Part shown: positions 1 to 64,000 of the stretch, one piece after another | Layout of the letters: the number at the start of each line of letters is the position of its first letter | Numbering within the stretch: the stretch's first letter is position 1 | Assembly: GCA_001800315.1 (NCBI GenBank) | Contig: MGVE01000013.1 | Location: forward strand, 4,451-68,450 | Source: Elusimicrobia bacterium RIFOXYA2_FULL_47_53 | GTDB lineage: Bacteria; Elusimicrobiota; Endomicrobiia; Endomicrobiales; XYA2-FULL-47-53 | Direction: 5' to 3' | Length of the DNA stretch: 64,000 nt | Program-made: the position numbers and the translations under genes | Notes under the pieces: model-generated | The model's database searches: none | Told to the model about the DNA's origin: nothing | What the model saw: the letters and a program-made list of their open reading frames with translations, nothing else

Positions 1-628
1 CGGGGCTATGAACCTGTCTATGCATCCCGGCGACGAAAATATGCGCACCGTTTTCGTTTATCAAGCGCCGGAACAGTTCACTTTTAGATTTAATTATCCA
101 ATCTGCACTCTTTTGGAAGTAATTCTTCACCGCGCCGGATTCACTCCTATAACGCCAAAGGTATCCCACGGTAAACTTCCTGCCAAAAATACTTTCATCA
201 ATGCCGTTCAGCTGCATGCTCACCGGAAGGAATTCTTTTCCAAGAGCACTCAGGGAAAGTTCCAGGCCGGACGACGCAAAATCGTGTTTTCTTATCCAGG
301 CCCAAGGTTTATTGTTAGTCTTAAGATCAAACATCGCCCTTTTGTCTCTTGGCAGTTTATCAAATATATCCGCACGAAGCTCCGAGTCTTTAACCTGGAA
401 TTGAAAATATTCATCAACCTGTATTTCCTGTAAGCGCTCAACAGGATAACACTCTTCAAGCATATCAATATTGAAATGGCTTATGATGCGAAATTCCCTC
501 TCTTCCTTATAAAACCCGATCCATTTCTCTCCATTCCGAGATTCGCGCTCTATCCTTATCGCGAGCAACTGTTCGTAATAATCCCCCAGCGCCCCGTGCA
601 GAATTGTCCCAATTACTTTTTCAGCCAT
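1..628 (-). CDS. Unrecognised cytoplasmic protein, C-terminus cut by the window edge
   Basis: The reading frame is open from an ATG at 628 to the window edge, about 209 codons without a stop. The protein starts MAEKVIGTILHG and is mostly charged and aromatic, with no signal peptide or membrane segment. I recognise no family. The start overlaps the stop of the upstream deacetylase-like gene by 8 nt, the kind of translational coupling seen through this polysaccharide locus, so it is probably the next gene of the same operon. Being a real gene rests on the overlap, the long open frame and normal composition. Its role in surface polysaccharide synthesis is inferred from neighbours only. Confidence 0.7.
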   Translation of the reverse strand, partial: MAEKVIGTILHGALGDYYEQLLAIRIERESRNGEKWIGFYKEEREFRIISHFNIDMLEECYPVERLQEIQVDEYFQFQVKDSELRADIFDKLPRDKRAMFDLKTNNKPWAWIRKHDFASSGLELSLSALGKEFLPVSMQLNGIDESIFGRKFTVGYLWRYRSESGAVKNYFQKSADWIIKSKSELFRRLINENGAHIFVAGMHRQVHSP

Positions 629-1730
629 TAGTATTTCCTTCCAGCTCTTTTATTTTTTCAAACATCTGCCTTGCCGTGACATAATGCAATTGGTAATGCC
701 TGCCGTCATTGTATCTCTTCTCAAGATACGAATACATTTTATCGGCAGGATCTCCAAGAAGCGTCTCAAAATCATTCTCTTGGCAACCATGTGTATGCAC
801 TTTTACAAAAACAACATCTGATCTGCCCTTCACATGAATGTGCTGCCGTATCCAAAGGTCTATCCTGTCAGGCGAGGGTGGATTATCGTGAGTTATCTCG
901 CCGTTCTCTATTCTGGGCAGAATACCCCACTTTCTGTTTTTCCAATTCAGAGCAAGCGGCCCCTGAATTATCATCAAATCGCCTGAAGGCGCCCTGCCGG
1001 CCTGCACATCAACGCCGCTGTCATGGGATTTCGGCTTTCTTATATCGTCGACAGCGTAGTAAATGCTGTTTATCTTGCTTGTCTGAGTATCGCTGGGCGC
1101 GGAGGGCAAAGTGAAATCCGCGTAACAGCCGGTTTCTTTAAGAATTTTGAGCTCGTCGTTTACCCCGCACCAGCGGCCGTCGGGCCTTGAATTGTCAAGC
1201 GCCCAGTTGCCGTGAATAAAAGCGTAGGATATCTTGCCGTTTTCATTTTTCAGGAACCCGTGCGAATCAAGAACGGCGCAGAAATCAAGCAGTTTTTTTC
1301 TCAGTCCGTCAGAAGTATCGTTGTCGTGGTGCAGATGAACCTCAACATCGCCAAAACCCTTGGAGCACAACTCCTTTAAGGCGGTTAAATGCTCCGCGCG
1401 GTACTCTTCCTGCGGGAAGAAAAATGTGTGCTGGGGAGGTTTTCCATCGCTGTCGCGGTGCCTTGCCGCGAGAAGCGGATAGTCACGGGTCCATTTTTCC
1501 ACCCGCGAGCGTTCAGCCGCGATATCAGCCTTATTCCACATAGGCTCAAAATGATCCACAAAACAAAAATACACATGAACAGTTTTGCCGGCGCGGGGTT
1601 TTTCCCTGCCGCCGAGAACGCTGTGAATATAGGGCAATATCCAGATGGCAACATTTTTTTTGCCCAGCTCGCGCGACACCACCGCCAGGATAATTAAAAG
1701 AAAAGCTACGGTTAAAATAATTAAAATCAT
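621..1730 (-). CDS. Polysaccharide deacetylase-like protein (paralogue 1)
   Basis: A 369-residue protein with an N-terminal hydrophobic segment (residues 1-20) that probably anchors it in the membrane. It carries histidine/aspartate-rich motifs typical of carbohydrate-esterase-like TIM barrels: DHFEP (59-63), HLHHD (132-136), HGNWALDN (173-180) and VHTHG near residue 313. These are candidate metal or catalytic residues. The likely job is removing acetyl groups from, or otherwise hydrolysing, a polysaccharide precursor. The same motif set occurs in the protein at 7092-8192, so the two are paralogues. Its start overlaps the end of the upstream glycosyltransferase gene by 4 nt, placing it in the same operon. 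Exact substrate is unknown. Confidence 0.75.
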   Translation of the reverse strand: MILIILTVAFLLIILAVVSRELGKKNVAIWILPYIHSVLGGREKPRAGKTVHVYFCFVDHFEPMWNKADIAAERSRVEKWTRDYPLLAARHRDSDGKPPQHTFFFPQEEYRAEHLTALKELCSKGFGDVEVHLHHDNDTSDGLRKKLLDFCAVLDSHGFLKNENGKISYAFIHGNWALDNSRPDGRWCGVNDELKILKETGCYADFTLPSAPSDTQTSKINSIYYAVDDIRKPKSHDSGVDVQAGRAPSGDLMIIQGPLALNWKNRKWGILPRIENGEITHDNPPSPDRIDLWIRQHIHVKGRSDVVFVKVHTHGCQENDFETLLGDPADKMYSYLEKRYNDGRHYQLHYVTARQMFEKIKELEGNTNG

Positions 1731-2860
1731 CTCTCAACCCTCTGCCATGTAACTTTTTGGCCGCCCGAGATAAACCTGACAAAACCCGCCAAAAGGCTAA
1801 AGTTCATGGCGCAAAAATAGTAAACCGGATTAAACAGTTTTAAAGAGTTACCGACCGCCATTCTTATAAGCGCCAGGGAGTAAAATACGCATTGAAGCGC
1901 GAACAAAGCTTTATAAATCGGCCCTGAATTGTAAAGCACGAAATTTAAAATTAAAACCGCCATCAGCATAAACGGAACCAGCCATCTTATAACTTTATGC
2001 GAAAAGTAAGCCCAGAAAGCCAGTCCCCTTAGCGGACTCAGCATTCCCAGCAGAAAAAATAAAGACTGGAAGTTGCCGGCGCCTATGCGCGTTTTTCTCG
2101 TGGATTCGTCTTTAATGCTTGCCGAGGTTTCCTCGTAAGCAAGCGCCCGTTCGTCATAGGTGACCTTAAAACCTTTTTCAAGAATTGTCATGGGCAGGAC
2201 AAAGTCTTCCACTATCAGCCCGCCGGGCAGTCCGCCGTAGAGGTGTCTGCGCACGGCGTAGATGGCCCCGTTAGCCCCGAGCGTAACACCCAGCCTTCCT
2301 TCCAGTTTCTTTAGCAATGATTCGTAGGCCCAGTAAACCCCTTCGTATTCTCCGCCAACGCCCTTTTCGTGATCTTTAAGCACGAGACGGCCGCAGACGC
2401 AGCCGGTTTTCTCATCAACAAAATCAGACACAAGGAATTTCAGGGCGTCTTTTTCAAAAAGCGTATTCGCGTCCGAGAATACCAGTATGTCGCCGGAAGC
2501 GAGCTTTACGAGATCGTTTAAAACACTTATCTTTCCCCTGCGCTCTTCAAACTTTATAACCCTTACTCTCGGGTCGCGGAAACCCGCGGCTATCTCTGCG
2601 GTAGCGTCTGAGGACCCGTCCGAACCTATAATTATTTCGCAGAGGCCGGCAGGATAATCCATACCAAGCAGGTTTTCAACGCGGGAGGCAATGACTTTTT
2701 CTTCGTTGTAGGCAGAAATGACGACGCTTATCTTAAACACCTTGCCCGGTGACGGAGGTTTCGCCCCCCAAAGCAGAGCCGCGGCGTAAAGAATCGGAAG
2801 GTAACCCAGGTAGGTATAAAATATCAGAAAAAACAATATCCAGAACACGCTTTCAAGCAT
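1727..2860 (-). CDS. Membrane glycosyltransferase, family 2
   Basis: A 377-residue GT2 enzyme with an N-terminal membrane helix (about 1-30), a GT-A catalytic domain starting at the nucleotide-binding stretch ISVVISAYNEE (about 44-54), a VFSDANTLFE metal-site motif, a downstream VEDF acid motif and an arginine-rich loop before several C-terminal membrane helices. This resembles the hyaluronan/cellulose synthase type of processive or membrane-bound GT2. It should transfer a sugar from a nucleotide donor to a lipid-linked or growing polysaccharide on the cytoplasmic face. It overlaps its upstream GT4 neighbour by 8 nt and its downstream neighbour by 4 nt. Confidence 0.85.
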   Translation of the reverse strand: MLESVFWILFFLIFYTYLGYLPILYAAALLWGAKPPSPGKVFKISVVISAYNEEKVIASRVENLLGMDYPAGLCEIIIGSDGSSDATAEIAAGFRDPRVRVIKFEERRGKISVLNDLVKLASGDILVFSDANTLFEKDALKFLVSDFVDEKTGCVCGRLVLKDHEKGVGGEYEGVYWAYESLLKKLEGRLGVTLGANGAIYAVRRHLYGGLPGGLIVEDFVLPMTILEKGFKVTYDERALAYEETSASIKDESTRKTRIGAGNFQSLFFLLGMLSPLRGLAFWAYFSHKVIRWLVPFMLMAVLILNFVLYNSGPIYKALFALQCVFYSLALIRMAVGNSLKLFNPVYYFCAMNFSLLAGFVRFISGGQKVTWQRVER

Positions 2861-4034
2861 TTATTATATTCCCGTAAATTTCCAGCACTTTAACGGCATT
2901 ATGCTTCCACAGATATTTTTCCATTATTTCTTTCCGCGCGTTGCCACCGATAACCGCCCTCCCGTGCGCGTCCGTTACAAGGGCTTTCAGCGTCCTTACG
3001 AACATCTCCTTGTTCCCGGCGTCAAACAATACTCCGGTAACCTGATCGGTTATCACATCCTTAATAGGCCCGGTGCCGGGAGCCACGACCGGTTTCGCCA
3101 TGGCCATATACTCGAACATCTTTATAGGAGACCGGAAATCGTTGGATTGCGGTATTATGCATATATCCATTGACTTGATGACGGACGGTATGGTTTTGTG
3201 CGGCACTGCCCCGGTAAAGATTACGCTCCCGCTTATGCCCATCGCCTTTACCTGCTTTTCCACCTCACCTCTCAGCGGCCCGTCGCCTACAAGCATCAGC
3301 GCCATATCAGCGGTTGCCGTCCCGCGCAGTTCATTGAACGCGTTGAGCAGGAAACCAAAATTATGCCATTTGATAAAACTTCCCACAAACCCCAGCACAA
3401 CCTTGCCCGCGAGGTTGTGCTCAGCGGAAAAACATTTATTTTCCACGCTGACATCAAATTCTTTGTCATTTACAGCGTTCGGCAGAACATGTATCTTCGC
3501 GCTTTCAATTCCCATTGCGGATATCTGCTCTTTCAGAAAAGGAGAGACCACGATTATCGCGTCGGCGTTCCTGAATATCCATTTCTCCGCGCTTTTGGCA
3601 AGCCGGCGGAATGACTGGCCGCGCGCTCTTTTAATGCCGCTTATCTCATTGACTTCCAATATCAGCGGAACCTTTTTCCTCTTTTTCAAATACGCCGCGG
3701 CGCAACAGAAGAATGCATATCTCTCATATATAAAAGCTATTTTTTCCTTTTCAAGTATCCCGCCTATTTTTCGGTATGCCGCCAAATTGTACGCCATCTC
3801 CATCAACTCGAATCCGAATTGAGGGATATACCTGCTGAGCCAGGACAACGCCGAAGAAACGAGCGACATCTGCCTTTCCGGGCCCGCGGAACTTTCATTA
3901 CCGACCGGATCCACCCCCGGCGGCGACGCAACAAAAACCGCGTGTCCGGCGTTTCTCAGGGCTTTAACAACCTCGCGGATATGGACTCCTTCCGCCCCCC
4001 TGCCCTGCGTTCTGTGATGGTATATAATATTCAT
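2853..4034 (-). CDS. Glycosyltransferase family 4 (GT-B)
   Basis: A 393-residue GT-B enzyme. The N-terminal half begins MNIIYHHRTQGRGAEG, a glycine-rich acceptor-side loop. The linker has VLPNAVNDKEFD, typical of family 4, and the C-terminal half carries VLGFVGSF, IPQSNDFRSPIKMFEYMA and KPVVAPG, the donor-binding region with the usual EX7E-like acidic positions. It probably adds one sugar to the lipid-linked repeat unit in the cytoplasm. It overlaps both neighbours by 4-8 nt, showing a tightly coupled operon. Confidence 0.87.
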   Translation of the reverse strand: MNIIYHHRTQGRGAEGVHIREVVKALRNAGHAVFVASPPGVDPVGNESSAGPERQMSLVSSALSWLSRYIPQFGFELMEMAYNLAAYRKIGGILEKEKIAFIYERYAFFCCAAAYLKKRKKVPLILEVNEISGIKRARGQSFRRLAKSAEKWIFRNADAIIVVSPFLKEQISAMGIESAKIHVLPNAVNDKEFDVSVENKCFSAEHNLAGKVVLGFVGSFIKWHNFGFLLNAFNELRGTATADMALMLVGDGPLRGEVEKQVKAMGISGSVIFTGAVPHKTIPSVIKSMDICIIPQSNDFRSPIKMFEYMAMAKPVVAPGTGPIKDVITDQVTGVLFDAGNKEMFVRTLKALVTDAHGRAVIGGNARKEIMEKYLWKHNAVKVLEIYGNIINA

Positions 4035-5227
4035 TCCCTGTTCCCCGCTGCCGCATTCAGTTCTTTTATAATCTTTTCGGCGTGTTCGCCCCAGCTCAAA
4101 ACCGTTTCAGGGTTGTATATTTCTTTCCGCCCTTCGGACAATAGCCTTATCAACGCCCCGGCAAGCGCTTCCGGGTCGCGCGGAGGTACAAGCAAACCGT
4201 ATTCGGCTGAATTCATGATGTCCGGTATCCCTCCCACATCCGTGGCAACGACGGGCCTCCGGCATGATAGGGTTTCCAGTATGACGTTCGGCATGCCCTC
4301 CCTTATGCTCGGCAGACAGAACACATCGCAGCTGTTGATCCATAACGGGACCTCCGCGTGGGGTATCTCCCGTACAAAATCAACGATATCGCTTAATCCA
4401 TATCCGGCGGTTTTTTCCTTTATTTTGTTCTCCAGCGCGCCTTTGCCTATTACAATCAACCGTATCTTCCCGACGCCACGGTCTCTAATTTTCTTGAACG
4501 CTTCAATTAAATATTCTACTCCCTTCACCTCTTCGACAGTGCCTATGAACAGTATAATCTTTTCTTCCTTATTCAGCCCCAGTTTCGACCTGCATTCGTT
4601 CCTGTCCATGGGTTTAAAAATGCCGGTATCCACCCCGTTCTGCACGACTATGATCTTTTCCGGTTCAATACCCAGTTTCACTACATTTTCCTTCAACTGC
4701 CTGCTTACCGTGATGATACTGCGCGCATTTTTGACCGCCCAGGTTATCATTTTTCTGCGGAGATAGAACCTGGTGTACTGGTTGATGTCGCATCCCCTGG
4801 CATGAAGCACGACAGGCACTTTCAAAATTTTAGCCAGAAGCGCCGAAGCGAAACCGTCAGGATATATCCAGTGGCCGTATATGACGTCAAAGTCAAACGA
4901 CTTTCTGACTTTCAGGATTCCCGGAAGAATACACGCGAACATCAGAAAACCGTACATGGAACGCATCATCTTCGGTATGACAAGCCATCTGGGATGGTAC
5001 GTTTTAATTCCGGCTATCTCTTCTTCCGCGCTGACCAGGGAATTCACGGACCAATTTGAAAGGAATTTAATATTCAGTGGGAACCATGGCACCGGAGCGA
5101 CAACCCGTATATCGCATGGCCCGTTTATCCGCTGTAAAGACTGTTTAATGAATATACCGCGGTTCTTTTCGATATTGTTCGGGAACAGATTCGTAATAAC
5201 CAGCACTTTCAAGGTTTCTGTTCTCAC
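4031..5227 (-). CDS. Glycosyltransferase family 4 (GT-B)
   Basis: A 398-residue family 4 enzyme. The N-terminal domain shows LVITNLFPNN and HARGCDINQYTRF. The linker has VVQNGVDTGIFKP. The donor domain has ILFIGTVEEVKGVEYLIEAF, SIREGMPNVILE and RRPVVATDVGGIPDI. The start codon is GTG (5225-5227) and overlaps the TGA stop of the upstream asparagine-synthase-like gene, so translation is probably coupled. It should act on the same lipid-linked oligosaccharide as the neighbouring transferases; sugar specificity cannot be read from sequence. Confidence 0.88.
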   Translation of the reverse strand: MRTETLKVLVITNLFPNNIEKNRGIFIKQSLQRINGPCDIRVVAPVPWFPLNIKFLSNWSVNSLVSAEEEIAGIKTYHPRWLVIPKMMRSMYGFLMFACILPGILKVRKSFDFDVIYGHWIYPDGFASALLAKILKVPVVLHARGCDINQYTRFYLRRKMITWAVKNARSIITVSRQLKENVVKLGIEPEKIIVVQNGVDTGIFKPMDRNECRSKLGLNKEEKIILFIGTVEEVKGVEYLIEAFKKIRDRGVGKIRLIVIGKGALENKIKEKTAGYGLSDIVDFVREIPHAEVPLWINSCDVFCLPSIREGMPNVILETLSCRRPVVATDVGGIPDIMNSAEYGLLVPPRDPEALAGALIRLLSEGRKEIYNPETVLSWGEHAEKIIKELNAAAGNRE

Positions 5228-7089
5228 GCGGGGCGCCCCAAATACTCATCCTGCCAGAATGACTGGACAAGAAGCATCATAAGTAGTTTGCTGTGGTCTT
5301 CCCGTCCGGCTTCGTGCTGCGACAGCATCTTATTGACGACCTTGCCGTTCACCCATGGCAGATGCCCCGAGGCCAGTATCTCTTTGACCGATCCGAACAA
5401 TTCTCCGCCGAACCAGTTCTTTGTCGGCACCGGAAAACCCATTTTCTTCCTGTAAATTATTTCCTTCGGCAAGCGGCTTTCCATCATAGCTTTGACCAAA
5501 TACTTTCCCTCTCCGTTCCGTATCTTGTAAGACGAGGGAAGCGACGCCGCCAGTTCCACGAGCCGGTGGTCAAGAAAAGGCACGCGCAGTTCTATCGAGG
5601 CCGCCATCGTCATCTTGTCGGCCTTTACCAGCAGGTCATCAACAAGCCATGTTTTAGTATCGACGTAAAGCATTTTGTTGACGACATCCTTGTTATGCCT
5701 GACTTTCGAGAAATACGACTCAAATGTCTCTTCCAGATAGTCTCCTCTTTCGCCGCGGAAACCGTCCGCGTAAAATTCATCCTTCAGCGACGGCGTCAGG
5801 TAATTCGATGTGCCCATGTAGCGCTTTTCAAGCGGCAGAGAAAGCCAGTCGGCGTATTTGCGGTATTTCATCTTTCGCAAAACCGGCTTGAACATACCCG
5901 CCATATTGAGAAGCGGGCCCGGAATGAATCTACGCATGTTCTCTATTTTGCTCATGAACTGATAAAGATAGTAGCCGCCGAAGACTTCGTCGCTGCCCTC
6001 TCCCGATAACAGCACTATCGATTTTTCCCTCGCGAGTTTTGAAATATGGTACAGCGCTATGGCCGCCGGCTCGACTATAGGCTCTTCGGCGTACTTAACC
6101 AGCGTTTTTATGGATTCAAGGAAATTTTCGGGTTCAAGCCGGAATACGTTATGCTTCGTATTGAAGCGCTTGGCGACAATATCAGCGTAATATTCCTCCC
6201 CAACCTTGTATTTCTCGTCATAACCAACCGTAAAAGTATTTACCGGGCCGCTGACGATCTCATGCATGACGGCCGTGATCGCGCTTGAATCCAGCCCGCC
6301 ACTTAGGAATACGCCGAGAGGCACATCGCTCATAAGACGTTTCTTCACGCTGTCATGCAGCAGTTCGTCTACCTGTCTTTTTGCGTTCTCAAAGCTTATT
6401 TCCGAAGGCGTTATGTCAGCGAAATCCCAGTATTCTGTTTCCTTTATTTCTTTCCCGGAAACCACCATGTGATGGCCGGGCTTTAATTTCATGATACCCT
6501 TGAACATGGTTTCCGGGCCCGGAACGTATCCAAGAGTGCAGTACGCGTCCATTACCTTCGGATTTATCTCAGGTTTTACCTGGCCCGCGCTGAACAGCGG
6601 CTTTATCTCCGAAGCGCAGATGAAGGTATTTCTGTTCCAATAGTAATATACCGGCTTGATGCCGAGCCTGTCCCTGACAATCCACATTATTTTCCTGCGG
6701 TTATCCCAGAGCGCTATTCCGAACATCCCGATGAACTTCTTAACACTCTCAGTACCCCACTCTTCATAGGCGTGTACAATGACCTCTGTATCGCAATTCG
6801 TCTTAAAAGTATGTCCTTTTGAGACCAGTTCCGCCTGAATATCCTTGTAATTATATATCTCGCCGTTAAAAACCACCGCTATCTGCCCGTCTTCGTTAAA
6901 CATCGGCTGATGCCCAAGCGAAAGGTCAATAATACTTAAACGGCGATGCCCCAAACCTATATTATCCGACACGAACATACCGCTGTCATCAGGCCCGCGA
7001 TGGACCATAAGATCCGTAGCCCGTTTAACCGTCTCCGGATTGACCTTCTTAGAGGCGTCAGAATGATAAATTCCTAATATGCCGCACAT
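5224..7089 (-). CDS. asnB: Asparagine synthase-like glutamine amidotransferase (exosortase-locus type)
   Basis: A 621-residue two-domain enzyme. The N-terminal class II glutaminase domain begins with the catalytic Cys2 (MCGILG) and has RGPDD (31-35) and FNGEIYN (74-80). The C-terminal PP-loop synthetase domain carries SGGLDSS (263-269). Such enzymes hydrolyse glutamine and pass ammonia to an adenylated carboxylate. Homologues inside exopolysaccharide/exosortase loci are thought to amidate sugar acids or other EPS components rather than make asparagine, and its position among glycosyltransferases favours that. Length is normal. A second homologue lies at 20038-22023. Confidence 0.88.
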   Translation of the reverse strand: MCGILGIYHSDASKKVNPETVKRATDLMVHRGPDDSGMFVSDNIGLGHRRLSIIDLSLGHQPMFNEDGQIAVVFNGEIYNYKDIQAELVSKGHTFKTNCDTEVIVHAYEEWGTESVKKFIGMFGIALWDNRRKIMWIVRDRLGIKPVYYYWNRNTFICASEIKPLFSAGQVKPEINPKVMDAYCTLGYVPGPETMFKGIMKLKPGHHMVVSGKEIKETEYWDFADITPSEISFENAKRQVDELLHDSVKKRLMSDVPLGVFLSGGLDSSAITAVMHEIVSGPVNTFTVGYDEKYKVGEEYYADIVAKRFNTKHNVFRLEPENFLESIKTLVKYAEEPIVEPAAIALYHISKLAREKSIVLLSGEGSDEVFGGYYLYQFMSKIENMRRFIPGPLLNMAGMFKPVLRKMKYRKYADWLSLPLEKRYMGTSNYLTPSLKDEFYADGFRGERGDYLEETFESYFSKVRHNKDVVNKMLYVDTKTWLVDDLLVKADKMTMAASIELRVPFLDHRLVELAASLPSSYKIRNGEGKYLVKAMMESRLPKEIIYRKKMGFPVPTKNWFGGELFGSVKEILASGHLPWVNGKVVNKMLSQHEAGREDHSKLLMMLLVQSFWQDEYLGRPA

Positions 7090-7091
7090 AG

Positions 7092-8192
7092 TTATTTATA
7101 AGCGTATGGTTTTATGATAAAATCCCGGAACTCACCCGGATTCCCGCTCTTTCCCGACTCCGCAGCTTTGATAATATTGTACATTTCGCGCGCCGTCACA
7201 TAGTGAAGAGAGTAAATCTTCCCGTCATTGTAATTCTTCTCAAGATATGAATACATCTCATCGGCAACTGCCCCGAAATTCGCCTCCCATGACTCTTCCG
7301 GAGCGCCGTGCGTGTGGAGTTTTATCAATTTCCATTCAGGGAGGCCTTTTACGGCGATCGCGTTGTTTATCCAGTAATCTATCCTTCCGTGAGCCGGAAG
7401 ATCACTTTTTCCCAGGTTTGATGATTCAATTGACGGTTTGAACCGGTGAGTCCTTGATCTCCAGCGAAATCCGATTATCCCCGGTATCATCATCAAATCG
7501 CCCCACGAACCACCCACTGCGCGCACTTCTTTCCCTTTATTATAGGACTTCGGTTTAACCGGATCGTCTTTACAGTAGTAAACCTTGTTTATCATCGCTG
7601 GCTGTGCTTCTCCTAACGACGGGAATGTGAAATCGGCGTAACAACCGCATTCCTTAAGTATCTTGATCTCATCGTTAACTCCGCATATTTCCGGACCCCG
7701 GGAATTGTCAAGCGACCAGTCGCCGTGGATGAAACCGAATGTTCTGCTCCCGTCCGGCTGACAGAATATCCCGTGTTTTGAATAATCTTCAATGCATTTC
7801 AGTATCTTTGCCCTGAGCGTTTCTGACATGTCCGGGAACGGATCCATCCGGTTATGATGCATATGCATTTCTATCTCGCCGTACTCACCCCTGCAAAGAA
7901 CCGTCAGATCGTTTAAAAACCGCATATCATGATGAGGCGGGTAAAACCAGGTGTGTTGCGGCTTGACGCCGTCCGCGTCTTTATGTTTATCCGCCATTGA
8001 CGGATAATTCCTCGCCCATGAATCCACCCTTGACGCAGCTGTACCGGGATCGGCCTTGCCGTGCCCCGGCTCAAAATGGTCCACCACGCAGATAATGATA
8101 TGGGATGTTCCGGACGCTCTCGTCCGTCCGCCGCGAAATAATCGCTGCAATGCGTATGGGACCAGCCATTTACCGTAACCCTTGGAACTCAT
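7092..8192 (-). CDS. Polysaccharide deacetylase-like protein (paralogue 2)
   Basis: A 366-residue paralogue of the protein at 621-1730. It shows the same ordered motifs: DHFEP (38-42), HMHHN (110-114), HGDWSLDN (156-163), CYADFTFPS, and a late LHTHG. It lacks the long N-terminal membrane anchor of paralogue 1 and starts with a short basic stretch, so it may be cytoplasmic or peripheral. The separation from the downstream amidotransferase gene is 2 nt. It probably hydrolyses an acetyl or amide group on the polysaccharide or its lipid-linked precursor; the substrate is not evident. Confidence 0.73.
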   Translation of the reverse strand: MSSKGYGKWLVPYALQRLFRGGRTRASGTSHIIICVVDHFEPGHGKADPGTAASRVDSWARNYPSMADKHKDADGVKPQHTWFYPPHHDMRFLNDLTVLCRGEYGEIEMHMHHNRMDPFPDMSETLRAKILKCIEDYSKHGIFCQPDGSRTFGFIHGDWSLDNSRGPEICGVNDEIKILKECGCYADFTFPSLGEAQPAMINKVYYCKDDPVKPKSYNKGKEVRAVGGSWGDLMMIPGIIGFRWRSRTHRFKPSIESSNLGKSDLPAHGRIDYWINNAIAVKGLPEWKLIKLHTHGAPEESWEANFGAVADEMYSYLEKNYNDGKIYSLHYVTAREMYNIIKAAESGKSGNPGEFRDFIIKPYAYK

Positions 8193-8203
8193 TTACATTT
8201 TCC

Positions 8204-9139
8204 TTATTGTCCGGGCTTGCCGGCGCTCTTCGCGCCTGAGCCGATGATTCTTGCAATGATTATAGGAAGAAGGATCAATGTCTCTATCCTTGAAATAAAA
8301 TACAACGGATTCATCACTGCGGAAATGAACAAATATCTGAGAGCCGCGGCTTTATTGCCGGATGTCAGAGACGCATTCGCCGCGAAAAAATACCTGTCGC
8401 TGTATGCTTTTTTTCTGAGGAACCACCCATAGTCATTTTTGTTGTCTTTGAATACCTTTCCCAGCACAGCCAAAGCGTTGCGCAGCATTCTTTCGGCATT
8501 GCCTTCCGAAGACATGCTATTCCCTGTTATTCTTATTTTTGTCAGCGGCTCTTCGATTATGGCAACTCCATATTCCATTGAAATCCTCAACCACATATCC
8601 CAGTCTTCGGAAGCCGTAAGGCTCTCGTCAAACATACCCGCTTTCTTGAAGCATTCCCTTCTCGCGACAACTCCGCTACCGCTTCCGCTGATCACATTCC
8701 GGATTATCAGGCGTTCAGCCAGGTCCTTACTATTCTTAAATTGGTTGCCCCTGGCAGTCCTTATGATATTACCGTCGTCATCAAAGTTTATGTACCCGCA
8801 GCCCACCAACCCAATATTCAAGTCATCGAAATACTTCATCTGCCGTTCCAGCTTTTCAGGCAGCCACATATCATCCGCGTCCAGAAAAGCCACATACTCA
8901 GCCTTAGATTCCCTTATTCCCATATTCCTGGCGGCGGACAGCCCCCGGTTATTCTGATATATATATTTGATCTTTCCACCGTACTTACCAAGTGCCTCTT
9001 TAGTACCGTCTGCGGAACCGTCATCAACGACTATTACCTCGACATTCCCGTAACTCTGTCGCAATACGCTCTCAATGGCGTCGCAAACGCACTTTCCATG
9101 ATTATAGGTAGGTATCACGGCTGTGACCAGAGGCGGCAT
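8204..9139 (-). CDS. Glycosyltransferase family 2
   Basis: A 311-residue GT-A enzyme starting MPPLVTAVIPTYNHG, the typical GT2 nucleotide-binding start. It has IVVDDGSADGT, ARNMGI, FLDADDMWLPEKL (the DXD-type metal site) and ASEDWDMWLR (the ED catalytic-base region). A hydrophobic C-terminal stretch (near residues 270-300) may attach it to the membrane. It probably adds a sugar or side branch to the repeat unit. The gene is 0-1 nt from the upstream pyruvyl transferase gene, clearly cotranscribed. Confidence 0.88.
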   Translation of the reverse strand: MPPLVTAVIPTYNHGKCVCDAIESVLRQSYGNVEVIVVDDGSADGTKEALGKYGGKIKYIYQNNRGLSAARNMGIRESKAEYVAFLDADDMWLPEKLERQMKYFDDLNIGLVGCGYINFDDDGNIIRTARGNQFKNSKDLAERLIIRNVISGSGSGVVARRECFKKAGMFDESLTASEDWDMWLRISMEYGVAIIEEPLTKIRITGNSMSSEGNAERMLRNALAVLGKVFKDNKNDYGWFLRKKAYSDRYFFAANASLTSGNKAAALRYLFISAVMNPLYFISRIETLILLPIIIARIIGSGAKSAGKPGQ

Positions 9140-10426
9140 CTATCCCCCCTCTTTCGCATAGCGCGCCGCCATCTTTGCGGCGACGCAACAATTAACCGAC
9201 AGAGCTTTAATTCTATCCGGGGTTATGTACTCCTTCTGTTCGTCTGCCTCGTTCACAAGCCTTATCAACTTATCGTAGCTTTCCCCTGCGTCAAACGCGT
9301 ATTTGTCATTGTTGAAAACATTGTGTAGCCCCAGTGTCTTCAATTTGTAGTACTCGTCCTGGTAAATTCCGATGGTCGGAATGCACTGAGTGATCGCGAA
9401 CAGATTAAAGTGGTAAGAGACCCCGATAGCCAGGTCAGCCATTCCTATAAGAGCCTTTATTTCCTGAGGGCTGTGTAACTTCCTTAAAATCCCTATATTG
9501 TTGTTATTACTCATACCCGCTTCGCTTATCAACTCCAAACCATTATCCGCGTCTTGGGAAACATTATCCCCAGCTTTAGCCATTGAAATAAAAAGTATGT
9601 AACATTTTTTGGCGTTCAGCTCCTTTAACAGCTTTATCAGCATTTCTTTTAAATGCTGGTTCTGCCCTTTTTCCTTCCACCACGCCCTGGCGTTAAAAGC
9701 AACGATCTTTCCGTATTTTGCAATATTATCCGGGCATATACCTTCGCCTTTCAATATCTCGCGTACAGTTCCTTTCTCGGCCGATTCCAAAAGGAACGCG
9801 TCATCAACACAATCCTTTATCTGGGCGTTTCTTACCCTGACCTTGCCGGTGAGATATTCCCTGGAGAACAGGTTGTCCCTTACGGTAATGAATGTGTCAC
9901 GGAAAACTCTTCTCAGCATCATGAACGACCAGCCGCCTCTTAAGGGGCCTATACTCTGTGCCCCAAGGAAACATTTCTTTCCCAACGCCTTGGCAATTAG
10001 CAATTCTGATGCAATATGATAATAGTAATAATGATCCGTGAAGGTGCCGCCACCACACACAACAAACGCATCAGAGCTGTGAATATTAATGAGGAATTCC
10101 CTTTCGCTTTCTGAAACCCAAACAGGACTTTTATTCTTTGACATTCTTAGAGCGTTAATAATCATTTTAATTATAAATAAAACATAAAATGCCTGAGATA
10201 GCCTCCAACTCCACGCAAATTGACCTTTATTGATCTCCTTGAACAACCTGCCCAGATTAGGCAAAATATTCCCGTCATACAACTTTCTCGCCTTATCGGG
10301 ATCCGGGGACAGTACGGCAATGTCGGTTATGCCGTTATCCAAAAATGTCCGCTTATTGGATATCAAAATAGCATCATCGCCTAAATTACCGTGCCCGAGT
10401 CCTGATGTTATCGTAATCTTTGACAT
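9140..10426 (-). CDS. Polysaccharide pyruvyl transferase family protein
   Basis: A 428-residue protein of the CsaB/WcaK-like pyruvyl transferase family. It opens with ITSGLGHGNLGDDAILIS, the family's signature glycine-rich start, and later has VVCGGGTFTDHYYYYH, LGAQSIGPLRGGW and GVSYHFNLFAITQCIPTIGI, matching conserved glycine and histidine positions. Family members transfer pyruvate from phosphoenolpyruvate to a sugar as a ketal, giving acidic polysaccharides; some relatives have other roles. It sits between a flippase and a GT2 in the EPS operon, consistent with modification of the repeat unit. Confidence 0.83.
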   Translation of the reverse strand: MSKITITSGLGHGNLGDDAILISNKRTFLDNGITDIAVLSPDPDKARKLYDGNILPNLGRLFKEINKGQFAWSWRLSQAFYVLFIIKMIINALRMSKNKSPVWVSESEREFLINIHSSDAFVVCGGGTFTDHYYYYHIASELLIAKALGKKCFLGAQSIGPLRGGWSFMMLRRVFRDTFITVRDNLFSREYLTGKVRVRNAQIKDCVDDAFLLESAEKGTVREILKGEGICPDNIAKYGKIVAFNARAWWKEKGQNQHLKEMLIKLLKELNAKKCYILFISMAKAGDNVSQDADNGLELISEAGMSNNNNIGILRKLHSPQEIKALIGMADLAIGVSYHFNLFAITQCIPTIGIYQDEYYKLKTLGLHNVFNNDKYAFDAGESYDKLIRLVNEADEQKEYITPDRIKALSVNCCVAAKMAARYAKEGG

Positions 10427-10460
10427 ATTCTCTTCCTATATACTACCTTTTCCGCAGCGT

Positions 10461-11990
10461 TCAGTTCCCGTGACGCGTAAATATAAAATACATCCTCGCC
10501 ACAGACCTGAAATAATCGCGCTCGTTTTTATTGAACCCAATAAAAAATGCCGTGATGACAAACACCGCTAACGCCGAAACCGCAAGTACCATGATCCTTG
10601 TGTAATCTGGGGTGACGAAGCGTCTTAAAACAATCCACAAGACCGTTATTATTAACATTGACTTTATCATAACCGGCAAAAGCACATTCAAATAGTAATA
10701 ACTCACTTTCAACCGGATCGCTTTACATGTATATATTGGCTGTATGAATAGTTTAACCGTTATCATGGGGATAGCAGTCCCTAAGGCAACCCCCAATATC
10801 CCGTAATATTTGACAAGCACTACGCTCGCAATAAGATTTAATATCCCCTCTATCGAATTAGAGACAGTGAAAAACTTATGCTTCGAAATACCGAACAGCA
10901 TTTGTATGGATGGGACCTGCATCAGCGCGAATATCCTCGGTATCAGCAGTACAAGAATGACCGAATACGACACAAGATATTCAGGCCCGGCCCAGCGTAT
11001 TATGAATTCTCTTGAGAATATCGCCAGCAGCCCGCCTACCAGAAATGAAAGGTATCCGTTGATCTTAGTCATGAAGAGATACTTCTCTTTCAAAAGATCA
11101 TACTGTTCGGCCGCGTGATACTGGCTGAATACCGGAGCCAGCATGCCGGTAGCAGCGGATATGAATTCCGAAAAATAAGCAATAAACCGCGCCCCTATAG
11201 AATAGGGCGTGACACTACTGAGTCCGATAAATACGGTAATAACAAGATTGTCTATATTGAAACGCAGCTGATCGGCGACTTGAGCCACAAAGGTATATAC
11301 GCTGTAGCCGAAAAGCGTGCGAATCCTGCTCTTGTCAAAATATCTACTTGACAGGACAATATGCTTATATAGCTTTCTAACGATGAAATACTTTACGGAG
11401 TACGCGTAGATGTCAAGGGTTGCCGTAATAACAGCAAGGGCAATCACTCCGTAACCATCAAGCAGGAATATGTATATCAGCAAGGTTCTTATCGCAAGCT
11501 TGCTCAGGTCCACCATACTGCTCAACTCAAAACGGATATTGGCAGCAAGGATGCCCGCGAACACCCGAAGCGGAAACCCTATCGAGAAATTTATGCCCAA
11601 AATCAGGATCAGTTTCCTGAACAGGCTTACTTCTGTAATGTTAACAACCAGCAACGGCACAATAAAAGCAACTACAAACGACATGATCAGCGCGAATCCG
11701 CCGATAACGGTGAAGACGCCCAATGCCGTGTTGCATATCCTGTTCTCTTCTTCTATATCATTCGTTCCGACTGCCTTTGAAATGAAGCGTTGAACCGCGG
11801 AGTTGAGGCCGAAATCCATCAACCCGTAATAACCCAGAAATGAACCGACAAATATCCAAAGGCCGTACATGTGATCGCCGAGAGAATGTATGATAAACGG
11901 CATCATCACGATACCAATCACGGCGTTCGCGATAAACTCGGTGCTTCTTAAAAACGAACCGCTGATAAGACTTTTAGCTTTTTTTGACAT
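10461..11990 (-). CDS. Oligosaccharide flippase (Wzx-like, MOP superfamily)
   Basis: A 509-residue protein with about 12-14 hydrophobic helices spread along its length, the size and pattern of Wzx/RfbX flippases. The N-terminus reads FLRSTEFIANAVIGIVMMPF and the region YGLMDFGLNSAVQRFISK matches the conserved cytoplasmic loop of the family. It should flip the undecaprenyl-linked repeat unit from the cytoplasmic to the periplasmic side, ahead of polymerisation by the ligase/polymerase encoded upstream at 12038-13234. It is preceded by about 47 non-coding bases. Confidence 0.9.
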   Translation of the reverse strand: MSKKAKSLISGSFLRSTEFIANAVIGIVMMPFIIHSLGDHMYGLWIFVGSFLGYYGLMDFGLNSAVQRFISKAVGTNDIEEENRICNTALGVFTVIGGFALIMSFVVAFIVPLLVVNITEVSLFRKLILILGINFSIGFPLRVFAGILAANIRFELSSMVDLSKLAIRTLLIYIFLLDGYGVIALAVITATLDIYAYSVKYFIVRKLYKHIVLSSRYFDKSRIRTLFGYSVYTFVAQVADQLRFNIDNLVITVFIGLSSVTPYSIGARFIAYFSEFISAATGMLAPVFSQYHAAEQYDLLKEKYLFMTKINGYLSFLVGGLLAIFSREFIIRWAGPEYLVSYSVILVLLIPRIFALMQVPSIQMLFGISKHKFFTVSNSIEGILNLIASVVLVKYYGILGVALGTAIPMITVKLFIQPIYTCKAIRLKVSYYYLNVLLPVMIKSMLIITVLWIVLRRFVTPDYTRIMVLAVSALAVFVITAFFIGFNKNERDYFRSVARMYFIFTRHGN

Positions 11991-12037
11991 GATTTTTGAT
12001 TTTCTTTTGATAAGTTACCGACTAAATACTGAAAAGC

Positions 12038-13234
12038 TCAACTAATATTTGCGTCTAACTCTGTCCATCCTGCCGGGTTTAACAGATTTTGCTTTACCGC
12101 TACAGCCAGCGCTATCAGCACATACAGGATATAGAATTGGTACCTGTTTGAAAAAAAGGCGCAGACGCAGAAACCGGCCAGCGAAGAGCAGATGAATTTA
12201 TAGAGCATCGCGGCAATACTGTTATTACTTTTCCCTGATATATTCTTCATTCTTATCAAATACACTAAAGGATAGGACACCAGAAGGAGAAAGAATACGC
12301 CGCCGAATATTCCCGATTCGGCAAATACCTGCAGCAGTGTGTTATGCGGCTGCATTCCAGGGATACCTCCGTATTGCCTCACATAGGTTGTGAACTCCCC
12401 TGGGCCGACTCCGAATACCGGATGATCCTTCAGCATACTTAATCCGACCTTCCATTGCTCAATGCGGTTTTCAGAAGAACTGTCGCCACTGAGGGCATTG
12501 AGATCGCTTCGGCTAAGGACATTCGTTATACCAACAGCAAACACCCCTGCCAGCAACCCGGCAAATAATATGGCCCTAAACAGTTTTGGCATGCGTTCAG
12601 AAAAATACAAACTTAACACCCCGACAGCAAGCAATCCCAGCAAACCGTTTCGCGAACCCGTAAACAAAATATTGAACGCGAACATCCCTGCCAAACCCAA
12701 ATAAATAGTTTTTGAGACGAACGACCCGGCCGTATTAGCGAGAAGAAGCGCGAGCGGTATTACCGAAACCAGTATGATTGCGATATCGTTGGGGTTTGAA
12801 TACCACCCGAATCCTCCCGCCCTGATGCCAGGCATGTAAACAACCACATATTTGGATATGGAATAATACGACAAATATGCAACCGCAAACACTATAACAG
12901 CGGCAATGCTTCTTACCTTGTTTTCATCAACAACCGATTGAGTAATAAGAAAGTATACTATGCCCAGCCGCAGCCATAAGTTAAACGCCTCTATCCCACC
13001 CCCGAGCCAAAGCAAGGAAGCACTGAGTACCTGCATAACGACAAACAGAAGAAAATACCAATTCACTTTCTCCGCGAAAAACGGTTCCTTATTATGCTTT
13101 CTTGAAAATATATATCCCAAAAGCGCGAATATCGCGGAGTTTCTCAAAGGCTGATACTTTTCCAAAATCGGCCATACTTCCGCAGGCTGAAAAAACATTA
13201 TGAATATGGTTAGACACAACAGAAAGAATGCCAC
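12038..13234 (-). CDS. O-antigen ligase/polymerase (Wzy_C family)
   Basis: A 398-residue polytopic protein with about ten hydrophobic segments and a large periplasmic loop. The loop contains ENRIEQWKVGLSMLKDHPVF and GVGPGEF, followed by PHNTLLQVFAESGIFGG, the classical Wzy/WaaL signature with the conserved His. It should join polysaccharide units in the periplasm, either as the repeat-unit polymerase or a ligase. Its place next to a Wzx-like flippase suggests polymerase. Sequence alone does not separate the two functions. Confidence 0.88.
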   Translation of the reverse strand: MAFFLLCLTIFIMFFQPAEVWPILEKYQPLRNSAIFALLGYIFSRKHNKEPFFAEKVNWYFLLFVVMQVLSASLLWLGGGIEAFNLWLRLGIVYFLITQSVVDENKVRSIAAVIVFAVAYLSYYSISKYVVVYMPGIRAGGFGWYSNPNDIAIILVSVIPLALLLANTAGSFVSKTIYLGLAGMFAFNILFTGSRNGLLGLLAVGVLSLYFSERMPKLFRAILFAGLLAGVFAVGITNVLSRSDLNALSGDSSSENRIEQWKVGLSMLKDHPVFGVGPGEFTTYVRQYGGIPGMQPHNTLLQVFAESGIFGGVFFLLLVSYPLVYLIRMKNISGKSNNSIAAMLYKFICSSLAGFCVCAFFSNRYQFYILYVLIALAVAVKQNLLNPAGWTELDANIS

Positions 13235-13249
13235 ATGACCGCCTTAGCC

Positions 13250-14395
13250 CTATTTCTCAAAAAATCGTAAGTACATTTTTTCGTATGTCCACACCATCTT
13301 ATCTAGTGAATATTTCCTTTTAATAAGGCTTCTTGCTTCTCGGGACATCTCGTTCCTGGCACTTTTATCCTTGAACATAGCGTATATTCTGTCGCATAAA
13401 TCGTCCGTGTCATTATAATCAACTATATATCCATTCTTGCCGTCCGCTATAAGTTCCGATGTGCCTATTGAAGGGGTCGATATTACGGGAACTCCGGACG
13501 ACATAGCTTCAAGTATAACATTTGACATGCCTTCCTTATCCGGTATACTGGTAAGAACCAGCGCATCCGCAAAGGATAATATCGCCGGTATGTCATCGCG
13601 GCGGCCAAGGAAGGCGACATATTCCTTTATTCCCGCTTCCGCGCTATATCTTTCCAGCATTTCCCGATCAGGACCTTCACCGACAAAGACAACATCAACT
13701 TCCGCGTCGGCGTACTTTTCATATAACCTCTTTACAGCTTTCAGCAGGAATATCTGGTTTTTCAGGGGTTTCAGGCTGCCTATACTGCTTATAAACATTG
13801 TTGTATCGGAAAATGAAATCCGGTTTTTCTCTCTTAATTCCTTCTTCAAAGGCCCGGTATCGGCTTCCCCGTTAAAAAGGTTGGTATTTACGCCGTTGTC
13901 TATTACCGTGACCTTGCCGGGATCCATACCTATCTCGGTAACTATCCTTTTCTTCAACGATTCCGACACAGAAAGTGTAGCGTCGCACAAATAGGACAGC
14001 ATCCTTTGGATGAATATTTGATAAGGCCTATTGAATGTCGCCCCGTGTTCCCCGTTGACAACTACTGGAACACCAGCCAATTTCGCCCCCATTATCCCGT
14101 CAAAAGAACATGCGCCCCAACCATGCGTATGCACAACATCCGGCTTTTCCTTCATGAAATACTTTGCCACAAACAAAAAGCGAGACAAATACCTTCCTTC
14201 GCTATAACCCATATTATGAACCTTAATATCTGGTTTTATCCTGGATATCATGGGCCCGGTATCTTTTACGCAGAGAATTGATGGCACGAACAATGACCTA
14301 TTCAGATCATTGCAAATGTTAACAACTCCGTTTTCCATCCCCCCGACATCAAACTTACTGAGGACATGACATACTTTGTATTTTCTGTTTGCCAT
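13250..14395 (-). CDS. Glycosyltransferase family 4, exosortase-locus type
   Basis: A 381-residue GT-B enzyme. The N-terminus KVCHVLSKFDVGGMENGVVN is characteristic of the sugar transferases commonly found beside PEP-CTERM/exosortase genes. It also has THGWGACSFDGIMGAKLAG, the linker VIDNGVNTNLFN, and the donor-site stretch IPDKEGMSNVILEAMSSGVP. It probably elongates the lipid-linked oligosaccharide. It lies between a GNAT-family gene and the ligase/polymerase gene, all in one direction with short gaps. Confidence 0.88.
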   Translation of the reverse strand: MANRKYKVCHVLSKFDVGGMENGVVNICNDLNRSLFVPSILCVKDTGPMISRIKPDIKVHNMGYSEGRYLSRFLFVAKYFMKEKPDVVHTHGWGACSFDGIMGAKLAGVPVVVNGEHGATFNRPYQIFIQRMLSYLCDATLSVSESLKKRIVTEIGMDPGKVTVIDNGVNTNLFNGEADTGPLKKELREKNRISFSDTTMFISSIGSLKPLKNQIFLLKAVKRLYEKYADAEVDVVFVGEGPDREMLERYSAEAGIKEYVAFLGRRDDIPAILSFADALVLTSIPDKEGMSNVILEAMSSGVPVISTPSIGTSELIADGKNGYIVDYNDTDDLCDRIYAMFKDKSARNEMSREARSLIKRKYSLDKMVWTYEKMYLRFFEK

Positions 14396-14417
14396 ATTTT
14401 ACCTTATATTACCTGAA

Positions 14418-15485
14418 TTACAGGTCCATTTCTGCGTCAAACAAGAACCAGCTTTTTTCATCTGACAATAACAGCGCAGTCTCAGCCGGAACTGCCTTGT
14501 CAATGAAAATCATGCAGGTCCTCGCGTAAGGGCGTCTGATAAAGTTAATATGCTCTATTTCTTTTACAAACTGTTTATTGCCAAGATAGGATATCGATAT
14601 TGAAGAGGCTTTCATCATTCTCATGGCAAGAGAGAAATTTAAAAGTATCCGGCGTGTCGTCTTAGGTTCAACCGCATTCATTTCCATGACAGTAGCAATA
14701 TTATCCCGTATGGTAAATACGACAAAAGCCTTAATATCCCTCTTTTCGCCGTCAAAAAGACAAAAATACCTAAACTCTCCGGTGGGATAGTCGGAATAGC
14801 GCCAGTTCAGGTATGAGGAACTCTTGGTTCCCAATACCCTGCAATTCTTTTCTGTGTTCTCCCACAGCGCGTCGAAACGCTCATCGGCTCTGTCCAGGGT
14901 TTCACAGATCTCATTGTTCGAGACAAAAGCCGCGCGGCTCCTGTCCTGTATTTCAAGAATTCTGTTTACAACCGCAGCTATCAGCTTTACCAGTGTTTTG
15001 TTCTTTACATATCCCGATAGCTTACCTTCAGAATCTAGCAGTTTTACCCAGTTCCCTGCCTCACCTACAACGCGGTATCCAGCGCGCGTAAATACACCCC
15101 TTGACGCCTTGTTCGGATACGCGAACACGAAGCTGTAGCCAACTTCGGCGATCCCTTCCACCACCGACCGCTGCAGGCTTAACGCCGGCCCGAACACACG
15201 ATATTTCTTATCGATAGCAAAGTTAACGGCAATCCCACCCTTTACCTTTACGCCGCCTACATCGAACATTCTGGGATATATCGAACCGCTTCCGATCATC
15301 TCGTTATTCTCGGGAAGTACCGCGACGCATGTTTTTGGAGCTCCCTCAGGATTCTTCCCGTAAAGCCAGATGAATCTCTGCGGGGCCATACTTGAAAGGT
15401 TCCTTGACCATAGCGCCACAAGAGCGGTTTCGCAATCCGCAATGACCCTGCACGTCTGAATATCCTTTATCTCATAACCGCTCAT
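14418..15485 (-). CDS. GNAT-family acetyltransferase-like protein
   Basis: A 355-residue protein with a GNAT-like segment in its N-terminal half: NNEMIGSGSIYP, a beta strand with GGVKVKGGIAVNFAIDKKYR, then FAYPNKASRGVFTRAGYRVV, which matches the acetyl-CoA-binding and late GNAT motifs. The C-terminal half (about 190-340) repeats a similar alternation and has YLNWRYSDYPTGEFRYF, so this may be a tandem GNAT or FemAB-like protein. It probably acetylates or otherwise acylates an amino sugar of the EPS. Family-level call only. Confidence 0.72.
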   Translation of the reverse strand: MSGYEIKDIQTCRVIADCETALVALWSRNLSSMAPQRFIWLYGKNPEGAPKTCVAVLPENNEMIGSGSIYPRMFDVGGVKVKGGIAVNFAIDKKYRVFGPALSLQRSVVEGIAEVGYSFVFAYPNKASRGVFTRAGYRVVGEAGNWVKLLDSEGKLSGYVKNKTLVKLIAAVVNRILEIQDRSRAAFVSNNEICETLDRADERFDALWENTEKNCRVLGTKSSSYLNWRYSDYPTGEFRYFCLFDGEKRDIKAFVVFTIRDNIATVMEMNAVEPKTTRRILLNFSLAMRMMKASSISISYLGNKQFVKEIEHINFIRRPYARTCMIFIDKAVPAETALLLSDEKSWFLFDAEMDL

Positions 15486-15517
15486 ATTGCCCTTTGCGCC
15501 ATCAGTTCATGTTAGCC

Positions 15518-16351
15518 TTATCTGCCAGCCTCTGCGCCTATGAATTCCAACAACCGCCTCGCTACGACCTCTCTACCGGTTTTATTCAGGTGTCCGCCGT
15601 CATCGGTATATATATGCGCCAGCGACGGATATATTTTTCCGCGCAGCTTGAAACCGGATGACTTTCCACCCGCATACTCTGCCTCGTAACGCGCGAGATC
15701 GAACAATCTACCGGTGGAAGCAAATTTATTTCTCATCATTTCGTTGTATTCCGTTCTCTTAATGTTGTCTTCGTCGCCCCAGACATTCAAACCCAGTATT
15801 CTTTTGAATCCTGCTTTTGGACCTCCGATCACTTCCCTCAGCGGGACAGTAAAGTGAATAAATCTTACTTTAGGGAACTTTGATTCCAGATACGCCATTA
15901 CCTTGGCGTAATGGGCAAAAAGCGCTTTTGTATCGGTTTCAGCCGAAATATCAATATAGCATAATTTAAAGAAAGCAATCTCAACCCTGTTACCCACCCC
16001 GGAATCCATGGTCTTCTTGAATCCGTCCATCTTTGTCAGCGGCTCCTTGTTCCTGCCAATAGCGGAATGCGCAAATACCGGAGCGCCGAAATCCTTCACG
16101 CTTGAAGTTTCGACAATCCTGATTATTCCGCTGTCCGCCCCCCCGAGAAGTTCATTAATCCCAACGACTATATTGTAACCTACAGACTGGTGGCCAAAAA
16201 ATACTTTTTTTGAGGAGATTAATTCTATTTGCCTGTCTAAATTCACCTGCACCCCTTCATTGGCGGCCATACCCTGCCTCCCGCATGACTGAAACAATAA
16301 AATGCCTGATAACACCAGAAGAAACAACCACGGCTTTTGATAGTTATTCAT
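15518..16351 (-). CDS. Lipoprotein with SGNH-hydrolase-like fold (tentative)
   Basis: A 277-residue protein with a lipoprotein signal: hydrophobic residues 8-20 followed by the lipobox LFQSC with the modifiable Cys near residue 23. The mature part has VFFGHQSVGYNIVVGINELL, an early GHQS-type block, and a late YTDDGGHLNKTGREVVAR, which resembles the terminal Asp-X-X-His of SGNH/GDSL esterases. If so, it may be a periplasmic sugar O-acetyl esterase or transferase acting on the polysaccharide. The catalytic Ser cannot be assigned securely. It ends the run of closely packed genes and is followed upstream by a repeat block. Confidence 0.6.
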   Translation of the reverse strand: MNNYQKPWLFLLVLSGILLFQSCGRQGMAANEGVQVNLDRQIELISSKKVFFGHQSVGYNIVVGINELLGGADSGIIRIVETSSVKDFGAPVFAHSAIGRNKEPLTKMDGFKKTMDSGVGNRVEIAFFKLCYIDISAETDTKALFAHYAKVMAYLESKFPKVRFIHFTVPLREVIGGPKAGFKRILGLNVWGDEDNIKRTEYNEMMRNKFASTGRLFDLARYEAEYAGGKSSGFKLRGKIYPSLAHIYTDDGGHLNKTGREVVARRLLEFIGAEAGR

Positions 16352-16354
16352 ATT

Positions 16355-16620
16355 TGTTTAAGTTATAAGTTTTAAGTTGTAAGTCATAAGTGAACGGCGA
16401 ACTTCTGGGTCGTCATACCTTTTCCCAACAACTGAGATCCTTCTCTCCCTTCGGGAGATCAGGATGACGGCTTTTTTGGGGTCGTCATACCAGCGGAAGC
16501 TGGTATCCAGTGGTTTTTCTGGATCCCAGACAAAACATTTCTGGGATGACAACGCTTTACGGACGCTGAGCAAGCTCAGCAGCTACAAAACCAACTAACT
16601 GCGAGATTCTGCGAAGCAGC
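16355..16620. repeat. Intergenic block of dispersed palindromic repeats
   Basis: The gap between the SGNH-like lipoprotein and the PP-loop gene has no gene. It opens with alternating TTATAAGT/TTTTAAG/TTGTAAG words (16358-16392), a motif also seen at 23672-23722 and 61713-61750. It then has a palindromic module reading CTCCCTTCGGGAG (about 16447-16459), followed by GATGACGG. A further hairpin, 'cagcggaagctgg', is followed by TGGGATCC-type arms up to 16550. These modules recur at 17640-18180, 18380-18470, 23745-24010 and 34533-34640, so this is a genome-wide REP-like family. Confidence 0.8.
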
Positions 16621-16624
16621 AGTC

Positions 16625-17620
16625 TCAGCGGGACGCAAGCTTCTTTTTTACTATCGCCATCGCCTTTTTGTTCTCGAATTTGCCGAGTTTGCTTAGCCCC
16701 TCTTTCCTTGACATAATTCCAAGACGGACCATGCCGGCTATCTCAAAGGCATATGGATGAAAACCATGGCGGTCCAGATGAACCTTGTTGGCAAAGGAAT
16801 TGAGCAGACAGTTCGTGGAATTGGCGTCCATCTCGCCCGGCTCTCTCCAGCCAAGTTTTTTTATTTTAGAGATTATGCTTTTTTCATTATAATCCGTGAA
16901 AGCGAAAGGGCTGACGGTGTACGGAAAGGCTTCCGGGGAGTCAAAAACTGAATCTTCAATAAAATACCTTGAGAGATCGGAGCCGGAGGCCTCTTCAAGC
17001 TGTTTTCTAAAAATACTCTGGGTTGATTTAAACAGGGAGGCGTTAATTTTCATAAGCGAAGACCTGACAGGCGCCTGCCCCGGAGTCCAGCCCCAGACCA
17101 TGAGCGGAATTTTCTTTTCCAGGGCGGTCTTTAAAAATATGAATTTTGCCAGCCCTATGCAGGAAGTGCATATAGTGCTCGCCCGCTCCAGGGCCTTTAG
17201 CGGGAATATGGGTTCTTTAAGGCTTCTTTTTATCACATTTCTCATTACGCCGAAATCAGCCTTAATTATCAGGCTGTCAACACCAAGAGCCTCCGTGACA
17301 GTCCTGATATTCCTGAATGCCTCTTCGGATATAAAACCATTGTCAAAAGTAAGCGCGAGCGGATTTAGCTTAAAGTGTGTCTTAGCCAGGTAAAGGGCGA
17401 AAGTGCTGTCTTTGCCGCCGGAATACGCCACAGTGCAGTCGTAGGAGTACTTTCCCCTGATATTATCAAGCAGTTCCGTGAACTTGCCATATATTTCCTT
17501 TTTTTGGGCGGAGTAATCCTCAACCGCTTTTGAATCGGAGCAGTAGTTACACACGCCGTATTTATCAAAACTAATACCCGGGAAAGTTTCCGGCAGAACG
17601 CACCTTGAACATATTTTCAT
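16625..17620 (-). CDS. PP-loop N-acetyl-sugar amidotransferase-like enzyme (WbpG/PseA type)
   Basis: A 331-residue PP-loop ATPase. The N-terminus has two Cys pairs, CSRC (4-7) and CNYC (24-27), likely a zinc site, then the pyrophosphate loop AYSGGKDSTFALYLA. A second Cys pair, ICTSC, follows in the middle. Enzymes of this type (LPS or pseudaminic-acid pathways) adenylate an N-acetyl sugar and replace oxygen by nitrogen to form acetamidino groups, using ammonia from HisH/HisF-like partners. No such partners occur in the window. The gene stands alone between two repeat blocks. Confidence 0.8.
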   Translation of the reverse strand: MKICSRCVLPETFPGISFDKYGVCNYCSDSKAVEDYSAQKKEIYGKFTELLDNIRGKYSYDCTVAYSGGKDSTFALYLAKTHFKLNPLALTFDNGFISEEAFRNIRTVTEALGVDSLIIKADFGVMRNVIKRSLKEPIFPLKALERASTICTSCIGLAKFIFLKTALEKKIPLMVWGWTPGQAPVRSSLMKINASLFKSTQSIFRKQLEEASGSDLSRYFIEDSVFDSPEAFPYTVSPFAFTDYNEKSIISKIKKLGWREPGEMDANSTNCLLNSFANKVHLDRHGFHPYAFEIAGMVRLGIMSRKEGLSKLGKFENKKAMAIVKKKLASR

Positions 17621-17639
17621 AAATGAACTCCATTTGTGT

Positions 17640-18180
17640 CGGTAAACTTCAGAAAGCAGTTCTGGGATGACAGCGCTTTACGGAACGCTGAGCAAGCTCA
17701 GCAGCTACAAAACCATTTAACTGCGAGATTGCTTCTCTCCCTTCGGGAGATCGCAATGACGGCCTTTTTTGGTCGTCATACACCTTTTCCCAACAACTGA
17801 GATCCTTCTCTCCCTTCGGGAGATCGCAATGACGGCCTTTTTTTATTTTGCGTCATCCCAGAGGTAGTAGTCTGGGATCCAGTCTTTAGTCTTACTTCTG
17901 GATTCCGGAGTGGCGGCCCAATGCTTTGAATAAAATCAGCCGGCCTCCCAGGCGAATGCGAAGCATTCTTCACCCGTCCAAAGACGGGAGATTTTTCGCC
18001 GCGGGACTGAACAATTCCGGAATGACAGCACGCTTCGCTCCAGGATGACGGCGCTTTACGGAACGCGCAGCAAGCTGCGCAGCTACAAAACCAACTAACT
18101 GCGAGATTGCTTCTCTCCCTGCGGGAGATCGCAATGACAACCTTTTTTGGTCGTCATACCCTTCCGAGCCGGTTATGAGC
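17640..18180. repeat. Dense repeat block, including long repeat copy A1
   Basis: This gene-free stretch is a mosaic of repeat units. The CTCCCTTCGGGAG-type palindrome followed by GCAATGACGG appears near 17735-17762, 17805-17835 and, as a CTGCGG variant, 18113-18137. A module reading 'gctgagcaagctcagc' or 'gcgcagcaagctgcgc' occurs near 17688 and 18064. Bases 17873-18028 are a ~155-bp unit (copy A1) nearly identical to copy A2 at 23831-23983. No open frame here has coding character. Confidence 0.85.
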
Positions 18181-18385
18181 AAAAGTATTTTTGGATGCCT
18201 TCAGTCTTGCCTGTTTGACCTGCCTACAAGGCAGGGAGTTTGCAAGACTGCCTAAAATACTTTTGCGAATGGCTCGCGGGGTCGCGTTTCTTTATTAACT
18301 TTCTTTGAGCGCTCAAAGAAAGTTAGAAAGGGGTGCAGGGGCAGCAGCCCCGCGACTTTGTTTCTTTCTGAAAGAACTTTAAAAT
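18179..18385. repeat. Nested inverted repeats with a perfect 28-bp palindrome
   Basis: An inverted repeat has arms at about 18179-18210 and 18242-18266 (imperfect near the middle), with an inner 6-bp stem 18219-18224/18230-18235. Next is a perfect 28-bp palindrome, 18297-18324, each arm AACTTTCTTTGAGC or its complement. Then come a GGGGC-AGCA-GCCCC hairpin near 18340-18353 and a TTCTTTC/GAAAGAA hairpin near 18362-18376. There is no coding potential. It lies just downstream of the acyl-CoA ligase gene, so it could also end that transcript. Confidence 0.75.
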
Positions 18386-18528
18386 CCTGGATCCCAGACA
18401 AAACATTTCTGGGATGACAGGCCTTGATGGATTCCAGACAGAAGCACTCTGGAATGACGGCGCTTTACGGACGCGCAGCAAGCTGCGCAGCTACAAAACT
18501 CTGACAGTGCAGAACCATGAACTGAAAA

Positions 18529-20028
18529 CTATCTGAGTTCGGCTCTTTTGACTTTGCCGGAAGCCGTCTTAGGCAGTGCCGGCGCCAACACTATTGTTTT
18601 AGGAACCTTGTACGCGGCAAGGTTTTTCTTGCAGAAAATCAATATATCCTTTTCAGAGACGGACGCGCCCTCTCTCAGCACAACCACCAGCTTAATGCTT
18701 TCTCCGAATATTTCGTCCGGAACGCCCACGGCCGCGCACTCCAGAACTTCTTTCATCATGCAAACCGCGTCTTCTATCTCCAGCGGGCTTATACGGTTTG
18801 CCCCGGACTTTATCATATCGCTTTTTCGGCTGGCTATGTAAATAAACCCATCGTCGTCCGTTCTGGCCAGATCTCCGGTATAAAGGAATCCGTCTTTTAG
18901 CACCTTGGCGGTTTCTTCGGGCGATTTCCAGTAACCGAGCATAATATTGTCGCCGCGCGCCACTATCTCGCCGATTTCCCCGGGAACCGCGGCTTTTCCG
19001 TTTTCGCCCACAACTGAGAGTTCCACGCCGGGAATAGCTTTTCCCACCGACCCCAGCTTGCTTTCCAAAAACCGCGGCGGCAGATAACTGAGCCTTGCCG
19101 CGGCTTCCGTCTGGCCATACATTACAAAAAATTCAACCTTGGGAAGTATTTCCCTGAACTCTCTGATGTGCGACGGGCTCATGGCGCCGCCGGCCTGCGT
19201 CACATATCTCAGCTTCGGCAGTTTATAATTTCTGAGCGCTGACTTTCTTAAAAGTATCGCGAAATGAGACGGCACTCCGGAAAACCCGGTAACCCCCTCC
19301 CTTTCCATGGTGTCAAGCACCGTATTAGGATAGAGGAACCTGTTGTCAATCACCAGCTTTCCGCCGGCTTTAATATGAGTAGTCAAAAGCGATGTGCCGT
19401 AAGAATAAAAGAACGGGAGAACCACGGCCGCGCTGTCGTCATGGGACAGCTTCAAATATGAAACTATGGATTCCGCGTTAGAGCACATATTCCGGTGAGA
19501 AAGCATTACACCCTTGGGCCTGCCTGTCGTGCCGGAGGTGTAAATCATAACCGCGAGGTCATTTTCGGAGACTGAACTCCGCGCGGCCTCAAGAGCCTCA
19601 CCGTTTAACCCAAAGTTCTTTTCAAAATCTTCGCCCTGTGAAACAACTATCGGCTCCGGTAAACCGCCTGCTATATTTTCCCGCGCGGCATCCACAATAT
19701 TTTTAAGCCGGGGCTCGGTAATTATCGCCTTAGGCGCGCAATCCGAGAGCACAAATTCAAGCTCACGGGGAACCATTTGAGTGTTCAAAGCCGCGACACA
19801 GGCGCCAGCCTTGAGCGCCGCAAAATACGATACGGCATATTCGCAGGAATTATCCAGAAAAAGAGCTACTCTGTCGCCTTTGCCCAGGCCGCGCGCGGCC
19901 AAGCCTGAGGCAAAGCAGTCGGAATACCTGTCAAGCGCGGCGTAGTCCATCCTCTGAGACAGGCAGACCACAGCCTCTTTTGACGGGTATCTGGCCGAGC
20001 TTTCTTTCAGAAAATCAAATAAACGCAT
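18529..20028 (-). CDS. Acyl-CoA ligase (AMP-forming), exosortase-associated type
   Basis: A 499-residue member of the AMP-dependent synthetase/ligase family. It shows the P-loop YTSGTTGRPKGVMLSH, the A5-type MYGQTEAA, the A7 LYTGDLARTDDDGFIYIASR, and the C-terminal lysine motif PKTASGKVKR. It should activate a carboxylic acid as an acyl-adenylate and load it onto CoA or a carrier protein. The neighbouring acyl carrier protein (22037-22291) is the obvious acceptor. This ligase, ACP and amidotransferase trio recurs in exosortase loci, where the acid's identity is not known to me. Confidence 0.87.
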   Translation of the reverse strand: MRLFDFLKESSARYPSKEAVVCLSQRMDYAALDRYSDCFASGLAARGLGKGDRVALFLDNSCEYAVSYFAALKAGACVAALNTQMVPRELEFVLSDCAPKAIITEPRLKNIVDAARENIAGGLPEPIVVSQGEDFEKNFGLNGEALEAARSSVSENDLAVMIYTSGTTGRPKGVMLSHRNMCSNAESIVSYLKLSHDDSAAVVLPFFYSYGTSLLTTHIKAGGKLVIDNRFLYPNTVLDTMEREGVTGFSGVPSHFAILLRKSALRNYKLPKLRYVTQAGGAMSPSHIREFREILPKVEFFVMYGQTEAAARLSYLPPRFLESKLGSVGKAIPGVELSVVGENGKAAVPGEIGEIVARGDNIMLGYWKSPEETAKVLKDGFLYTGDLARTDDDGFIYIASRKSDMIKSGANRISPLEIEDAVCMMKEVLECAAVGVPDEIFGESIKLVVVLREGASVSEKDILIFCKKNLAAYKVPKTIVLAPALPKTASGKVKRAELR

Positions 20029-20037
20029 ACCACTCCG

Positions 20038-22023
20038 TCAATTGACTGTCGTTATGCGGCCCTGAAATTTATCAAGCTTTTCTCGGAGCAAAGGCTCAAA
20101 ACCGCTGATAAAATGCTTCTCCGTAAGAAGCGTCGTTATTATGGCCGTTACAGCCATATGATTTTTGTTGCTGACAAGCCCCGGCGCCGAGTTCCTGCAT
20201 TTCGCCATCAGGCCTGCCACCGCGGAGGGATTAAATATCCCGGTGTTTTTTAAATTTGATTCAGACAACAACTCTTCCACATACTCCAGCTTTCCGGCGT
20301 TTAGAAAACTCTGGCTTTCCGGAGCCCTGTAGGCCTGTTTTTTTCTGGCGATGATATCCGCCGGCAGATAAGCCGCGGCCGCCTTTTTTAATAAATATTT
20401 TTCGCGCAGGCCCCGGATCTTGCAGCGGGGAGGCAGTGAAAGCGCGTAGCGCACAACTCTGTAATCCAGAAAAGGATATCTACCTTCAACCGAGTGAGCC
20501 ATCGCGACCCGGTCGCCCTGCGAAGACAGCAGGTTGCCGGAAAGCAGGGTGAAAATTTCTATGTACTGGGCTTTCAACAGGCTGTCCCAGGACGAGAACC
20601 CGTCCGGCAGAAGGCTTTCAATTGTTTCATAGACGCTCTCGGAGGAAACGGCGCCTTTAAGATCGTCCGCGAAAAATGATTTTATGTAGGAAGTCGTATC
20701 CCATCTTGGAATATGCGAATACCAGTTTTTATCGGCGCCCGAAAGATGAGTCCTGTAAAATGCCTCAATAAACGCCGGCGCCGTTGAGGCCCCTCCGGAA
20801 ATACCGGCATGAAGAATATTAAGCAGGGCGGGCCTGCATTTTGAATCCGGCTGGCGCGCCCAGAACCTGCGTATCTTCATTTCCTTAAAAAGATCGTAAC
20901 CGCCCAGCATCTCGTCGGCGCCCTCGCCCGTCAGCACCACCTTGATGCCGGATTCGCGCACAAGGCGGGAAAGCATGAACATCGGCGCCGGCGCCGTCCT
21001 GACAAGGGGCTTTTCGGTATGCCAGATGACATCGGGCATGGCTTTGCCGATATCGGCGTAAGAACAGTCTATCCGGCTGTGAGCGCTGCCGATAAAATCT
21101 GAAACTGTTTTCTGATGGGCGCTTTCGTCGTAATATTTATCGCGAAAGGCAACGGAATATGTCTGTATGCCGGGATTATATTTCTGTTTTACCAGAGACG
21201 AAATAAATGATGAATCAAGACCGCCGCTTAAGTAGGAAGCCACCGGCACATCGGCCCGGAGGCGTATCCTGGCGGCATCGTCCAGAAGCGCCATCAGCTC
21301 TTCGGCGTAATCATCATCCTTCTTTTCCGGAGAGTGGCTCAGCCCGCCCGGCTCCACATCCCAGTAGCGGTTTATTTCCATCCTGCCACCGCTGACTGTC
21401 ATAAAATGTGCCGGAGGAAGCTCAAAAACATTCTTAAAAACCGTTTTAGGAGGCAGGGGCGTCCAGAAGGTAAAGAGCTGGCCGAGGCCCCCGTAATCAA
21501 GCTCGCGCTTTATTTTTCCGGAAGAAAACAACGCCTTTATTTCCGACGCGAACAGCAGAGATCCCGCTGAAACTGAGTAGTAAAGCGGCCGTATGCCCGT
21601 CCTGTCGCGCGCCATCAGGAATTTGTTCTTTTTCTTATCCCAGATAACAAACGCGAACTGGCCGTTTAGCTCTTCTAAAAGAGCCTCGCCTTTTTCTTCG
21701 TAGAGGTGGACTATAACTTCCGTGTCGGTTTTGGTGTAAAAACGGTGGCCCTGGCGGGCCAGGCGCTCGCGGAGTTCCGGATAGTTGAAAATTTCCCCGT
21801 TGTAGGTTATCCAGACGGACTTGTTTTCGTTATGAAGGGGTTGAAGTCCCCCTTCAAGATCTATTATGCTGAGCCGGCAGTGCCCGAGAGAAGCATTTTG
21901 CGAGGTGTGGATGCCCGCTTCGTCCGGGCCCCTGTGCGACAGGGACATGACCATATTCCCGGTGACTGTTGCGTCGGGGGTAAGGCCCGCCATAAGGCTT
22001 ATCTGTCCGCAAATTCCGCACAT
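20038..22023 (-). CDS. asnB: Asparagine synthase-like amidotransferase, exosortase-associated
   Basis: A 661-residue class II glutamine amidotransferase: catalytic Cys2 (MCGICG), RGPDE (31-35), YNGEIFN (74-80) and the PP-loop SGGLDSS (266-272). It is a paralogue of the 621-residue enzyme at 5224-7089 but longer, with a more divergent C-terminal region. It lies between the acyl carrier protein and the acyl-CoA ligase, with gaps of 9-13 nt. It probably amidates an acyl or sugar intermediate handled by this small carrier-protein module rather than making free asparagine. Confidence 0.87.
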   Translation of the reverse strand: MCGICGQISLMAGLTPDATVTGNMVMSLSHRGPDEAGIHTSQNASLGHCRLSIIDLEGGLQPLHNENKSVWITYNGEIFNYPELRERLARQGHRFYTKTDTEVIVHLYEEKGEALLEELNGQFAFVIWDKKKNKFLMARDRTGIRPLYYSVSAGSLLFASEIKALFSSGKIKRELDYGGLGQLFTFWTPLPPKTVFKNVFELPPAHFMTVSGGRMEINRYWDVEPGGLSHSPEKKDDDYAEELMALLDDAARIRLRADVPVASYLSGGLDSSFISSLVKQKYNPGIQTYSVAFRDKYYDESAHQKTVSDFIGSAHSRIDCSYADIGKAMPDVIWHTEKPLVRTAPAPMFMLSRLVRESGIKVVLTGEGADEMLGGYDLFKEMKIRRFWARQPDSKCRPALLNILHAGISGGASTAPAFIEAFYRTHLSGADKNWYSHIPRWDTTSYIKSFFADDLKGAVSSESVYETIESLLPDGFSSWDSLLKAQYIEIFTLLSGNLLSSQGDRVAMAHSVEGRYPFLDYRVVRYALSLPPRCKIRGLREKYLLKKAAAAYLPADIIARKKQAYRAPESQSFLNAGKLEYVEELLSESNLKNTGIFNPSAVAGLMAKCRNSAPGLVSNKNHMAVTAIITTLLTEKHFISGFEPLLREKLDKFQGRITTVN

Positions 22024-22036
22024 TTGATTTTTTTGC

Positions 22037-22291
22037 TCAGGCTGTCTTTTTTGTAATATAATCCGCCAGCTTATCCACGGAGTCCAGGTTCTCGGGGGTC
22101 ATTTCGGTATCCGTGACCTTAACCTTGAAATTCTCTTCAAGAAACGCTACCAGCTCAAGCACTCCGGTTGAGTCAATAATCCCTTTCTCAAGGAAAGAGT
22201 CGGAGTTGCCAAACTTCACCGCTTCGGCTCCGAGCAGAAAATTATTCCTGATAAATTCCACGACACTGGTTTTAATTTCTTCTTTATTCAT
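22037..22291 (-). CDS. Acyl carrier protein
   Basis: An 84-residue acidic four-helix protein. The phosphopantetheine site is the Ser of GIIDSTGVLEL (Ser at about residue 41), matching the DS-type motif of carrier proteins. It should hold an acyl group loaded by the ligase at 18529-20028. Its ATG overlaps the stop of the upstream VanZ-like gene by 4 nt. A dedicated ACP inside an exosortase/EPS locus suggests acyl modification of the polysaccharide, lipid anchor or protein substrate rather than fatty-acid synthesis. Confidence 0.92.
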   Translation of the reverse strand: MNKEEIKTSVVEFIRNNFLLGAEAVKFGNSDSFLEKGIIDSTGVLELVAFLEENFKVKVTDTEMTPENLDSVDKLADYITKKTA

Positions 22292-22665
22292 TTTCGCCTT
22301 TCCCTGAAATACATGATGGACAATCCTGCCGCCACACCTGCCGCGTTAAGGGCTAAATCGCTAAGTGAACTGCTCCTGTTGGCCACGGCGAACTGAGCCA
22401 GTTCCACCGCCGCGCCCACAGCCAGGGCGCTGAAAGCGCTGATAAAAAACCGGCGGCCGGCATTCAACCCGGCAACAGACTTTAAAATACCGGATAACAT
22501 CAGCACGAATACGGCATAAACCGGCGCGTGCATAATATTGTTAAACAGCCTGAGTTTTGCCGAATCCGTTCCCAGCGGAAGCAGGGAAACTGCAACAATA
22601 GTCGCCAAATACAGCAGAAACAACAACAGCCTGAGCTTCGCGGATACGGCAGGAAGCCGGAACAT
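22288..22665 (-). CDS. VanZ-like membrane protein
   Basis: A 125-residue protein with four hydrophobic segments and the family pattern: VAVSLLP early, NNIMHAPVYAVFVLML with the conserved His, and AVELAQFAVANRSSSLSDLALNAAGV, where Glu, Gln and SxxDLxxNxxG match VanZ-like proteins. Small VanZ-like proteins are frequent in exosortase loci; their molecular role there is unknown to me. It overlaps the acyl carrier protein gene by 4 nt, so it belongs to the same small operon. Confidence 0.83.
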   Translation of the reverse strand: MFRLPAVSAKLRLLLFLLYLATIVAVSLLPLGTDSAKLRLFNNIMHAPVYAVFVLMLSGILKSVAGLNAGRRFFISAFSALAVGAAVELAQFAVANRSSSLSDLALNAAGVAAGLSIMYFRERRK

Positions 22666-22666
22666 T

Positions 22667-23626
22667 CTAATCGGCTCCGAGCTTTATAGTCAATGATAAT
22701 TTGTGAAGGCCGCTGAGGGTGTCCCGGGGAATATACGCGTAGTCTAAATTCATTTCGTAAGCGTAGAAGAAGAAGACATCAACATTCTTAAGAATCAGGC
22801 CGGCCCCGTACGACAGCCCCGAATAATCCCCTCCGAGCGAATTATATCCGGCTCTTAGCGCGAATATTCTTCTTTCGCCCGGGAAATATTCCGCGCCGAT
22901 GCCGTAGCCGCCCTGTGACTTGCTGTTGGTAGTATAATCGGCTCCGACAACCAGGCTGTCTTTTAACAGCACAGAGGCGAGGCCCGCGTTTAAAGTCCTG
23001 GGCAAATCGTAACTTCCGTCTTTATACGAGAAATAGTCGGCATAATTTAAAAGTGAAATGCCGGCGGAAAGCTTGTGCCAGGGATGTCTGATAAGAATAC
23101 CTGAATCAAAAGAAAAATTATCACCCGAAGAACTTCTGAACTCTTCGGAGACGCTTTTAGCCGAAAGGCCCACGAAAACGCTGCCCAAAACGCTGTCCGA
23201 GAAAACCGGCTTAGCGTAAGTGAGCTGGGTTATCCTGTCCACGGGATGCGAAGGCGCGGCTCCCGCGGCTGACTGAAGGCCCCAGTCCAGGGCAGACATT
23301 GATACAGCCACCGCTCCGAGGTCATAGACATTGCCAACCCGGACATCCTCAAAATCATAAGCATAGGCCGCGTGCTGAAACGAGGCTCCCTCGTAAGGCC
23401 TGAAACTGGAAAATGAAAATTCATCTCTCGTGATAACGGACAGGCCCGCGGGATTTGAAAAAATAGAATCAATCCCTTCCGACATGGCGGCGCAGCGCGT
23501 TCCCATTGAGGCTATTCTGGCGCTCGGCAATACTTCAAGGGCGCGCGCCGAGGGCGTTTCTGAAAAAACCGGACGCGCGGAAGCCAAGAGAACCGCCGCT
23601 AAAAACAAACTATATATTCTTTTCAT
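22667..23626 (-). CDS. PorV/PorQ-like outer-membrane beta-barrel protein
   Basis: A 319-residue protein with a signal peptide (residues 1-22, cleavage near VFSET) and alternating amphipathic strands ending in aromatic residues through to LHKLSLTIKLGAD. The early block SARIASMGTRCAAMSEGIDSI with NPAGLS is the typical start of PorV/PorQ (UPF0164-like) barrels. These sit in the outer membrane and in some phyla shuttle or anchor secreted proteins. Here it may hold exported PEP-CTERM proteins or polysaccharide at the surface; that is inference from the locus. It starts the ligase/ACP operon. Confidence 0.82.
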   Translation of the reverse strand: MKRIYSLFLAAVLLASARPVFSETPSARALEVLPSARIASMGTRCAAMSEGIDSIFSNPAGLSVITRDEFSFSSFRPYEGASFQHAAYAYDFEDVRVGNVYDLGAVAVSMSALDWGLQSAAGAAPSHPVDRITQLTYAKPVFSDSVLGSVFVGLSAKSVSEEFRSSSGDNFSFDSGILIRHPWHKLSAGISLLNYADYFSYKDGSYDLPRTLNAGLASVLLKDSLVVGADYTTNSKSQGGYGIGAEYFPGERRIFALRAGYNSLGGDYSGLSYGAGLILKNVDVFFFYAYEMNLDYAYIPRDTLSGLHKLSLTIKLGAD

Positions 23627-23639
23627 TATTCACCGCCTG

Positions 23640-24130
23640 TTTTCCCCTGATTGGGCCGATTATGGAATTTTAAGTTATAAGCTGTAAGTTGCAAGTTTTA
23701 AGCTGTAAGTTATAAGTGAACGGCCAACTTCTTTGTCGTCATTTCTTAGCAACAGAGATCCTTCTCTCCCTGCGGGAGATCGCAATGACGGCGCGCTTTG
23801 TTTTTTGGTGTCATCCCCGAGGACTCAGTCGGGGATCCAGTCTTTAGTCTTACTTCTGGATTCCGGAGTGGCGGCCCAATGCTTTGAATAAAACCAGCCG
23901 ACCTCCCAGGCGAATGCGAAGCATTCTTCACCCGTCCAAAGACGGGAGATTTTTCGCCGCGGGACAGAGGCTTTCCGGAATGACGGCGCTTTCACGGAAC
24001 GCGCAGCAAGCTGCGCAGCTACAAAACCATTTAACTGACGCGCCGTTTCGGGGCCACCATCAAACCCGGAGAGGCTTTACGCCACTGAGTCTTTGGCGGG
24101 CTGTCCCGCCACTGAACCGTTGGCGGGCTG
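23640..24130. repeat. Repeat block with long repeat copy A2
   Basis: There is no gene between the PorV-like and kinase genes. Bases 23672-23722 are TTATAAG/TTTTAAG-type word repeats. Bases 23760-23790 hold the CTCCCTGCGGGAG palindrome. Bases 23831-23983 are copy A2 of the ~155-bp unit also found at 17873-18028. Bases 23999-24020 hold the 'gcgcagcaagctgcgc' hairpin. Bases 24080-24142 hold repeated CCACTGA...TTGGCGGGCTG units. The two long copies differ at only a few positions, pointing to recent spread or gene conversion. Confidence 0.85.
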
Positions 24131-24156
24131 ACGCGCCGTTTCGTGTTTGTGTAACT

Positions 24157-26280
24157 TTAACTGTAGTAATAATCGTGCATATAACGAGGCATATAGTGAT
24201 CCTGCCTCGTCATAACAAACCCGAGAACCTTAGCCCCGACCTGCCTGAGCGACGACTTGATATTGATTACATCTTTCTGGTGAGTTTTCCCGGATTCAAT
24301 TGCCACAACGACCGCGTCGGAAAACTTTGAAAGCATCATGGCGTCCGGCATATTAAGCACAGGCGGAGAATCCATCACAATTATCTCAAACTGGGACGAA
24401 AGTGAATTTATCAGTTCTTTAAAAGAAGGCGAACCCATCAACTCCGTAGGATTTCCCTTGGCCGCGCCGCACGGCAGGAACCAGAGGTTATTTACGGGAG
24501 TCTGCCTGCACGCTTTCTGCGGATCTATGGAATTGAGCAGTATGTCCGATACCCCGGGATTAACGGGCGCGGAGAAAAAAGCGTGCAGAAGGCCCTTTCT
24601 CAGGTCGCAGTCCACAAGCAGAACCTTGGAGCCGCCAGCCGCTATGGCCGCGGCCAGGTTGGCCGAGGTCGTGCTTTTGCCCTCGCCGTGAATGGCGCTT
24701 GTAATGAGAAGTTTTTTTATTTTTCCGGAATCGTTGAGCCCGTGGAAAATATTTGTCTTTAACATCCTGTAGTCATCGGCTATACGGGAACGGGGATCGT
24801 GGTAAACCACCAGCTCGGCGGCCACCGAGGGATCCAGGCGCTTAAGCGCGATGTGCGGCACGGCGATCCTTATTTTTGAGAAAAGTTTATTATTTCGCAG
24901 GAAATCCCTGACGGCGGCCCGGAACTCCTTTTTATCCTTATTCTGAGTTTCCATGGCTATAGTTCCGACACTGCCCAGGCCCGTAAATCCGAGAACCGCC
25001 TGCGCCTGCTCGGGGGTATGGAATGTCTTAAAAATATTCTCCAGCAGGAAAACGCCTCCGCCGCCAAGCATCAGCCCTCCGAAGAAACCAAACAGCAGTA
25101 TTTTCATGAAGTTGGGTTTAACCGGCTTTAACGGCAGCCTCGCGTACTCAAGCACCGTGAATTGGTTTCCCTTTTCGGAATCCTGAAGCCGCTCGGAAAC
25201 ATAGGCCGACTCCAGCTGTCTTAAAAGCATCTGGTAGATATCCTCGTCAACCCTCTTATTCCTCTCCAGATTTGCCAGGCCTTCCTCGCCCAATTTCTTA
25301 GCGCCCCTGACACTCCGGGTCAAAAGGGATTCCCTTCTTTTCTCAAGATAGCTTATTTCCATATCCATCTGCTTTAGCTCCTGCTCGGTCTGCAGATACA
25401 TGGGATTAAAAGTTGATATGCTTTCTTTTACAGTTGTTTTCTCCAGCTCACTGCTTATCCTTGCCTTAAGCCCGGTTAACTCCGTCTGCAACTCCTGAAC
25501 TTTCGGGTTCCCCTCCTTGGCGTCTATCAAAAGGCGGGCAAGCTCGGACTCAATCTGACCGGCCCTCGCCTGAAGCTGAGAAACAACCGGATTCTGTTCA
25601 GTCGTAACCTGAGAGGGTATTATCTTCTGAAGATTGGCCAGGCGGTCCTTGAGCAGTGTCCTGCGGTTTTGCGCCACCCTCAGGTCGGAATCTATTTTAC
25701 TGACCGTAAAATTCTGTTCGGAGTTTTCCAGCTTAGCCCGGTAAATCTTCAGCTGTTCGTTTATGAAATCAATGGCGTTTTTAGCCTCTTCCCGCTTCCC
25801 CTGAGAGCTTTCCTCAATGAAGTTCTGGGTAAGCGTGTTGGCGACCATCTGCGCGCGCCTTGGATTTCCGTCCTGATAAACGACCTGTATGATCTCCCTG
25901 TTAACAAAGCGGACATTCACGCGCTTCCTCAAATTCGTTATGTAATCTTCCATCTGTTTCTGGGAGGCGTCAACGCTCACAAGGTTGAGCTGCAGGACAA
26001 GCTGTTCAAGCTTGGGCCAGGCCATAATCTGTTTGGAGAGCGTGTTTATTTCTTCCGCTATCTGGGGAGCTACGGCTATTTCGCTTACCAGCGGGTCAAT
26101 TATTTTTTTGCCGCGCACCTTAATAAGAGATGAAGCTTCGTAAACTCTCGGCATGAACAGCCCGGCCAGAACCGAGGAAAAAAATACCACGGAAAAAAGA
26201 ACAAGAAAAACATTCCTTTTCCTGATTAACAGCTCCAGCATATCGGACAGATTAAGTTGCTGCTGAGTTTCTTTTGTCAT
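24157..26280 (-). CDS. Wzc-like polysaccharide co-polymerase/tyrosine autokinase
   Basis: A 707-residue protein fusing a Wzz-type chain-length domain and a BY-kinase. Two membrane helices (about residues 19-40 and 400-425) flank a long periplasmic coiled coil. The cytoplasmic part has Walker A SAIHGEGKSTT, Walker A' VLLVDCDLR and Walker B IIVMDSPPV. The C-terminus HYMPRYMHDYYYS is the tyrosine cluster that is autophosphorylated. It controls chain length and export with the Wza-like protein encoded just upstream (6-nt gap). Confidence 0.92.
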   Translation of the reverse strand: MTKETQQQLNLSDMLELLIRKRNVFLVLFSVVFFSSVLAGLFMPRVYEASSLIKVRGKKIIDPLVSEIAVAPQIAEEINTLSKQIMAWPKLEQLVLQLNLVSVDASQKQMEDYITNLRKRVNVRFVNREIIQVVYQDGNPRRAQMVANTLTQNFIEESSQGKREEAKNAIDFINEQLKIYRAKLENSEQNFTVSKIDSDLRVAQNRRTLLKDRLANLQKIIPSQVTTEQNPVVSQLQARAGQIESELARLLIDAKEGNPKVQELQTELTGLKARISSELEKTTVKESISTFNPMYLQTEQELKQMDMEISYLEKRRESLLTRSVRGAKKLGEEGLANLERNKRVDEDIYQMLLRQLESAYVSERLQDSEKGNQFTVLEYARLPLKPVKPNFMKILLFGFFGGLMLGGGGVFLLENIFKTFHTPEQAQAVLGFTGLGSVGTIAMETQNKDKKEFRAAVRDFLRNNKLFSKIRIAVPHIALKRLDPSVAAELVVYHDPRSRIADDYRMLKTNIFHGLNDSGKIKKLLITSAIHGEGKSTTSANLAAAIAAGGSKVLLVDCDLRKGLLHAFFSAPVNPGVSDILLNSIDPQKACRQTPVNNLWFLPCGAAKGNPTELMGSPSFKELINSLSSQFEIIVMDSPPVLNMPDAMMLSKFSDAVVVAIESGKTHQKDVINIKSSLRQVGAKVLGFVMTRQDHYMPRYMHDYYYS

Positions 26281-26285
26281 AAATT

Positions 26286-26981
26286 TCAGGGGATAGGCAT
26301 TACCGCGGCTCTCGCGGCCGGTACTGTATTAGAAATCGGGCTTAAAAGCGTGGAAATCAGATCAGAAATCATGCCCAGGAAATTTTTTGGCACATAAACG
26401 ATATCTCCGGGTTGAAGCTTCGCGTTGTTTTCAAGCTCGCCCCTGTAGAGTATCCTGTAAAGATTGACGACCTTCGTTGAAGGCCTCTGAGGGCGCGGAG
26501 AAATAATATAAACCCTCCTGTCGGCCGCGAACCTGCCCGGCAAACCGGCGAGAATTACGGCGTCCCGAAGCGTGATGTTCTTTCCTTCGGTTGAATACCT
26601 GCCAGGCCTTGAGACCTCGCCCATAACATATATCACCTGGCTGGCGTACCTTACTATATCAATCGTCACTTTCGGGTCTTTGACATATTTCTCAAGCACC
26701 GAGGCAATGGCGACCTCGGCCCCGTCTTTAAGCAGGCCCTCAAGCTTAATCTCGCCTATGCTCTGTATGAATATTTTACCGTCAGGCCTTATGGTAAACT
26801 CTCCGCTCCACTCGGGATGCTGCTCCGCGATAATCCGTATAATATCATCGGGGCCCAGCATGTACCCCGAGGACGGCGAGGCCGCAGGGACAACCGGCGC
26901 GGCGCCGCCTGCTTTAAAGGAGGCGCAGGAAGCAAGGGCGGCTGAAGCGATAATAACAAGAATCATCTTGATTGAATTCAT
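26286..26981 (-). CDS. Wza-like polysaccharide export lipoprotein
   Basis: I place the start at the ATG at 26981, giving 231 residues. A GAGAGAG ribosome-binding site lies just upstream and the protein then begins with a proper lipoprotein signal, MNSIKMILVIIASAALASC. The longer frame up to 27071 would put this signal internally and overlap the EpsI gene. The mature protein has the export motif YMLGPDDIIRI, an SLBB-type repeat VIYVMGEVSRPGRY and LQPGDIVYVP. It should form the outer-membrane export channel with the kinase/co-polymerase. Confidence 0.9.
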   Translation of the reverse strand: MNSIKMILVIIASAALASCASFKAGGAAPVVPAASPSSGYMLGPDDIIRIIAEQHPEWSGEFTIRPDGKIFIQSIGEIKLEGLLKDGAEVAIASVLEKYVKDPKVTIDIVRYASQVIYVMGEVSRPGRYSTEGKNITLRDAVILAGLPGRFAADRRVYIISPRPQRPSTKVVNLYRILYRGELENNAKLQPGDIVYVPKNFLGMISDLISTLLSPISNTVPAARAAVMPIP

Positions 26982-26988
26982 AACTCTC

Positions 26989-27624
26989 TCATTCGGAATA
27001 TTGAGTAAGCACGGGCAAAAGCGCCTTAATAAAGTCCTCGCTGGCGCTTCTCGCGCTTTCCTTATCGTCAAATTTTATCTCGGTATAAACATTCACCGCC
27101 ATACCTCTGGAGAACCCCTTGAACATCCTGTCCGTTACAATTCGCGTCTGCTGGAGATAAAAATTGCTGTAGTAGTCGCGGCCCGCCGCGTAAAAATTAT
27201 GGACAAGTATGTCGTTGCCGTGGTCCGTTGAGAAAACCATCTCATTGACTTCCACAAGCCCGCCTTTAATTTCCGGAATGGCAATTGAAACGGCGCCCCG
27301 GCCGGCAAGCTCTGAGCCGGCGCCCGTCATGCAATACTCGGGCGGATGAAAAGCCGACCTGTTGTTGACTGCCTTGACGATTATAAGCTCCACGGTTCTG
27401 CCGGCTTTGTCCCGGTATATCCTGCCGATGACGGCATCGGTACCGAGAATATCAATGACTCTTTCCTGGAACTTGATATCTTCCGCCAGCTGCCAGGAAC
27501 CTATTTTAGCGGGAAGCGTCTTAATATCAACCGAGCTGACCCGCGACCTGCCGCCGTATAAAACAAACAGCGACAACCCTGCGAAAAAAATAAAAATTAA
27601 TAAAAGAACAATGCTTTTTTTCAA
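26989..27624 (-). CDS. epsI: EpsI family protein (exosortase partner)
   Basis: A 211-residue protein with an N-terminal membrane helix (about 4-24) and a periplasmic domain. It carries the family features: IGSWQLAEDI near residue 41, IYRDKAGRTVELIIVKA, and HPPEYCMTGAGSEL, where the His-Pro-Pro...Cys block is the EpsI hallmark. Family members occur beside or fused to exosortases and are thought to help them act on PEP-CTERM substrates or EPS. The gene overlaps the exosortase gene by 4 nt. Confidence 0.9.
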   Translation of the reverse strand: MKKSIVLLLIFIFFAGLSLFVLYGGRSRVSSVDIKTLPAKIGSWQLAEDIKFQERVIDILGTDAVIGRIYRDKAGRTVELIIVKAVNNRSAFHPPEYCMTGAGSELAGRGAVSIAIPEIKGGLVEVNEMVFSTDHGNDILVHNFYAAGRDYYSNFYLQQTRIVTDRMFKGFSRGMAVNVYTEIKFDDKESARSASEDFIKALLPVLTQYSE

Positions 27625-28478
27625 GCGCCGCGTCCCTGCTGTTTAAATATATTATAAACCATCATAAACAAACCGAACGCGATTACCCAAAGGACTATAC
27701 CTGCGCCGTCGTGAAGAATGCCGCCGGTAGCGGCCTCGGTTCCGTAAATATAGGCCGCGATGATAAGAAAAACTATCCGGGCCGTATTCGCCAGAACCGC
27801 GATCGGCAGGGAAAACGCAACTACCGCCGACTTCCTTAACATACTGCCTTTCAGGAAATACGCGAATACCACGCTTAAGGTAAACAGCGATATGAGCGAG
27901 TTTATGCCGCTGCACTCATTTTCAACCGTCAACATACCGTTGGGAAGGTAAATCACGCTCCCTTCGCGCAGTATATTCAGGTTCATCAACCCCACGACCC
28001 AGACCGCGGCCTGCGAGGCCAGTAGCTTAAGGTTAAAGGTCAGCCATATAAGCATGACCTTCGGAACCGGCACCATGAAAATGAGAAAAGACAACGGAAA
28101 AAGCAGGGCTCTGGTAATCTGCCGTCCGAACAGGTACAAAGACGCGCCTATCAGCGCGAAAATCAGCGCGAAACCGGAGAAAAACTTTATCCCCAGCACA
28201 AGCCCGACAAGCACATGCCCGGCGAGCGCCGCTATCAAAAGAGCTATCCCGAAATACGATGTTTCCTGCCGCATATTTTTGAGGCGCGGCAAACTTGAAT
28301 ATATAATATACGCCGAGAAAAACGGTATCAAAAAACCGTGCGAGTAATAAGAATCCGGCTCAACAAACCTGGCATACATCCACTGAAAAGTGTCAAAAAA
28401 TGTCGCCGCGACCGCCGCGGGAAGCAGAAAAAAGGGTATGAATCCGCCGTAACTTTTCTTAATTACCGCCTGGGACAT
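27621..28478 (-). CDS. xrt: Exosortase (transpeptidase-like membrane protease)
   Basis: A 285-residue polytopic protein, about eight membrane helices. It has the three conserved catalytic positions of exosortases: Cys189 in NECSGINSLISLF, Arg234 in LANTARIVFLI and His256 in GGILHDGAG. Exosortases recognise the C-terminal PEP-CTERM signal, cut near it in the periplasm and probably pass the protein to another molecule. Substrates in the window are at 32368, 33136 and, unusually, the fusion at 30872. It is directly followed by epsI. The exact subtype is not assigned. Confidence 0.94.
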   Translation of the reverse strand: MSQAVIKKSYGGFIPFFLLPAAVAATFFDTFQWMYARFVEPDSYYSHGFLIPFFSAYIIYSSLPRLKNMRQETSYFGIALLIAALAGHVLVGLVLGIKFFSGFALIFALIGASLYLFGRQITRALLFPLSFLIFMVPVPKVMLIWLTFNLKLLASQAAVWVVGLMNLNILREGSVIYLPNGMLTVENECSGINSLISLFTLSVVFAYFLKGSMLRKSAVVAFSLPIAVLANTARIVFLIIAAYIYGTEAATGGILHDGAGIVLWVIAFGLFMMVYNIFKQQGRGA

Positions 28479-29896
28479 TATTTCCTTTTTTCAAGCGCCC
28501 TTATTCTGCCGACGGCAGACAACGAGAGGCTGCCCGCGGGATATTGCTTAACGAACTCTTTGTATGTTTCAGCGGCAAGCGCTTTATTTTTCAGGTTGTT
28601 CTCGTAAATCATGGCGATTTTAAACAATGCGAACTCGGACTTTTTGTCCGCGGGGAACTTGCTCCTGATGGCCTTCAGTGTTTCCACGGCCGCCGCGTAT
28701 TCTTCCTTCATTATGTATGTCGCGGCCAAGAGCTCAAAAGCTTCCAGCGAAACAAGGTCAGCGCTTTTATCGTCTGTAAGCGACTTGTAGTATTTAACGG
28801 CTTCCTCAAACGAACGGTTGGCGCCGGCCTTATCGTTCTTTTTAACATAGTGGCCGGCGATTATCAGAGGCACCTGCATGGCGACCGGCTTGTCCGGAAA
28901 TTCGGAGCGCAGTTTATCGTATTCAGGCAGGGCTTCCTGCCACCTGCCGGCTTTATCATAACTAACAGCCACGGCAAATTGAGCCGCGGCGCGCAGGGAA
29001 CCGTCTTTTGGAAAAAGCTTGTTGACTTTGTCTCTCTCGGCGGCCGCGCCGGCATAGTCGCCCTTAAGCGCGTAAATATTGCCGATAGCCAGCTGGGCCT
29101 CGCCGGCGTATTTTGACTTTCCGTATTCCTTAACCGTTCTTGAAAAAATTTCAAGAGCCCTGGCGTTATTTTTCAGAGCTTCGGAATATATTTTAGCCGC
29201 CTCCAGCAGGGACTGAGGAGCGGCGAAAGCCTTGGGATATTTAGCGGCAAAGGAGAGAAGATATTCGGCGGTCTGGGAAGCCCGCCCCAGTTTACTGCCG
29301 GTTATGACCATAAGCGGGTGCACGGCGGACACTATTTTGCTGTAGGGATTCGTTTCAACTATGCTTTTATAGCCAGCGAAAGCATTTTCGTAGGCTTCCT
29401 TAGACTTGTCTTTCATGCCTGAGCGGGAATACAAGTCCGCCACATACACCGGCATCTGAAGGCCGAACTCGGAAGTAGGGTAACGGTCCATGATTTTTTC
29501 GTACTCAGCCACAGCCTCTTTTATTTTCCCGGCGTTCTCCTTAAGCTGTCCGAGAGCGTACCAGGCGCGAACCGTAACATCATGCCTGTCCGGGTAGTCT
29601 ACAATTACTTTTTCAAACTCACCGGCGGCCGCGGAGACTCTTCCCCTGGCTGAGTTCAATTCACCAAGCATGAGCTGAAGGTCGGCGGCATTGCTCCAGG
29701 CGGGATATTTATCAATTACACCTTTTAAATCTTTTAGGGCGCCGTCAAAATCCTTCTCGGCGGCCCGGACAGGAGACCGCAGTGTCTGGCTGTGCAGCCT
29801 GGTAACATTATAAAGCATTCTCTCGGCGTCATAATCACCGCCGCAGGATGAAAGAAATAATACGGCTGTTAATAACAGAAGATGCGTTTTCCTCAT
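28478..29896 (-). CDS. TPR-repeat lipoprotein
   Basis: A 472-residue protein with a lipobox, FLSSC (Cys near residue 18), after a hydrophobic signal. The remainder is a solenoid of about eight to ten TPR/Sel-like helix pairs with the recurring pattern of tyrosine, glycine and alanine, for example AAGEFEKVIVDYPD, AVAEYEKIMDRYPT and AAETYKEFVKQYPAG. It is presumably periplasmic, tethered to a membrane, and acts as a scaffold for the exosortase/EPS export machinery. TPR proteins are standard partners in these loci. Its end touches the exosortase start. Confidence 0.87.
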   Translation of the reverse strand: MRKTHLLLLTAVLFLSSCGGDYDAERMLYNVTRLHSQTLRSPVRAAEKDFDGALKDLKGVIDKYPAWSNAADLQLMLGELNSARGRVSAAAGEFEKVIVDYPDRHDVTVRAWYALGQLKENAGKIKEAVAEYEKIMDRYPTSEFGLQMPVYVADLYSRSGMKDKSKEAYENAFAGYKSIVETNPYSKIVSAVHPLMVITGSKLGRASQTAEYLLSFAAKYPKAFAAPQSLLEAAKIYSEALKNNARALEIFSRTVKEYGKSKYAGEAQLAIGNIYALKGDYAGAAAERDKVNKLFPKDGSLRAAAQFAVAVSYDKAGRWQEALPEYDKLRSEFPDKPVAMQVPLIIAGHYVKKNDKAGANRSFEEAVKYYKSLTDDKSADLVSLEAFELLAATYIMKEEYAAAVETLKAIRSKFPADKKSEFALFKIAMIYENNLKNKALAAETYKEFVKQYPAGSLSLSAVGRIRALEKRK

Positions 29897-30729
29897 AACC
29901 TGCCCTCTATTTCCTTGTTTTTCATAAAGAATACAGTTACTGAAACCGTGTAAAAAATATCTGCTAATAAAATAAAAAATATTTTAGCCGCGACAAACAG
30001 GATGGATATCTCAGGAAACGATTTTTCCATCATGCCGCGCATGTTAACAAACAAAAACGGCAGAACAATCAGATTGGGTCCCAGAACAACTAACAGAAGC
30101 TTTACGGGATAATTCTTAAACAGCGCGACCGCGCGTTTAAAAGACTGGGGGAGCTTCCTGTTTTCAACTATTACGGCGGGGATTCCGAAAGCGAACAGGG
30201 CCTGAATAAGAACCCCGAACAAAAACATAAGAAGCACGACGGCCTTTACGGAAGTGGTCACATACTCAAGCAGAAGGTATGAAGTCCTGGAAAAAGCGTA
30301 GATGAGCACAAATACGGCAACCCACAGGCCGAGCATACGGAAATATCTTTTAACAGATTTGCCGAACCCGAAAAACCAGCTTGGCTCGCCCGACTGGAAC
30401 AGCTGGGCCGTCATGGAAATAGTTATGCCGGACATTATCAGGCCGAAAGTGAAATCTATGGCATTTTTTGAATAATTAAACAGCGTCGGGAACAGAATCA
30501 GGTTAAACGGATAGTGCAGGAAACGATCGCCCCAGAAAGCTTTTACTATAGGAGAAAACACCGTGGAAAGAGGATACCGCGGGGAAAGATAGACTACACA
30601 CATGCCGGCGATATAAAACAAAGCGGTAAACAAAAATGGCGCCGCTATAACCGGCTTTTTTTTAAGCAACTCATATGATTCTTTCCAAACGGAGAGAACG
30701 CTAAGTTTATTGCCCGAATTGCCACTCAT
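29893..30729 (-). CDS. Polytopic membrane protein of unknown function
   Basis: A 278-residue protein with about six hydrophobic segments. It begins with a soluble stretch, then VIAAPFLFTALFYIAGMCVVYL, and contains SFKRAVALFKNYPVKLLLVVL, an arrangement similar to the membrane domain of glycerophosphodiesterase-like or DUF4013-like proteins. I do not recognise a specific function. It is the first gene of the exosortase operon: a sigma70-type promoter lies just upstream (30762-30791), and its end overlaps the TPR lipoprotein start by 4 nt. Confidence 0.75.
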   Translation of the reverse strand: MSGNSGNKLSVLSVWKESYELLKKKPVIAAPFLFTALFYIAGMCVVYLSPRYPLSTVFSPIVKAFWGDRFLHYPFNLILFPTLFNYSKNAIDFTFGLIMSGITISMTAQLFQSGEPSWFFGFGKSVKRYFRMLGLWVAVFVLIYAFSRTSYLLLEYVTTSVKAVVLLMFLFGVLIQALFAFGIPAVIVENRKLPQSFKRAVALFKNYPVKLLLVVLGPNLIVLPFLFVNMRGMMEKSFPEISILFVAAKIFFILLADIFYTVSVTVFFMKNKEIEGRL

Positions 30730-30761
30730 AGATAACCCTTTTTAGCTGCGGCGTTTTGGTA

Positions 30762-30791
30762 ATTATACTATATTTTCATTGCGTTTTTCAA
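30762..30791 (-). promoter_or_regulatory. Sigma70-type promoter of the exosortase operon
   Basis: On the minus strand, TTGAAA (30786-30791), an 18-nt spacer and TATAAT (30762-30767) precede the membrane-protein gene starting at 30729. The upstream terminator at 30802-30828 isolates this operon from the fusion gene, so the promoter would drive the membrane protein, TPR lipoprotein, exosortase, epsI, exporter and kinase together. Confidence 0.6.
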
Positions 30792-30801
30792 CAAAAACTA
30801 A

Positions 30802-30828
30802 GCCTGGGCTTTGTAAACCAACCCAGGC
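30802..30828 (-). terminator. Intrinsic terminator of the PEP-CTERM/sugar transferase fusion gene
   Basis: GCCTGGG (30802-30808) and CCCAGGC (30822-30828) form a 7-bp GC-rich stem with a 13-nt loop, followed on the minus strand by TTAGTTTTTG. It lies 44 nt past the stop of the fusion gene, so the fusion is probably transcribed alone. Confidence 0.7.
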
Positions 30829-30871
30829 ATTCACATATTTATGTATTTCGCGCGGCAGGGCGCCGAATGTA

Positions 30872-32314
30872 CTATCTTGCGCCCTTGGAAAGAATGACCG
30901 TGCCGATAGTCTTGAAAAGTATCTGTATATCCATCAGCAGGCCCCTTTTCCTGGCGTAAAGCAGGTCATACCTCAGTTTTTTTCTGGTTCCCTCTACGGT
31001 ATCGGTGTAGCCGTTCATAACCTGGGCAAGGCCCGTTATTCCGGGTTTTACATAAAAACGCGTGTTGTAATTCTCTATATCGTTGTCAAGTTGTTTTACA
31101 AAAACCGGCCTCTCGGGCCTGGGGCCTATTATGCTCATATCGCCCTTGAGCACATTAATAAGCTGGGGCAGTTCGTCAATTCTCGTCATTCTGAGAAATT
31201 TACCAATGTGCGTTATCCTTGAATCGTTTTTCGCGGCCCAAACCGGGCCGGTGCCTTTTTCAGCGCCCATGGTCATGGTGCGCAGTTTGTATATTGTGAA
31301 AGGTTTACCGAGAACATCGTCGCTGCGCATTTCGCCCTGAGCGGGATTGCCGCGCGGAGCCCTGGATCTTCTTCTATTTTCGCCTACCCGTTCCTGTTTA
31401 TAAAACGCCGGGCCCGTGGAGTCTAATTTAACAAGTATGGCCGCGACCGCGACTATGGGAGCCGCGAGCACTATTCCGATGGAAGCAAGAAGAATATCTA
31501 AAAACTTTCTGAACTCGCTGTACCTGCTTCTCGCGAATGATGCCAGCGATCCCGCCAGGCCGAGCATTATCAGAACCATCGTGGAAGGTTCCGGAACCGG
31601 AGTGGGATTGATATCGGCCCTCAGCGTCAGGTAATCGTTGCCGCAGCTCATTGTCCAGTGCAGTTTGATATCCCTGCTGGTATGCCTGTTAAAACCAAAC
31701 GCGGAGAGCGGAACGCTTGCCTCAAGCACATAGTGGCTGTTGATAGCCTCGCTGAAAGCAAAGTCAACGGGAGCATCCACTGCGCAACCGGAGAGTATAT
31801 TGTAGGGAGTGGAAGAATACAACCCGTTCTGCCACACGCAGTTCTTCTTTAGAACCGCGCTCTCCGAGCCGAGCACCTCAATGCCGTATTCGTAAATATT
31901 GTCGCCGTCAGTATTGATGGCTATGTCGCCGGGCCATATATATGACGGAGAGAAACCCTGCGGCGAGGCGGCGCCGTTTACCGGAAGGCCCTGCACAACG
32001 GCCATGTAGAGGTTCTCGCCGTCATTATCAAAATAAAAAGCCTCGGCATCGCACATATTGCCAAAACTGTACTGGGGGCCGACAAACCAGGCTCCGTGGC
32101 TGTAGGCCGGATTTCTGGTGTTATCCGCGTTGTCTTCAGTAATGTAATCTATGTCCGAGCCGCCCGCGGGTGTGTCGGAATCCAGGGCGAACCTGGACCC
32201 GGCCTGCAGAAGATTTACGCCCCAATCGTCCACCAGCCCATCAATAATGTAGGAATGGGCCGCGGAAGGAAGCAATAAAGCGCAGCATAAGATTAACTTA
32301 ATGTTTAAACGCAT
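30872..32314 (-). CDS. PEP-CTERM exosortase substrate fused to a priming sugar transferase
   Basis: One uninterrupted frame of 480 codons encodes two proteins that are normally separate. Residues 1-21 are a signal peptide and 22-238 a secreted domain of unknown family. Residues 239-266 form a full PEP-CTERM signal: VPEPS (240-244), a hydrophobic helix and an Arg-rich end, RSRYSEFRK. From about 272 a bacterial undecaprenyl-phosphate sugar transferase follows: a membrane segment, KLDSTGPAFYKQERVGEN, FTIYKLRTM, RMTRIDELPQLINVLKGDMS, GPRPERP and KPGITGLAQV. The ATG at 32314 is chosen for its GGAG ribosome site and proper signal peptide. No other priming transferase is seen in the locus. Confidence 0.9.
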   Translation of the reverse strand: MRLNIKLILCCALLLPSAAHSYIIDGLVDDWGVNLLQAGSRFALDSDTPAGGSDIDYITEDNADNTRNPAYSHGAWFVGPQYSFGNMCDAEAFYFDNDGENLYMAVVQGLPVNGAASPQGFSPSYIWPGDIAINTDGDNIYEYGIEVLGSESAVLKKNCVWQNGLYSSTPYNILSGCAVDAPVDFAFSEAINSHYVLEASVPLSAFGFNRHTSRDIKLHWTMSCGNDYLTLRADINPTPVPEPSTMVLIMLGLAGSLASFARSRYSEFRKFLDILLASIGIVLAAPIVAVAAILVKLDSTGPAFYKQERVGENRRRSRAPRGNPAQGEMRSDDVLGKPFTIYKLRTMTMGAEKGTGPVWAAKNDSRITHIGKFLRMTRIDELPQLINVLKGDMSIIGPRPERPVFVKQLDNDIENYNTRFYVKPGITGLAQVMNGYTDTVEGTRKKLRYDLLYARKRGLLMDIQILFKTIGTVILSKGAR

Positions 32315-32367
32315 ACAATTCTCCATAAAAATTTGCTCAGGCCTGAACAAACCTTACGATTCATTTT

Positions 32368-32982
32368 TTACAACAGCAGCTTCTTCCTTGAAGCCACAAG
32401 GCCTAATAAACCTGTTCCAAGCAACATTAATGTCGCCGGTTCAGGAACAGCTGTTGCGGTAGTCACCTTAAATGTAACCCCACTATTGCGATAATGGCAA
32501 TCAGGATCAACACCAAACCCAAAATCATCATTAGTGGCAATGTAATTCTGAAGGTCATCAATCAATCCGAGAGAACTGAATGAATAGACCAAGTCAAAAT
32601 TACGCGCTACTCCGCCAAGAGGGTCACTCCATGTGCCGACAAGGACACCTTGTCCGGCAAACATATCATTAGTGTCTCCGTCCCAAACCCCATCTGTCCC
32701 GCTAAGCGTACCTAACACTGCTGAGTCAAGCAAATGAGTGTAGAGCATGTCCCCATCTTCAACAGCCCAGTCATAAATATTCTTATAAGTAAGAACCGCT
32801 TCCTCAATGTACTCAGTGGGAGCAAGGTTAAGCTTAAGACCCCATGTGTAGAAATAAGAATGATTCAAATCCCCTAAATCATACGGGGTTGGCTGATAAG
32901 TATAAATAGCCGACTGAGATACTCCTGTGAGCACGGCCATGACAGCCGAGATTAACAACACTTTTACTAACGCTTTTTTCAT
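32368..32982 (-). CDS. PEP-CTERM sorting-domain protein
   Basis: A 204-residue secreted protein. It has a signal peptide (about 1-25, cleavage after SQSA), a domain of unknown family rich in aromatic and acidic residues, and the C-terminal sorting signal VPEPATLMLLGTGLLGLVAS followed by RKK. Exosortase should cut at the PEP motif. The gene has a strong AGGAGGTG ribosome site. It lies next to a second PEP-CTERM gene and the fusion gene, forming a substrate cluster upstream of the exosortase operon. Confidence 0.92.
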   Translation of the reverse strand: MKKALVKVLLISAVMAVLTGVSQSAIYTYQPTPYDLGDLNHSYFYTWGLKLNLAPTEYIEEAVLTYKNIYDWAVEDGDMLYTHLLDSAVLGTLSGTDGVWDGDTNDMFAGQGVLVGTWSDPLGGVARNFDLVYSFSSLGLIDDLQNYIATNDDFGFGVDPDCHYRNSGVTFKVTTATAVPEPATLMLLGTGLLGLVASRKKLLL

Positions 32983-33036
32983 TGTTTTTCACCTCCTTTG
33001 TTTGTGAAAGGGAAAACAGCACCCTGTGTATGATGT

Positions 33037-33049
33037 GCTCAGACCTGAG
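33037..33049. promoter_or_regulatory. Palindromic motif upstream of a PEP-CTERM gene
   Basis: GCTCAGACCTGAG (33037-33049) is a near-perfect inverted repeat 55 nt upstream of the 32982 start. A closely similar GCTCAGGCCTGAA (32335-32347) lies 21 nt upstream of the fusion gene start at 32314. Two similar palindromes before two PEP-CTERM genes could be a shared operator. No regulator is known. Confidence 0.35.
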
Positions 33050-33135
33050 ACTTTTTTATTATTTACACACTGCTTTTAAAAATGAGAAATAAACAACAAC
33101 AGACCGCGCAACAATCTGTCCGAGATACTCTTAGA

Positions 33136-33807
33136 TTATTTCTTTATTTTTAGTGCCGCGATGCCGAACAATCCGGTTCCAAGAAGGAACAGGGTTGCCG
33201 GTTCAGGGATAGGCCTGGGAAAACCGCCGGCGCTGCTGGTCTTGGGCGAGAAATCGTCTTTCCAGTCAATCATTCCATTTTTGTTTGTATCGGCAAGAGC
33301 GAAGAAATGGTCTCCCTCGGTCATGATGCCGGTGTATGAAATAGGAGCCGTGAACATATAATAGGTTTTATTGTCCAAGTCGTTTGTGGTCTGCCAGAGG
33401 GACTGGGTTTTAGGAAGCAGAGTATTGTAATAAATGCAAGAGGGATTGTTGTATCCATCTATCTGATGATCCACATTCTGGGTAAGCGCAAGCTGCTGGT
33501 TGTTAAAGTAGAGAGGAAAATTGTCGCCGCCCGTGTTTGAAATAAAGTATATGTCGTTCAGCCATGGCACATAAGAAGTGAATACGGTAAGGTTTGAGCC
33601 GGAAGGCCCGATAACAAAACCATGGTAATCGGGGTTCGCGGCGGGAACTATGGTATCGGCGAAATACTGTATATAAGTCCAGTTGACGGCATCCGCGTCA
33701 GCATACGCGTAAGTACCCGCGGCTACACCCAGCGAAGGAGTAGCGTTTACCGGAACCGTCAAAAATAATGCCGCTGCCGCAACCAAAAACAAAAAGATTC
33801 TCTTCAT
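33136..33807 (-). CDS. PEP-CTERM sorting-domain protein with EF-hand-like motif
   Basis: A 223-residue protein from the ATG at 33807, chosen because an AAGGGGAAG ribosome site precedes it and the protein then begins with a regular signal peptide, MKRIFLFLVAAAALFL. The longer frame to 33852 would place the signal internally. The mature domain has no family I recognise; near residue 180 the motif DTNKNGMIDWKDDF resembles a calcium-binding EF-hand or dockerin loop. The C-terminus is IPEPATLFLLGTGLFGIAAL followed by KIKK, an exosortase signal. Confidence 0.9.
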   Translation of the reverse strand: MKRIFLFLVAAAALFLTVPVNATPSLGVAAGTYAYADADAVNWTYIQYFADTIVPAANPDYHGFVIGPSGSNLTVFTSYVPWLNDIYFISNTGGDNFPLYFNNQQLALTQNVDHQIDGYNNPSCIYYNTLLPKTQSLWQTTNDLDNKTYYMFTAPISYTGIMTEGDHFFALADTNKNGMIDWKDDFSPKTSSAGGFPRPIPEPATLFLLGTGLFGIAALKIKK

Positions 33808-33908
33808 TAAACTTCCCCTTTTAGACACATATTCCACAAGATGACAACCCATGATTTACAGCGGACACAGCAAAAACAAAAAACGAACAGACTCCCCCGA
33901 AAGGAAAG

Positions 33909-33959
33909 GGCCGCTTAAAGCTGCGGCCAAATGTTACTTAATTAATCCAAATTTGTCAA
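33909..33959 (-). promoter_or_regulatory. Sigma70-type promoter with 5' leader hairpin for a PEP-CTERM gene
   Basis: On the minus strand TTGACA (33954-33959), a 17-nt spacer and TAACAT (33931-33936) form a good promoter. The predicted start near 33925 is inside a hairpin with arms GGCCGC/GCGGCC (33909-33914 and 33923-33928). The mRNA for the gene at 33136-33807 would therefore begin with a GC stem and have an untranslated leader of about 115 nt, which could stabilise it. Confidence 0.55.
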
Positions 33960-34000
33960 CGCCCTGCCAGACTGCGTACAATTTGATAAATAATATTACA

Positions 34001-34041
34001 AAACAAGAAACCAGGTTGTCAACAAACCGGGTTTCTTGTTT
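34001..34041 (-). terminator. Intrinsic terminator after the Mor-like gene
   Basis: AAACAAGAAACC (34001-34012) and GGTTTCTTGTTT (34030-34041) form a perfect 12-bp stem with a 17-nt loop. On the minus strand the stem is followed by TTTTG. It lies 40 nt past the stop of the small regulator gene at 34081. Confidence 0.65.
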
Positions 34042-34080
34042 ATGCCACTGATAAGAATTTTTTATCGTCTGAGGTGTTTT

Positions 34081-34392
34081 TTATCTGAAATAGTACCTTA
34101 CGGGTTTGCTATCGCTTTCAGCGGAATAGCTGACGCGGCTGGGGCGCGAACCATTGTCCGTTTTTATCACAGCGTAGACTCTCTTGAGCGAAATATTGAA
34201 CAGTTCGGCTAATTCCTGAGCGGTTTTGCCCTGTTTGCTGAACTTTTTAATCGCGGCGTTTCTATGGACAAGAAATTGTTTATCCCTGAAACCATAATTG
34301 CCCCTTTTGGGTATCCAGATTCTCTTTCCCCCAAACTCGGCAATCAGTTTTTTATAGTTTTTCTCATCAAGCACCTCGCGCAAATGCTTCAC
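34081..34392 (-). CDS. Small Mor-like helix-turn-helix DNA-binding protein
   Basis: A 103-residue protein. I prefer the GTG at 34392 because an ideal GGAGG site lies 8 nt before it; the ATG at 34407 would use that site as coding sequence. The N-terminal half, KHLREVLDEKNYKKLIAEFG, and the helix-turn-helix TAQELAELFNISLKRVYAVIK with the preceding RNAAI match the Mor/C-type activator fold known from Mu-like phages. It may regulate the adjacent PEP-CTERM genes or be a phage remnant. Direct repeats TTGTGAAA at 34455 and 34466 lie upstream of it. Confidence 0.72.
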   Translation of the reverse strand: MKHLREVLDEKNYKKLIAEFGGKRIWIPKRGNYGFRDKQFLVHRNAAIKKFSKQGKTAQELAELFNISLKRVYAVIKTDNGSRPSRVSYSAESDSKPVRYYFR

Positions 34393-34826
34393 GGGGATTA
34401 CCTCCATTGTGTATTATGGTTATGGCAATTCCCATGGTAAAACAGTAAAACTAATTGTGAAATAGTTGTGAAATGCTCAACAACTTACTGCATTTAGGGA
34501 CATCACAAACCCGAAAAAACGAAGCCTGCCGTCATCCGAATGTTTCTGCATGGAATCCATCAAGGCCTATCATCCCAGAACCGTTCAGTCTGGGATCCAG
34601 AAAAATCTCTGGATACCAGCTTCCGCTGGTATGACGACACAGAAGCGCCGTTCACTTAAAGCTTACAACTTGAGTCAATTGCGAGTATTACACCCCCGGG
34701 GTGGAATTCGGGAACAGAACTGTTGTTCTTTTCCCGCATGGATTTCAGCGGCTTCAGTATGTTTCTGGAGTTTAGTGAGGCTGGAATGCCTTAACTTTCA
34801 TTGGCGGGAGATTACGAAACACCGAA
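34393..34826. repeat. Intergenic region with REP-like repeats
   Basis: Upstream of the Mor-like gene two TTGTGAAA words repeat (34455-34475). Bases 34533-34640 contain the TGGGATCCAG and 'ccagcttccgctgg' palindromes of the family seen at 16490-16550 and 18390-18420. Bases 34640-34826 show a TTAAGCTTACAACTT word and then nothing I recognise. No open frame here has coding character. Confidence 0.6.
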
Positions 34827-35624
34827 TCAATTACGGGCGAGACGAATTATTCTGACAGAGCCGAGCGTCACGGCAACTGCGATAAAAAAACCAATAATCA
34901 AATCCGGCAGGTTGGATTTCAGCAAATACACAAGTATACCCGCCATTATAATGCCGGCATTTACCAGCACATCGTTAGCGGAAAATATCCAGCTTGCTTT
35001 CATATGCGTCTCTCCGTGTCGGTGCGGGGTTATCAGGTAAAGGCAGTACGCGTTGGCAAGAAGGGCCGCGCATGAAACGGTAATCATGGCAACGGATACA
35101 GGGTCGCTGCCGTATATGAATTTACCTATGACCTGAGCAAAAAGGACAACAGCCAGCGTCAGCTGGGCAAGCCCGCTGAATAGAGTCACGCGGTTTTTCG
35201 CGCTTTGAGCCCTGCCTACGGCGTAGAGAGCGAGCGAATAAACGCTCGCGTCGGCCAGCATGTCCAGGCCGTCCCCGAACAAACCCATAGAGTCAAAAAT
35301 TATACCGGCTGCCACCTCAGCAAAAAACATTGCCGCGTTTATCGCGAGCAGAATTATCAGGGTGCGGCGCTGGGCCTCATCGGTCCCGGGAACAACAACT
35401 GCTCCGGTATACTGCGCGCTTGACACCAGTTGCGCGTCCAAAGACAGCTCATTAATCTTGTTGATTACGGTTTCGGCTTCTATTTCATGATATACCGTGA
35501 GCGATTTGGCGGGAATATCAAACTCCAGAAGCTTTATGCCGGCGATTCCCGACAAAACTCCGCGGATCTGAACCTCTTCGGAGGGGCAGTCCATCTTGTT
35601 TACCAGCAAAGTTGTTTTAAGCAT
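34827..35624 (-). CDS. HMA-CDF fusion, cation diffusion facilitator-like transporter
   Basis: A 265-residue protein. Residues 1-65 resemble a heavy-metal-associated domain (TTLLVNKMDCPSEEVQIRGVL, with Cys13 but only one Cys). Residues 85-265 are a six-helix cation-efflux unit with FAEVAAGIIFDSMGLFGDGLDMLADASVYSLAL, where the Gly-Asp-Gly-Leu-Asp/Ala-Asp positions correspond to the metal site of helix 2. A second site FSANDVLVNAGI lies in helix 5. The usual C-terminal cytoplasmic domain of CDF proteins is absent. It probably exports a divalent metal such as zinc. Confidence 0.8.
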   Translation of the reverse strand: MLKTTLLVNKMDCPSEEVQIRGVLSGIAGIKLLEFDIPAKSLTVYHEIEAETVINKINELSLDAQLVSSAQYTGAVVVPGTDEAQRRTLIILLAINAAMFFAEVAAGIIFDSMGLFGDGLDMLADASVYSLALYAVGRAQSAKNRVTLFSGLAQLTLAVVLFAQVIGKFIYGSDPVSVAMITVSCAALLANAYCLYLITPHRHGETHMKASWIFSANDVLVNAGIIMAGILVYLLKSNLPDLIIGFFIAVAVTLGSVRIIRLARN

Positions 35625-35847
35625 TTATTTCCTTCCAAAAGTCGTAAAATACCGGAACGCTGAAGGGGTGGAGCGGAGAGGAGTTAATAGCGCGCGCCGC
35701 GCTTAGAAAGGAGACATCGTCAATATGGAAAAGTTTGGCTATAAAAGACAGGTAAGCGGCAAGAGAATACAATACTATTGAGAGGAGAGGATGCTCTGTC
35801 AGCCATTTGTTTGACGAAACATATATTGTTGACTTTTTCATTGGCAA
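35617..35847 (-). CDS. Small protein, possible truncated membrane glycosyltransferase
   Basis: A 76-residue frame, with one hydrophobic helix (about 20-40) followed by IDDVSFLSAARAINSSPLHPF. That stretch resembles the first periplasmic loop of GT39-type (dolichyl-phosphate-mannose-like) transferases, which are 500 residues long. It may be a leftover N-terminus, or an independent small protein. Its stop overlaps the start of the transporter gene by 8 nt. No clear ribosome site evidence was weighed. Confidence 0.4.
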   Translation of the reverse strand: MPMKKSTIYVSSNKWLTEHPLLSIVLYSLAAYLSFIAKLFHIDDVSFLSAARAINSSPLHPFSVPVFYDFWKEINA

Positions 35848-36287
35848 TCCAAAATTTGATTCAATTGAAAAACCCTTAAAAATGCCCTGTCGTTGCGATC
35901 TCCCAAAGGGAAAGAAGCAATCGCGATGTTAAGACGAGATTGCTTCCCGCCACTGAACCTTCGGCGGACTGTCGCGTCGTTGCACTCCTCGCAAAGACGG
36001 GCTGAAACACTTTTTCAACTGAATCAATATATTAATCATCACGGCGCGGTTGCGAAAGTATACGGGTAATTCACGAATAACAGACTCATTATTCCCAGAT
36101 CCTCAGATAGCGCCCAGGGGTTAACGGTGAAGATTTCACCGGACAGGCAAAGTCACCCTGAATGAAGTGAATGGGTCTCGCTTTTCATCCCACGACGAGA
36201 TTCTTCGTCCGCCGCGGCGGACTCAGAAGGACCGTGCCGCCCTGCCGGAGGATTAGGGTTATTGAACGCCGCGCTCAGGCCGGCCGG
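35848..36287. other. Gene-free stretch of repeat remnants
   Basis: Bases 35893-35945 contain GCGATCTCCC...AAGAAGCAATCGCGATG, a degraded member of the CTCCC/GGGAG repeat family, followed by GCCACTGAACCTTCGGCGG-type units like those at 24100. Bases 36150-36287 have several GC-rich short inverted repeats (for example CGCCGCGGCGG near 36211). I see no gene here. Confidence 0.55.
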
Positions 36288-37589
36288 TTAAGCGCTGACC
36301 TGCCTGGAAATATCTCTTTTCCCGAGGCCGCCCGTAACCAGATTGCGCAAAAGATGCGGCCGACTGAGCAGCCAAACGGTACGCTCAAAAAGTTTTCCGG
36401 GAAGCCTTCTTTTGAAATATCCGGAAAGCGCTTCGTATGAGCCGCGCACGCCCTCTTCCAGCTCGGCGGGCGTCATGTTTTTCGGGACAAACATGGCGTT
36501 AGACCAGCCGTAATGAGTCCGGTCTTTGCTTTCAAGCAGGCGGCCTTCGGCCTTAAATTGTTCAAAAAGCTTTGTTCCCGGATAGAGCGTGAGAATATAC
36601 ATATGCACATCGTCAATATCAATTTCTTTTATCACCTCAACGGTGCGGCTGAATATATCTTTATCGTCGGTGTCAAAACCGAACATAAAAAAGCCCGTCA
36701 CAAGAATCTTGTGTCTGTGCAGTTTGGCTATAATGCCTTTATATTTTTCTATGCTGTTCTGCCGAATATCTGCCCACTCAAGCGATTTTGGATTGACGGT
36801 CTGAAAACCTATCTGAACATTAAAACAGCCCGCGTCCGCCATTTTTTTCAGCAAAACTTCGTTGTCGGCGATGGTTGTCGGGGCCTGAATGGACCAGTCC
36901 TTCTTTAAAGGCGCTATTCTGTCAAACAGCTCCATGGCGTAGCTCTGGTCCGCGAAAAGGTTATCGTCAACAAAAAAAATCGTTTTCTGCTTAATATTTT
37001 TGATTTCCTCATAGACCAGGTTTATATCCCTTTTCCGGTAGGCGCTCCAGGGCACGCTCGGCAGGTAGCAGTATTTGCATATGTTAGGACAGCCGCGCGT
37101 CGCCTGAACGCAGGCGACCCAGGATTTTTCGTTTAAAAGCTCTCTCTTGGGAAAGGGTACATCGTTCATATCCACTATTTTGTCGCTTCTATATATTCTT
37201 TTCAGCGTTCCCGCTCGCGCATCCTCTAAAAGACCTTTCCACACATATTCAACCTCGCCCGCGACAACTGCATCGCAATGCTCAAGGCATTCTTCCGGAA
37301 GCAGAGTCGGGTGAACGCCGCCGAAAACAACTTTCGCGCCCGTCTTTCTGAAAGCATCTGCTATCTTATAGGCCTGCTGGGAGGTAAAGGTAGTTACGGT
37401 TATGCCGACAAGGTCAAACTTATCCTTAAAAGGTATCTCATCCCAGTCGTTATCAATAACGGTTACCTTGTGGCCCTCGGACAAAGCCGCGATAATGCCC
37501 AGATGTATCGGGGTAAACCTGATGTTGTCAAGCATCCGGTATATCCCGCCCTTTATAAACCATTTAGGCTTGACAAGAAGAATATTCAT
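36288..37589 (-). CDS. B12-binding radical SAM protein
   Basis: A 433-residue protein. Residues 1-140 form a cobalamin-binding-like Rossmann domain: MNILLVKPKW, KVVFGGVHPTLLPEECLEHCD and VVAGEVEYVW. The radical SAM core follows with the cluster motif CPNICKYCYLP, then FFVDDNLFADQSYAMELF and IGFQTVNPKSLEWADI. It has a C-terminal extension typical of this subfamily. Such enzymes catalyse methylations or other radical changes on lipids, hopanoids, cofactors or antibiotics. It overlaps the next radical SAM gene by 4 nt, so the two should work on a shared substrate. Confidence 0.88.
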   Translation of the reverse strand: MNILLVKPKWFIKGGIYRMLDNIRFTPIHLGIIAALSEGHKVTVIDNDWDEIPFKDKFDLVGITVTTFTSQQAYKIADAFRKTGAKVVFGGVHPTLLPEECLEHCDAVVAGEVEYVWKGLLEDARAGTLKRIYRSDKIVDMNDVPFPKRELLNEKSWVACVQATRGCPNICKYCYLPSVPWSAYRKRDINLVYEEIKNIKQKTIFFVDDNLFADQSYAMELFDRIAPLKKDWSIQAPTTIADNEVLLKKMADAGCFNVQIGFQTVNPKSLEWADIRQNSIEKYKGIIAKLHRHKILVTGFFMFGFDTDDKDIFSRTVEVIKEIDIDDVHMYILTLYPGTKLFEQFKAEGRLLESKDRTHYGWSNAMFVPKNMTPAELEEGVRGSYEALSGYFKRRLPGKLFERTVWLLSRPHLLRNLVTGGLGKRDISRQVSA

Positions 37590-38812
37590 TTTCCCGTCAG
37601 GGCTCCCACCGCGCTTTTAAAATAATCTTTCATTTTATTTATGACGCGGCCTCGCTCCGGCAGGCTTTGAGCAGTTTTCTCAGTATTAAACAAAGAGCTC
37701 CACGGCTCGCGCCTTGAAATAAAATTAATGAACCTGTCGGCGTTTTTGTTCTGCATTTCCTCGTGTTCCGACCTGGTATTCTCGTCCTCGGGTTCAAAGA
37801 AGCAGTTCGGGTCGGATTCAAGGTAATCGCCGGTCTTGTAATATGCCACGGCGCGGCAGCCGCCGCAGGTGGACTTATACCTGCATTTGCCGCACTTGCC
37901 CTTCAGAGAGTTTCTTTCCCGAAGGCTTAAAAGCACGGCGTTGGTGTTTAATATGGAAAGAAGCGGCGTTTCGCGCACATTGCCGCATTTGACTTCGCTG
38001 TCAAGCAGCTGCACGCAGGGCGCGACATCTCCCTCGGCGTTAATGCCGACAAAACCTTTCGCGGCCTGACAGCCGAACTGCCCTATGCTTACATTGAGCT
38101 GTTTTTGTTTGGCTTCAAGAAATTCAGGGCCGGCGAAGAAGGGAGCGTAGCTTACATAGGAAAGATGATAGTCCCGCAAAACCGGATGGATGACATCTTT
38201 CATGTCCTGCGACGAGAACAGGAGTTCGGAATAGTCTTTTCCGGAACCGCGAAGCACGAAAGGCGACCTGAGCACCGGTATGCCTTTGCTCTTAAGAAAC
38301 CCTATGGTCTCTTTAAAGGTATGCAGGTTGCTCTTGCTAATGGTTGAAATGAAGAAAAAATTTATTTTTTCGCCGGCGCAGAGTTTGGCGGCCTTAACAA
38401 CGGTATTAAGGCTGTCGTCGCGGCTCCATTCATGTATTTTGGACTCAAGCGAATTGAGCGAAAACACAAAAATAACTTTATTGTCCGTGGCCTCTTTAAT
38501 TTTTAGAAGCAGCCCCTTGTCAAGTTTGGTGGCGTTAGTGTTGATAAACGACCACATCCCTTTCCGCGCGGTATAACCGAGAATTTCAAGAGCGTCGGGC
38601 CTGAGCAGAAACTCGCCGCCCGAGAACGCCATCGCCGGATGCGAGCAGTAATCCTTAAGCTGGTCAATGACCAGGCGCTTAATCTCCTCCGTGGTAAGCT
38701 CGGCGCCGCGCGGCTTATTGGTTGTCCTGGTCATACAGTAGGGGCAGTTGAGATTGCACTCACGGGTAGTCTCAAAATAACATAAAAAGAATTTCTTTCG
38801 CTCTGACAGCAT
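37586..38812 (-). CDS. Radical SAM/SPASM domain protein
   Basis: A 408-residue protein with an N-terminal radical SAM cluster CNLNCPYC (about 18-25), the TIM-barrel signals AFSGGEFLLRPD and FINTNATKLDKGLL, and a C-terminal SPASM-type domain with CGKCRYKSTCGGCRA plus additional Cys residues that bind auxiliary Fe-S clusters. SPASM proteins modify peptides or small ligands. It is translationally coupled to the B12-radical SAM gene downstream; no precursor peptide is evident nearby. Substrate unknown. Confidence 0.88.
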   Translation of the reverse strand: MLSERKKFFLCYFETTRECNLNCPYCMTRTTNKPRGAELTTEEIKRLVIDQLKDYCSHPAMAFSGGEFLLRPDALEILGYTARKGMWSFINTNATKLDKGLLLKIKEATDNKVIFVFSLNSLESKIHEWSRDDSLNTVVKAAKLCAGEKINFFFISTISKSNLHTFKETIGFLKSKGIPVLRSPFVLRGSGKDYSELLFSSQDMKDVIHPVLRDYHLSYVSYAPFFAGPEFLEAKQKQLNVSIGQFGCQAAKGFVGINAEGDVAPCVQLLDSEVKCGNVRETPLLSILNTNAVLLSLRERNSLKGKCGKCRYKSTCGGCRAVAYYKTGDYLESDPNCFFEPEDENTRSEHEEMQNKNADRFINFISRREPWSSLFNTEKTAQSLPERGRVINKMKDYFKSAVGALTGK

Positions 38813-38966
38813 AGTGTATAGGCCTCGTTAAATATATTTACGGAAAGGCCCGACAGCGGCCTCGCACAGAAAATATATTGTATCTTTTTGCCCTGTATTT
38901 AGCAATTGACTTCTCGGAAAGTGCCCAGGCGGATGGGATAAAAAACATACTGGACGGCGGGGATCA

Positions 38967-39359
38967 TCATAACGACGCTATCGTGACATTTTTAATGCGC
39001 TCTCTAATGGTGCCTTCCAGCTCAAGAATTATACACCGCAGAGAACAAGAAGCGCGGTTACCGCACAATTTCTTTCCGAACAGGCAATCGCCCAGGCTCA
39101 CTGGCCCCTGAAACATAATCATAATATCAACCAGCAGTATCTTGTCCAAGGGAGTAGTTAAAACAAAACCTCCCCCCTTGCCTTTGGTAGATGTCAAGGG
39201 GCCCTTCCTGGCAAGCACCTGGAGGATCTTTCTTACAAAAGCCACCGGTATGCCCAGCTCTTTTGAAAGCTCAATAGAAGCCGCGGACCTGCCTGGCTTT
39301 TCGGCTATCGCCTTCAATATTCTTATAGCGTAATCGGTTTCTCTGGTGATTAATTTCAT
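38967..39359 (-). CDS. Rrf2-family Fe-S transcription regulator
   Basis: A 130-residue protein with an N-terminal winged helix (MKLITRETDYAIRILKAI) and three to four Cys residues: DCLFGKKLCGNRASCSLRC, a C-x6-C-x5-C pattern that binds a [2Fe-2S] or [4Fe-4S] cluster as in IscR and NsrR. It is divergent from hcp, which encodes a nitric oxide/hydroxylamine enzyme, so NO sensing (NsrR-like) is the simplest role. Both promoters and a palindrome lie between the two genes. Confidence 0.9.
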   Translation of the reverse strand: MKLITRETDYAIRILKAIAEKPGRSAASIELSKELGIPVAFVRKILQVLARKGPLTSTKGKGGGFVLTTPLDKILLVDIMIMFQGPVSLGDCLFGKKLCGNRASCSLRCIILELEGTIRERIKNVTIASL

Positions 39360-39375
39360 AACATTCCCGTCTGTT

Positions 39376-39404
39376 ATAATACAACTTGGGTACTATTTTG
39401 TCAA
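39376..39404 (-). promoter_or_regulatory. Promoter of the rrf2 gene
   Basis: On the minus strand TTGACA (39399-39404), a 17-nt spacer and TATTAT (39376-39381) lie about 17 nt before the ATG. Spacer and hexamers are close to the sigma70 consensus. The core word TACTATTTTG also occurs in the hcp operator, hinting at common regulation by the encoded Rrf2 protein. Confidence 0.75.
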
Positions 39405-39454
39405 TGCATAATATTTTACAAAAATATTCCCTGCATAAATATTTTTACTGCACC

Positions 39455-39484
39455 TTGACATAATAATACTATTTTGGTATTATT
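39455..39484 (+). promoter_or_regulatory. Promoter and palindromic operator of hcp
   Basis: TTGACA (39455-39460), a 17-nt spacer and TATTAT (39478-39483) form a strong promoter. Overlapping its spacer and -10 box is an inverted repeat, AATAATAC (39462-39469) and GTATTATT (39477-39484), with a 7-nt centre. A repressor such as the divergent Rrf2 protein binding here would block polymerase. The leader also contains the perfect palindrome CCCTGAAG/CTTCAGGG (39503-39518). Confidence 0.75.
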
Positions 39485-39533
39485 CAAATGAACTTTAAAA
39501 TGCCCTGAAGCTTCAGGGAACAGGAGAAGATTA

Positions 39534-41192
39534 ATGGATATGTTTTGCAGGCAGTGCGAACAAACAGCAAAAGGCGGAAAATGCGTACAGCACGGGGTTT
39601 GCGGAAAAAGCCCCGCGGTATCTACTTTGCAGGACCTTACGGTGCAGGCCCTCATAGGCCTGGCGAGCTACGGCAAGATGGCGCGCGAACTCGGCATAAA
39701 GGACAAGGCAGCGGATAAATTGATCGTTGAAGGCCTTTTTACCACGGTTACGAATGTCAATTTTGACGAGGAACGCCTCTCAACGATAATTCACGCGATA
39801 GTAGCGGCAAGAGAGAATGTCAAGAAAGCATTCCTTGAGGAATATCAGCGGAAAAATAAAAAGGCTTTCACCGCGAAACTCAGCCCCGTCGCGGACTGGC
39901 AGCCGGCGAGCACCATTGACGGCTTACTGGAGCAGAAAAGCGAAACGGAGCTATTTTTCAGCGACAACGAGGATATCCGCAGCCTTCTTGAGATAATACT
40001 CTACGGGCTCAAAGGCATGGCGGCCTACGCCGACCACGCTTTTATCTTAGGTAAAACCGACGAAACGGTAATGGGAGCGCTCTACAAAGGCCTCGCGGCC
40101 ATGCAGGACAAGACGCTTTCAGCAGATGCCCTTGTCGCGCTCGCGATGGAGCTGGGACAGGCGAACCTGAAATGTATGGAACTTCTTGACAACGCCCATA
40201 CATCAACTTTCGGAAACCCGACCCCAACAAAAGTGACGACCGGAGTCAAAAAGGGCCCCGCCATAATAATTTCGGGGCACGATCTTCACGACCTTAAACA
40301 GCTCCTTGAGCAGACAAAGGGAACCGGGGTAAATATCTACACGCACGGCGAGATGCTTCCCGCGCACGGATATCCCGAACTGAATAAATACCCTCACCTC
40401 GCGGGGCATTTCGGAACGGCGTGGCAGAACCAGCAGAAAGAGTTTGACGGAGTGCCGGCCGCGATACTTTTCTCAACCAACTGCATACAGCGCCCCATGC
40501 ATTCCTATAAAGACAGGCTGTTTACTACCGGCCTGGTGGCGTGGCCGGAAATTGAACATATTGAAGAATCCAACGGCAAGAAAGATTTCAGCGCCGTAAT
40601 CAAAAAAGCCGTAGCCCTCGGAGGGTTCTCAAACAGCACTACGGGCAAAGAGCTTCTGGTGGGATTCGGGCACAACACCATATTAAGCTTGGCCGACAAA
40701 ATAATAGCGGCGGTAAAAAACAAAACCATCAGGCATTTTTTCCTCATAGGAGGCTGCGACGGAGCAAGGCCCGGCCGCAACTATTACACCGAGTTCGCTC
40801 AAAAGGTGCCCGCCGACAGCATAATACTGACGCTGGCCTGCGGAAAATTCCGCTTCAACGACCTGGACTTCGGCACTGTGGGAGAATTTCCGAGGCTTCT
40901 TGACATAGGCCAGTGCAACGACGCATACTCGGCGATAAAAGTCGCGGCCGCTTTGGCCAAGGCTTTCAACTGCGGGCTAAACGAACTGCCGCTCTCGCTG
41001 ATACTGTCGTGGTACGAACAGAAAGCCGTTGTAATTCTCCTCACACTGCTTTCGCTCGGGATAAAAAACATACGCCTCGGGCCGACGCTTCCGGCGTTTA
41101 TTTCCCCCAATGTGCTTAACATTCTTGTTGAGAAGTTCGCGATAAAACCCATAACAACTCCGGAAGAGGATTTAACCCAAATTTTGCAATAA
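39534..41192 (+). CDS. hcp: Hydroxylamine reductase / hybrid cluster protein
   Basis: A 552-residue protein, the length of class I hybrid cluster proteins of anaerobes. The N-terminal cubane motif is C-x2-C-x8-C-x5-C (Cys5, 8, 17, 23), and the hybrid-cluster ligands appear in later blocks such as HGEMLPAHGYPEL, FSTNCIQRP, IGGCDGARPGRNYY and LACGKFRFND. It reduces NO to nitrous oxide or hydroxylamine to ammonia as part of nitrosative stress defence. The start has a CAGGAGAAG ribosome site. It is the only clear plus-strand gene and probably under control of the divergent Rrf2 regulator. Confidence 0.95.
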   Translation: MDMFCRQCEQTAKGGKCVQHGVCGKSPAVSTLQDLTVQALIGLASYGKMARELGIKDKAADKLIVEGLFTTVTNVNFDEERLSTIIHAIVAARENVKKAFLEEYQRKNKKAFTAKLSPVADWQPASTIDGLLEQKSETELFFSDNEDIRSLLEIILYGLKGMAAYADHAFILGKTDETVMGALYKGLAAMQDKTLSADALVALAMELGQANLKCMELLDNAHTSTFGNPTPTKVTTGVKKGPAIIISGHDLHDLKQLLEQTKGTGVNIYTHGEMLPAHGYPELNKYPHLAGHFGTAWQNQQKEFDGVPAAILFSTNCIQRPMHSYKDRLFTTGLVAWPEIEHIEESNGKKDFSAVIKKAVALGGFSNSTTGKELLVGFGHNTILSLADKIIAAVKNKTIRHFFLIGGCDGARPGRNYYTEFAQKVPADSIILTLACGKFRFNDLDFGTVGEFPRLLDIGQCNDAYSAIKVAAALAKAFNCGLNELPLSLILSWYEQKAVVILLTLLSLGIKNIRLGPTLPAFISPNVLNILVEKFAIKPITTPEEDLTQILQ

Positions 41193-41223
41193 AGAGCAGG
41201 CGGCTTATTGTGGAAGCAAAACA

Positions 41224-41263
41224 ATACCCCGAAAGAATCCTTCACAGGATTTCTTCGGGGTAT
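41224..41263 (+). terminator. Intrinsic terminator after hcp
   Basis: An 18-nt arm (41224-41241) pairs with 41246-41263 over a 4-nt loop, broken only by one A-C mismatch and a G-T pair, and is followed on the plus strand by GCGTTTTTC. It lies between the convergent ends of hcp and the SulP transporter gene. Confidence 0.85.
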
Positions 41264-41325
41264 GCGTTTTTCAACGGTACAGGCGAGGCAAAACCGGCAT
41301 ATGTTCCGCTTCGCCGATTCCGCGA

Positions 41326-43002
41326 TTACAAAGAAACCAGCCTGCGCGCCAGTTCAATACCTTCCTGAGTGGTTTTACAAAAGTTTTCCTTCGGAACATA
41401 TTCAAGCAGCCCGCCCCTTTCAAGTTTATGCTGCCTTTGAGCGTGAATCCCGGTAATAATAAAATTTGTTCCGTATTTTCTCAGCCGCTTAAACGACTCT
41501 CTAAGCGCATGTATTCCGGAGTCGTCCACAACAGGGACATTCTGCATCTCAATAATCAGCACTTTGGGCGGCTTACCTATCTCCGCCATCGCTTCCCTGA
41601 ACTTATAAACGGCGCCGAAAAATAGAGGCCCGTCAATTTTATACATAACGGAACCTTTGGGGAGATCTTTGCGGAACTCCTGCTCTTTAACGAAGCCTTC
41701 TTCGTCCGACAAAGAATCCTCTCTAAAATCTTCCATCTCCAATGCTTTTACAAAAGAAATATTTGTTTTTATACTCATGCGCCTGACAAACAGCATAACC
41801 GCGACGATAAGACCGACTTTAATGGCCACCGTAAGGTCAACAAATATGGTAAGCGCGACGGTTACTAGCGCCGTAACAGCGCTGCCTCTGGAAATCTTTA
41901 AAAGAGAGACCAGCGTTCTCCACTCGCTCATATGATACGCGACCAGCATTAAAATGCCGGCAAGGCAGGCGAGCGGGATGTAGGCTGCGAGTTTGCCGAA
42001 AAACAGCATAATTAGAAGCAGAACAACGGCATGAATTATTCCTGCGACCGGAGTGCGCCCGCCGCTCTTAACATTGGTGGCCGTACGCGCGATGGCACCC
42101 GTGGCAGGCATACCGCCGAATAACGGGGAGGCAACATTGGCAAGGCCCTGGGCTATAAGCTCGGTGTTGGACCTGTGCTTGCCGCCTATCATTCCGTCCG
42201 CAACAACCGCCGACAAAAGCGACTCTATCGCGCCTAATATCGCGATTGTAAATGCAGGGCCGATCAGGGCTCTGACGGTTTTGTAATCAAACGACGGCAA
42301 CCCCGGAGCGGGAAACGAATTGGGAATATCACCGAACCGGACGCCGATAGTTTCAACCGGGAGCTTGAAAAAATATACGGCCGCCGAGGCCAAAAGCAAT
42401 GCTATAAGCGAACCCGGGATAAGGCGGTTTATTTTTGTCAAAACCCAGACAAGCGCGATTGTGCCGGCTGTTATCACTACGGAATATGGATTTATCGCGT
42501 AAAGATGCTGCGAAATCGCATTTAATCTGTCAACAAAATCCGGCGGCAGGTTAGTCAGCCCGATACCCAGAAATTCGCTGATCTGCCCTGTAAATATCAG
42601 CACCGCGATACCGAAGGTAAAACCGACCACGACGGAGTGCGGCACATATTTAATTATGGCGCCAAACTTTGCCAGGCCGAAAATAACAAGTATTATGCCG
42701 GACATGACCGTGGCAATGAGCAGGCCGTTATATCCGTATTGGTGGATTATACCGTAAACAATAATTACAAAGGCTCCCGTTGGGCCGCCAATCTGCACAC
42801 GGCTTCCGCCCATCACAGAAACAATCAATCCCGCGACAACTGCCGTAATTATCCCGTTTTCGGGGGCGGCCCCGGACGCGATAGCAAAAGCTATCGCAAG
42901 GGGCAAAGCGACTATGCCGACAATCACACCGGCCATCGCGTCTTTTGAAAAAGCTCTTAAGGAATATTTTTTAAGTGTTTCTACTATTTTGGGTCTGAAC
43001 AT
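41326..43002 (-). CDS. SulP family anion transporter with STAS domain
   Basis: A 558-residue protein. Residues 1-400 hold about 12-14 membrane segments with the SulP markers DAMAGVIVGIVALPLAIAFA, GPTGAFVI and NVKSGGRTPVAGI. Residues 430-555 form a cytoplasmic STAS domain with KVLIIEMQNVPVVDDSGIHA, containing the conserved Asp-Ser. Family members import sulfate, bicarbonate or dicarboxylates; the true substrate is not evident. It is not clearly cotranscribed with other genes. Confidence 0.92.
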   Translation of the reverse strand: MFRPKIVETLKKYSLRAFSKDAMAGVIVGIVALPLAIAFAIASGAAPENGIITAVVAGLIVSVMGGSRVQIGGPTGAFVIIVYGIIHQYGYNGLLIATVMSGIILVIFGLAKFGAIIKYVPHSVVVGFTFGIAVLIFTGQISEFLGIGLTNLPPDFVDRLNAISQHLYAINPYSVVITAGTIALVWVLTKINRLIPGSLIALLLASAAVYFFKLPVETIGVRFGDIPNSFPAPGLPSFDYKTVRALIGPAFTIAILGAIESLLSAVVADGMIGGKHRSNTELIAQGLANVASPLFGGMPATGAIARTATNVKSGGRTPVAGIIHAVVLLLIMLFFGKLAAYIPLACLAGILMLVAYHMSEWRTLVSLLKISRGSAVTALVTVALTIFVDLTVAIKVGLIVAVMLFVRRMSIKTNISFVKALEMEDFREDSLSDEEGFVKEQEFRKDLPKGSVMYKIDGPLFFGAVYKFREAMAEIGKPPKVLIIEMQNVPVVDDSGIHALRESFKRLRKYGTNFIITGIHAQRQHKLERGGLLEYVPKENFCKTTQEGIELARRLVSL

Positions 43003-43334
43003 TTTTAACTCCTGCTTATATATTTACACCCTGTTAGAGAATATTTCCCACGGACAAATATTACAACGCATGAAAGGGCGTAATATTTTAAAAACCGTTT
43101 TAACAGAATTCCCGTTACATGATAAGAAAAATTGGGGTTTCAGCGGTTATTGCCTGCGGTCATCAGGAAGTACGGCGAGATTCTTGCGGGCAACTGCGTT
43201 ATGGTATTTAATTCTACAACTTTTTTTTGCTATTAGCAATTCCCAAAACAATAACCGGCTATCATCCGCTCTAATAGTCACGGAAAATCGCCGGTTATAA
43301 TAAATACAAATAATGCAAAATTCTACAGCAACCC
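43003..43334. other. Intergenic region upstream of the SulP gene
   Basis: A possible terminator-like stem, ATAACCGGC (43251-43259) and GCCGGTTAT (43290-43298), lies 3' of the small gene at 43335-43757; its loop is 30 nt long and no T run follows, so it is weak. Bases 43150-43240 have a stretch of coding-like text (minor frames only). I see no supported gene here. Confidence 0.4.
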
Positions 43335-43757
43335 CTATACCGCCGTGGTCTCCTTTTTAGCAAAATACTCTTTTGCTTTTGCCACCAATTGAGGCATTGT
43401 CATCATTCCGGCAGTCTCAACAGCAGAGATGCGCGTCGCCGGCCTATTCTTTTCCATTTGTTTTACAAACTCACCTTTTGCCTCTCCGGGACCAAGAACA
43501 TATAGCGAGCCTGCTTCGCTAATGCTTGACAAAACATCGCCAAAGTAGGTTTTCAGGTGTTCCGTATTAATTCTCTCCTTAACATCATCAGAAACGGCGC
43601 CTCTGTGCCCATTGGGGTTGCCCAAAGGCAGACTGTTATCTGAATCCGTAACTTTTTCAATACCCGATTTAACAGTCATTGTTTCAATATTGTTATTTCT
43701 CAATGATACTATTATCGCCTCCCTGTGGTCTATCCATAAAACAGTTTTATTACTCAT
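43335..43757 (-). CDS. Small stress-type protein, possibly eRF1/Pelota-domain-like
   Basis: A 140-residue soluble protein starting SNKTVLWIDHREAIIVSL, with the middle DVKERINTEHLKTYFGDVLSS and the late LYVLGPGEAKGEFVKQM plus AVETAGMMTMPQLVAKA. From memory, short proteins with IDH near the start and LGPGEAK near the middle are widespread and have been compared with the third domain of eRF1/Pelota; I cannot verify this. No function is established. It has an AGGAGG ribosome site and stands alone. Confidence 0.75.
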   Translation of the reverse strand: MSNKTVLWIDHREAIIVSLRNNNIETMTVKSGIEKVTDSDNSLPLGNPNGHRGAVSDDVKERINTEHLKTYFGDVLSSISEAGSLYVLGPGEAKGEFVKQMEKNRPATRISAVETAGMMTMPQLVAKAKEYFAKKETTAV

Positions 43758-44070
43758 AAAATCCTCCTTACAGGCAACGATTTTTCCAATAAAACCGGCT
43801 CAATACTTTCGCGTTTCCTCCCCAACTACATGCTATCTCTTTATGCGGAATAATGCAACACTAATTCAGTCTTTTTCAGCGTACCGAGAACCTGACTCGC
43901 CGTCTTCGCCTTCCTTTCAGGAAACTCAGAAATGGCTCCGCCCTTCAAATCTCAACTATACCAAAACCTGCTGTGGATAAATTTCACCTGAGCTTCATTT
44001 TATAGCTGCAAAACCATTAAACAAGCATCAGCAAAAGCAAACTGAAATCAAAATCCAATAAATATTTAAA
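43758..44070. other. Gene-free stretch of 313 bases
   Basis: The region upstream of the small stress-type gene and downstream of the lipoprotein gene contains no supported open frame, tRNA or clear hairpin terminator. AT-rich tracts near 44035-44070 may end the lipoprotein transcript. I see nothing else in it. Confidence 0.5.
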
Positions 44071-44979
44071 CTATTGTCTGGGCCCGATCTTTTTAAAAGC
44101 TTCCGCGATTTTTTTCTTCATATCAACGGCAGATCTATCTATTGCCTGACAGTAGGCGTTCACGCCTTTATCAGTAAGATGAATCGCGTTTTTCCGCAAA
44201 AGGCCGACCTTGTCGCCTTCAAAGCGTGTGCCCTGTCCTTTGGAAATAAGCGCGGTTTTAACCGCAAGCTCACCGTCCTTATTTACCACAACCAAAGCCG
44301 AGCTGATATTAGGTATAGCCGGATCATCGCCGATCAACTTAAGCGACATCATGGGTTTCTTGTACCCCATATCTAATTCCACTATCGCAACCGCGTCAAC
44401 CTTGAGATCCTTGCATAGCTTAATGAGCGCCTTGCGCATATTTTCTTTAGGATCTTTTGCATCGCCCGCGTAAACATGGGTTCCGCTTTGAGCCACGCTT
44501 TCAATGGGGATATGTATCATATTGGGGGCGACAAAGTAGTTTGCTGACGCCAAAACCGAACCAACTTTTACCAAAGCTCCGGCCGGATTTTCTCTTGCCG
44601 TGAGGTTGACAAAATTTTTATAGACGCTGCTCTGCAGAACACTTGAAACCGGAAGCCATTCCCAATCACCAACATCGTTAAGCTGTTCGGAATAGGCCTT
44701 AACCGCGTAAGATACAATCATCTTTTGTTTTTCCGCGAAAGCATTGTCCAGCATATCCATCACACCCGTTGCCTTTGCGGTGGCCCGGCCCAATGTTTTT
44801 AGCGCTGCCGCGCCCTCAGACGCCTTTGGAGCTTTAACATCATAAAACTCCCTATTCATATAAACGCTTATCAGTGCGACCTTCTTAACTTTATCAACCG
44901 CGGGCCTGATAAGTATACTGCCGCAGCCGCCCAAAAACACTAACGCACCAACCACTAATACTGGCACCAGCTTCTTCAT
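44071..44979 (-). CDS. Lipoprotein of unknown function
   Basis: A 302-residue protein with a lipoprotein signal ending FLGGC (Cys near residue 19). The mature domain alternates beta strands and helices, has VKKVALISVYMNREFYDV near its start and VDAVAIVELDMGYKKPM in the later half, a layout similar to envelope proteins of the TolB-N/LpoB-like fold. I do not recognise a specific family. Its gene has a GGGAG ribosome site and is not closely followed by other genes. Confidence 0.7.
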   Translation of the reverse strand: MKKLVPVLVVGALVFLGGCGSILIRPAVDKVKKVALISVYMNREFYDVKAPKASEGAAALKTLGRATAKATGVMDMLDNAFAEKQKMIVSYAVKAYSEQLNDVGDWEWLPVSSVLQSSVYKNFVNLTARENPAGALVKVGSVLASANYFVAPNMIHIPIESVAQSGTHVYAGDAKDPKENMRKALIKLCKDLKVDAVAIVELDMGYKKPMMSLKLIGDDPAIPNISSALVVVNKDGELAVKTALISKGQGTRFEGDKVGLLRKNAIHLTDKGVNAYCQAIDRSAVDMKKKIAEAFKKIGPRQ

Positions 44980-45073
44980 AATTACGCTCCCTTTATTAAA
45001 TTCCGTCCGGTGTCAGGATTGACTTAATGACACGCGGACGCATCCTGAAAATATTACTGAACATCATTCAAAG

Positions 45074-45349
45074 CTATTGAATTTCAAATATTGTTGTTTT
45101 GTTGAGAATATTTTTATCCTGCTCCATTTTAAAACTAAACTGAAATGCGCCGCACTATGTAGGCTTTATTTTGAAGGTTAAATTTTTCAGGAAACTGTTT
45201 TAAGGCAACAACTTTTCTATTTTTAACCAGCAGAAGGAATACGCCATCGTTTTCCTGGTTATATTTAGCAATTTTTTCTGCCAAACCCTGATCTATCTTG
45301 CTTGCCTGCTTGCATCAGGAATTGTTCACTTAACGAATAACCTTCCGTC
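45074..45349 (-). pseudogene. Frameshifted, 5'-truncated copy of the membrane protein at 50512-51003
   Basis: Reading the minus strand, this region encodes the C-terminal ~85 residues of the neighbouring 163-residue protein: EGYSLSEQFLMQ, then AKYNQENDGVFLLLVKNRKV, then LKQFP and the end TIFEIQ. Two indels break it: 4 extra bases after AGGCAAG and a 2-base loss after ATAGTG, which causes a TAG stop. Homology continues past the stop to about 45046 and ends exactly at the stop codon of the upstream 267-residue gene. It is a dead, rearranged duplicate. Confidence 0.88.
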
Positions 45350-46153
45350 TTATTCTTTTTTAGCTAACTCTTTTTTCTTTTTATCTGATATGTAATTTCC
45401 GATTATTTCCGCCATAAAACCTACAGCCCGCTTTGATAAACCCAACTTGACTGGATAATAATACGAGCTTTCAAACCAGCCATTTTCATTAAAATATTTA
45501 TAATCTTTCAATGTATTTTTAATATTTTTTTTGATTGATGTACGGACAAGCCTGAACAAGAACAACTTACCAAACGAGGGAACCATATTTTTTGAATGAT
45601 TCAAAACTCCATGAAATCTTTTTACGGCCTTTGAAATGTTGTTTTCAATTTTCTGCTCTTCCGACAAGGTTCTATCATTTGTCTCCGGCAAAAATGTAAG
45701 AACCAGTGCCTGCGCATTTGTAAAACCCCAAAAACTTGCGACTTCCTTAAGATATTTGGCTATATTATCTCCTCCGTAAACTGCCTGAGTTATTATTGCA
45801 AGGAATGACTTATTGAAAAATCTGGGACGATGAAATACAAATGCCAGCCTATCAAGGAAATTCTTCATTAGCGCAGGCACCTGCAGAGCATAATTTGGGA
45901 CTGCAAAAATAACTCCATCCGCGTTATCCAATAAAGCGATCAGCAAATCCCTATCATCCTTATGCGGGCAATATTCCTCGCCTTTTGTAAGGCAGTTAAA
46001 ACACCCGACACATGCATGCAAGTTTTTTTCCTTTAAAATTATGTATTCAAATTCAGTTTTTTCAAATTCATCAAGTTTCTTCTGTGTCCTTTCAAGAACC
46101 TTAAATGTTTCACTTTTTCTGGGACTTCCCATTATTGCGACTATCTTTTTCAT
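45350..46153 (-). CDS. NAD(P)H-dependent flavin oxidoreductase (flavodoxin-fold)
   Basis: A 267-residue protein. The N-terminal 150 residues match NADPH-dependent FMN reductases: the start KKIVAIMGSPRKSETFKVLE gives the phosphate-binding loop, CVGCFNCLTKGEEYCPHKD is a Cys-rich insert common in iron-sulfur flavoproteins, and GVIFAVPNYALQVPALMKNFLDRL is the flavin-contacting segment. The basic C-terminal 110 residues are of unclear role. It probably reduces a quinone, nitro or metal substrate. Its stop codon directly abuts the pseudogene. Confidence 0.82.
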   Translation of the reverse strand: MKKIVAIMGSPRKSETFKVLERTQKKLDEFEKTEFEYIILKEKNLHACVGCFNCLTKGEEYCPHKDDRDLLIALLDNADGVIFAVPNYALQVPALMKNFLDRLAFVFHRPRFFNKSFLAIITQAVYGGDNIAKYLKEVASFWGFTNAQALVLTFLPETNDRTLSEEQKIENNISKAVKRFHGVLNHSKNMVPSFGKLFLFRLVRTSIKKNIKNTLKDYKYFNENGWFESSYYYPVKLGLSKRAVGFMAEIIGNYISDKKKKELAKKE

Positions 46154-46224
46154 GACCTATCCTTTTACACAATAAGCCCAGCGTCACCTGCGAAAGAAAA
46201 AGTCAAGGCGACACCGTTTATTCA

Positions 46225-46440
46225 GCGGTACTTTAATGTAAATCTTTATAACCTTTCGGCTTAGTATTATGGTTTTCAAAAATACTTCTTTTTCATTTTA
46301 AACAATGGCACCAAATAGGCATGTTCATTTTCTCTAATAATTGACATTTTTTGGCCTTTATACTTTTCTTGGTTCGGATGTTCTATCATTTCAAGGATAT
46401 ATCCCTTTTCAATGCATAGCATTACAATATGATAGATGTG
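46225..46440 (-). pseudogene. Remnant of a type II toxin gene
   Basis: The minus strand encodes EKGYILEMIEHPNQEKYKGQ, then KMSIIRENEHAYLVPLF, stopping at TGA 46276-46278. One missing T restores FLKTIILSRKVIKIY in the next frame. The combined pattern, EHPN-x-E-K-Y-x-G-Q and FLKTII-x-SRK, matches the C-terminal half of a common small type II toxin family. The start is missing, cut at the stop of the upstream gene (46441). It looks like a decayed toxin; family match is from memory. Confidence 0.55.
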
Positions 46441-47310
46441 TTAATTTATCTGTTCTTTATAATTTCTGACAACATATACAAAACCGGCCGCAATTATCGC
46501 GGCAAGGGCAAGAAATACCACAAGGTCCCGCAACAGGAAGGTCGGGTCATGATTTATATACATAACAATCCCCATTGCATTGACCGCGATTATCATAGTA
46601 AGAAAGAAACCATAAAACAAAAACTGCACCGAGTAGGTTGTCTTTGGCCTTGTCCAGAGCAAATATACGCTTATCAATCCCAGGGGAATTGAAAAACCGA
46701 GATCAAAGATCCTGACAAGCCAGAAAGCTGCCGGCGCAAGCCCGTATCCGCGCGCGGTTCCGGTTGTAATTACCTCATTAACTTCCTTCAGCCACATTGA
46801 AGCAAATATAAGAAGAAAAACCGTAAACAGGGCGGAGTATACTATCAGGCTGTTTTTCTTAAAACATGTTTCCGCGTTTTTGGGAAAAATTGATAAAGAG
46901 TATAGAAGGATTATGAGCGAAGATATCAATACGAAGAGGAAGTGAAAAGTAAATGCTTCACTATTCCCCAAATATTGCGGCGAACTCCATTCCCATCCTA
47001 TTGTATAGCTTAACGCGTAGTAAATAAGGAACAACGGGGTTGAAATCAGGAGATATCTTGAAATCGGTTTTTTCAGGTAAAGCGTAATCCCGCCAAATAT
47101 TAAAATGGGGCTTATCAGAAACATGTTCACGGCATCCTGCCCGATCAGCTGATTATTAATGATTTCAGCTGTTTTGTATTTGATAAGGCCAAAAAACAAT
47201 GGGCCGTTTGCCGCCAGATAGACGAGAGTTACCCCAGCCGCGACCGAAATCAGCGACACGAATATTCTTTCAAAATTACTGCCGAAAATATCAGCGTATT
47301 TATCGCTCAT
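46441..47310 (-). CDS. Polytopic membrane protein, unknown function
   Basis: A 289-residue protein with about eight hydrophobic helices separated by short loops. The N-terminus is short and charged (MSDKYADIFGSNFERI), and the C-terminus is basic (RNYKEQIN). Aromatic-rich motifs such as SPQYLGNSEAFTFHFLFVLI occur in the middle. I recognise no family and no catalytic motif. The toxin remnant follows immediately after its stop. Distinct, somewhat AT-rich composition suggests an accessory gene. Confidence 0.65.
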   Translation of the reverse strand: MSDKYADIFGSNFERIFVSLISVAAGVTLVYLAANGPLFFGLIKYKTAEIINNQLIGQDAVNMFLISPILIFGGITLYLKKPISRYLLISTPLFLIYYALSYTIGWEWSSPQYLGNSEAFTFHFLFVLISSLIILLYSLSIFPKNAETCFKKNSLIVYSALFTVFLLIFASMWLKEVNEVITTGTARGYGLAPAAFWLVRIFDLGFSIPLGLISVYLLWTRPKTTYSVQFLFYGFFLTMIIAVNAMGIVMYINHDPTFLLRDLVVFLALAAIIAAGFVYVVRNYKEQIN

Positions 47311-47350
47311 CAGACATCCTTTTCAGTCTTTGATTGGACAACCCCGCAGC

Positions 47351-47371
47351 GGTGTCAGACTGCCTGACACC
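47351..47371. repeat. Hairpin between membrane protein and MetS-type gene
   Basis: GGTGTCAG (47351-47358) and CTGACACC (47364-47371) form an 8-bp stem with a 5-nt loop, 43 nt past the small-subunit stop at 47414. There is no T run on the minus strand, so it is either a weak terminator or an RNA-stabilising hairpin. Confidence 0.45.
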
Positions 47372-47413
47372 GGTACGATATTTCAGGATCTCCTGGCTGG
47401 CCCCAGTGTTCGG

Positions 47414-47530
47414 TCACTTGTTTTCAGGCGAACTCTTATCGTCTTTCAAAATCCTGAAGAAACAATAAACCGCGGCGCCAAGTATCAGTGTCCATGAAAC
47501 GGCGAAGAAAATCCAGCCCGCGAGTGTCAT
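47414..47530 (-). CDS. MetS-type small subunit of an NSS transporter
   Basis: A 38-codon gene read on the minus strand: ATG at 47528-47530 to TGA at 47414-47416. The peptide is one hydrophobic helix (residues 4-26; GWIFFAVSWTLILGAAVYCF) followed by a short charged tail, KDDKSSPENK. Its start overlaps the stop region of the symporter gene at 47527 by 4 nt. Small single-span proteins like this (MetS) accompany MetP-type members of the neurotransmitter:sodium symporter family and are needed for uptake of methionine/alanine in known systems. The same pairing is seen here. Confidence 0.85.
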   Translation of the reverse strand: MTLAGWIFFAVSWTLILGAAVYCFFRILKDDKSSPENK

Positions 47531-49104
47531 GGCTTTACCCCCTCGGCGGGAAGGCCCTTGTTTCTGTTCCTCCACGCCACATTCACGAAAACCCCAAGAA
47601 GCGCTATCATGCCGAACAGCATAAACCGCGTCATCAGGACATACGGCTTATTCGCGGCAGGAACATTCTTCATCAGTATGGTGGAGATGCCGTCCTGATA
47701 GAACCAGCTTGCAAGAATAACAATGAGGAAAACCGGAGTGACATATTTGACAATGAATTTATATATCTTTGGTATCTTCATGGCGGCGCCGTGATGTATC
47801 TCCTCCCAGGCCTTGTCTATGCCGAAGACCCACGAGAAAAGCACGGTTTCTATCGTCGCGAAAAGCACCAGGCAAAAGGTTCCGCCCCAGAAATCCAGTT
47901 CATCCACAACCCCGTTTGCCAGCAGGAAGACAGCCGGCTGACAGAGGATGAAAGTAATGGTTCCAAACAGCAGAACCGCGTCTCTTTTAGACACACTGAA
48001 CTCGTCTTCAAGAAACGAAACCGCCGGCTGAGCGAGGGAAATGGACGAAGTTATTCCCGCGAGGAAAAGCAGCGCGAACCACAGGAAGGAAAAAAACTGG
48101 CCCAGCCAGAGCTTTTCAAAAATCAGCGGCATAGTGACAAAGCCAAGATTAAAAGAACCGCTTTTGGCTATATTCATTATTTCACCCGGGCCAAAAAAAA
48201 CGAAGGCCGCGGGGATGATTATGCTCCCGCCGAGTATCACTTCGGCAAACTCATTGGTGGCCGATGAAGCAACCCCTGAAAGCACGACATCGTCCGATTT
48301 ATCAAGGTAACTGGCGTAGGTGAGGATTACGCCAATGCCGACGCTTAAGGTGAAGAAAATCTGGCCGGCCGCGGCCAGCCACACCCTGGCGTCAAGAAGC
48401 CTGCCGAAATCAGGGTTCCATAAAAACCCAAGCCCGTTTAAAAGGTTCCATTCAGGTTTTTCCAAATCAGGCGTGCCGAGCGTCAATACCCTGGCGGCAA
48501 TGATTATACCGAGCAGAAACAACACCGGAAGCGCTTTTGTGCAGAATTTCTCAATGCCTCCCTTCAACCCCTTGTAAATGACGGTTATGTTTAAAATAAA
48601 GGTTATTATGAAGAAAAAATATGCAGTGCCTATTCCTGAGAAATGGCTGTTTGATTCTATACCCTGGTACCCCCTCAGGAACGCCTGCATCCCGTCGGTT
48701 CCGGCTACCTTTCCCAGGGCGCCGGTCAGCGAGAAAAACGCGTAGCCGAGCAGCCATGACTCTATATATGTATAGTAAATCAGTATGACTATCGGCCCGA
48801 ATATTCCCACAATGCCGAAGTATTTAATAAAACGGTTCTTGCTCCACATGGAATGAAAAATGCCCGGCGCGGTCCCATGCCCGAAACCGCCTCCAAACCT
48901 CCCCAAAGTCCATTCTATCCACATAAGCGGCAAACCCATTAGAAGCAGAGCTACGAAATACGGAATCATGAATGCGCCGCCGCCGTTATTGGCCGCCTGC
49001 ACCGGAAACCTTAAGAAGTTGCCCAGCCCAACCGCACTGCCAGCCACTGCTAAAATGATACCTAACTTGGATCCCCACTTCTCGCGTTTTTTAGTTTCCG
49101 CCAT
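47527..49104 (-). CDS. Neurotransmitter:sodium symporter (NSS) family transporter
   Basis: I set the start at 49104 (525 residues) because AGGAG lies 7 nt before this ATG and the protein then begins MAETKKREKWGSKLGIILAV, the normal NSS start. The long frame would add 27 residues without a ribosome site. It has about 12 membrane segments with GSAVGLGNFLRFP (the first unwound sodium-site helix) and FFTLSVGIGVILTYASY (helix 6). It imports an amino acid with sodium and probably works with the 38-residue MetS-type subunit encoded next. Confidence 0.93.
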   Translation of the reverse strand: MAETKKREKWGSKLGIILAVAGSAVGLGNFLRFPVQAANNGGGAFMIPYFVALLLMGLPLMWIEWTLGRFGGGFGHGTAPGIFHSMWSKNRFIKYFGIVGIFGPIVILIYYTYIESWLLGYAFFSLTGALGKVAGTDGMQAFLRGYQGIESNSHFSGIGTAYFFFIITFILNITVIYKGLKGGIEKFCTKALPVLFLLGIIIAARVLTLGTPDLEKPEWNLLNGLGFLWNPDFGRLLDARVWLAAAGQIFFTLSVGIGVILTYASYLDKSDDVVLSGVASSATNEFAEVILGGSIIIPAAFVFFGPGEIMNIAKSGSFNLGFVTMPLIFEKLWLGQFFSFLWFALLFLAGITSSISLAQPAVSFLEDEFSVSKRDAVLLFGTITFILCQPAVFLLANGVVDELDFWGGTFCLVLFATIETVLFSWVFGIDKAWEEIHHGAAMKIPKIYKFIVKYVTPVFLIVILASWFYQDGISTILMKNVPAANKPYVLMTRFMLFGMIALLGVFVNVAWRNRNKGLPAEGVKP

Positions 49105-49238
49105 TTCAAGCTCCTGATGTGCCAGTGGATTTGCTTTGTCAGAGAGCATTATATTTATTTTATCGCGCCGAAGCAAATAATCCAAATGAATTTAGGGGGC
49201 TTGAACCCTGCGGGTTGTAGTCAAGGCTTGTCACTTGA

Positions 49239-49443
49239 GTTTTGGTTTCGGGGGTTATTCGCGTAGCATTTCATGCGAAACAAAAAGAAACTTTGCCGCA
49301 TGGCATAGGGGGGAGCATTTGAATGCTCCCCCACTGGGATGGTAGTAGAGGGGGGTGCCGGCAACGCTACGAAAGGCAAAGTTTCTTAAAGTTGCAGCTG
49401 AAAGATTAATCTCGCAGTAGAGAATAATCCCCGAAACCAAAAC
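49239..49443. mobile_element. Long-hairpin repeat S1 (MITE-like)
   Basis: The element starts GTTTTGGTTTCGGGG and ends CCCCGAAACCAAAAC, which pair over about 24 bp with two mismatches. Inside it has GAAACTTTGCC/GGCAAAGTTTC arms. In this copy the apical stem is replaced by an extra palindrome, GGGGGAGCATTTGAATGCTCCCCC minus its last bases (49309-49332). S2 (54248-54408) is nearly identical except for this apex; S3 (61861-62020) is a diverged relative. No transposase is encoded. Confidence 0.8.
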
Positions 49444-49555
49444 TCCCATCATGGGACGATGTTCGAACTTATTTCAAGACAATCATTTGCAGACAACACA
49501 TTGAATTTGCAATTAATAAGAAGTATTCCTAATCAGCAATTATCTGAGTTGCACA

Positions 49556-49786
49556 TCAAGCGGCATGATGCATGACATAATAATCAATTATTTTCCTTAT
49601 CATTGTCTGATAATGCCCATGTGATTTTTTGGCATATTTCTTGAAAAAATCAACGCTGTTTTGGCTAAGTGTAATCGTTACCTTAACATTCTTTTCCTTG
49701 AACGCAAAATGCTCCGGAGCCGGCAAAAAGTCCTTCACTTCTTTAAAGTTCATTGGCTCATTTGTGTAGCTTATTTTTTTCTTCAT
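49556..49786 (-). CDS. brnA: BrnA-like antitoxin
   Basis: A 76-residue protein from the ATG at 49786, chosen for its GGGAGG ribosome site; the longer frame has none. It has the antitoxin features NEPMNFKEVKDFLPAPEHFAF and a C-terminal ribbon-helix-helix region VKVTITLSQNSVDFFKKYAK. BrnA binds BrnT toxin and represses the pair's promoter. The gene overlaps the brnT end by 29 nt, the standard arrangement. Confidence 0.88.
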   Translation of the reverse strand: MKKKISYTNEPMNFKEVKDFLPAPEHFAFKEKNVKVTITLSQNSVDFFKKYAKKSHGHYQTMIRKIIDYYVMHHAA

Positions 49787-50048
49787 AATATGACCTCCCT
49801 TTTCTCCAATAACCGGCTCCAATTATCCTTATTATATTGCCCCTATAAGTGAAACGGACCGTTATGATGCCTTTGTCTACCTTCCCAATGCAATAGTATC
49901 TCTTTTCATCTTTACTATGCTCTAAGTCCTCAAGAATAACGCGATGAGGATCGGCAAACGCAAATTGCGCGTCAAAGAAAGATATACCATGCTTGCTAAG
50001 ATTTACTTCGTCTTTCTTTGGATCCCAATCGAATACCGTCTTATTCAT
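49758..50048 (-). CDS. brnT: BrnT-like ribonuclease toxin
   Basis: A 96-residue protein with the family pattern: FDWDPKKDEVNLSKHGISF, FADPHRVILEDLEHSKDEKRY, and the late IIRIIGAGYWRKGRSYYEE. BrnT toxins are RelE-fold mRNA interferases neutralised by BrnA. The start is ATG at 50046-50048; a strong promoter ends 7 nt before it, so translation may be leaderless. It lies between the S1 and R1 repeats. Confidence 0.9.
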   Translation of the reverse strand: MNKTVFDWDPKKDEVNLSKHGISFFDAQFAFADPHRVILEDLEHSKDEKRYYCIGKVDKGIITVRFTYRGNIIRIIGAGYWRKGRSYYEEKNKLHK

Positions 50049-50051
50049 ATG

Positions 50052-50083
50052 GGTATATTACCATACCTTTATACATATGTCAA
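50052..50083 (-). promoter_or_regulatory. brnTA promoter with palindromic operator
   Basis: On the minus strand TTGACA (50078-50083), a 17-nt spacer and TAATAT (50055-50060) precede the brnT ATG at 50048 by only 6 nt, predicting a leaderless or near-leaderless mRNA. GGTAT (50052-50056) and ATACC (50063-50067) form a short inverted repeat over the -10 box, a likely BrnA operator. Confidence 0.7.
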
Positions 50084-50121
50084 GAGTATTCCAAATGAAA
50101 TATCCCTATAATATCATCAAA

Positions 50122-50318
50122 ACCCTGGTAGCAGGATTCCCTCTCGCCCATCCTCTTGGGGGCTTCGGGGCGGGGCGCTCACCGACTCCCCTTCGGGCGA
50201 GGGCTCGTGCCGACACTCTCCCGCGCCTGTCTTATCCTGACCTATTCGTCAGGATAGGCGCCCCACTGCTACCACGAGCTCGTTATTCCTCGCTCAGCAA
50301 CCCTGCGGGTTGTAGTCT
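50122..50318. repeat. Direct repeat R1, left edge of AT-rich island
   Basis: A GC-rich ~195-bp unit starting AACCCTGGTAGCAGGATT, with a perfect stem TATCCTGAC/GTCAGGATA and ending CCTGCGGGTTGTAGTC. It is repeated, with the same orientation, at 54024-54231 (R2). The two copies are nearly identical from the CCCATCCTCTTGGGGGC block to the end. The start resembles a tRNA 3' end on the minus strand. Between R1 and R2 lies the AT-rich protein cluster. Confidence 0.85.
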
Positions 50319-50335
50319 CGCACCCTAACAACAAA

Positions 50336-50376
50336 ATAGTCCGAAAGAACCCCTTTAGGGGGTTTCTTCGGACTAT
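50336..50376. terminator. Strong hairpin next to R1
   Basis: ATAGTCCGAAAGAACCCC pairs with GGGGTTTCTTCGGACTAT over a 4-5 nt loop (50336-50376), broken by one mismatch, the same stem pattern as the hcp terminator. It is followed on the plus strand by ACTCCC rather than a T run, so its direction is unclear. Its bases resemble the tRNA-side hairpin at 54758-54798. Confidence 0.5.
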
Positions 50377-50511
50377 ACTCCCATTATAAAACGATGTTCG
50401 AACCTATTTTAAGAATACTATACGATAAAACACCTTAATAATACAATGTATCTGCAATGTTTGAATATATATTTCACACAACCGGAAAATAATAATGAAG
50501 ATCTTTCAAAG

Positions 50512-51003
50512 CTATTGAATTTCAAATATAGTTGTTTTATTGAGATTATTTTTATCCTGTTCCACCTTAAAACTAAACTGATTTTGACTTTGCACTACAT
50601 AGGCTTTATTATGAAGGTTAAATTTTCCAGGGAACTGTTTTAAGGCAACAACTTTTCTATTTTTAACCAACAGAAGGAATACACCATCGTTTTCCTGGTT
50701 ATATTTAGCAATTGATTTTGCCAAACCCTGATCTACCTTGCCTGTTTGCATCAGAAATTGTTCACTTAATGAATAACCTTCTGTCAAAATCAAATATTGA
50801 ATATTAAATCTATTTGGTATCGTAATTGTAGTGCCCGTTCTTACTGCGGCAAGATTTTGCACAATTTCGTTAGCATAGTCTCTATATTTTGTATTTGAAT
50901 TATGCTCTATTTTCCTTAGCATGAATACAATAAGGATACATGCTATTGAAAATATAATGAGCCAGAAAATACTTTGGACGATATGTTTGATAATAATTTT
51001 CAT
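50512..51003 (-). CDS. Single-span membrane protein, unknown function
   Basis: A 163-residue protein: a membrane helix (about 10-30), then a periplasmic or cytoplasmic domain of alternating hydrophobic beta strands, with YNQENDGVFLLLVKNRKVVALKQFPGK. I recognise no family. The C-terminal ~85 residues are duplicated as a broken copy at 45074-45349. The gene is AT-rich and lies in the island bounded by R1/R2 repeats. Confidence 0.72.
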   Translation of the reverse strand: MKIIIKHIVQSIFWLIIFSIACILIVFMLRKIEHNSNTKYRDYANEIVQNLAAVRTGTTITIPNRFNIQYLILTEGYSLSEQFLMQTGKVDQGLAKSIAKYNQENDGVFLLLVKNRKVVALKQFPGKFNLHNKAYVVQSQNQFSFKVEQDKNNLNKTTIFEIQ

Positions 51004-51034
51004 AAAAATCCGTTTCTCTTTGATAAAATATTAT

Positions 51035-51211
51035 TTATTTAAGCTTTTTAAGTTTATCCAACTTACCCATTATTTCATCTGAAATTCTATCCTCATCAGT
51101 TATGTCATTATTTTTGAGATCTTGCCATTGAATATATCTGACACATGAATCAAAAAAAAGGCTTACCGTAATTACAATGGCAAGCGAAATTCTACATTGA
51201 ATATTTTGAAT
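51035..51211 (-). CDS. Small membrane-protein frame without a standard start codon
   Basis: On the minus strand the frame reads QCRISLAIVITVSLFFDSC, then VRYIQWQDLKNNDITDED and a lysine-rich tail to TAA at 51035-51037, about 58 codons up to the previous stop. The peptide has one hydrophobic segment. There is no ATG, GTG or TTG; only ATT codons after AAGGA could start it. It may be a decayed gene or use a non-standard start. Low confidence. Confidence 0.35.
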   Translation of the reverse strand: MQNIQCRISLAIVITVSLFFDSCVRYIQWQDLKNNDITDEDRISDEIMGKLDKLKKLK

Positions 51212-51234
51212 CCTTAACTACTAAATGCTTTAAC

Positions 51235-51687
51235 CTAAGGTATTTTAAATGTCACGATATCGCTTATTCTCTTATATCCATCACCAAAATAACAACTCAT
51301 ATATGCTTTATACTTACCAGGGCTTGGAAACCTAAACTGAGTACTAGTTGCAGCATTCCTAGTGAGTCTATGAGCGTCAGTTTTTGCATCAACAATAACC
51401 CAGCTAATACTATGATTTATTATATCCTCATCTAAGACATCTCTATTCAGGGTTCCTTCATCATCTACCCAAAGACGAATAAATGGCGCTGGATCATGCA
51501 ACTTTTCAAGTATTTTCCTTTCTATGCCAACTTGCTTAACTTTTTGCCATTTAACTTTTATCTCTATTTCCGTCACTCTATTTTCAAGCTTCTGTATTTG
51601 AGTATCAAATGGTTTATTACCCTCATAGCATTTGACAGATAATTGGCTCAATATTATAACAGCAATAACCAAGAATGTCTTCTTCAT
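51235..51687 (-). CDS. Secreted protein with coiled coil and beta domain (paralogue of 51695-52408 C-terminus)
   Basis: A 150-residue protein with an N-terminal signal (MKKTFLVIAVIILSQLSVKC, possibly a lipobox), a short coiled coil (about 28-55), then a C-terminal beta domain ending PGKYKAYMSCYFGDGYKRIS and DIVTFKIP. The beta domain aligns with the C-terminus of the next gene's product (GVYTVYLEQFIDGGYKVISN, VVSYKIK). It probably sits in the periplasm. The genes are 7 nt apart. No function known. Confidence 0.72.
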   Translation of the reverse strand: MKKTFLVIAVIILSQLSVKCYEGNKPFDTQIQKLENRVTEIEIKVKWQKVKQVGIERKILEKLHDPAPFIRLWVDDEGTLNRDVLDEDIINHSISWVIVDAKTDAHRLTRNAATSTQFRFPSPGKYKAYMSCYFGDGYKRISDIVTFKIP

Positions 51688-51694
51688 AGAGAAC

Positions 51695-52408
51695 CTATTT
51701 AATCTTATAACTCACAACATTACTAATTACTTTATAACCACCATCGATAAACTGTTCCAAATATACAGTGTAAACACCTTTTTTATCATTTTTGTACTTA
51801 AATGATTTCGCTACTCCACCGGATTCGTAAACGGTATTCCCATTGTAGATAATAACCAACATGGCATTACTTCCTGTATCATTTTTGATATCACCCATAT
51901 GAATAGTGTTGTCTTTATCAACCCATATTATGACTGAAGTCTGGGTTGGCTTGTAATTTTCCTTCAGCCTCTTCCTTCGATCATCCTTTTCTCTATTTGG
52001 TTTTTCGATTTCGGCTTGGTGAATTTCAAGACCATATAATTGTTTTTCTAATTCTGACACCTTGTCTTCCAATACCCTGATTCTCGATGCGGATTGAGAT
52101 TGCTCCTGCTTATCTTCAAGAGTGACAATATTTACAATGATATCCTTTTCCCGACCCGACAACCTACTATCACTAAAGTTCTTGTCAGGTTTATACCAAA
52201 CCTGGCTAGAAAAATACTGATTTAAATCACTATTATCAAACATCTTTCCATGCCTTGCATAAATTTCGTTTTTCAAAAGACGAAGTTCTTCGATACTTTT
52301 TTCTCCAATGTTGTCATATTTCGCAAGCCAATCCTCAGCATATAGTCCTTGCAAGACGAATAAACTTGCAGCGAAAAGATACCACAGCACAATGTTTTTT
52401 TTATTCAT
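51695..52408 (-). CDS. YARHG-domain secreted protein with coiled coil and beta domain
   Basis: A 237-residue protein: signal peptide (about 1-24, ends LYAED), a YARHG domain (about 38-95; LRLLKNEIYARHGKMF and WYKPDKNFSDS), a coiled coil (about 105-150) and a C-terminal beta domain (about 155-237) shared with the neighbouring 150-residue protein. YARHG domains are extracellular and of unproven function, often in cell-wall or protease proteins. Part of the AT-rich island with the SH3 gene upstream. Confidence 0.82.
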   Translation of the reverse strand: MNKKNIVLWYLFAASLFVLQGLYAEDWLAKYDNIGEKSIEELRLLKNEIYARHGKMFDNSDLNQYFSSQVWYKPDKNFSDSRLSGREKDIIVNIVTLEDKQEQSQSASRIRVLEDKVSELEKQLYGLEIHQAEIEKPNREKDDRRKRLKENYKPTQTSVIIWVDKDNTIHMGDIKNDTGSNAMLVIIYNGNTVYESGGVAKSFKYKNDKKGVYTVYLEQFIDGGYKVISNVVSYKIK

Positions 52409-52429
52409 ACATTCCTACCCATAAATACT

Positions 52430-53842
52430 CTAATCTGCAAAACATAAACCTTCAAAATAGTCCCCGGGATATTCCCTTAAATAGTTTATACTAAACCAGC
52501 CTTTTTCACCATTAATATTTTCAACAAGGCACCATTCTTTATCATCTGTCATAGTAATTGTAGCCTTGTCTCCAGGCATTAGCACCAAACTAATTCGAGA
52601 GTCATATGGCGTTTTTTGAAGCTTAAGCTCTTTTAATATAGCGACCTTTGTATTCATCTCAATAACACCTTGCTGAATTGGTTCAACCTTATGATCTTGA
52701 TTTAGCCTATTTCTTTGTTTATAGAACCATGTATGCAGTATATTTCCTCTTTCATGGGAATCAAAAGTACCCGAACCATCAATAACTACTCCGTATCTGA
52801 GTAAACCACCAACTGTGCCCATGGGAACAAATTCACTATCATTGTAATAATAGAAACTTGTGCTGTAATCATCACTGGGCCCCTCATCATCCATTGCTAC
52901 TTCTATATATTTATCACTTTTATCTATATCAACAAAGCCCCAAGTGGAACCAGTCCCAACCACCGGGAGATAGGCATTATTAACAACAAGGATGTCACCC
53001 TTAGCCTCGATAATATAAACATTTTCTTCTTTTCCATCACCATTTAAATCTACACTCTTCATTTTATATAAGCCATCAAATACTTCTGCAGTGCTCATTC
53101 CTATACCCCGAATAATATGAAACTTATCGATTGCAAACCATCCCTTCAAGCCATCCGTGTTTTCTATCATACACCATTCAATCTTATCCGTTTTAATAAT
53201 TTTTGCTTTATCTCCTGTCTTAAAAGTACAAGCTATGCGAGCATCTATAGGCGAAACTTGAAGCTGAATCGGTTTTTTCAACACCACATCAATGTCAACA
53301 TCATATTGGTTACTATTTGTCGTAATTTCTTCAAGTAAGTGTTCTTTTGTAAGCCTATACATCGGAGTAAACATCTCGCCAGATAATAAATTCGCCCTAA
53401 TAGCTCCCTTTACTATCCCTGTACCATCAGCCACAATCTTATACGATTTTTCAATAGCCCCCATATCGACTATTATATTTCTATCGAATGACAACAATTT
53501 TACTGTATTATCATAGCTTTTACCATAACAATATGTCTCTATTTCCACAAATTTGTCATTTTTATCAATATCTATTATTTTGTAGAAACTGTAAGGGTTC
53601 CATACGATTTTTGCAGCTTTTTTGTCATTTATATATAGAAATGTAACATTCCGGTTTTCCTCCTGCTCATAACTGACTCTTATTTTTTCATTCCTACCAT
53701 CCCCATCCAAATCAATTTCTTTCTTGAATTTATCAGTAAATTGAGTGGGATCAAATTGATTGACTTCAGCGCCAGCGTTCACATACATCAATATAGACAA
53801 TAATATTACAAAAACGACATTCTTTCCTATTCCAAATCTCAT
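52430..53842 (-). CDS. Secreted protein with two FG-GAP-like/SH3 repeats
   Basis: A 470-residue protein with a signal peptide (about 1-25, ends AGAEV). Two internal repeats of about 215 residues follow, each an acidic calcium-type loop (DLDGDGRNEKIRV; DLNGDGKEENVYI), a beta sheet and a bacterial SH3-like domain (TGDKAKIIKTDKIEWCMIEN; PGDKATITMTDDKEWCLVEN) ending GLKGWFAIDKFH or GEKGWFSINYLRE. This suggests a domain duplication. SH3 domains usually bind peptidoglycan or proteins in the periplasm. It begins the gene cluster 52430-50512. Confidence 0.8.
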   Translation of the reverse strand: MRFGIGKNVVFVILLSILMYVNAGAEVNQFDPTQFTDKFKKEIDLDGDGRNEKIRVSYEQEENRNVTFLYINDKKAAKIVWNPYSFYKIIDIDKNDKFVEIETYCYGKSYDNTVKLLSFDRNIIVDMGAIEKSYKIVADGTGIVKGAIRANLLSGEMFTPMYRLTKEHLLEEITTNSNQYDVDIDVVLKKPIQLQVSPIDARIACTFKTGDKAKIIKTDKIEWCMIENTDGLKGWFAIDKFHIIRGIGMSTAEVFDGLYKMKSVDLNGDGKEENVYIIEAKGDILVVNNAYLPVVGTGSTWGFVDIDKSDKYIEVAMDDEGPSDDYSTSFYYYNDSEFVPMGTVGGLLRYGVVIDGSGTFDSHERGNILHTWFYKQRNRLNQDHKVEPIQQGVIEMNTKVAILKELKLQKTPYDSRISLVLMPGDKATITMTDDKEWCLVENINGEKGWFSINYLREYPGDYFEGLCFAD

Positions 53843-54023
53843 TGCAAACCCTTTTTTTGCTATATCTTATTACCAGCTCGTTCTGTTCGAGAATTGTATC
53901 AGTAAAATAGCACGAAATCAAGTTCAATAAATATTACTATATCCACATATAAATTTCCCAATAAATACAAAAAAAAGAAAACCACACATATTCAATCGTT
54001 TTATCGACGGACTTAAAAGTCAA
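53843..54023. other. AT-rich edge of the island, upstream of the SH3 gene
   Basis: Very AT-rich 180 bases upstream of the SH3 gene, with several TATTA/TATAAA words that could hold a promoter, but no box pair I can fix. The R2 repeat begins at 54024. No gene seen. Confidence 0.5.
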
Positions 54024-54231
54024 AACTCTGGTGGTAGGAGTTTCTCCCCTCACCCATCCTCTTGGGGGCTTCGGGGCGGGGCGCTCACCGACTCCCCTTC
54101 GGTCCAGGGCTCGTGCCGACACTCTCCCGCGCCTGTCTTATCCTGACCTATTCGTCAGGATAGGCGCCCCACTGCTATCACGAGCTCGTTATTCCTCGCT
54201 CAGCAGCCCTGCAACCCTGCGGGTTGTAGTC
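54024..54231. repeat. Direct repeat R2, right edge of AT-rich island
   Basis: Copy of R1 (50122-50318) in the same orientation, including the CCCATCCTCTTGGGGGC start, the TATCCTGAC/GTCAGGATA stem and the CCTGCGGGTTGTAGTC end. It begins with ACTCTGGTGGTAGGA (54026-54039), an exact copy of the tRNA-Asn 3' end region. The S2 hairpin element follows at 54248. Orientation and tRNA-like start suggest insertion by a tRNA-directed element. Confidence 0.85.
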
Positions 54232-54247
54232 AAATCTTGTCACTTGA

Positions 54248-54408
54248 GTTTTGGTTTCGGGGGTTATTCGCGTAACGAGAGATTAAGATTTCAAGCGAAA
54301 CAAAAAGAAACTTTGCCGCGGCGTAGCAACGCTACGAAAGGCAAAGTTTCTTAAAGTTGCAGCTGAAAGATTAATCTCGCAGTAGAGAATAATCCCCGAA
54401 ACCAAAAC
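54248..54408. mobile_element. Long-hairpin repeat S2 (MITE-like)
   Basis: A ~160-bp near-palindrome. GTTTTGGTTTCGGGG...TTATTC at the start pairs with GAATAATCCCCGAAACCAAAAC at the end. GAGATTAA/TTAATCTC and GAAACTTTGCC/GGCAAAGTTTC form inner stems, and CGTAGC-AAC-GCTACG forms the tip. The end is directly followed by ACTCTGGTGGTAGGA, a copy of the tRNA-Asn 3' end. S1 is nearly identical outside the tip; S3 shares the skeleton. Confidence 0.85.
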
Positions 54409-54757
54409 TCTGGTGGTAGGATGCCCGCCGTTGGCGGGGACTCGGTCACAAGTAAATTTGCTGACGCAAATTTCTCGCGGGCACCCCTTCCATCACATAT
54501 CCCAGCGGGACACCGCTCCGCGGTTTCCCCTACCCACTTCTCGCGGTTTGAGCCTTTCGCTTCGCTCAAACTCAAACATCGCTCCGCCTTTCGAATCCTA
54601 CCGCCTTTCAATTGCATTATTTTAGTTAGCAATTGAAAGCCCGGGTTCTCACGAACTCGAACCCGCGCATTATCTCGCCTCCAGTTCCCAAATGCCATTC
54701 AGGCATTTAACTCTCGGCATGCGCCCAAGCAGTTGGCTTGCTCCACCAGAGAAATAA
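54409..54757. other. Repeat-rich stretch between S2 and tRNA-Asn
   Basis: The stretch starts with a third copy of the tRNA-Asn 3' end word CTCTGGTGGTAGGA (54408-54421). It then has GC-rich palindromic fragments such as GCGGGACACCGCTCCGCGG and TTTGAGCCTTTCGCTTCGCTCAAA (in parts), and a TTCGAATCCTACCGCC word resembling a T arm. It ends with GCTTGCTCCACCAGAG near 54738-54752, another acceptor-like word. No intact gene or tRNA fits. Confidence 0.55.
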
Positions 54758-54798
54758 ATATCCCAAGTTCACTCCGATTAGGAGTTAACTTGGGATAT
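54758..54798 (-). terminator. Hairpin terminator of tRNA-Asn
   Basis: Arms 54758-54775 and 54781-54798 (18 nt, one mismatch) form a stem over a 5-nt loop, directly after the tRNA 3' end at 54800 in the minus direction, and are followed by TTTATTTCTC. This should end the tRNA transcript. Confidence 0.8.
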
Positions 54799-54799
54799 A

Positions 54800-54871
54800 C
54801 TCTGGTGGTAGGATTCGAACCTACAACCCTCCCGTTAACAGCGGGATGCTCCACCGTTGAGCTACACCAGA
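54800..54871 (-). tRNA. tRNA-Asn (anticodon GTT)
   Basis: Seventy-two nt fold fully: acceptor TCTGGTG/CACCAGA, D arm GCTC...GAGC, anticodon stem TCCCG/CGGGA with loop CTGTTAA giving anticodon GTT, T arm GTAGG-TTCGAAT-CCTAC, discriminator G. CCA is not encoded. The 3' end word recurs at 54026 and 54408, and the 5' end plus flank is repeated at 54995-55028. Confidence 0.96.
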
Positions 54872-55028
54872 ATGTTTGCAACGATATTTATTTTAACCGC
54901 TCAACGGTGGAGTAAACTCCACCTGCCGTTGAGCCGGGCGCTCACTTCTCGCGCCCGCCGCTGTCTCGCGCTCGTTATCCCTCGCGCTGCGGCTACCAGA
55001 ATGTTTGCAACGATATTTATTTTAACCG
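54866..55028. repeat. Duplicated tRNA-Asn 5' flank around a GC-rich insertion
   Basis: A 34-bp sequence ACCAGAATGTTTGCAACGAT... covering the last tRNA bases and 5' flank (54866-54899) recurs exactly at 54995-55028. Between the copies is about 95 bp of GC-rich, palindromic sequence (CTCGCGCCCGCCGC, CTCGCGCTCGTTATCCCTCGCG). This looks like insertion into the tRNA flank with a duplicated end. The tRNA-Ala locus shows the same pattern. Confidence 0.8.
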
Positions 55029-55036
55029 GCACGGAA

Positions 55037-55303
55037 TTACCTGAAAATCAGAGGATAATTCTCTAAATTTGAAAGTGACTTGATACTCAAATCAATATCT
55101 AATTTAGGCCAGTACAAATGCTGTGAATGAACAACCTTAACTTCAGCTATATCGCTTACCCTTGCATCTTTAAACCACGGGAAATCCTCGTATCTCAAAA
55201 AATACTCATGGCCGGCGCATAAAAGCCACAACCCCCGCGGAGTAATATCCAGGACTTCAGCGCCTGAAATGTTTTTTCCAGCTACTCCTGATTTCACTTT
55301 CAT
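55037..55303 (-). CDS. DUF2442-family protein, possible antitoxin partner
   Basis: An 88-residue protein with the DUF2442 pattern: DITPRGLWLLCAGHEYFLRYEDFPWF, then VSDIAEVKVVHSQHLYWPKLDIDL. DUF2442 proteins pair with DUF4160 proteins in putative toxin-antitoxin modules; which partner is toxic is not established to my knowledge. The gene overlaps the DUF4160 gene by 47 nt. It sits directly next to the duplicated tRNA-Asn flank, a typical site for mobile small modules. Confidence 0.85.
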   Translation of the reverse strand: MKVKSGVAGKNISGAEVLDITPRGLWLLCAGHEYFLRYEDFPWFKDARVSDIAEVKVVHSQHLYWPKLDIDLSIKSLSNLENYPLIFR

Positions 55304-55496
55304 GCTCCTTGACTATTTCCTGAATTTTCAAAAGCTCCCGCGCAGACAGCCCGTAATTCTCGGCCAGGGAAACGATCGGATCAATCCAAAATTTCGCCTC
55401 GCCTTTTGAGGACTGCACATGAACATGCAGCCTTTTCTCTTCACGCGAAAAGAAAAAGAAACGATATTCACCTTTTCGGAACACGGTTGGGCTCAT
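55257..55496 (-). CDS. DUF4160-family protein, toxin-antitoxin-like partner
   Basis: A 79-residue protein from the ATG at 55496 (a TTG 12 nt earlier is the alternative). It shows the family pattern MSPTVFRKGEYRFFFFSREE, the HVHVQSSKGEAKFWIDP motif, and LAENYGLSARELLKIQEIVK with a basic C-terminus. DUF4160 proteins are always found with DUF2442 proteins and are presumed toxin-antitoxin components. The pair forms an overlapping two-gene unit between tRNA-Asn and the por operon. Confidence 0.85.
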   Translation of the reverse strand: MSPTVFRKGEYRFFFFSREEKRLHVHVQSSKGEAKFWIDPIVSLAENYGLSARELLKIQEIVKEHESEIRSSWKKHFRR

Positions 55497-55568
55497 AAAA
55501 GTTTTCAAGACAGCATAACTGCGTTTCCAGGGAAGCAGTCAAATTTCAATCTAATTTAAACTTACCGC

Positions 55569-56495
55569 TTATGACGCCTGGCCGCACAATTTTAGCAATT
55601 TTTCCCACTTGCGGTCAACCTCTATCTGCATTGCGTCAAGGATTCCCTTATTCTCGGGTTTGAACAAATGCTTAAATCTGCCCTGGGGTTTAAGGAATTC
55701 AACGATGGGCTTTTTCTCTTTCGGCTTCATGCTGAGCTTGTATTCGCCGTTAACGACTTCATAAACCGGCCACATGCATGTCTCAACTGCCATTCTGCCG
55801 AGCACCATGGTATCTTCGGGTTTGTAGGCCCAGCCCAGGCGGCAGGGCTGAAGCACATTTATAAATGAAGGGCCGTCGGTAGCGAGAGCTTTCTGAACTT
55901 TAGAAATAAAATCATTCCAGTGCCCGACGACAGACTGCGCGACATAAGGTATCTCGTGGGCAACCATTATCGCGGTCAGGTCTTTGCGGTTCTGTTCCTT
56001 GCCCTGTTTAACTTTTCCGGCCGGAGCGGTCGTTGTGTGGGCTCCCAGAGGCGTTGCGCCGCTTCTCTGAATACCGGTGTTCATGTAGGCTTCGTTGTTG
56101 TAGCAGATATAAAGCATCTTGTGTCCGCGTTCCATGGCTCCGGAAAGGGACTGGAGGCCGATATCGTAGGTTCCGCCGTCACCGCCGAAGGTTATGAACT
56201 TTATGTCGCCTTTAAGCTTGCCCTGTTTGAGCAGGCTTCTGTAGGCCGATTCCACTCCGCTCATGGTCGCGCCGGCGTTTTCAAACGCCGAGTGAATGAA
56301 AGGGACTTTCCACGCGCTGTAAGGGAATATTGTGGTGGAAACCTCAAGGCAGCCTGTCGCGCTTCCGATAACTACGGGCGTATCGGCGGCAAGCAGCACC
56401 TGACGGGCAATGGCGCCGGCTCCGCAGCCTGAGCAGAGGCGGTGTCCGCCGGTCAGCAAATCTTCTTTTTTACATAATTCTTTTAAATTAGCCAT
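55569..56495 (-). CDS. porB: Pyruvate:ferredoxin oxidoreductase, beta subunit
   Basis: A 308-residue TPP-binding subunit. It has the Cys motif LCSGCGAGAIARQ (Fe-S ligand region), IGSATGCLEVSTT, the TPP/Mg motif FGGDGGTYDIGLQSLSGAMERG and NNEAYMNTG. With the alpha, gamma and delta subunits encoded next it converts pyruvate and CoA to acetyl-CoA, CO2 and reduced ferredoxin in the cytoplasm. The enzyme indicates an anaerobic metabolism. It is the last gene of the porGDAB cluster. Confidence 0.94.
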   Translation of the reverse strand: MANLKELCKKEDLLTGGHRLCSGCGAGAIARQVLLAADTPVVIGSATGCLEVSTTIFPYSAWKVPFIHSAFENAGATMSGVESAYRSLLKQGKLKGDIKFITFGGDGGTYDIGLQSLSGAMERGHKMLYICYNNEAYMNTGIQRSGATPLGAHTTTAPAGKVKQGKEQNRKDLTAIMVAHEIPYVAQSVVGHWNDFISKVQKALATDGPSFINVLQPCRLGWAYKPEDTMVLGRMAVETCMWPVYEVVNGEYKLSMKPKEKKPIVEFLKPQGRFKHLFKPENKGILDAMQIEVDRKWEKLLKLCGQAS

Positions 56496-56541
56496 CTTTC
56501 TTCTCCTTGCCCGCCGAAAAGACGGGCTTGACGATTAAGTT

Positions 56542-57741
56542 TTATCGCAGATTAATATATTTCAGAATTTCGCCGACCTTAGCTCCGTCTTTTATCTCTA
56601 CAAGCCTGTCAAAGACTTCGCCGACATGCTCAAGCGTTATGTCTCTGCCGCCGAGGCCGTAAACATAGTTTACAACCTTGGGAGCCTTGCCGCCTGAATG
56701 GGTGAAGAGCGCCGATGTAACCTCGGCGTAAAGAGGGGCGGTGCTTGCCGCGCAGGAATCCGAACGGTCTAAAACAGCGACGGCTTTAACATTGGCAAGG
56801 TCTTTCGCAAGCTCCTGATGCGGGAACGGGCGGAAAACCCTTATCTTTATCAAGCCGGCTTTAACGCCTTTCTCTCTGAGCTCGTCTACTACGACTTTGG
56901 AGGTGCCTGCCGCGGAACCGATAATGACAAGCGCGACCTCGGCGTCGTCCATGCGGTATTTTTCGTACAAGTCGTATTTTCTGCCGAATTCCTTTTCAAA
57001 ATCTTTGGCGACATCAAGTATTATCTGTTTTGATTTGTTCATCGCGTCCGCCAGCTGGTAGCGGTGTTCAAAGTAGTAGTCCTGAAGGTCAAGTGCTCCG
57101 AGCGTATAGGGCTTTTTAACATCAAGAAGCGCTCTCTCGGGCTTGTATTCACCCACGAATTTCTTTACCATATCATCCGGCATGGTTTCAACGACTTCCA
57201 TGCAATGGCTGATGATAAATCCGTCAGTCGTGACCATCGTGGGAAGCTTTGCCTGCTCGGCTATTTTCATGCCCTGAATCATATTATCATAAGCTTCCTG
57301 CGAGTTTTCGGAATATATCTGAATCCATCCCGCGTCGCGAGCGCCCATGGTGTCCGACTGGTCGCCGTGAATGTTTATAGGGCTTGAAAGCGCGCGGTTA
57401 ACAACGGCCATCACTATCGGGAGCCTCAGGCCGGCGGCTATGTAAAGCATCTCCCACATAAGCGCAAGGCCCTGCGAGGAGGTGCCGGTCATGGTGCGTG
57501 CGCCGGCGGCTGACGAGCCTATACAGGCCGACATCGCCGAATGCTCGCTTTCCACGGCCACATACTCCGTAGGAACCACGCCGTCTGCCACAAACTGCGA
57601 AAAAATCTGAACTATTTCCGTTGCCGGTGTAATCGGGTAAGCCGCGACGACATCGGGAGCGATCTGGCGCATAGCTTCGGCCATGGCTTCATTGCCGGTC
57701 TTGGCTACTATTTTTCCTTTTGGATTAGTTGTAAGAACCAT
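56542..57741 (-). CDS. porA: Pyruvate:ferredoxin oxidoreductase, alpha subunit
   Basis: A 399-residue subunit with the pyrimidine-binding domain: TGNEAMAEAMRQI, AAYPITPATEIVQIF, VESEHSAMSACIGSSAAGARTMTGTSSQGLAL, and a C-terminal domain with FPHQELAKDLANVKAVAVLDRSD. Glu in VESEHSAMS is the conserved TPP-activating residue. It lies between the beta and delta genes with short gaps. Works with porB to form the catalytic core. Confidence 0.94.
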   Translation of the reverse strand: MVLTTNPKGKIVAKTGNEAMAEAMRQIAPDVVAAYPITPATEIVQIFSQFVADGVVPTEYVAVESEHSAMSACIGSSAAGARTMTGTSSQGLALMWEMLYIAAGLRLPIVMAVVNRALSSPINIHGDQSDTMGARDAGWIQIYSENSQEAYDNMIQGMKIAEQAKLPTMVTTDGFIISHCMEVVETMPDDMVKKFVGEYKPERALLDVKKPYTLGALDLQDYYFEHRYQLADAMNKSKQIILDVAKDFEKEFGRKYDLYEKYRMDDAEVALVIIGSAAGTSKVVVDELREKGVKAGLIKIRVFRPFPHQELAKDLANVKAVAVLDRSDSCAASTAPLYAEVTSALFTHSGGKAPKVVNYVYGLGGRDITLEHVGEVFDRLVEIKDGAKVGEILKYINLR

Positions 57742-57752
57742 TTAATTTCTCC

Positions 57753-58058
57753 TTATTTCTTTTCTGCTTCCATAATAATCGCTTTTACGGGTTTTACCGG
57801 GCATTCTTTCGCGCAGATTCCGCAGCCCTTGCAGTGTTCAAAATCTATACCTGTCATTTTGCCGTCTTTGACTATGATTGACGAGTCGGGGCAGGCGATC
57901 CAGCAGAACATGCAGTTTATGCACTTGCCGCCGTCCCACACCGGTTTCTCGGTGCGCCAGTCGCCCGTGATAAACTTCGCGGCCGTACCGGCTTCAAGAA
58001 GATCGCCATCCGGTAATTCTTTCCATGATAGTTTCTTTTCTTTTTCCCTGGTTTTCAC
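57753..58058 (-). CDS. porD: Pyruvate:ferredoxin oxidoreductase, delta (ferredoxin) subunit
   Basis: A 101-residue subunit with two [4Fe-4S] motifs, CINCMFCWIACP and CKGCGICAKECP. It transfers electrons from the TPP core to external ferredoxin. Gene order G, D, A, B is the standard for four-subunit enzymes of anaerobic bacteria and archaea. Confidence 0.94.
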   Translation of the reverse strand: MKTREKEKKLSWKELPDGDLLEAGTAAKFITGDWRTEKPVWDGGKCINCMFCWIACPDSSIIVKDGKMTGIDFEHCKGCGICAKECPVKPVKAIIMEAEKK

Positions 58059-58130
58059 TTTTCATTCTCCTGTATTAATTTGGCATCGCCTTCCCCGGCT
58101 TTTAAAAGGCCGGAGCGCGCTTGTATATTA

Positions 58131-58715
58131 TTAGGCGCCCTGCACTTCGTTGAACGCCCTGCGGATAGACTGAAGGTTGCCCTCTATAACCTGGGGTTTG
58201 TGGCGGAACTTCAGCTCAAGTTTTTTCTTAGTGTCGTCTAAAACGCTCTCAAGGTTTAAATCTCCGACTACTTTGACAAGCGCTCCGAACATCGGGGTGT
58301 TGGGTATGTTCATGCCGATAGTTTCAACCGCTATCTGGGAGGCGTTGACCACATAAACCTGGCTGGAAGGAATGCCCAGATGTTTGGCGGTATCTTCAAC
58401 GGAGAAAGATGTATTGACAATAACTTTCCCCTTTCCGCCGATCCCGTCTGTTACCGGCACGGAATCCATGAGGCTTGGATCCAGAATAACAACAAAATCC
58501 GGCTCCGTAACCGCGCAATGAACCGTAATGGGGCTGTCGCTTATGCGGTCAAAAGACTGCACCGGCGCTCCCATTCTTTCCGGTCCGTACTCCGGGAAAG
58601 CCTGCACATACTTACCAGTCGCAAGCACTGTCTCCGCAAACAACAACGCCGCTGTCTTGGCGCCCTGTCCGCCGCGTCCGTGCCAGCGGATTTCAATCAT
58701 CTTTTTCTCTGCCAT
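58131..58715 (-). CDS. porG: Pyruvate:ferredoxin oxidoreductase, gamma subunit
   Basis: A 194-residue subunit with EIRWHGRGGQGAKTAALLFAE, the conserved start, YVQAFPEYGPERMGAPVQSF and GMNIPNTPMFGALVKVVGDL. It binds CoA and forms the outer part of the complex. It begins the porGDAB cluster, 13 nt downstream of a HEAT-repeat gene, and is probably cotranscribed with it. Confidence 0.94.
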   Translation of the reverse strand: MAEKKMIEIRWHGRGGQGAKTAALLFAETVLATGKYVQAFPEYGPERMGAPVQSFDRISDSPITVHCAVTEPDFVVILDPSLMDSVPVTDGIGGKGKVIVNTSFSVEDTAKHLGIPSSQVYVVNASQIAVETIGMNIPNTPMFGALVKVVGDLNLESVLDDTKKKLELKFRHKPQVIEGNLQSIRRAFNEVQGA

Positions 58716-58728
58716 GTGGCCGCTCCTT

Positions 58729-59358
58729 TTATTTAATTTGTTTTTTTTGTTTTTCTTTTGCTTCTTTGATGGCGGCTAAAATCGCTTCGTCCTTTGTTGA
58801 AGACTCTATCCGCGAGAGCGATTCTTCCGAAAACCTGCCGCCTATGCCAGCTATCGCCTCAACGCAGGTTTTATTGAGCGCCGGGTACTGGCTGGCCGCG
58901 GCGGCTTCCAGCGAAGGAATCGCGAGCTCGTCTTTTATTATTCCAAGAACTCTAGCTATCTGAATTCTCACATAGGTTCTTTTATCTTTCAGCAGATAGT
59001 CGTTCAGGTGCGGCACCGCTTTTGAGCCGAGCTTTACAAGCTGGTTTTTTCCGAAAGTCTGATCAGATATCTGAGCTGTTGACCCGAGCTTGTTGACATA
59101 AAGCTTTACCCTGCCCGCGAGGTCCTTGGGCGCTCCGCCGGCCGGCTGGGGCTGGTCTGACTGAATCATCGGAATGGGCTGCGCGGCAACCGTTGAACTG
59201 GATTTGTCCGTATAGCCGTACTTCTTAATGTATTCCTGAATCTCGGCGTTAGCGTCGGCAGGCGGCTGCTGCTGTTCGCCCTGCTCAGCGCCGTAAATTT
59301 CAGTTTGAAGCGTAATAATAGCGGCAAAAATCAAGCAAACAAAAATTATTCTGCTCAA
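58729..59358 (-). CDS. HEAT-repeat exported protein
   Basis: A 209-residue protein with a signal peptide (about 1-23, ends IYGAEQG), a low-complexity proline/glutamine linker, and a C-terminal helical part with HEAT-type repeats: LGSKAVPHLNDYLLKDKRTYVRIQIARVLGII, then DELAIPSLEAAAAS. It is probably a periplasmic scaffold. It stands between recR and porG with short gaps; why it shares their operon is not clear. Confidence 0.75.
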   Translation of the reverse strand: MSRIIFVCLIFAAIITLQTEIYGAEQGEQQQPPADANAEIQEYIKKYGYTDKSSSTVAAQPIPMIQSDQPQPAGGAPKDLAGRVKLYVNKLGSTAQISDQTFGKNQLVKLGSKAVPHLNDYLLKDKRTYVRIQIARVLGIIKDELAIPSLEAAAASQYPALNKTCVEAIAGIGGRFSEESLSRIESSTKDEAILAAIKEAKEKQKKQIK

Positions 59359-59388
59359 AGGTAACCTCTGAAGGCATTCAAATTTGAT

Positions 59389-59988
59389 TTACAGCATTTC
59401 GCGGCGGCCTTCCAAAGCCCGGGAGAGGGTAATCTCGTCTGCGTACTCCAAATCCCCTCCGACAGGAAGGCCGTAACCAAGGCGGGTAACTCTTATTCCA
59501 AGTGGTTTAATCTGTTCTGCCAGGTATAAAGCCGTGGTTTCGCCTTTTGAGTCCGTGTCCGTTGCAATAATGAGTTCCTGTATTTTATCTTTTTTTAATC
59601 TATTAATCAACTCCCGGACCCGTATCTCGCCGGGACCGACCCCGTCAAGAGGCGAAAGGGCGCCGCCAAGCACGAAATAAAGCCCGTTATAGTTTTTAAC
59701 CTGCGAGAGAGCCAGAAGGTCCTGCGGGGTCTCTACTATACAAAGAATGTCCTGAGCCCTGTTAGGGTCCGTGCATATAGCGCAGGGGTCTTTCTCGCTT
59801 AAATTGTAGCAACGGGCGCAGACGCGGAGAGAATCTTTTGCCTGCCTTATAGCTTCAATCAACTCGTTGACTTCAATCTGCGGTGATTTCAGGAGAAAAT
59901 AACTCAGGCGCTCGGCCATTTTGGGGCCAACGCCCGGGAGCCTGCGGAGCGACTCTATTAATCTTTCAATTGCCTGCGGCCTGTTCAT
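59389..59988 (-). CDS. recR: Recombination protein RecR
   Basis: A 199-residue protein of normal length: the helix-hairpin-helix start RLPGVGPKMAERLSYFL, the zinc finger C-x2-C-x10-C-x2-C (CARCYNLSEKDPCAICTDPN), and the Toprim domain with LCIVETPQDLLALS and LIIATDTDSKGETTALYL. It forms a ring that loads recombination proteins on DNA gaps with RecF/RecO. It follows dnaX by 3 nt; the YbaB gene usually between them is absent. Confidence 0.97.
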   Translation of the reverse strand: MNRPQAIERLIESLRRLPGVGPKMAERLSYFLLKSPQIEVNELIEAIRQAKDSLRVCARCYNLSEKDPCAICTDPNRAQDILCIVETPQDLLALSQVKNYNGLYFVLGGALSPLDGVGPGEIRVRELINRLKKDKIQELIIATDTDSKGETTALYLAEQIKPLGIRVTRLGYGLPVGGDLEYADEITLSRALEGRREML

Positions 59989-59991
59989 ATT

Positions 59992-61680
59992 TTATGCCGG
60001 TTTTTCGCTGCTTTTTTTAACTACCTTGCCCGGAAACTTGTTTAAAACCTTATTTATTCCCTTAGGGAGCTCGCCTTTGGTGTCGGTCAAATCGGCTTCA
60101 ACCTGAAAAACTTCTTTAATAGGGGCCTCAACCGCCTCATCTTCAACAATGACTTCTTCTTCAACCACGGTTTCCTGAGGTTTGACACTGACTATCTGGA
60201 TTTGGAGGCCGAGCCTGCGCCCTGCCTTTTTCTCAACAGCGTCTTCAATGACAGCCTGATTATTCTTAATGCCGTCCTGCTGAAAATTGCTGACCGCGCC
60301 GATAATAAAATTGTTTCCAGTGATGCTTTTAGCCAAACTGCCGTCAAGCATGTTGCCTATCCTGGGCCTCTCCGCTTTAAGCTCGCGCACTATATCCTGC
60401 CACATCCTGGCTATATCGGACGGCGCGGCCGACTGAGTGGCCCGCGCGGGCGGTTGGGAAGGTTTGGGCTCGGAACCCGCGGACGGCGCGGGAGCCGCGG
60501 CCTCGTATTTCTCTTCAGGGGCGGGTTCGGAAACGCTGTAGCCGCCCGCCGAAACATTCTTTTCAAGAGATTCAATTCTCTCAATTAATTCCTTAACCGA
60601 CTCAAACGGCTGGGCAAGCCTTAGCATATGAAGTTCCAAAACAAGCCTCGGCTGTTCGCTCCAGCGCAGTTCGTCAAGCGCGCGGGAAAGCATGTGCCCC
60701 GAACGAATAAGCCAGGGAACCGAAAAAATTGTTTTTCTCTTCTCAAGCTCTTTTAACTCGTCAGGGGTCACTTCAAGGACCGAAGAGTTGAGGCTTAGGA
60801 TCATCAGGTATCTTAAGTGTTCGCGCAGGTCTCTGGCGTACTGCAGAAGGCTGTAACCCTGTTCGCTTATCTCCTTAATGATTGAAAGCAGTTTCGCACT
60901 GTCGTTTTTTGAAAGCGCGTCTATGGTGGAATAAATTATTTCTTTAGGAAGGAAACCGAGCAGGCTTTGCATGTCTCCGAGCTTTACTTCGCCCGACACG
61001 AATGAAACCGCCTGGTCAAGCATGCTCAAAGCGTCTCTTAAAGAACCGCCGGCCGAAGTGGTGATGGTCTGCAGGGCCGCGGGCTCAATGCGGAAACTCT
61101 CGGCCTCTACGAGCCGCTGAAGCGAATCCATTATCTCTTTGGAAGACAGGAGCCTGAAACGGTACCGCTGGCAGCGGGAAAGTATGGTAAGAGGAATTTT
61201 CTGCGATTCGGTCGTGGCCAGAATGAAAACAACATGCTCCGGAGGTTCTTCAAGCGTCTTAAGCAGGGCGTTAAAAGCCGCGTCGGTTATCTGGTGGGCC
61301 TCGTCTATTATATATATTTTGTATTTTGAAGAGGCCGGCGCGAATTTGACATTATCACGCAAAGCCCTTATCTCGTCAATGCCGCGGTTTGAGGCTCCGT
61401 CTATCTCCTGAACATCCACACTTGTTCCAGCGGCTATCTCAACGCAGTTCGGGCAATGGCCGCAGGGATCGTGAGTAGGGCCTTGCTTGCAGTTTAAGGA
61501 TTTGGCAAGTATCCTTGCCGTAGTGGTCTTGCCGACTCCCCTGGGCCCGGAAAAAAGATACGCGTGCGCGACACGATTTTCAGAAATGGCGTTTTTCAGG
61601 GTTTTGGATACATGTTCCTGGCCGACAATCTGGTCAAAGTTTTTGGGCCTGTATTTTCTGGCTAAGACTACATATGACAT
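59992..61680 (-). CDS. dnaX: DNA polymerase III subunit gamma/tau
   Basis: A 562-residue AAA+ clamp-loader subunit: SGPRGVGKTTTARILAKSLNC (part of the Walker A), a zinc-binding Cys cluster (CGHCPNCVEI), the DEAH-type Walker B IYIIDEAHQ, SRCQRYRF (sensor/arginine finger), domains II and III to about residue 370, and a proline/alanine-rich tau-like tail. It loads the sliding clamp on DNA. It is the first gene of a dnaX-recR-HEAT-por run. Confidence 0.97.
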   Translation of the reverse strand: MSYVVLARKYRPKNFDQIVGQEHVSKTLKNAISENRVAHAYLFSGPRGVGKTTTARILAKSLNCKQGPTHDPCGHCPNCVEIAAGTSVDVQEIDGASNRGIDEIRALRDNVKFAPASSKYKIYIIDEAHQITDAAFNALLKTLEEPPEHVVFILATTESQKIPLTILSRCQRYRFRLLSSKEIMDSLQRLVEAESFRIEPAALQTITTSAGGSLRDALSMLDQAVSFVSGEVKLGDMQSLLGFLPKEIIYSTIDALSKNDSAKLLSIIKEISEQGYSLLQYARDLREHLRYLMILSLNSSVLEVTPDELKELEKRKTIFSVPWLIRSGHMLSRALDELRWSEQPRLVLELHMLRLAQPFESVKELIERIESLEKNVSAGGYSVSEPAPEEKYEAAAPAPSAGSEPKPSQPPARATQSAAPSDIARMWQDIVRELKAERPRIGNMLDGSLAKSITGNNFIIGAVSNFQQDGIKNNQAVIEDAVEKKAGRRLGLQIQIVSVKPQETVVEEEVIVEDEAVEAPIKEVFQVEADLTDTKGELPKGINKVLNKFPGKVVKKSSEKPA

Positions 61681-61860
61681 GCTGGCTCCGATGGCAAGTA
61701 TTGAATTGTGAGCTTAAAGTTTACAAGTTGTAAGCTTTAAGTTATAAGACAAAAAAACAGTTTATTGAAGTCTGATTCACAACCTTGCAAAAACTTCTCA
61801 ATGGTTTTGGCAAGCATCTCACTTTTCATCCACTTCCTTTACCTGTTATCAGTTTATTTC
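61681..61860. repeat. TAAG-word repeats upstream of dnaX
   Basis: Bases 61713-61750 repeat TTACAAG/TTGTAAG/TTTAAG/TTATAAG words, the same word family as at 16358-16392 and 23672-23722. The rest (61751-61860) is AT-rich without a gene. It may hold the dnaX promoter; no box pair is clear. Confidence 0.6.
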
Positions 61861-62020
61861 ATTTTCACAAACGGGCCCGGTTTCGTAGCAAAAAACACAA
61901 GGTTCGAGCGAAAATAAAAAATTTTTGACGATGAGTAGCAAGGCTACTTGAGGAAAACATTTTATATTTGCAGCCGAAGATTGGATTTTGTAGCAGAAAC
62001 AAGGACCCGTTTATGAAAAT
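61861..62020. mobile_element. Long-hairpin repeat S3 (diverged S family)
   Basis: A 160-bp element with ends ATTTTCACAAACGGGCCC and, inverted, GGACCCGTTTATGAAAAT. The tip AGTAGC-AAG-GCTACT matches the S2 tip CGTAGC-AAC-GCTACG with an A-T pair replacing C-G, a covariation. The right arm TATTTGCAGCCGAAGATT matches S2 AAGTTGCAGCTGAAAGATT. It lies 166 bp downstream of tRNA-Ala. No protein coding. Confidence 0.75.
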
Positions 62021-62186
62021 GGATTCTGTCACAAATAATTCGCCTGACGGCGAATTTTCGCGACCCGCCCCTCGCGGTGCTCGCCTTTCCGCCTGCGGCA
62101 GAAAACTCGCACATCGCTGCGGTCTTCGAATCCCATACGCACGCCAAACTATTGGCGTGCTCCATCCCATTTTTTCTTCGAAAAAA
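62021..62186. other. Palindromic stretch downstream of tRNA-Ala
   Basis: GC-rich inverted words such as CGCCTGACGGCG and CGCCAAACTATTGGCG, a TTCGAATCCCAT word resembling a T arm, and CATTTTTTCTTCGAAAAAATG just after the tRNA 3' end (62168-62188), a hairpin that could end its transcript. No gene seen. Confidence 0.55.
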
Positions 62187-62259
62187 TGGACCGGAAGGGA
62201 TTCGAACCCTCGACCTCATCGTTGCGAACGATGCGTTCTCCCAGCTGAACTACCGGCCC
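62187..62259 (-). tRNA. tRNA-Ala (anticodon CGC)
   Basis: Seventy-three nt: acceptor GGGCCGG/CCGGTCC with the G3-U70 pair that specifies alanine, D arm GTTC...GAAC, anticodon stem CATCG/CGATG with loop TTCGCAA giving CGC, T arm GAGGG-TTCGAAT-CCCTT, discriminator A. CCA is not encoded. Its 5' end and flank recur at 62428-62457. Confidence 0.95.
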
Positions 62260-62457
62260 ATAACAGAAGCTATACTAAATACTCTTAGAAAAGTTAACTG
62301 TGAAACCATCAATCAGTCCCAGCTGCCCGCCACTACTTCTTTGGCGGGCTGGCCCGCCTTAGAATCTTTGGCGGGCTGGCCCGCCTTAGAATCTTTGGCG
62401 GGTCCGCCGATGCTTCAGTGGCGGAAACTACCGGCCCATAACAGAAGTTATACTATA
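62250..62457. repeat. Duplicated tRNA-Ala 5' flank around tandem palindromic repeats
   Basis: CTACCGGCCCATAACAGAAG plus about 10 bp (62250-62279) recurs with two mismatches at 62428-62457. Between them are GC-rich units: TTGGCGGGCTGGCCCGCC with TTAGAATCT, repeated from 62341 at a 27-bp step (two full, one partial). Each unit is itself a hairpin. The layout copies that of the tRNA-Asn flank. Confidence 0.8.
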
Positions 62458-62554
62458 TACACTAAACTAAATGCGCCCTTAAACCCAGATTTTGATTAGA
62501 CTTCGGGTGAGCTGGAAGGCTGATTATACAAACTTCTAAACCTAAAATCAATCC

Positions 62555-63733
62555 TTAAGGCCTGCGAGCCATCTTTCCATGCAGTCCCGCGAACAAAACC
62601 GCCGAAAGCAACGCCATAGCTCCGCCAAACACGAAAGGCGCTCTTACCGAAACATGAGTCCACAGCAGGCCCGCAATAAGCGAGGCGAAAAATGTTGCTA
62701 TACCGACCGCTGTCTGATAAACCCCAAAGGCCGTGGCGGACCTCTCCTGCGGGACAAGATTAGCTATATAGGCCTTTCCCACGCCTTCGGTCATGGCCAT
62801 GTATACTCCGTAAAGCGGAAAAAGAATCCAGACAAAGGCCCCATTATTTACAAGGCCAAACATCATATATATGGCAGAAAAAACCAAAAATCCGATGAAC
62901 AACACTTTTCTTGGCCCGACCCTGTCGCTTATCATTCCCGCCGGCAGGGAAAACAATGAATACGAGAGGTTAAAAACCACATAGGCGAATATGGTATAGA
63001 ATATGGAAAGCCCCAACCCTTTCGCTCTTAAAATAAGGAACGCGTCCGAGCTGTTGCCTAAAGAAAATACAACGGTAACCAAAAGAAATATCTTAAACGA
63101 CGGATCAAGCTCTCTCCACGCGATCTTTACGGCTTGCTTGCCGGCATTGTCTTTTTTTGCCTCCCTGACAAAAAGAAGCAGAAGCAGTACCCCCGCAAAA
63201 CCCGGAAAAAAAGAGAAAAAGAATATTTTCCTGATGTCATTATTGAATAATATAAGCAGCCACATGGCCGACAACGGGCCTATCACGGCGCCAGCCGTAT
63301 CCATGGCCCTGTGCAGGCCAAAAGAAAATCCGCGATTCTCGGCGGTTGAGCTTTCGGCAATAAGCGCGTCTCTGGCCGAGGTTCTTATGCCTTTGCCGAA
63401 CCTGTCAATAAACCGGGCGAACAACACTATCGGCCAGGTTTGCGCCAGTGCCATCATAAGCTTTGCAAAAGTTGAGAATGTGTAGCCGAATACGGCAAAC
63501 TCTTTTCGCCTGCGTATCCTGTCGGAATACCATCCCGAAACAGCTTTAAGCAAACTCGCCGTGGACTCGGCTATACCCTCCACCAGCCCCACTATGGAAA
63601 CCGGAGCCCCGAGCACGCCTGTCAGGAAGAGAGGTATTATGGGATAGATCATCTCGGAGGCAAAGTCGTTAAAAAAACTGACCAGCCCCAGCACAATGAC
63701 ATTTTTTGACACTTTTGGCTTTGGATTGTTCAT
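62555..63733 (-). CDS. Major facilitator superfamily transporter
   Basis: A 392-residue protein with 12 hydrophobic helices. It has FFNDFASEMIYPIIPLFL in helix 1, SGWYSDRIRRRKEF (the loop 2-3 motif), and DRFGKGIRTSARDALIAE in loop 4-5, a subgroup signature. Substrate unknown; drug or metabolite export is plausible. No clear ribosome site precedes the ATG, but TATAAT (63736-63741) lies 2 nt before it, suggesting a nearly leaderless mRNA if it is used. Confidence 0.87.
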   Translation of the reverse strand: MNNPKPKVSKNVIVLGLVSFFNDFASEMIYPIIPLFLTGVLGAPVSIVGLVEGIAESTASLLKAVSGWYSDRIRRRKEFAVFGYTFSTFAKLMMALAQTWPIVLFARFIDRFGKGIRTSARDALIAESSTAENRGFSFGLHRAMDTAGAVIGPLSAMWLLILFNNDIRKIFFFSFFPGFAGVLLLLLFVREAKKDNAGKQAVKIAWRELDPSFKIFLLVTVVFSLGNSSDAFLILRAKGLGLSIFYTIFAYVVFNLSYSLFSLPAGMISDRVGPRKVLFIGFLVFSAIYMMFGLVNNGAFVWILFPLYGVYMAMTEGVGKAYIANLVPQERSATAFGVYQTAVGIATFFASLIAGLLWTHVSVRAPFVFGGAMALLSAVLFAGLHGKMARRP

Positions 63734-63758
63734 TGATTATAATTCTACTAAATAAAAA

Positions 63759-63783
63759 AACCTGATTCCAAAAAAATCAGGTT
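63759..63783 (-). terminator. Intrinsic terminator upstream of the MFS gene
   Basis: AACCTGATT (63759-63767) and AATCAGGTT (63775-63783) form a 9-bp stem with a 7-nt loop; on the minus strand it is followed by TTTTTTTATT. It would end a minus-strand transcript coming from beyond 63790. Confidence 0.8.
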
Positions 63784-64000
63784 AAGTCTTCCGAGTTAAT
63801 TCTTTGACCCAAATCAGGCAACAAATACTCAGCATAGGCACTCAAGCATGAGACCGAAAGGGCAAATCTGGACAGCAAGGACCTACGCCTACAACTTTAG
63901 CTGAATTCCCCTCAAGGGACTCCCTCGCTGGCTTGCCTCTTCACACCTTCCGGCAAGCCATACCGCTCGGTCGCGACCCTGCGCCGCTTCGCGCCGCGGG
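63784..64000. other. Unidentified structured stretch at the window edge
   Basis: A gene or RNA on the minus strand should end at the terminator 63759-63783. This stretch has GGCTTGCC/GGCAAGCC (63931-63938 and 63952-63959) and other stems, with no open frame of normal length on either strand; a 35-codon frame ends at 63784 but has no start. I tested tmRNA, RNase P RNA and SRP RNA by their conserved cores and found none. Nature unknown; it continues beyond the window. Confidence 0.35.

Follow-up and report, generated by a model that had tools for sequence, protein, structure and literature searches.

PEP-CTERM proteins carry a sorting signal that normally lies at the extreme C-terminus, with 87% of them having fewer than 10 extra residues after it, and PEP-CTERM regions at internal positions have been thought possibly non-functional (Haft 2006, PMC1569441). 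What exosortases add to the new C-terminus is described as a compound that has yet to be identified and may be a modified sugar (Veith 2020, PMC7468200).

The 64,000-nucleotide stretch of Elusimicrobia bacterium RIFOXYA2_FULL_47_53 DNA that we analysed (the window) holds a genuine fusion of a PEP-CTERM protein with an intact monotopic phosphoglycosyl transferase (PGT), the type of enzyme with which polysaccharide synthesis begins. A single frame of 480 residues runs on the minus strand from an ATG at 32314, with a GGAG-like ribosome site immediately upstream, to a stop at 30872 (Table 1). The original prediction had read a signal peptide, a secreted domain, a full PEP-CTERM signal and a PGT in this one frame, and our searches place both Pfam domains in the same protein: PEP-CTERM at residues 239-259 (26.2 bits, cut-off 20.7) and Bac_transf at residues 336-474 (E = 1e-59). 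The TIGR02595 model also passes (19.5 against a cut-off of 16). Haft 2006 (PMC1569441) supports the premise of the original prediction that such signals normally lie at the very end of the protein; here residue 262 is followed by another 218 residues.

The secreted domain had no usable match in Pfam, NCBIfam or PDB, and AlphaFold2 gave no confident model of its fold (pLDDT 34). Hydropathy, on which the signal peptide call also rests, indicated no helix between the signal peptide and the PEP motif. AlphaFold2 predicted both membrane helices, that of the PEP segment and the reentrant one (Table 1), and, with confidence, a PGT fold that matches PglC (E = 3e-12). The catalytic Asp-Glu pair D380-E381 and the helix-breaking P286 are invariant in an alignment of 17 sequences. 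Lys and Arg make up 17% of the part after the PEP helix, which would be cytoplasmic, against less than 4% of the secreted part, and Cys is absent after the helix, a composition on either side of the helix that is as expected for outside versus inside. Both the topology that had been proposed for the fusion, which we infer from these data, and its position within an exosortase operon are upheld. We also observed an Arg-rich insert (NRRRSRAPRG..., window 31310-31378) between the QxRxG and KxRTM motifs of the PGT, which is common to the window protein, its counterpart in a sister genus (G001) and phylum mates (L051-L053) and is not present in the planctomycete forms described below.

Table 1. Features of the fusion protein and of the surrounding operon, in window coordinates.
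Feature	Coordinates	Strand	Evidence
Signal peptide, residues 1-21 (MRLNIKLILCCALLLPSAAHS)	32252..32314	-	hydrophobic 3-19, basic start, small residues before likely cut
Secreted domain, residues 22-239, ~216 residues, four Cys, few basic residues	31598..32251	-	composition
VPEP motif, residues 240-243	31586..31597	-	PF07589 and TIGR02595 above cut-off
PEP-CTERM transmembrane helix, residues 244-262	31529..31585	-	hydropathy; helix predicted at 243-263 (AlphaFold2)
Basic junction RSRYSEFRK, residues 262-270	31505..31531	-	gapless alignment to Planctomycetota PGTs
PGT reentrant membrane helix with invariant Pro286	31418..31504	-	alignment and model (predicted at 265-298, AlphaFold2)
PGT catalytic domain, residues 300-480, D380-E381 intact	30875..31417	-	PF02397; PglC/WbaP match in sequence and fold
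Ordinary PEP-CTERM protein, ends VPEPATLMLLGTGLLGLVASRKKLLL, gene directly upstream of fusion	32368..32982	-	
Ordinary PEP-CTERM protein, ends IPEPATLFLLGTGLFGIAALKIKK	33136..33852	-	
Membrane protein, 278 aa; homologue follows orthologous PGT gene in sister genus	29893..30729	-	
TPR protein	28478..29896	-	
Exosortase, sole one in genome, conserved Cys189 and Arg234	27621..28478	-	PF09721 E = 5e-60; residues invariant
EpsI, exosortase-associated	26989..27624	-	TIGR02914 above cut-off
Polysaccharide export protein	26286..27071	-	
Chain-length determinant / tyrosine autokinase	24157..26280	-	

The whole genome encodes one exosortase and three PEP-CTERM proteins, the fusion being one of the three, and all of these lie within the fusion operon. 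Along the minus strand, two PEP-CTERM genes precede the fusion, which is followed by genes for the membrane protein, the TPR protein, the exosortase, EpsI, the export protein and the chain-length determinant/kinase. Farther downstream are XrtA-type amidotransferases, an acyl-CoA ligase, glycosyltransferases, an O-ligase-like protein and a flippase-like protein. As far as we checked, the locus has no other priming transferase, in line with the earlier statement; a second PGT, of ordinary form, is encoded on a different contig. Also downstream of the exosortase operon is a PorV/PorQ-like outer membrane protein (window 22667-23626), which scores 82 bits against a cut-off of 90. PorV/PorQ-like proteins are components of type IX secretion.

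An orthologue of 281 residues (identity = 52% over the matching part) was found in another genus of the same family, in genome G001. Only about 20 residues separate its signal peptide from a motif that has decayed to PPPEA, after which come the helix, the basic junction and the PGT. A search of this genome found neither an exosortase nor a PEP-CTERM protein, and as the genome is 91% complete the absence of the exosortase is likely rather than certain. In its locus the PGT is followed by the membrane gene and the chain-length gene, and the exosortase block is missing. Thus the genome in which no exosortase was detected also has a degenerate motif and next to no secreted part, which is consistent with co-evolution. 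The membrane protein downstream of the fusion and its homologue (L021 7377-8207), neither of them assigned to a family, adjoin the PGT in each genus, including the one where no exosortase was detected.

The original prediction had treated the fusion as unique and had proposed a check for its recurrence. The join of PEP, helix and PGT does recur, in the sister-genus orthologue and in Planctomycetota, so the fusion does not stand alone, whereas the full form with the secreted domain was found in one genome only. A wider scan first brought in one Brocadiaceae and one Planctomycetia contig in which a PGT starts at MPEP, followed by a helix and a basic cluster. PGTs that begin exactly at MPEP and have no secreted domain were present in 10 genomes (9 of 392 sampled Planctomycetota and one Brocadiaceae genome). 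A junction profile run on the 392 genomes gave E <= 3e-30 for the MPEP-PGTs, with alignments that begin at the first column, and E >= 6e-18 for ordinary PGTs, with alignments that begin later. This gap is partly by construction, because the MPEP-PGT sequences went into the profile itself; the MPEP starts were read directly. Five of the planctomycete genes have an in-frame stop 4-10 codons ahead of MPEP, so translation must start there. The Pro-Glu-Pro codons vary synonymously among the 10 sequences with the residues unchanged. From PEP to the QxRxG motif the window protein aligns to the planctomycete proteins without gaps, except for 1 extra residue within the PGT in two sequences. The matches listed for 95 genomes of the window's class and 340 of its phylum included no case beyond the window protein and its sister-genus orthologue, and the join was found in none of the 240 Verrucomicrobiota, 247 Desulfobacterota and 175 Pseudomonadota genomes sampled.

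The planctomycete genes are frequently neighbours of exosortase or PEP-CTERM genes. One MPEP-PGT lies directly after exosortase-EpsI (L202) and another close to exosortase-EpsI (L201), one lies between an exosortase and a PEP-CTERM gene (L081), two adjoin PEP-CTERM genes (L084, L206) and two adjoin export and chain-length genes (L203, L204). An exosortase was found in 9 of the 10 MPEP-PGT genomes versus 7 of 17 genomes with related PEP-less PGTs (Fisher p = 0.018), a contrast that is small, post hoc and drawn from draft genomes. The L081 protein reaches 20.9 with PF07589 (cut-off 20.7) and 15.7 with TIGR02595 (cut-off 16); the other MPEP-PGTs have PEP-CTERM scores of 12-15 bits or no match. 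Several close PGTs without PEP lie inside exosortase loci, for instance in G459 and G533, so the PEP segment is not required. The PEP has been lost and the helix kept in some copies, which read MSEQ, VPQP or SPRP at this position. Genome G485 has two close PGT copies (L205/L206), one starting MPEPVT and the other MSEQVT, which form a natural pair for probing the role of the PEP motif. In G737 (L208 1099-14569), a draft genome with no exosortase found, two PGTs with VPQP and SPRP replacing PEP are located amid nine tandem PEP-CTERM genes.

In a tree of the PGT domain, every PEP-bearing form and some PEP-less forms make up one moderately supported group (87/85), with the window protein and its sister-genus orthologue at the base of the group. 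A clade made solely of PEP and decayed forms, that is a single clean origin, was rejected (AU test, p = 9e-7). The same test did not reject a tree in which the window pair joins the PEP-less PGTs of their own phylum (p = 0.38). The history fits either an ancient join that was lost repeatedly or several separate joins.

We put it at an even chance that the fusion belongs to a small, unnamed set of PGTs that use an exosortase recognition segment as an N-terminal anchor and so dock at the exosortase. In such an anchor the PEP motif would lie outside, the helix would cross the membrane and the basic end would lie inside, with the helix tethering the PGT to the inner membrane and its active site facing the cytoplasm. 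By mimicking a substrate, the PEP anchor may keep the PGT beside the exosortase. This is the simplest account to accommodate every form, and it is supported by retention of the motif in proteins that have no cargo and by its decay in a genome in which no exosortase was detected. The anchor of the window organism would additionally bear a complete secreted domain with its signal peptide. The exosortase would then cut the protein at PEP, the secreted domain would be sorted to the surface or the exopolysaccharide, and the remnant in the membrane would be PEP, helix and PGT, the layout of the planctomycete MPEP proteins. Such a cut, and with it a coupling of sorting to the onset of polysaccharide synthesis, is what the original prediction had proposed and would apply to the window protein. 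Since the join recurs without a secreted domain, the main role cannot be solely the release of that domain. The recurrent joining of tag and enzyme suggests a physical link between the sorting enzyme and sugar synthesis.

In the main alternative the anchor would be a relic: a PEP-CTERM gene may have lost its stop so that translation continued into a neighbouring PGT, the helix alone being of use, as an additional membrane anchor, and the PEP and secreted domain being passengers. The fusion does lie directly 3' of a pair of PEP-CTERM genes that share its strand, the sister genus retains helix and PGT with a decayed motif and no exosortase found, and the MSEQ, VPQP and SPRP copies exist. We nevertheless consider this rather unlikely, as PEP is exact right after the start Met in ten planctomycete PGTs despite codon variation, and the decay in the sister genus coincides with the absence of an exosortase, as would be expected if the motif had formerly been used.

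The frame itself bears on two other explanations. The stretch that separates the PEP helix from the reentrant helix contains no in-frame start codon; the nearest in-frame ATGs are codons 246 and 250, within the PEP helix, so the PGT of a split gene would need to begin inside the helix. GC3 along the gene shifts modestly and requires no change of frame. An assembly or sequencing error that fused two genes would account for the full form being present in one genome only, but this is exceedingly improbable given that the PGT has no start codon after the helix, that no frame slip is needed and that in the orthologue of the other genus, from a genome without a detected exosortase or PEP-CTERM protein, a single frame covers signal peptide, helix and PGT. 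A single frame might also yield two products: the long protein would be the precursor of an ordinary exosortase substrate, and a functional PGT would start at codon 246 or 250. The ATGs within the helix are in frame, a weak GGAA lies a few bases upstream of codon 246, and related planctomycete PGTs begin near the same point (MTLASLVLRRRF...). However, an internal start would shorten the helix, and most relatives with this helix carry PEP within the PGT itself, which makes two products very unlikely.

If the docked-anchor reading is followed further, the PGT could be a fixed partner of the exosortase whose lipid-linked sugar is, or leads to, the exosortase acceptor, the PEP anchor bringing acceptor synthesis to that site; we regard this extension as distinctly unlikely. 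An exosortase signal and a starter of lipid-linked sugar in one protein, recurring in a second phylum, do offer a candidate acceptor pathway and a simple test construct. The join also shows that PEP segments can function, or at least survive, N-terminally on an enzyme that faces the cytoplasm, a position that annotation overlooks.

Compared with known systems, the fusion resembles PEP-CTERM exosortase substrates (PF07589/TIGR02595) in its signal peptide, secreted domain, PEP motif, helix, basic cluster and an exosortase in the same operon, but differs from them in the length of what follows the signal, where these proteins have just a few residues. A limited search of the open-licence literature returned no report of a PEP-CTERM signal fused to a PGT. 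With its reentrant helix, Asp-Glu pair and PglC-like fold, the protein has the structure of a monotopic PGT (PF02397; PglC, WbaP), and its enzyme activity is predicted. It differs both from the small monotopic PGTs, which are bare, and from the large ones, which carry a four-helix bundle. It is similar to the usual transferase of XrtA systems, TIGR03013 EpsB_2, in its role in the locus and its C-terminal domain, but scores 243.3 bits against a cut-off of 393.35 and does not have the N-terminal half of that family. The nearest in kind are the bifunctional PGTs with added domains, a class named in PMC10942596, the addition in the fusion being a sorting signal and a secreted domain.
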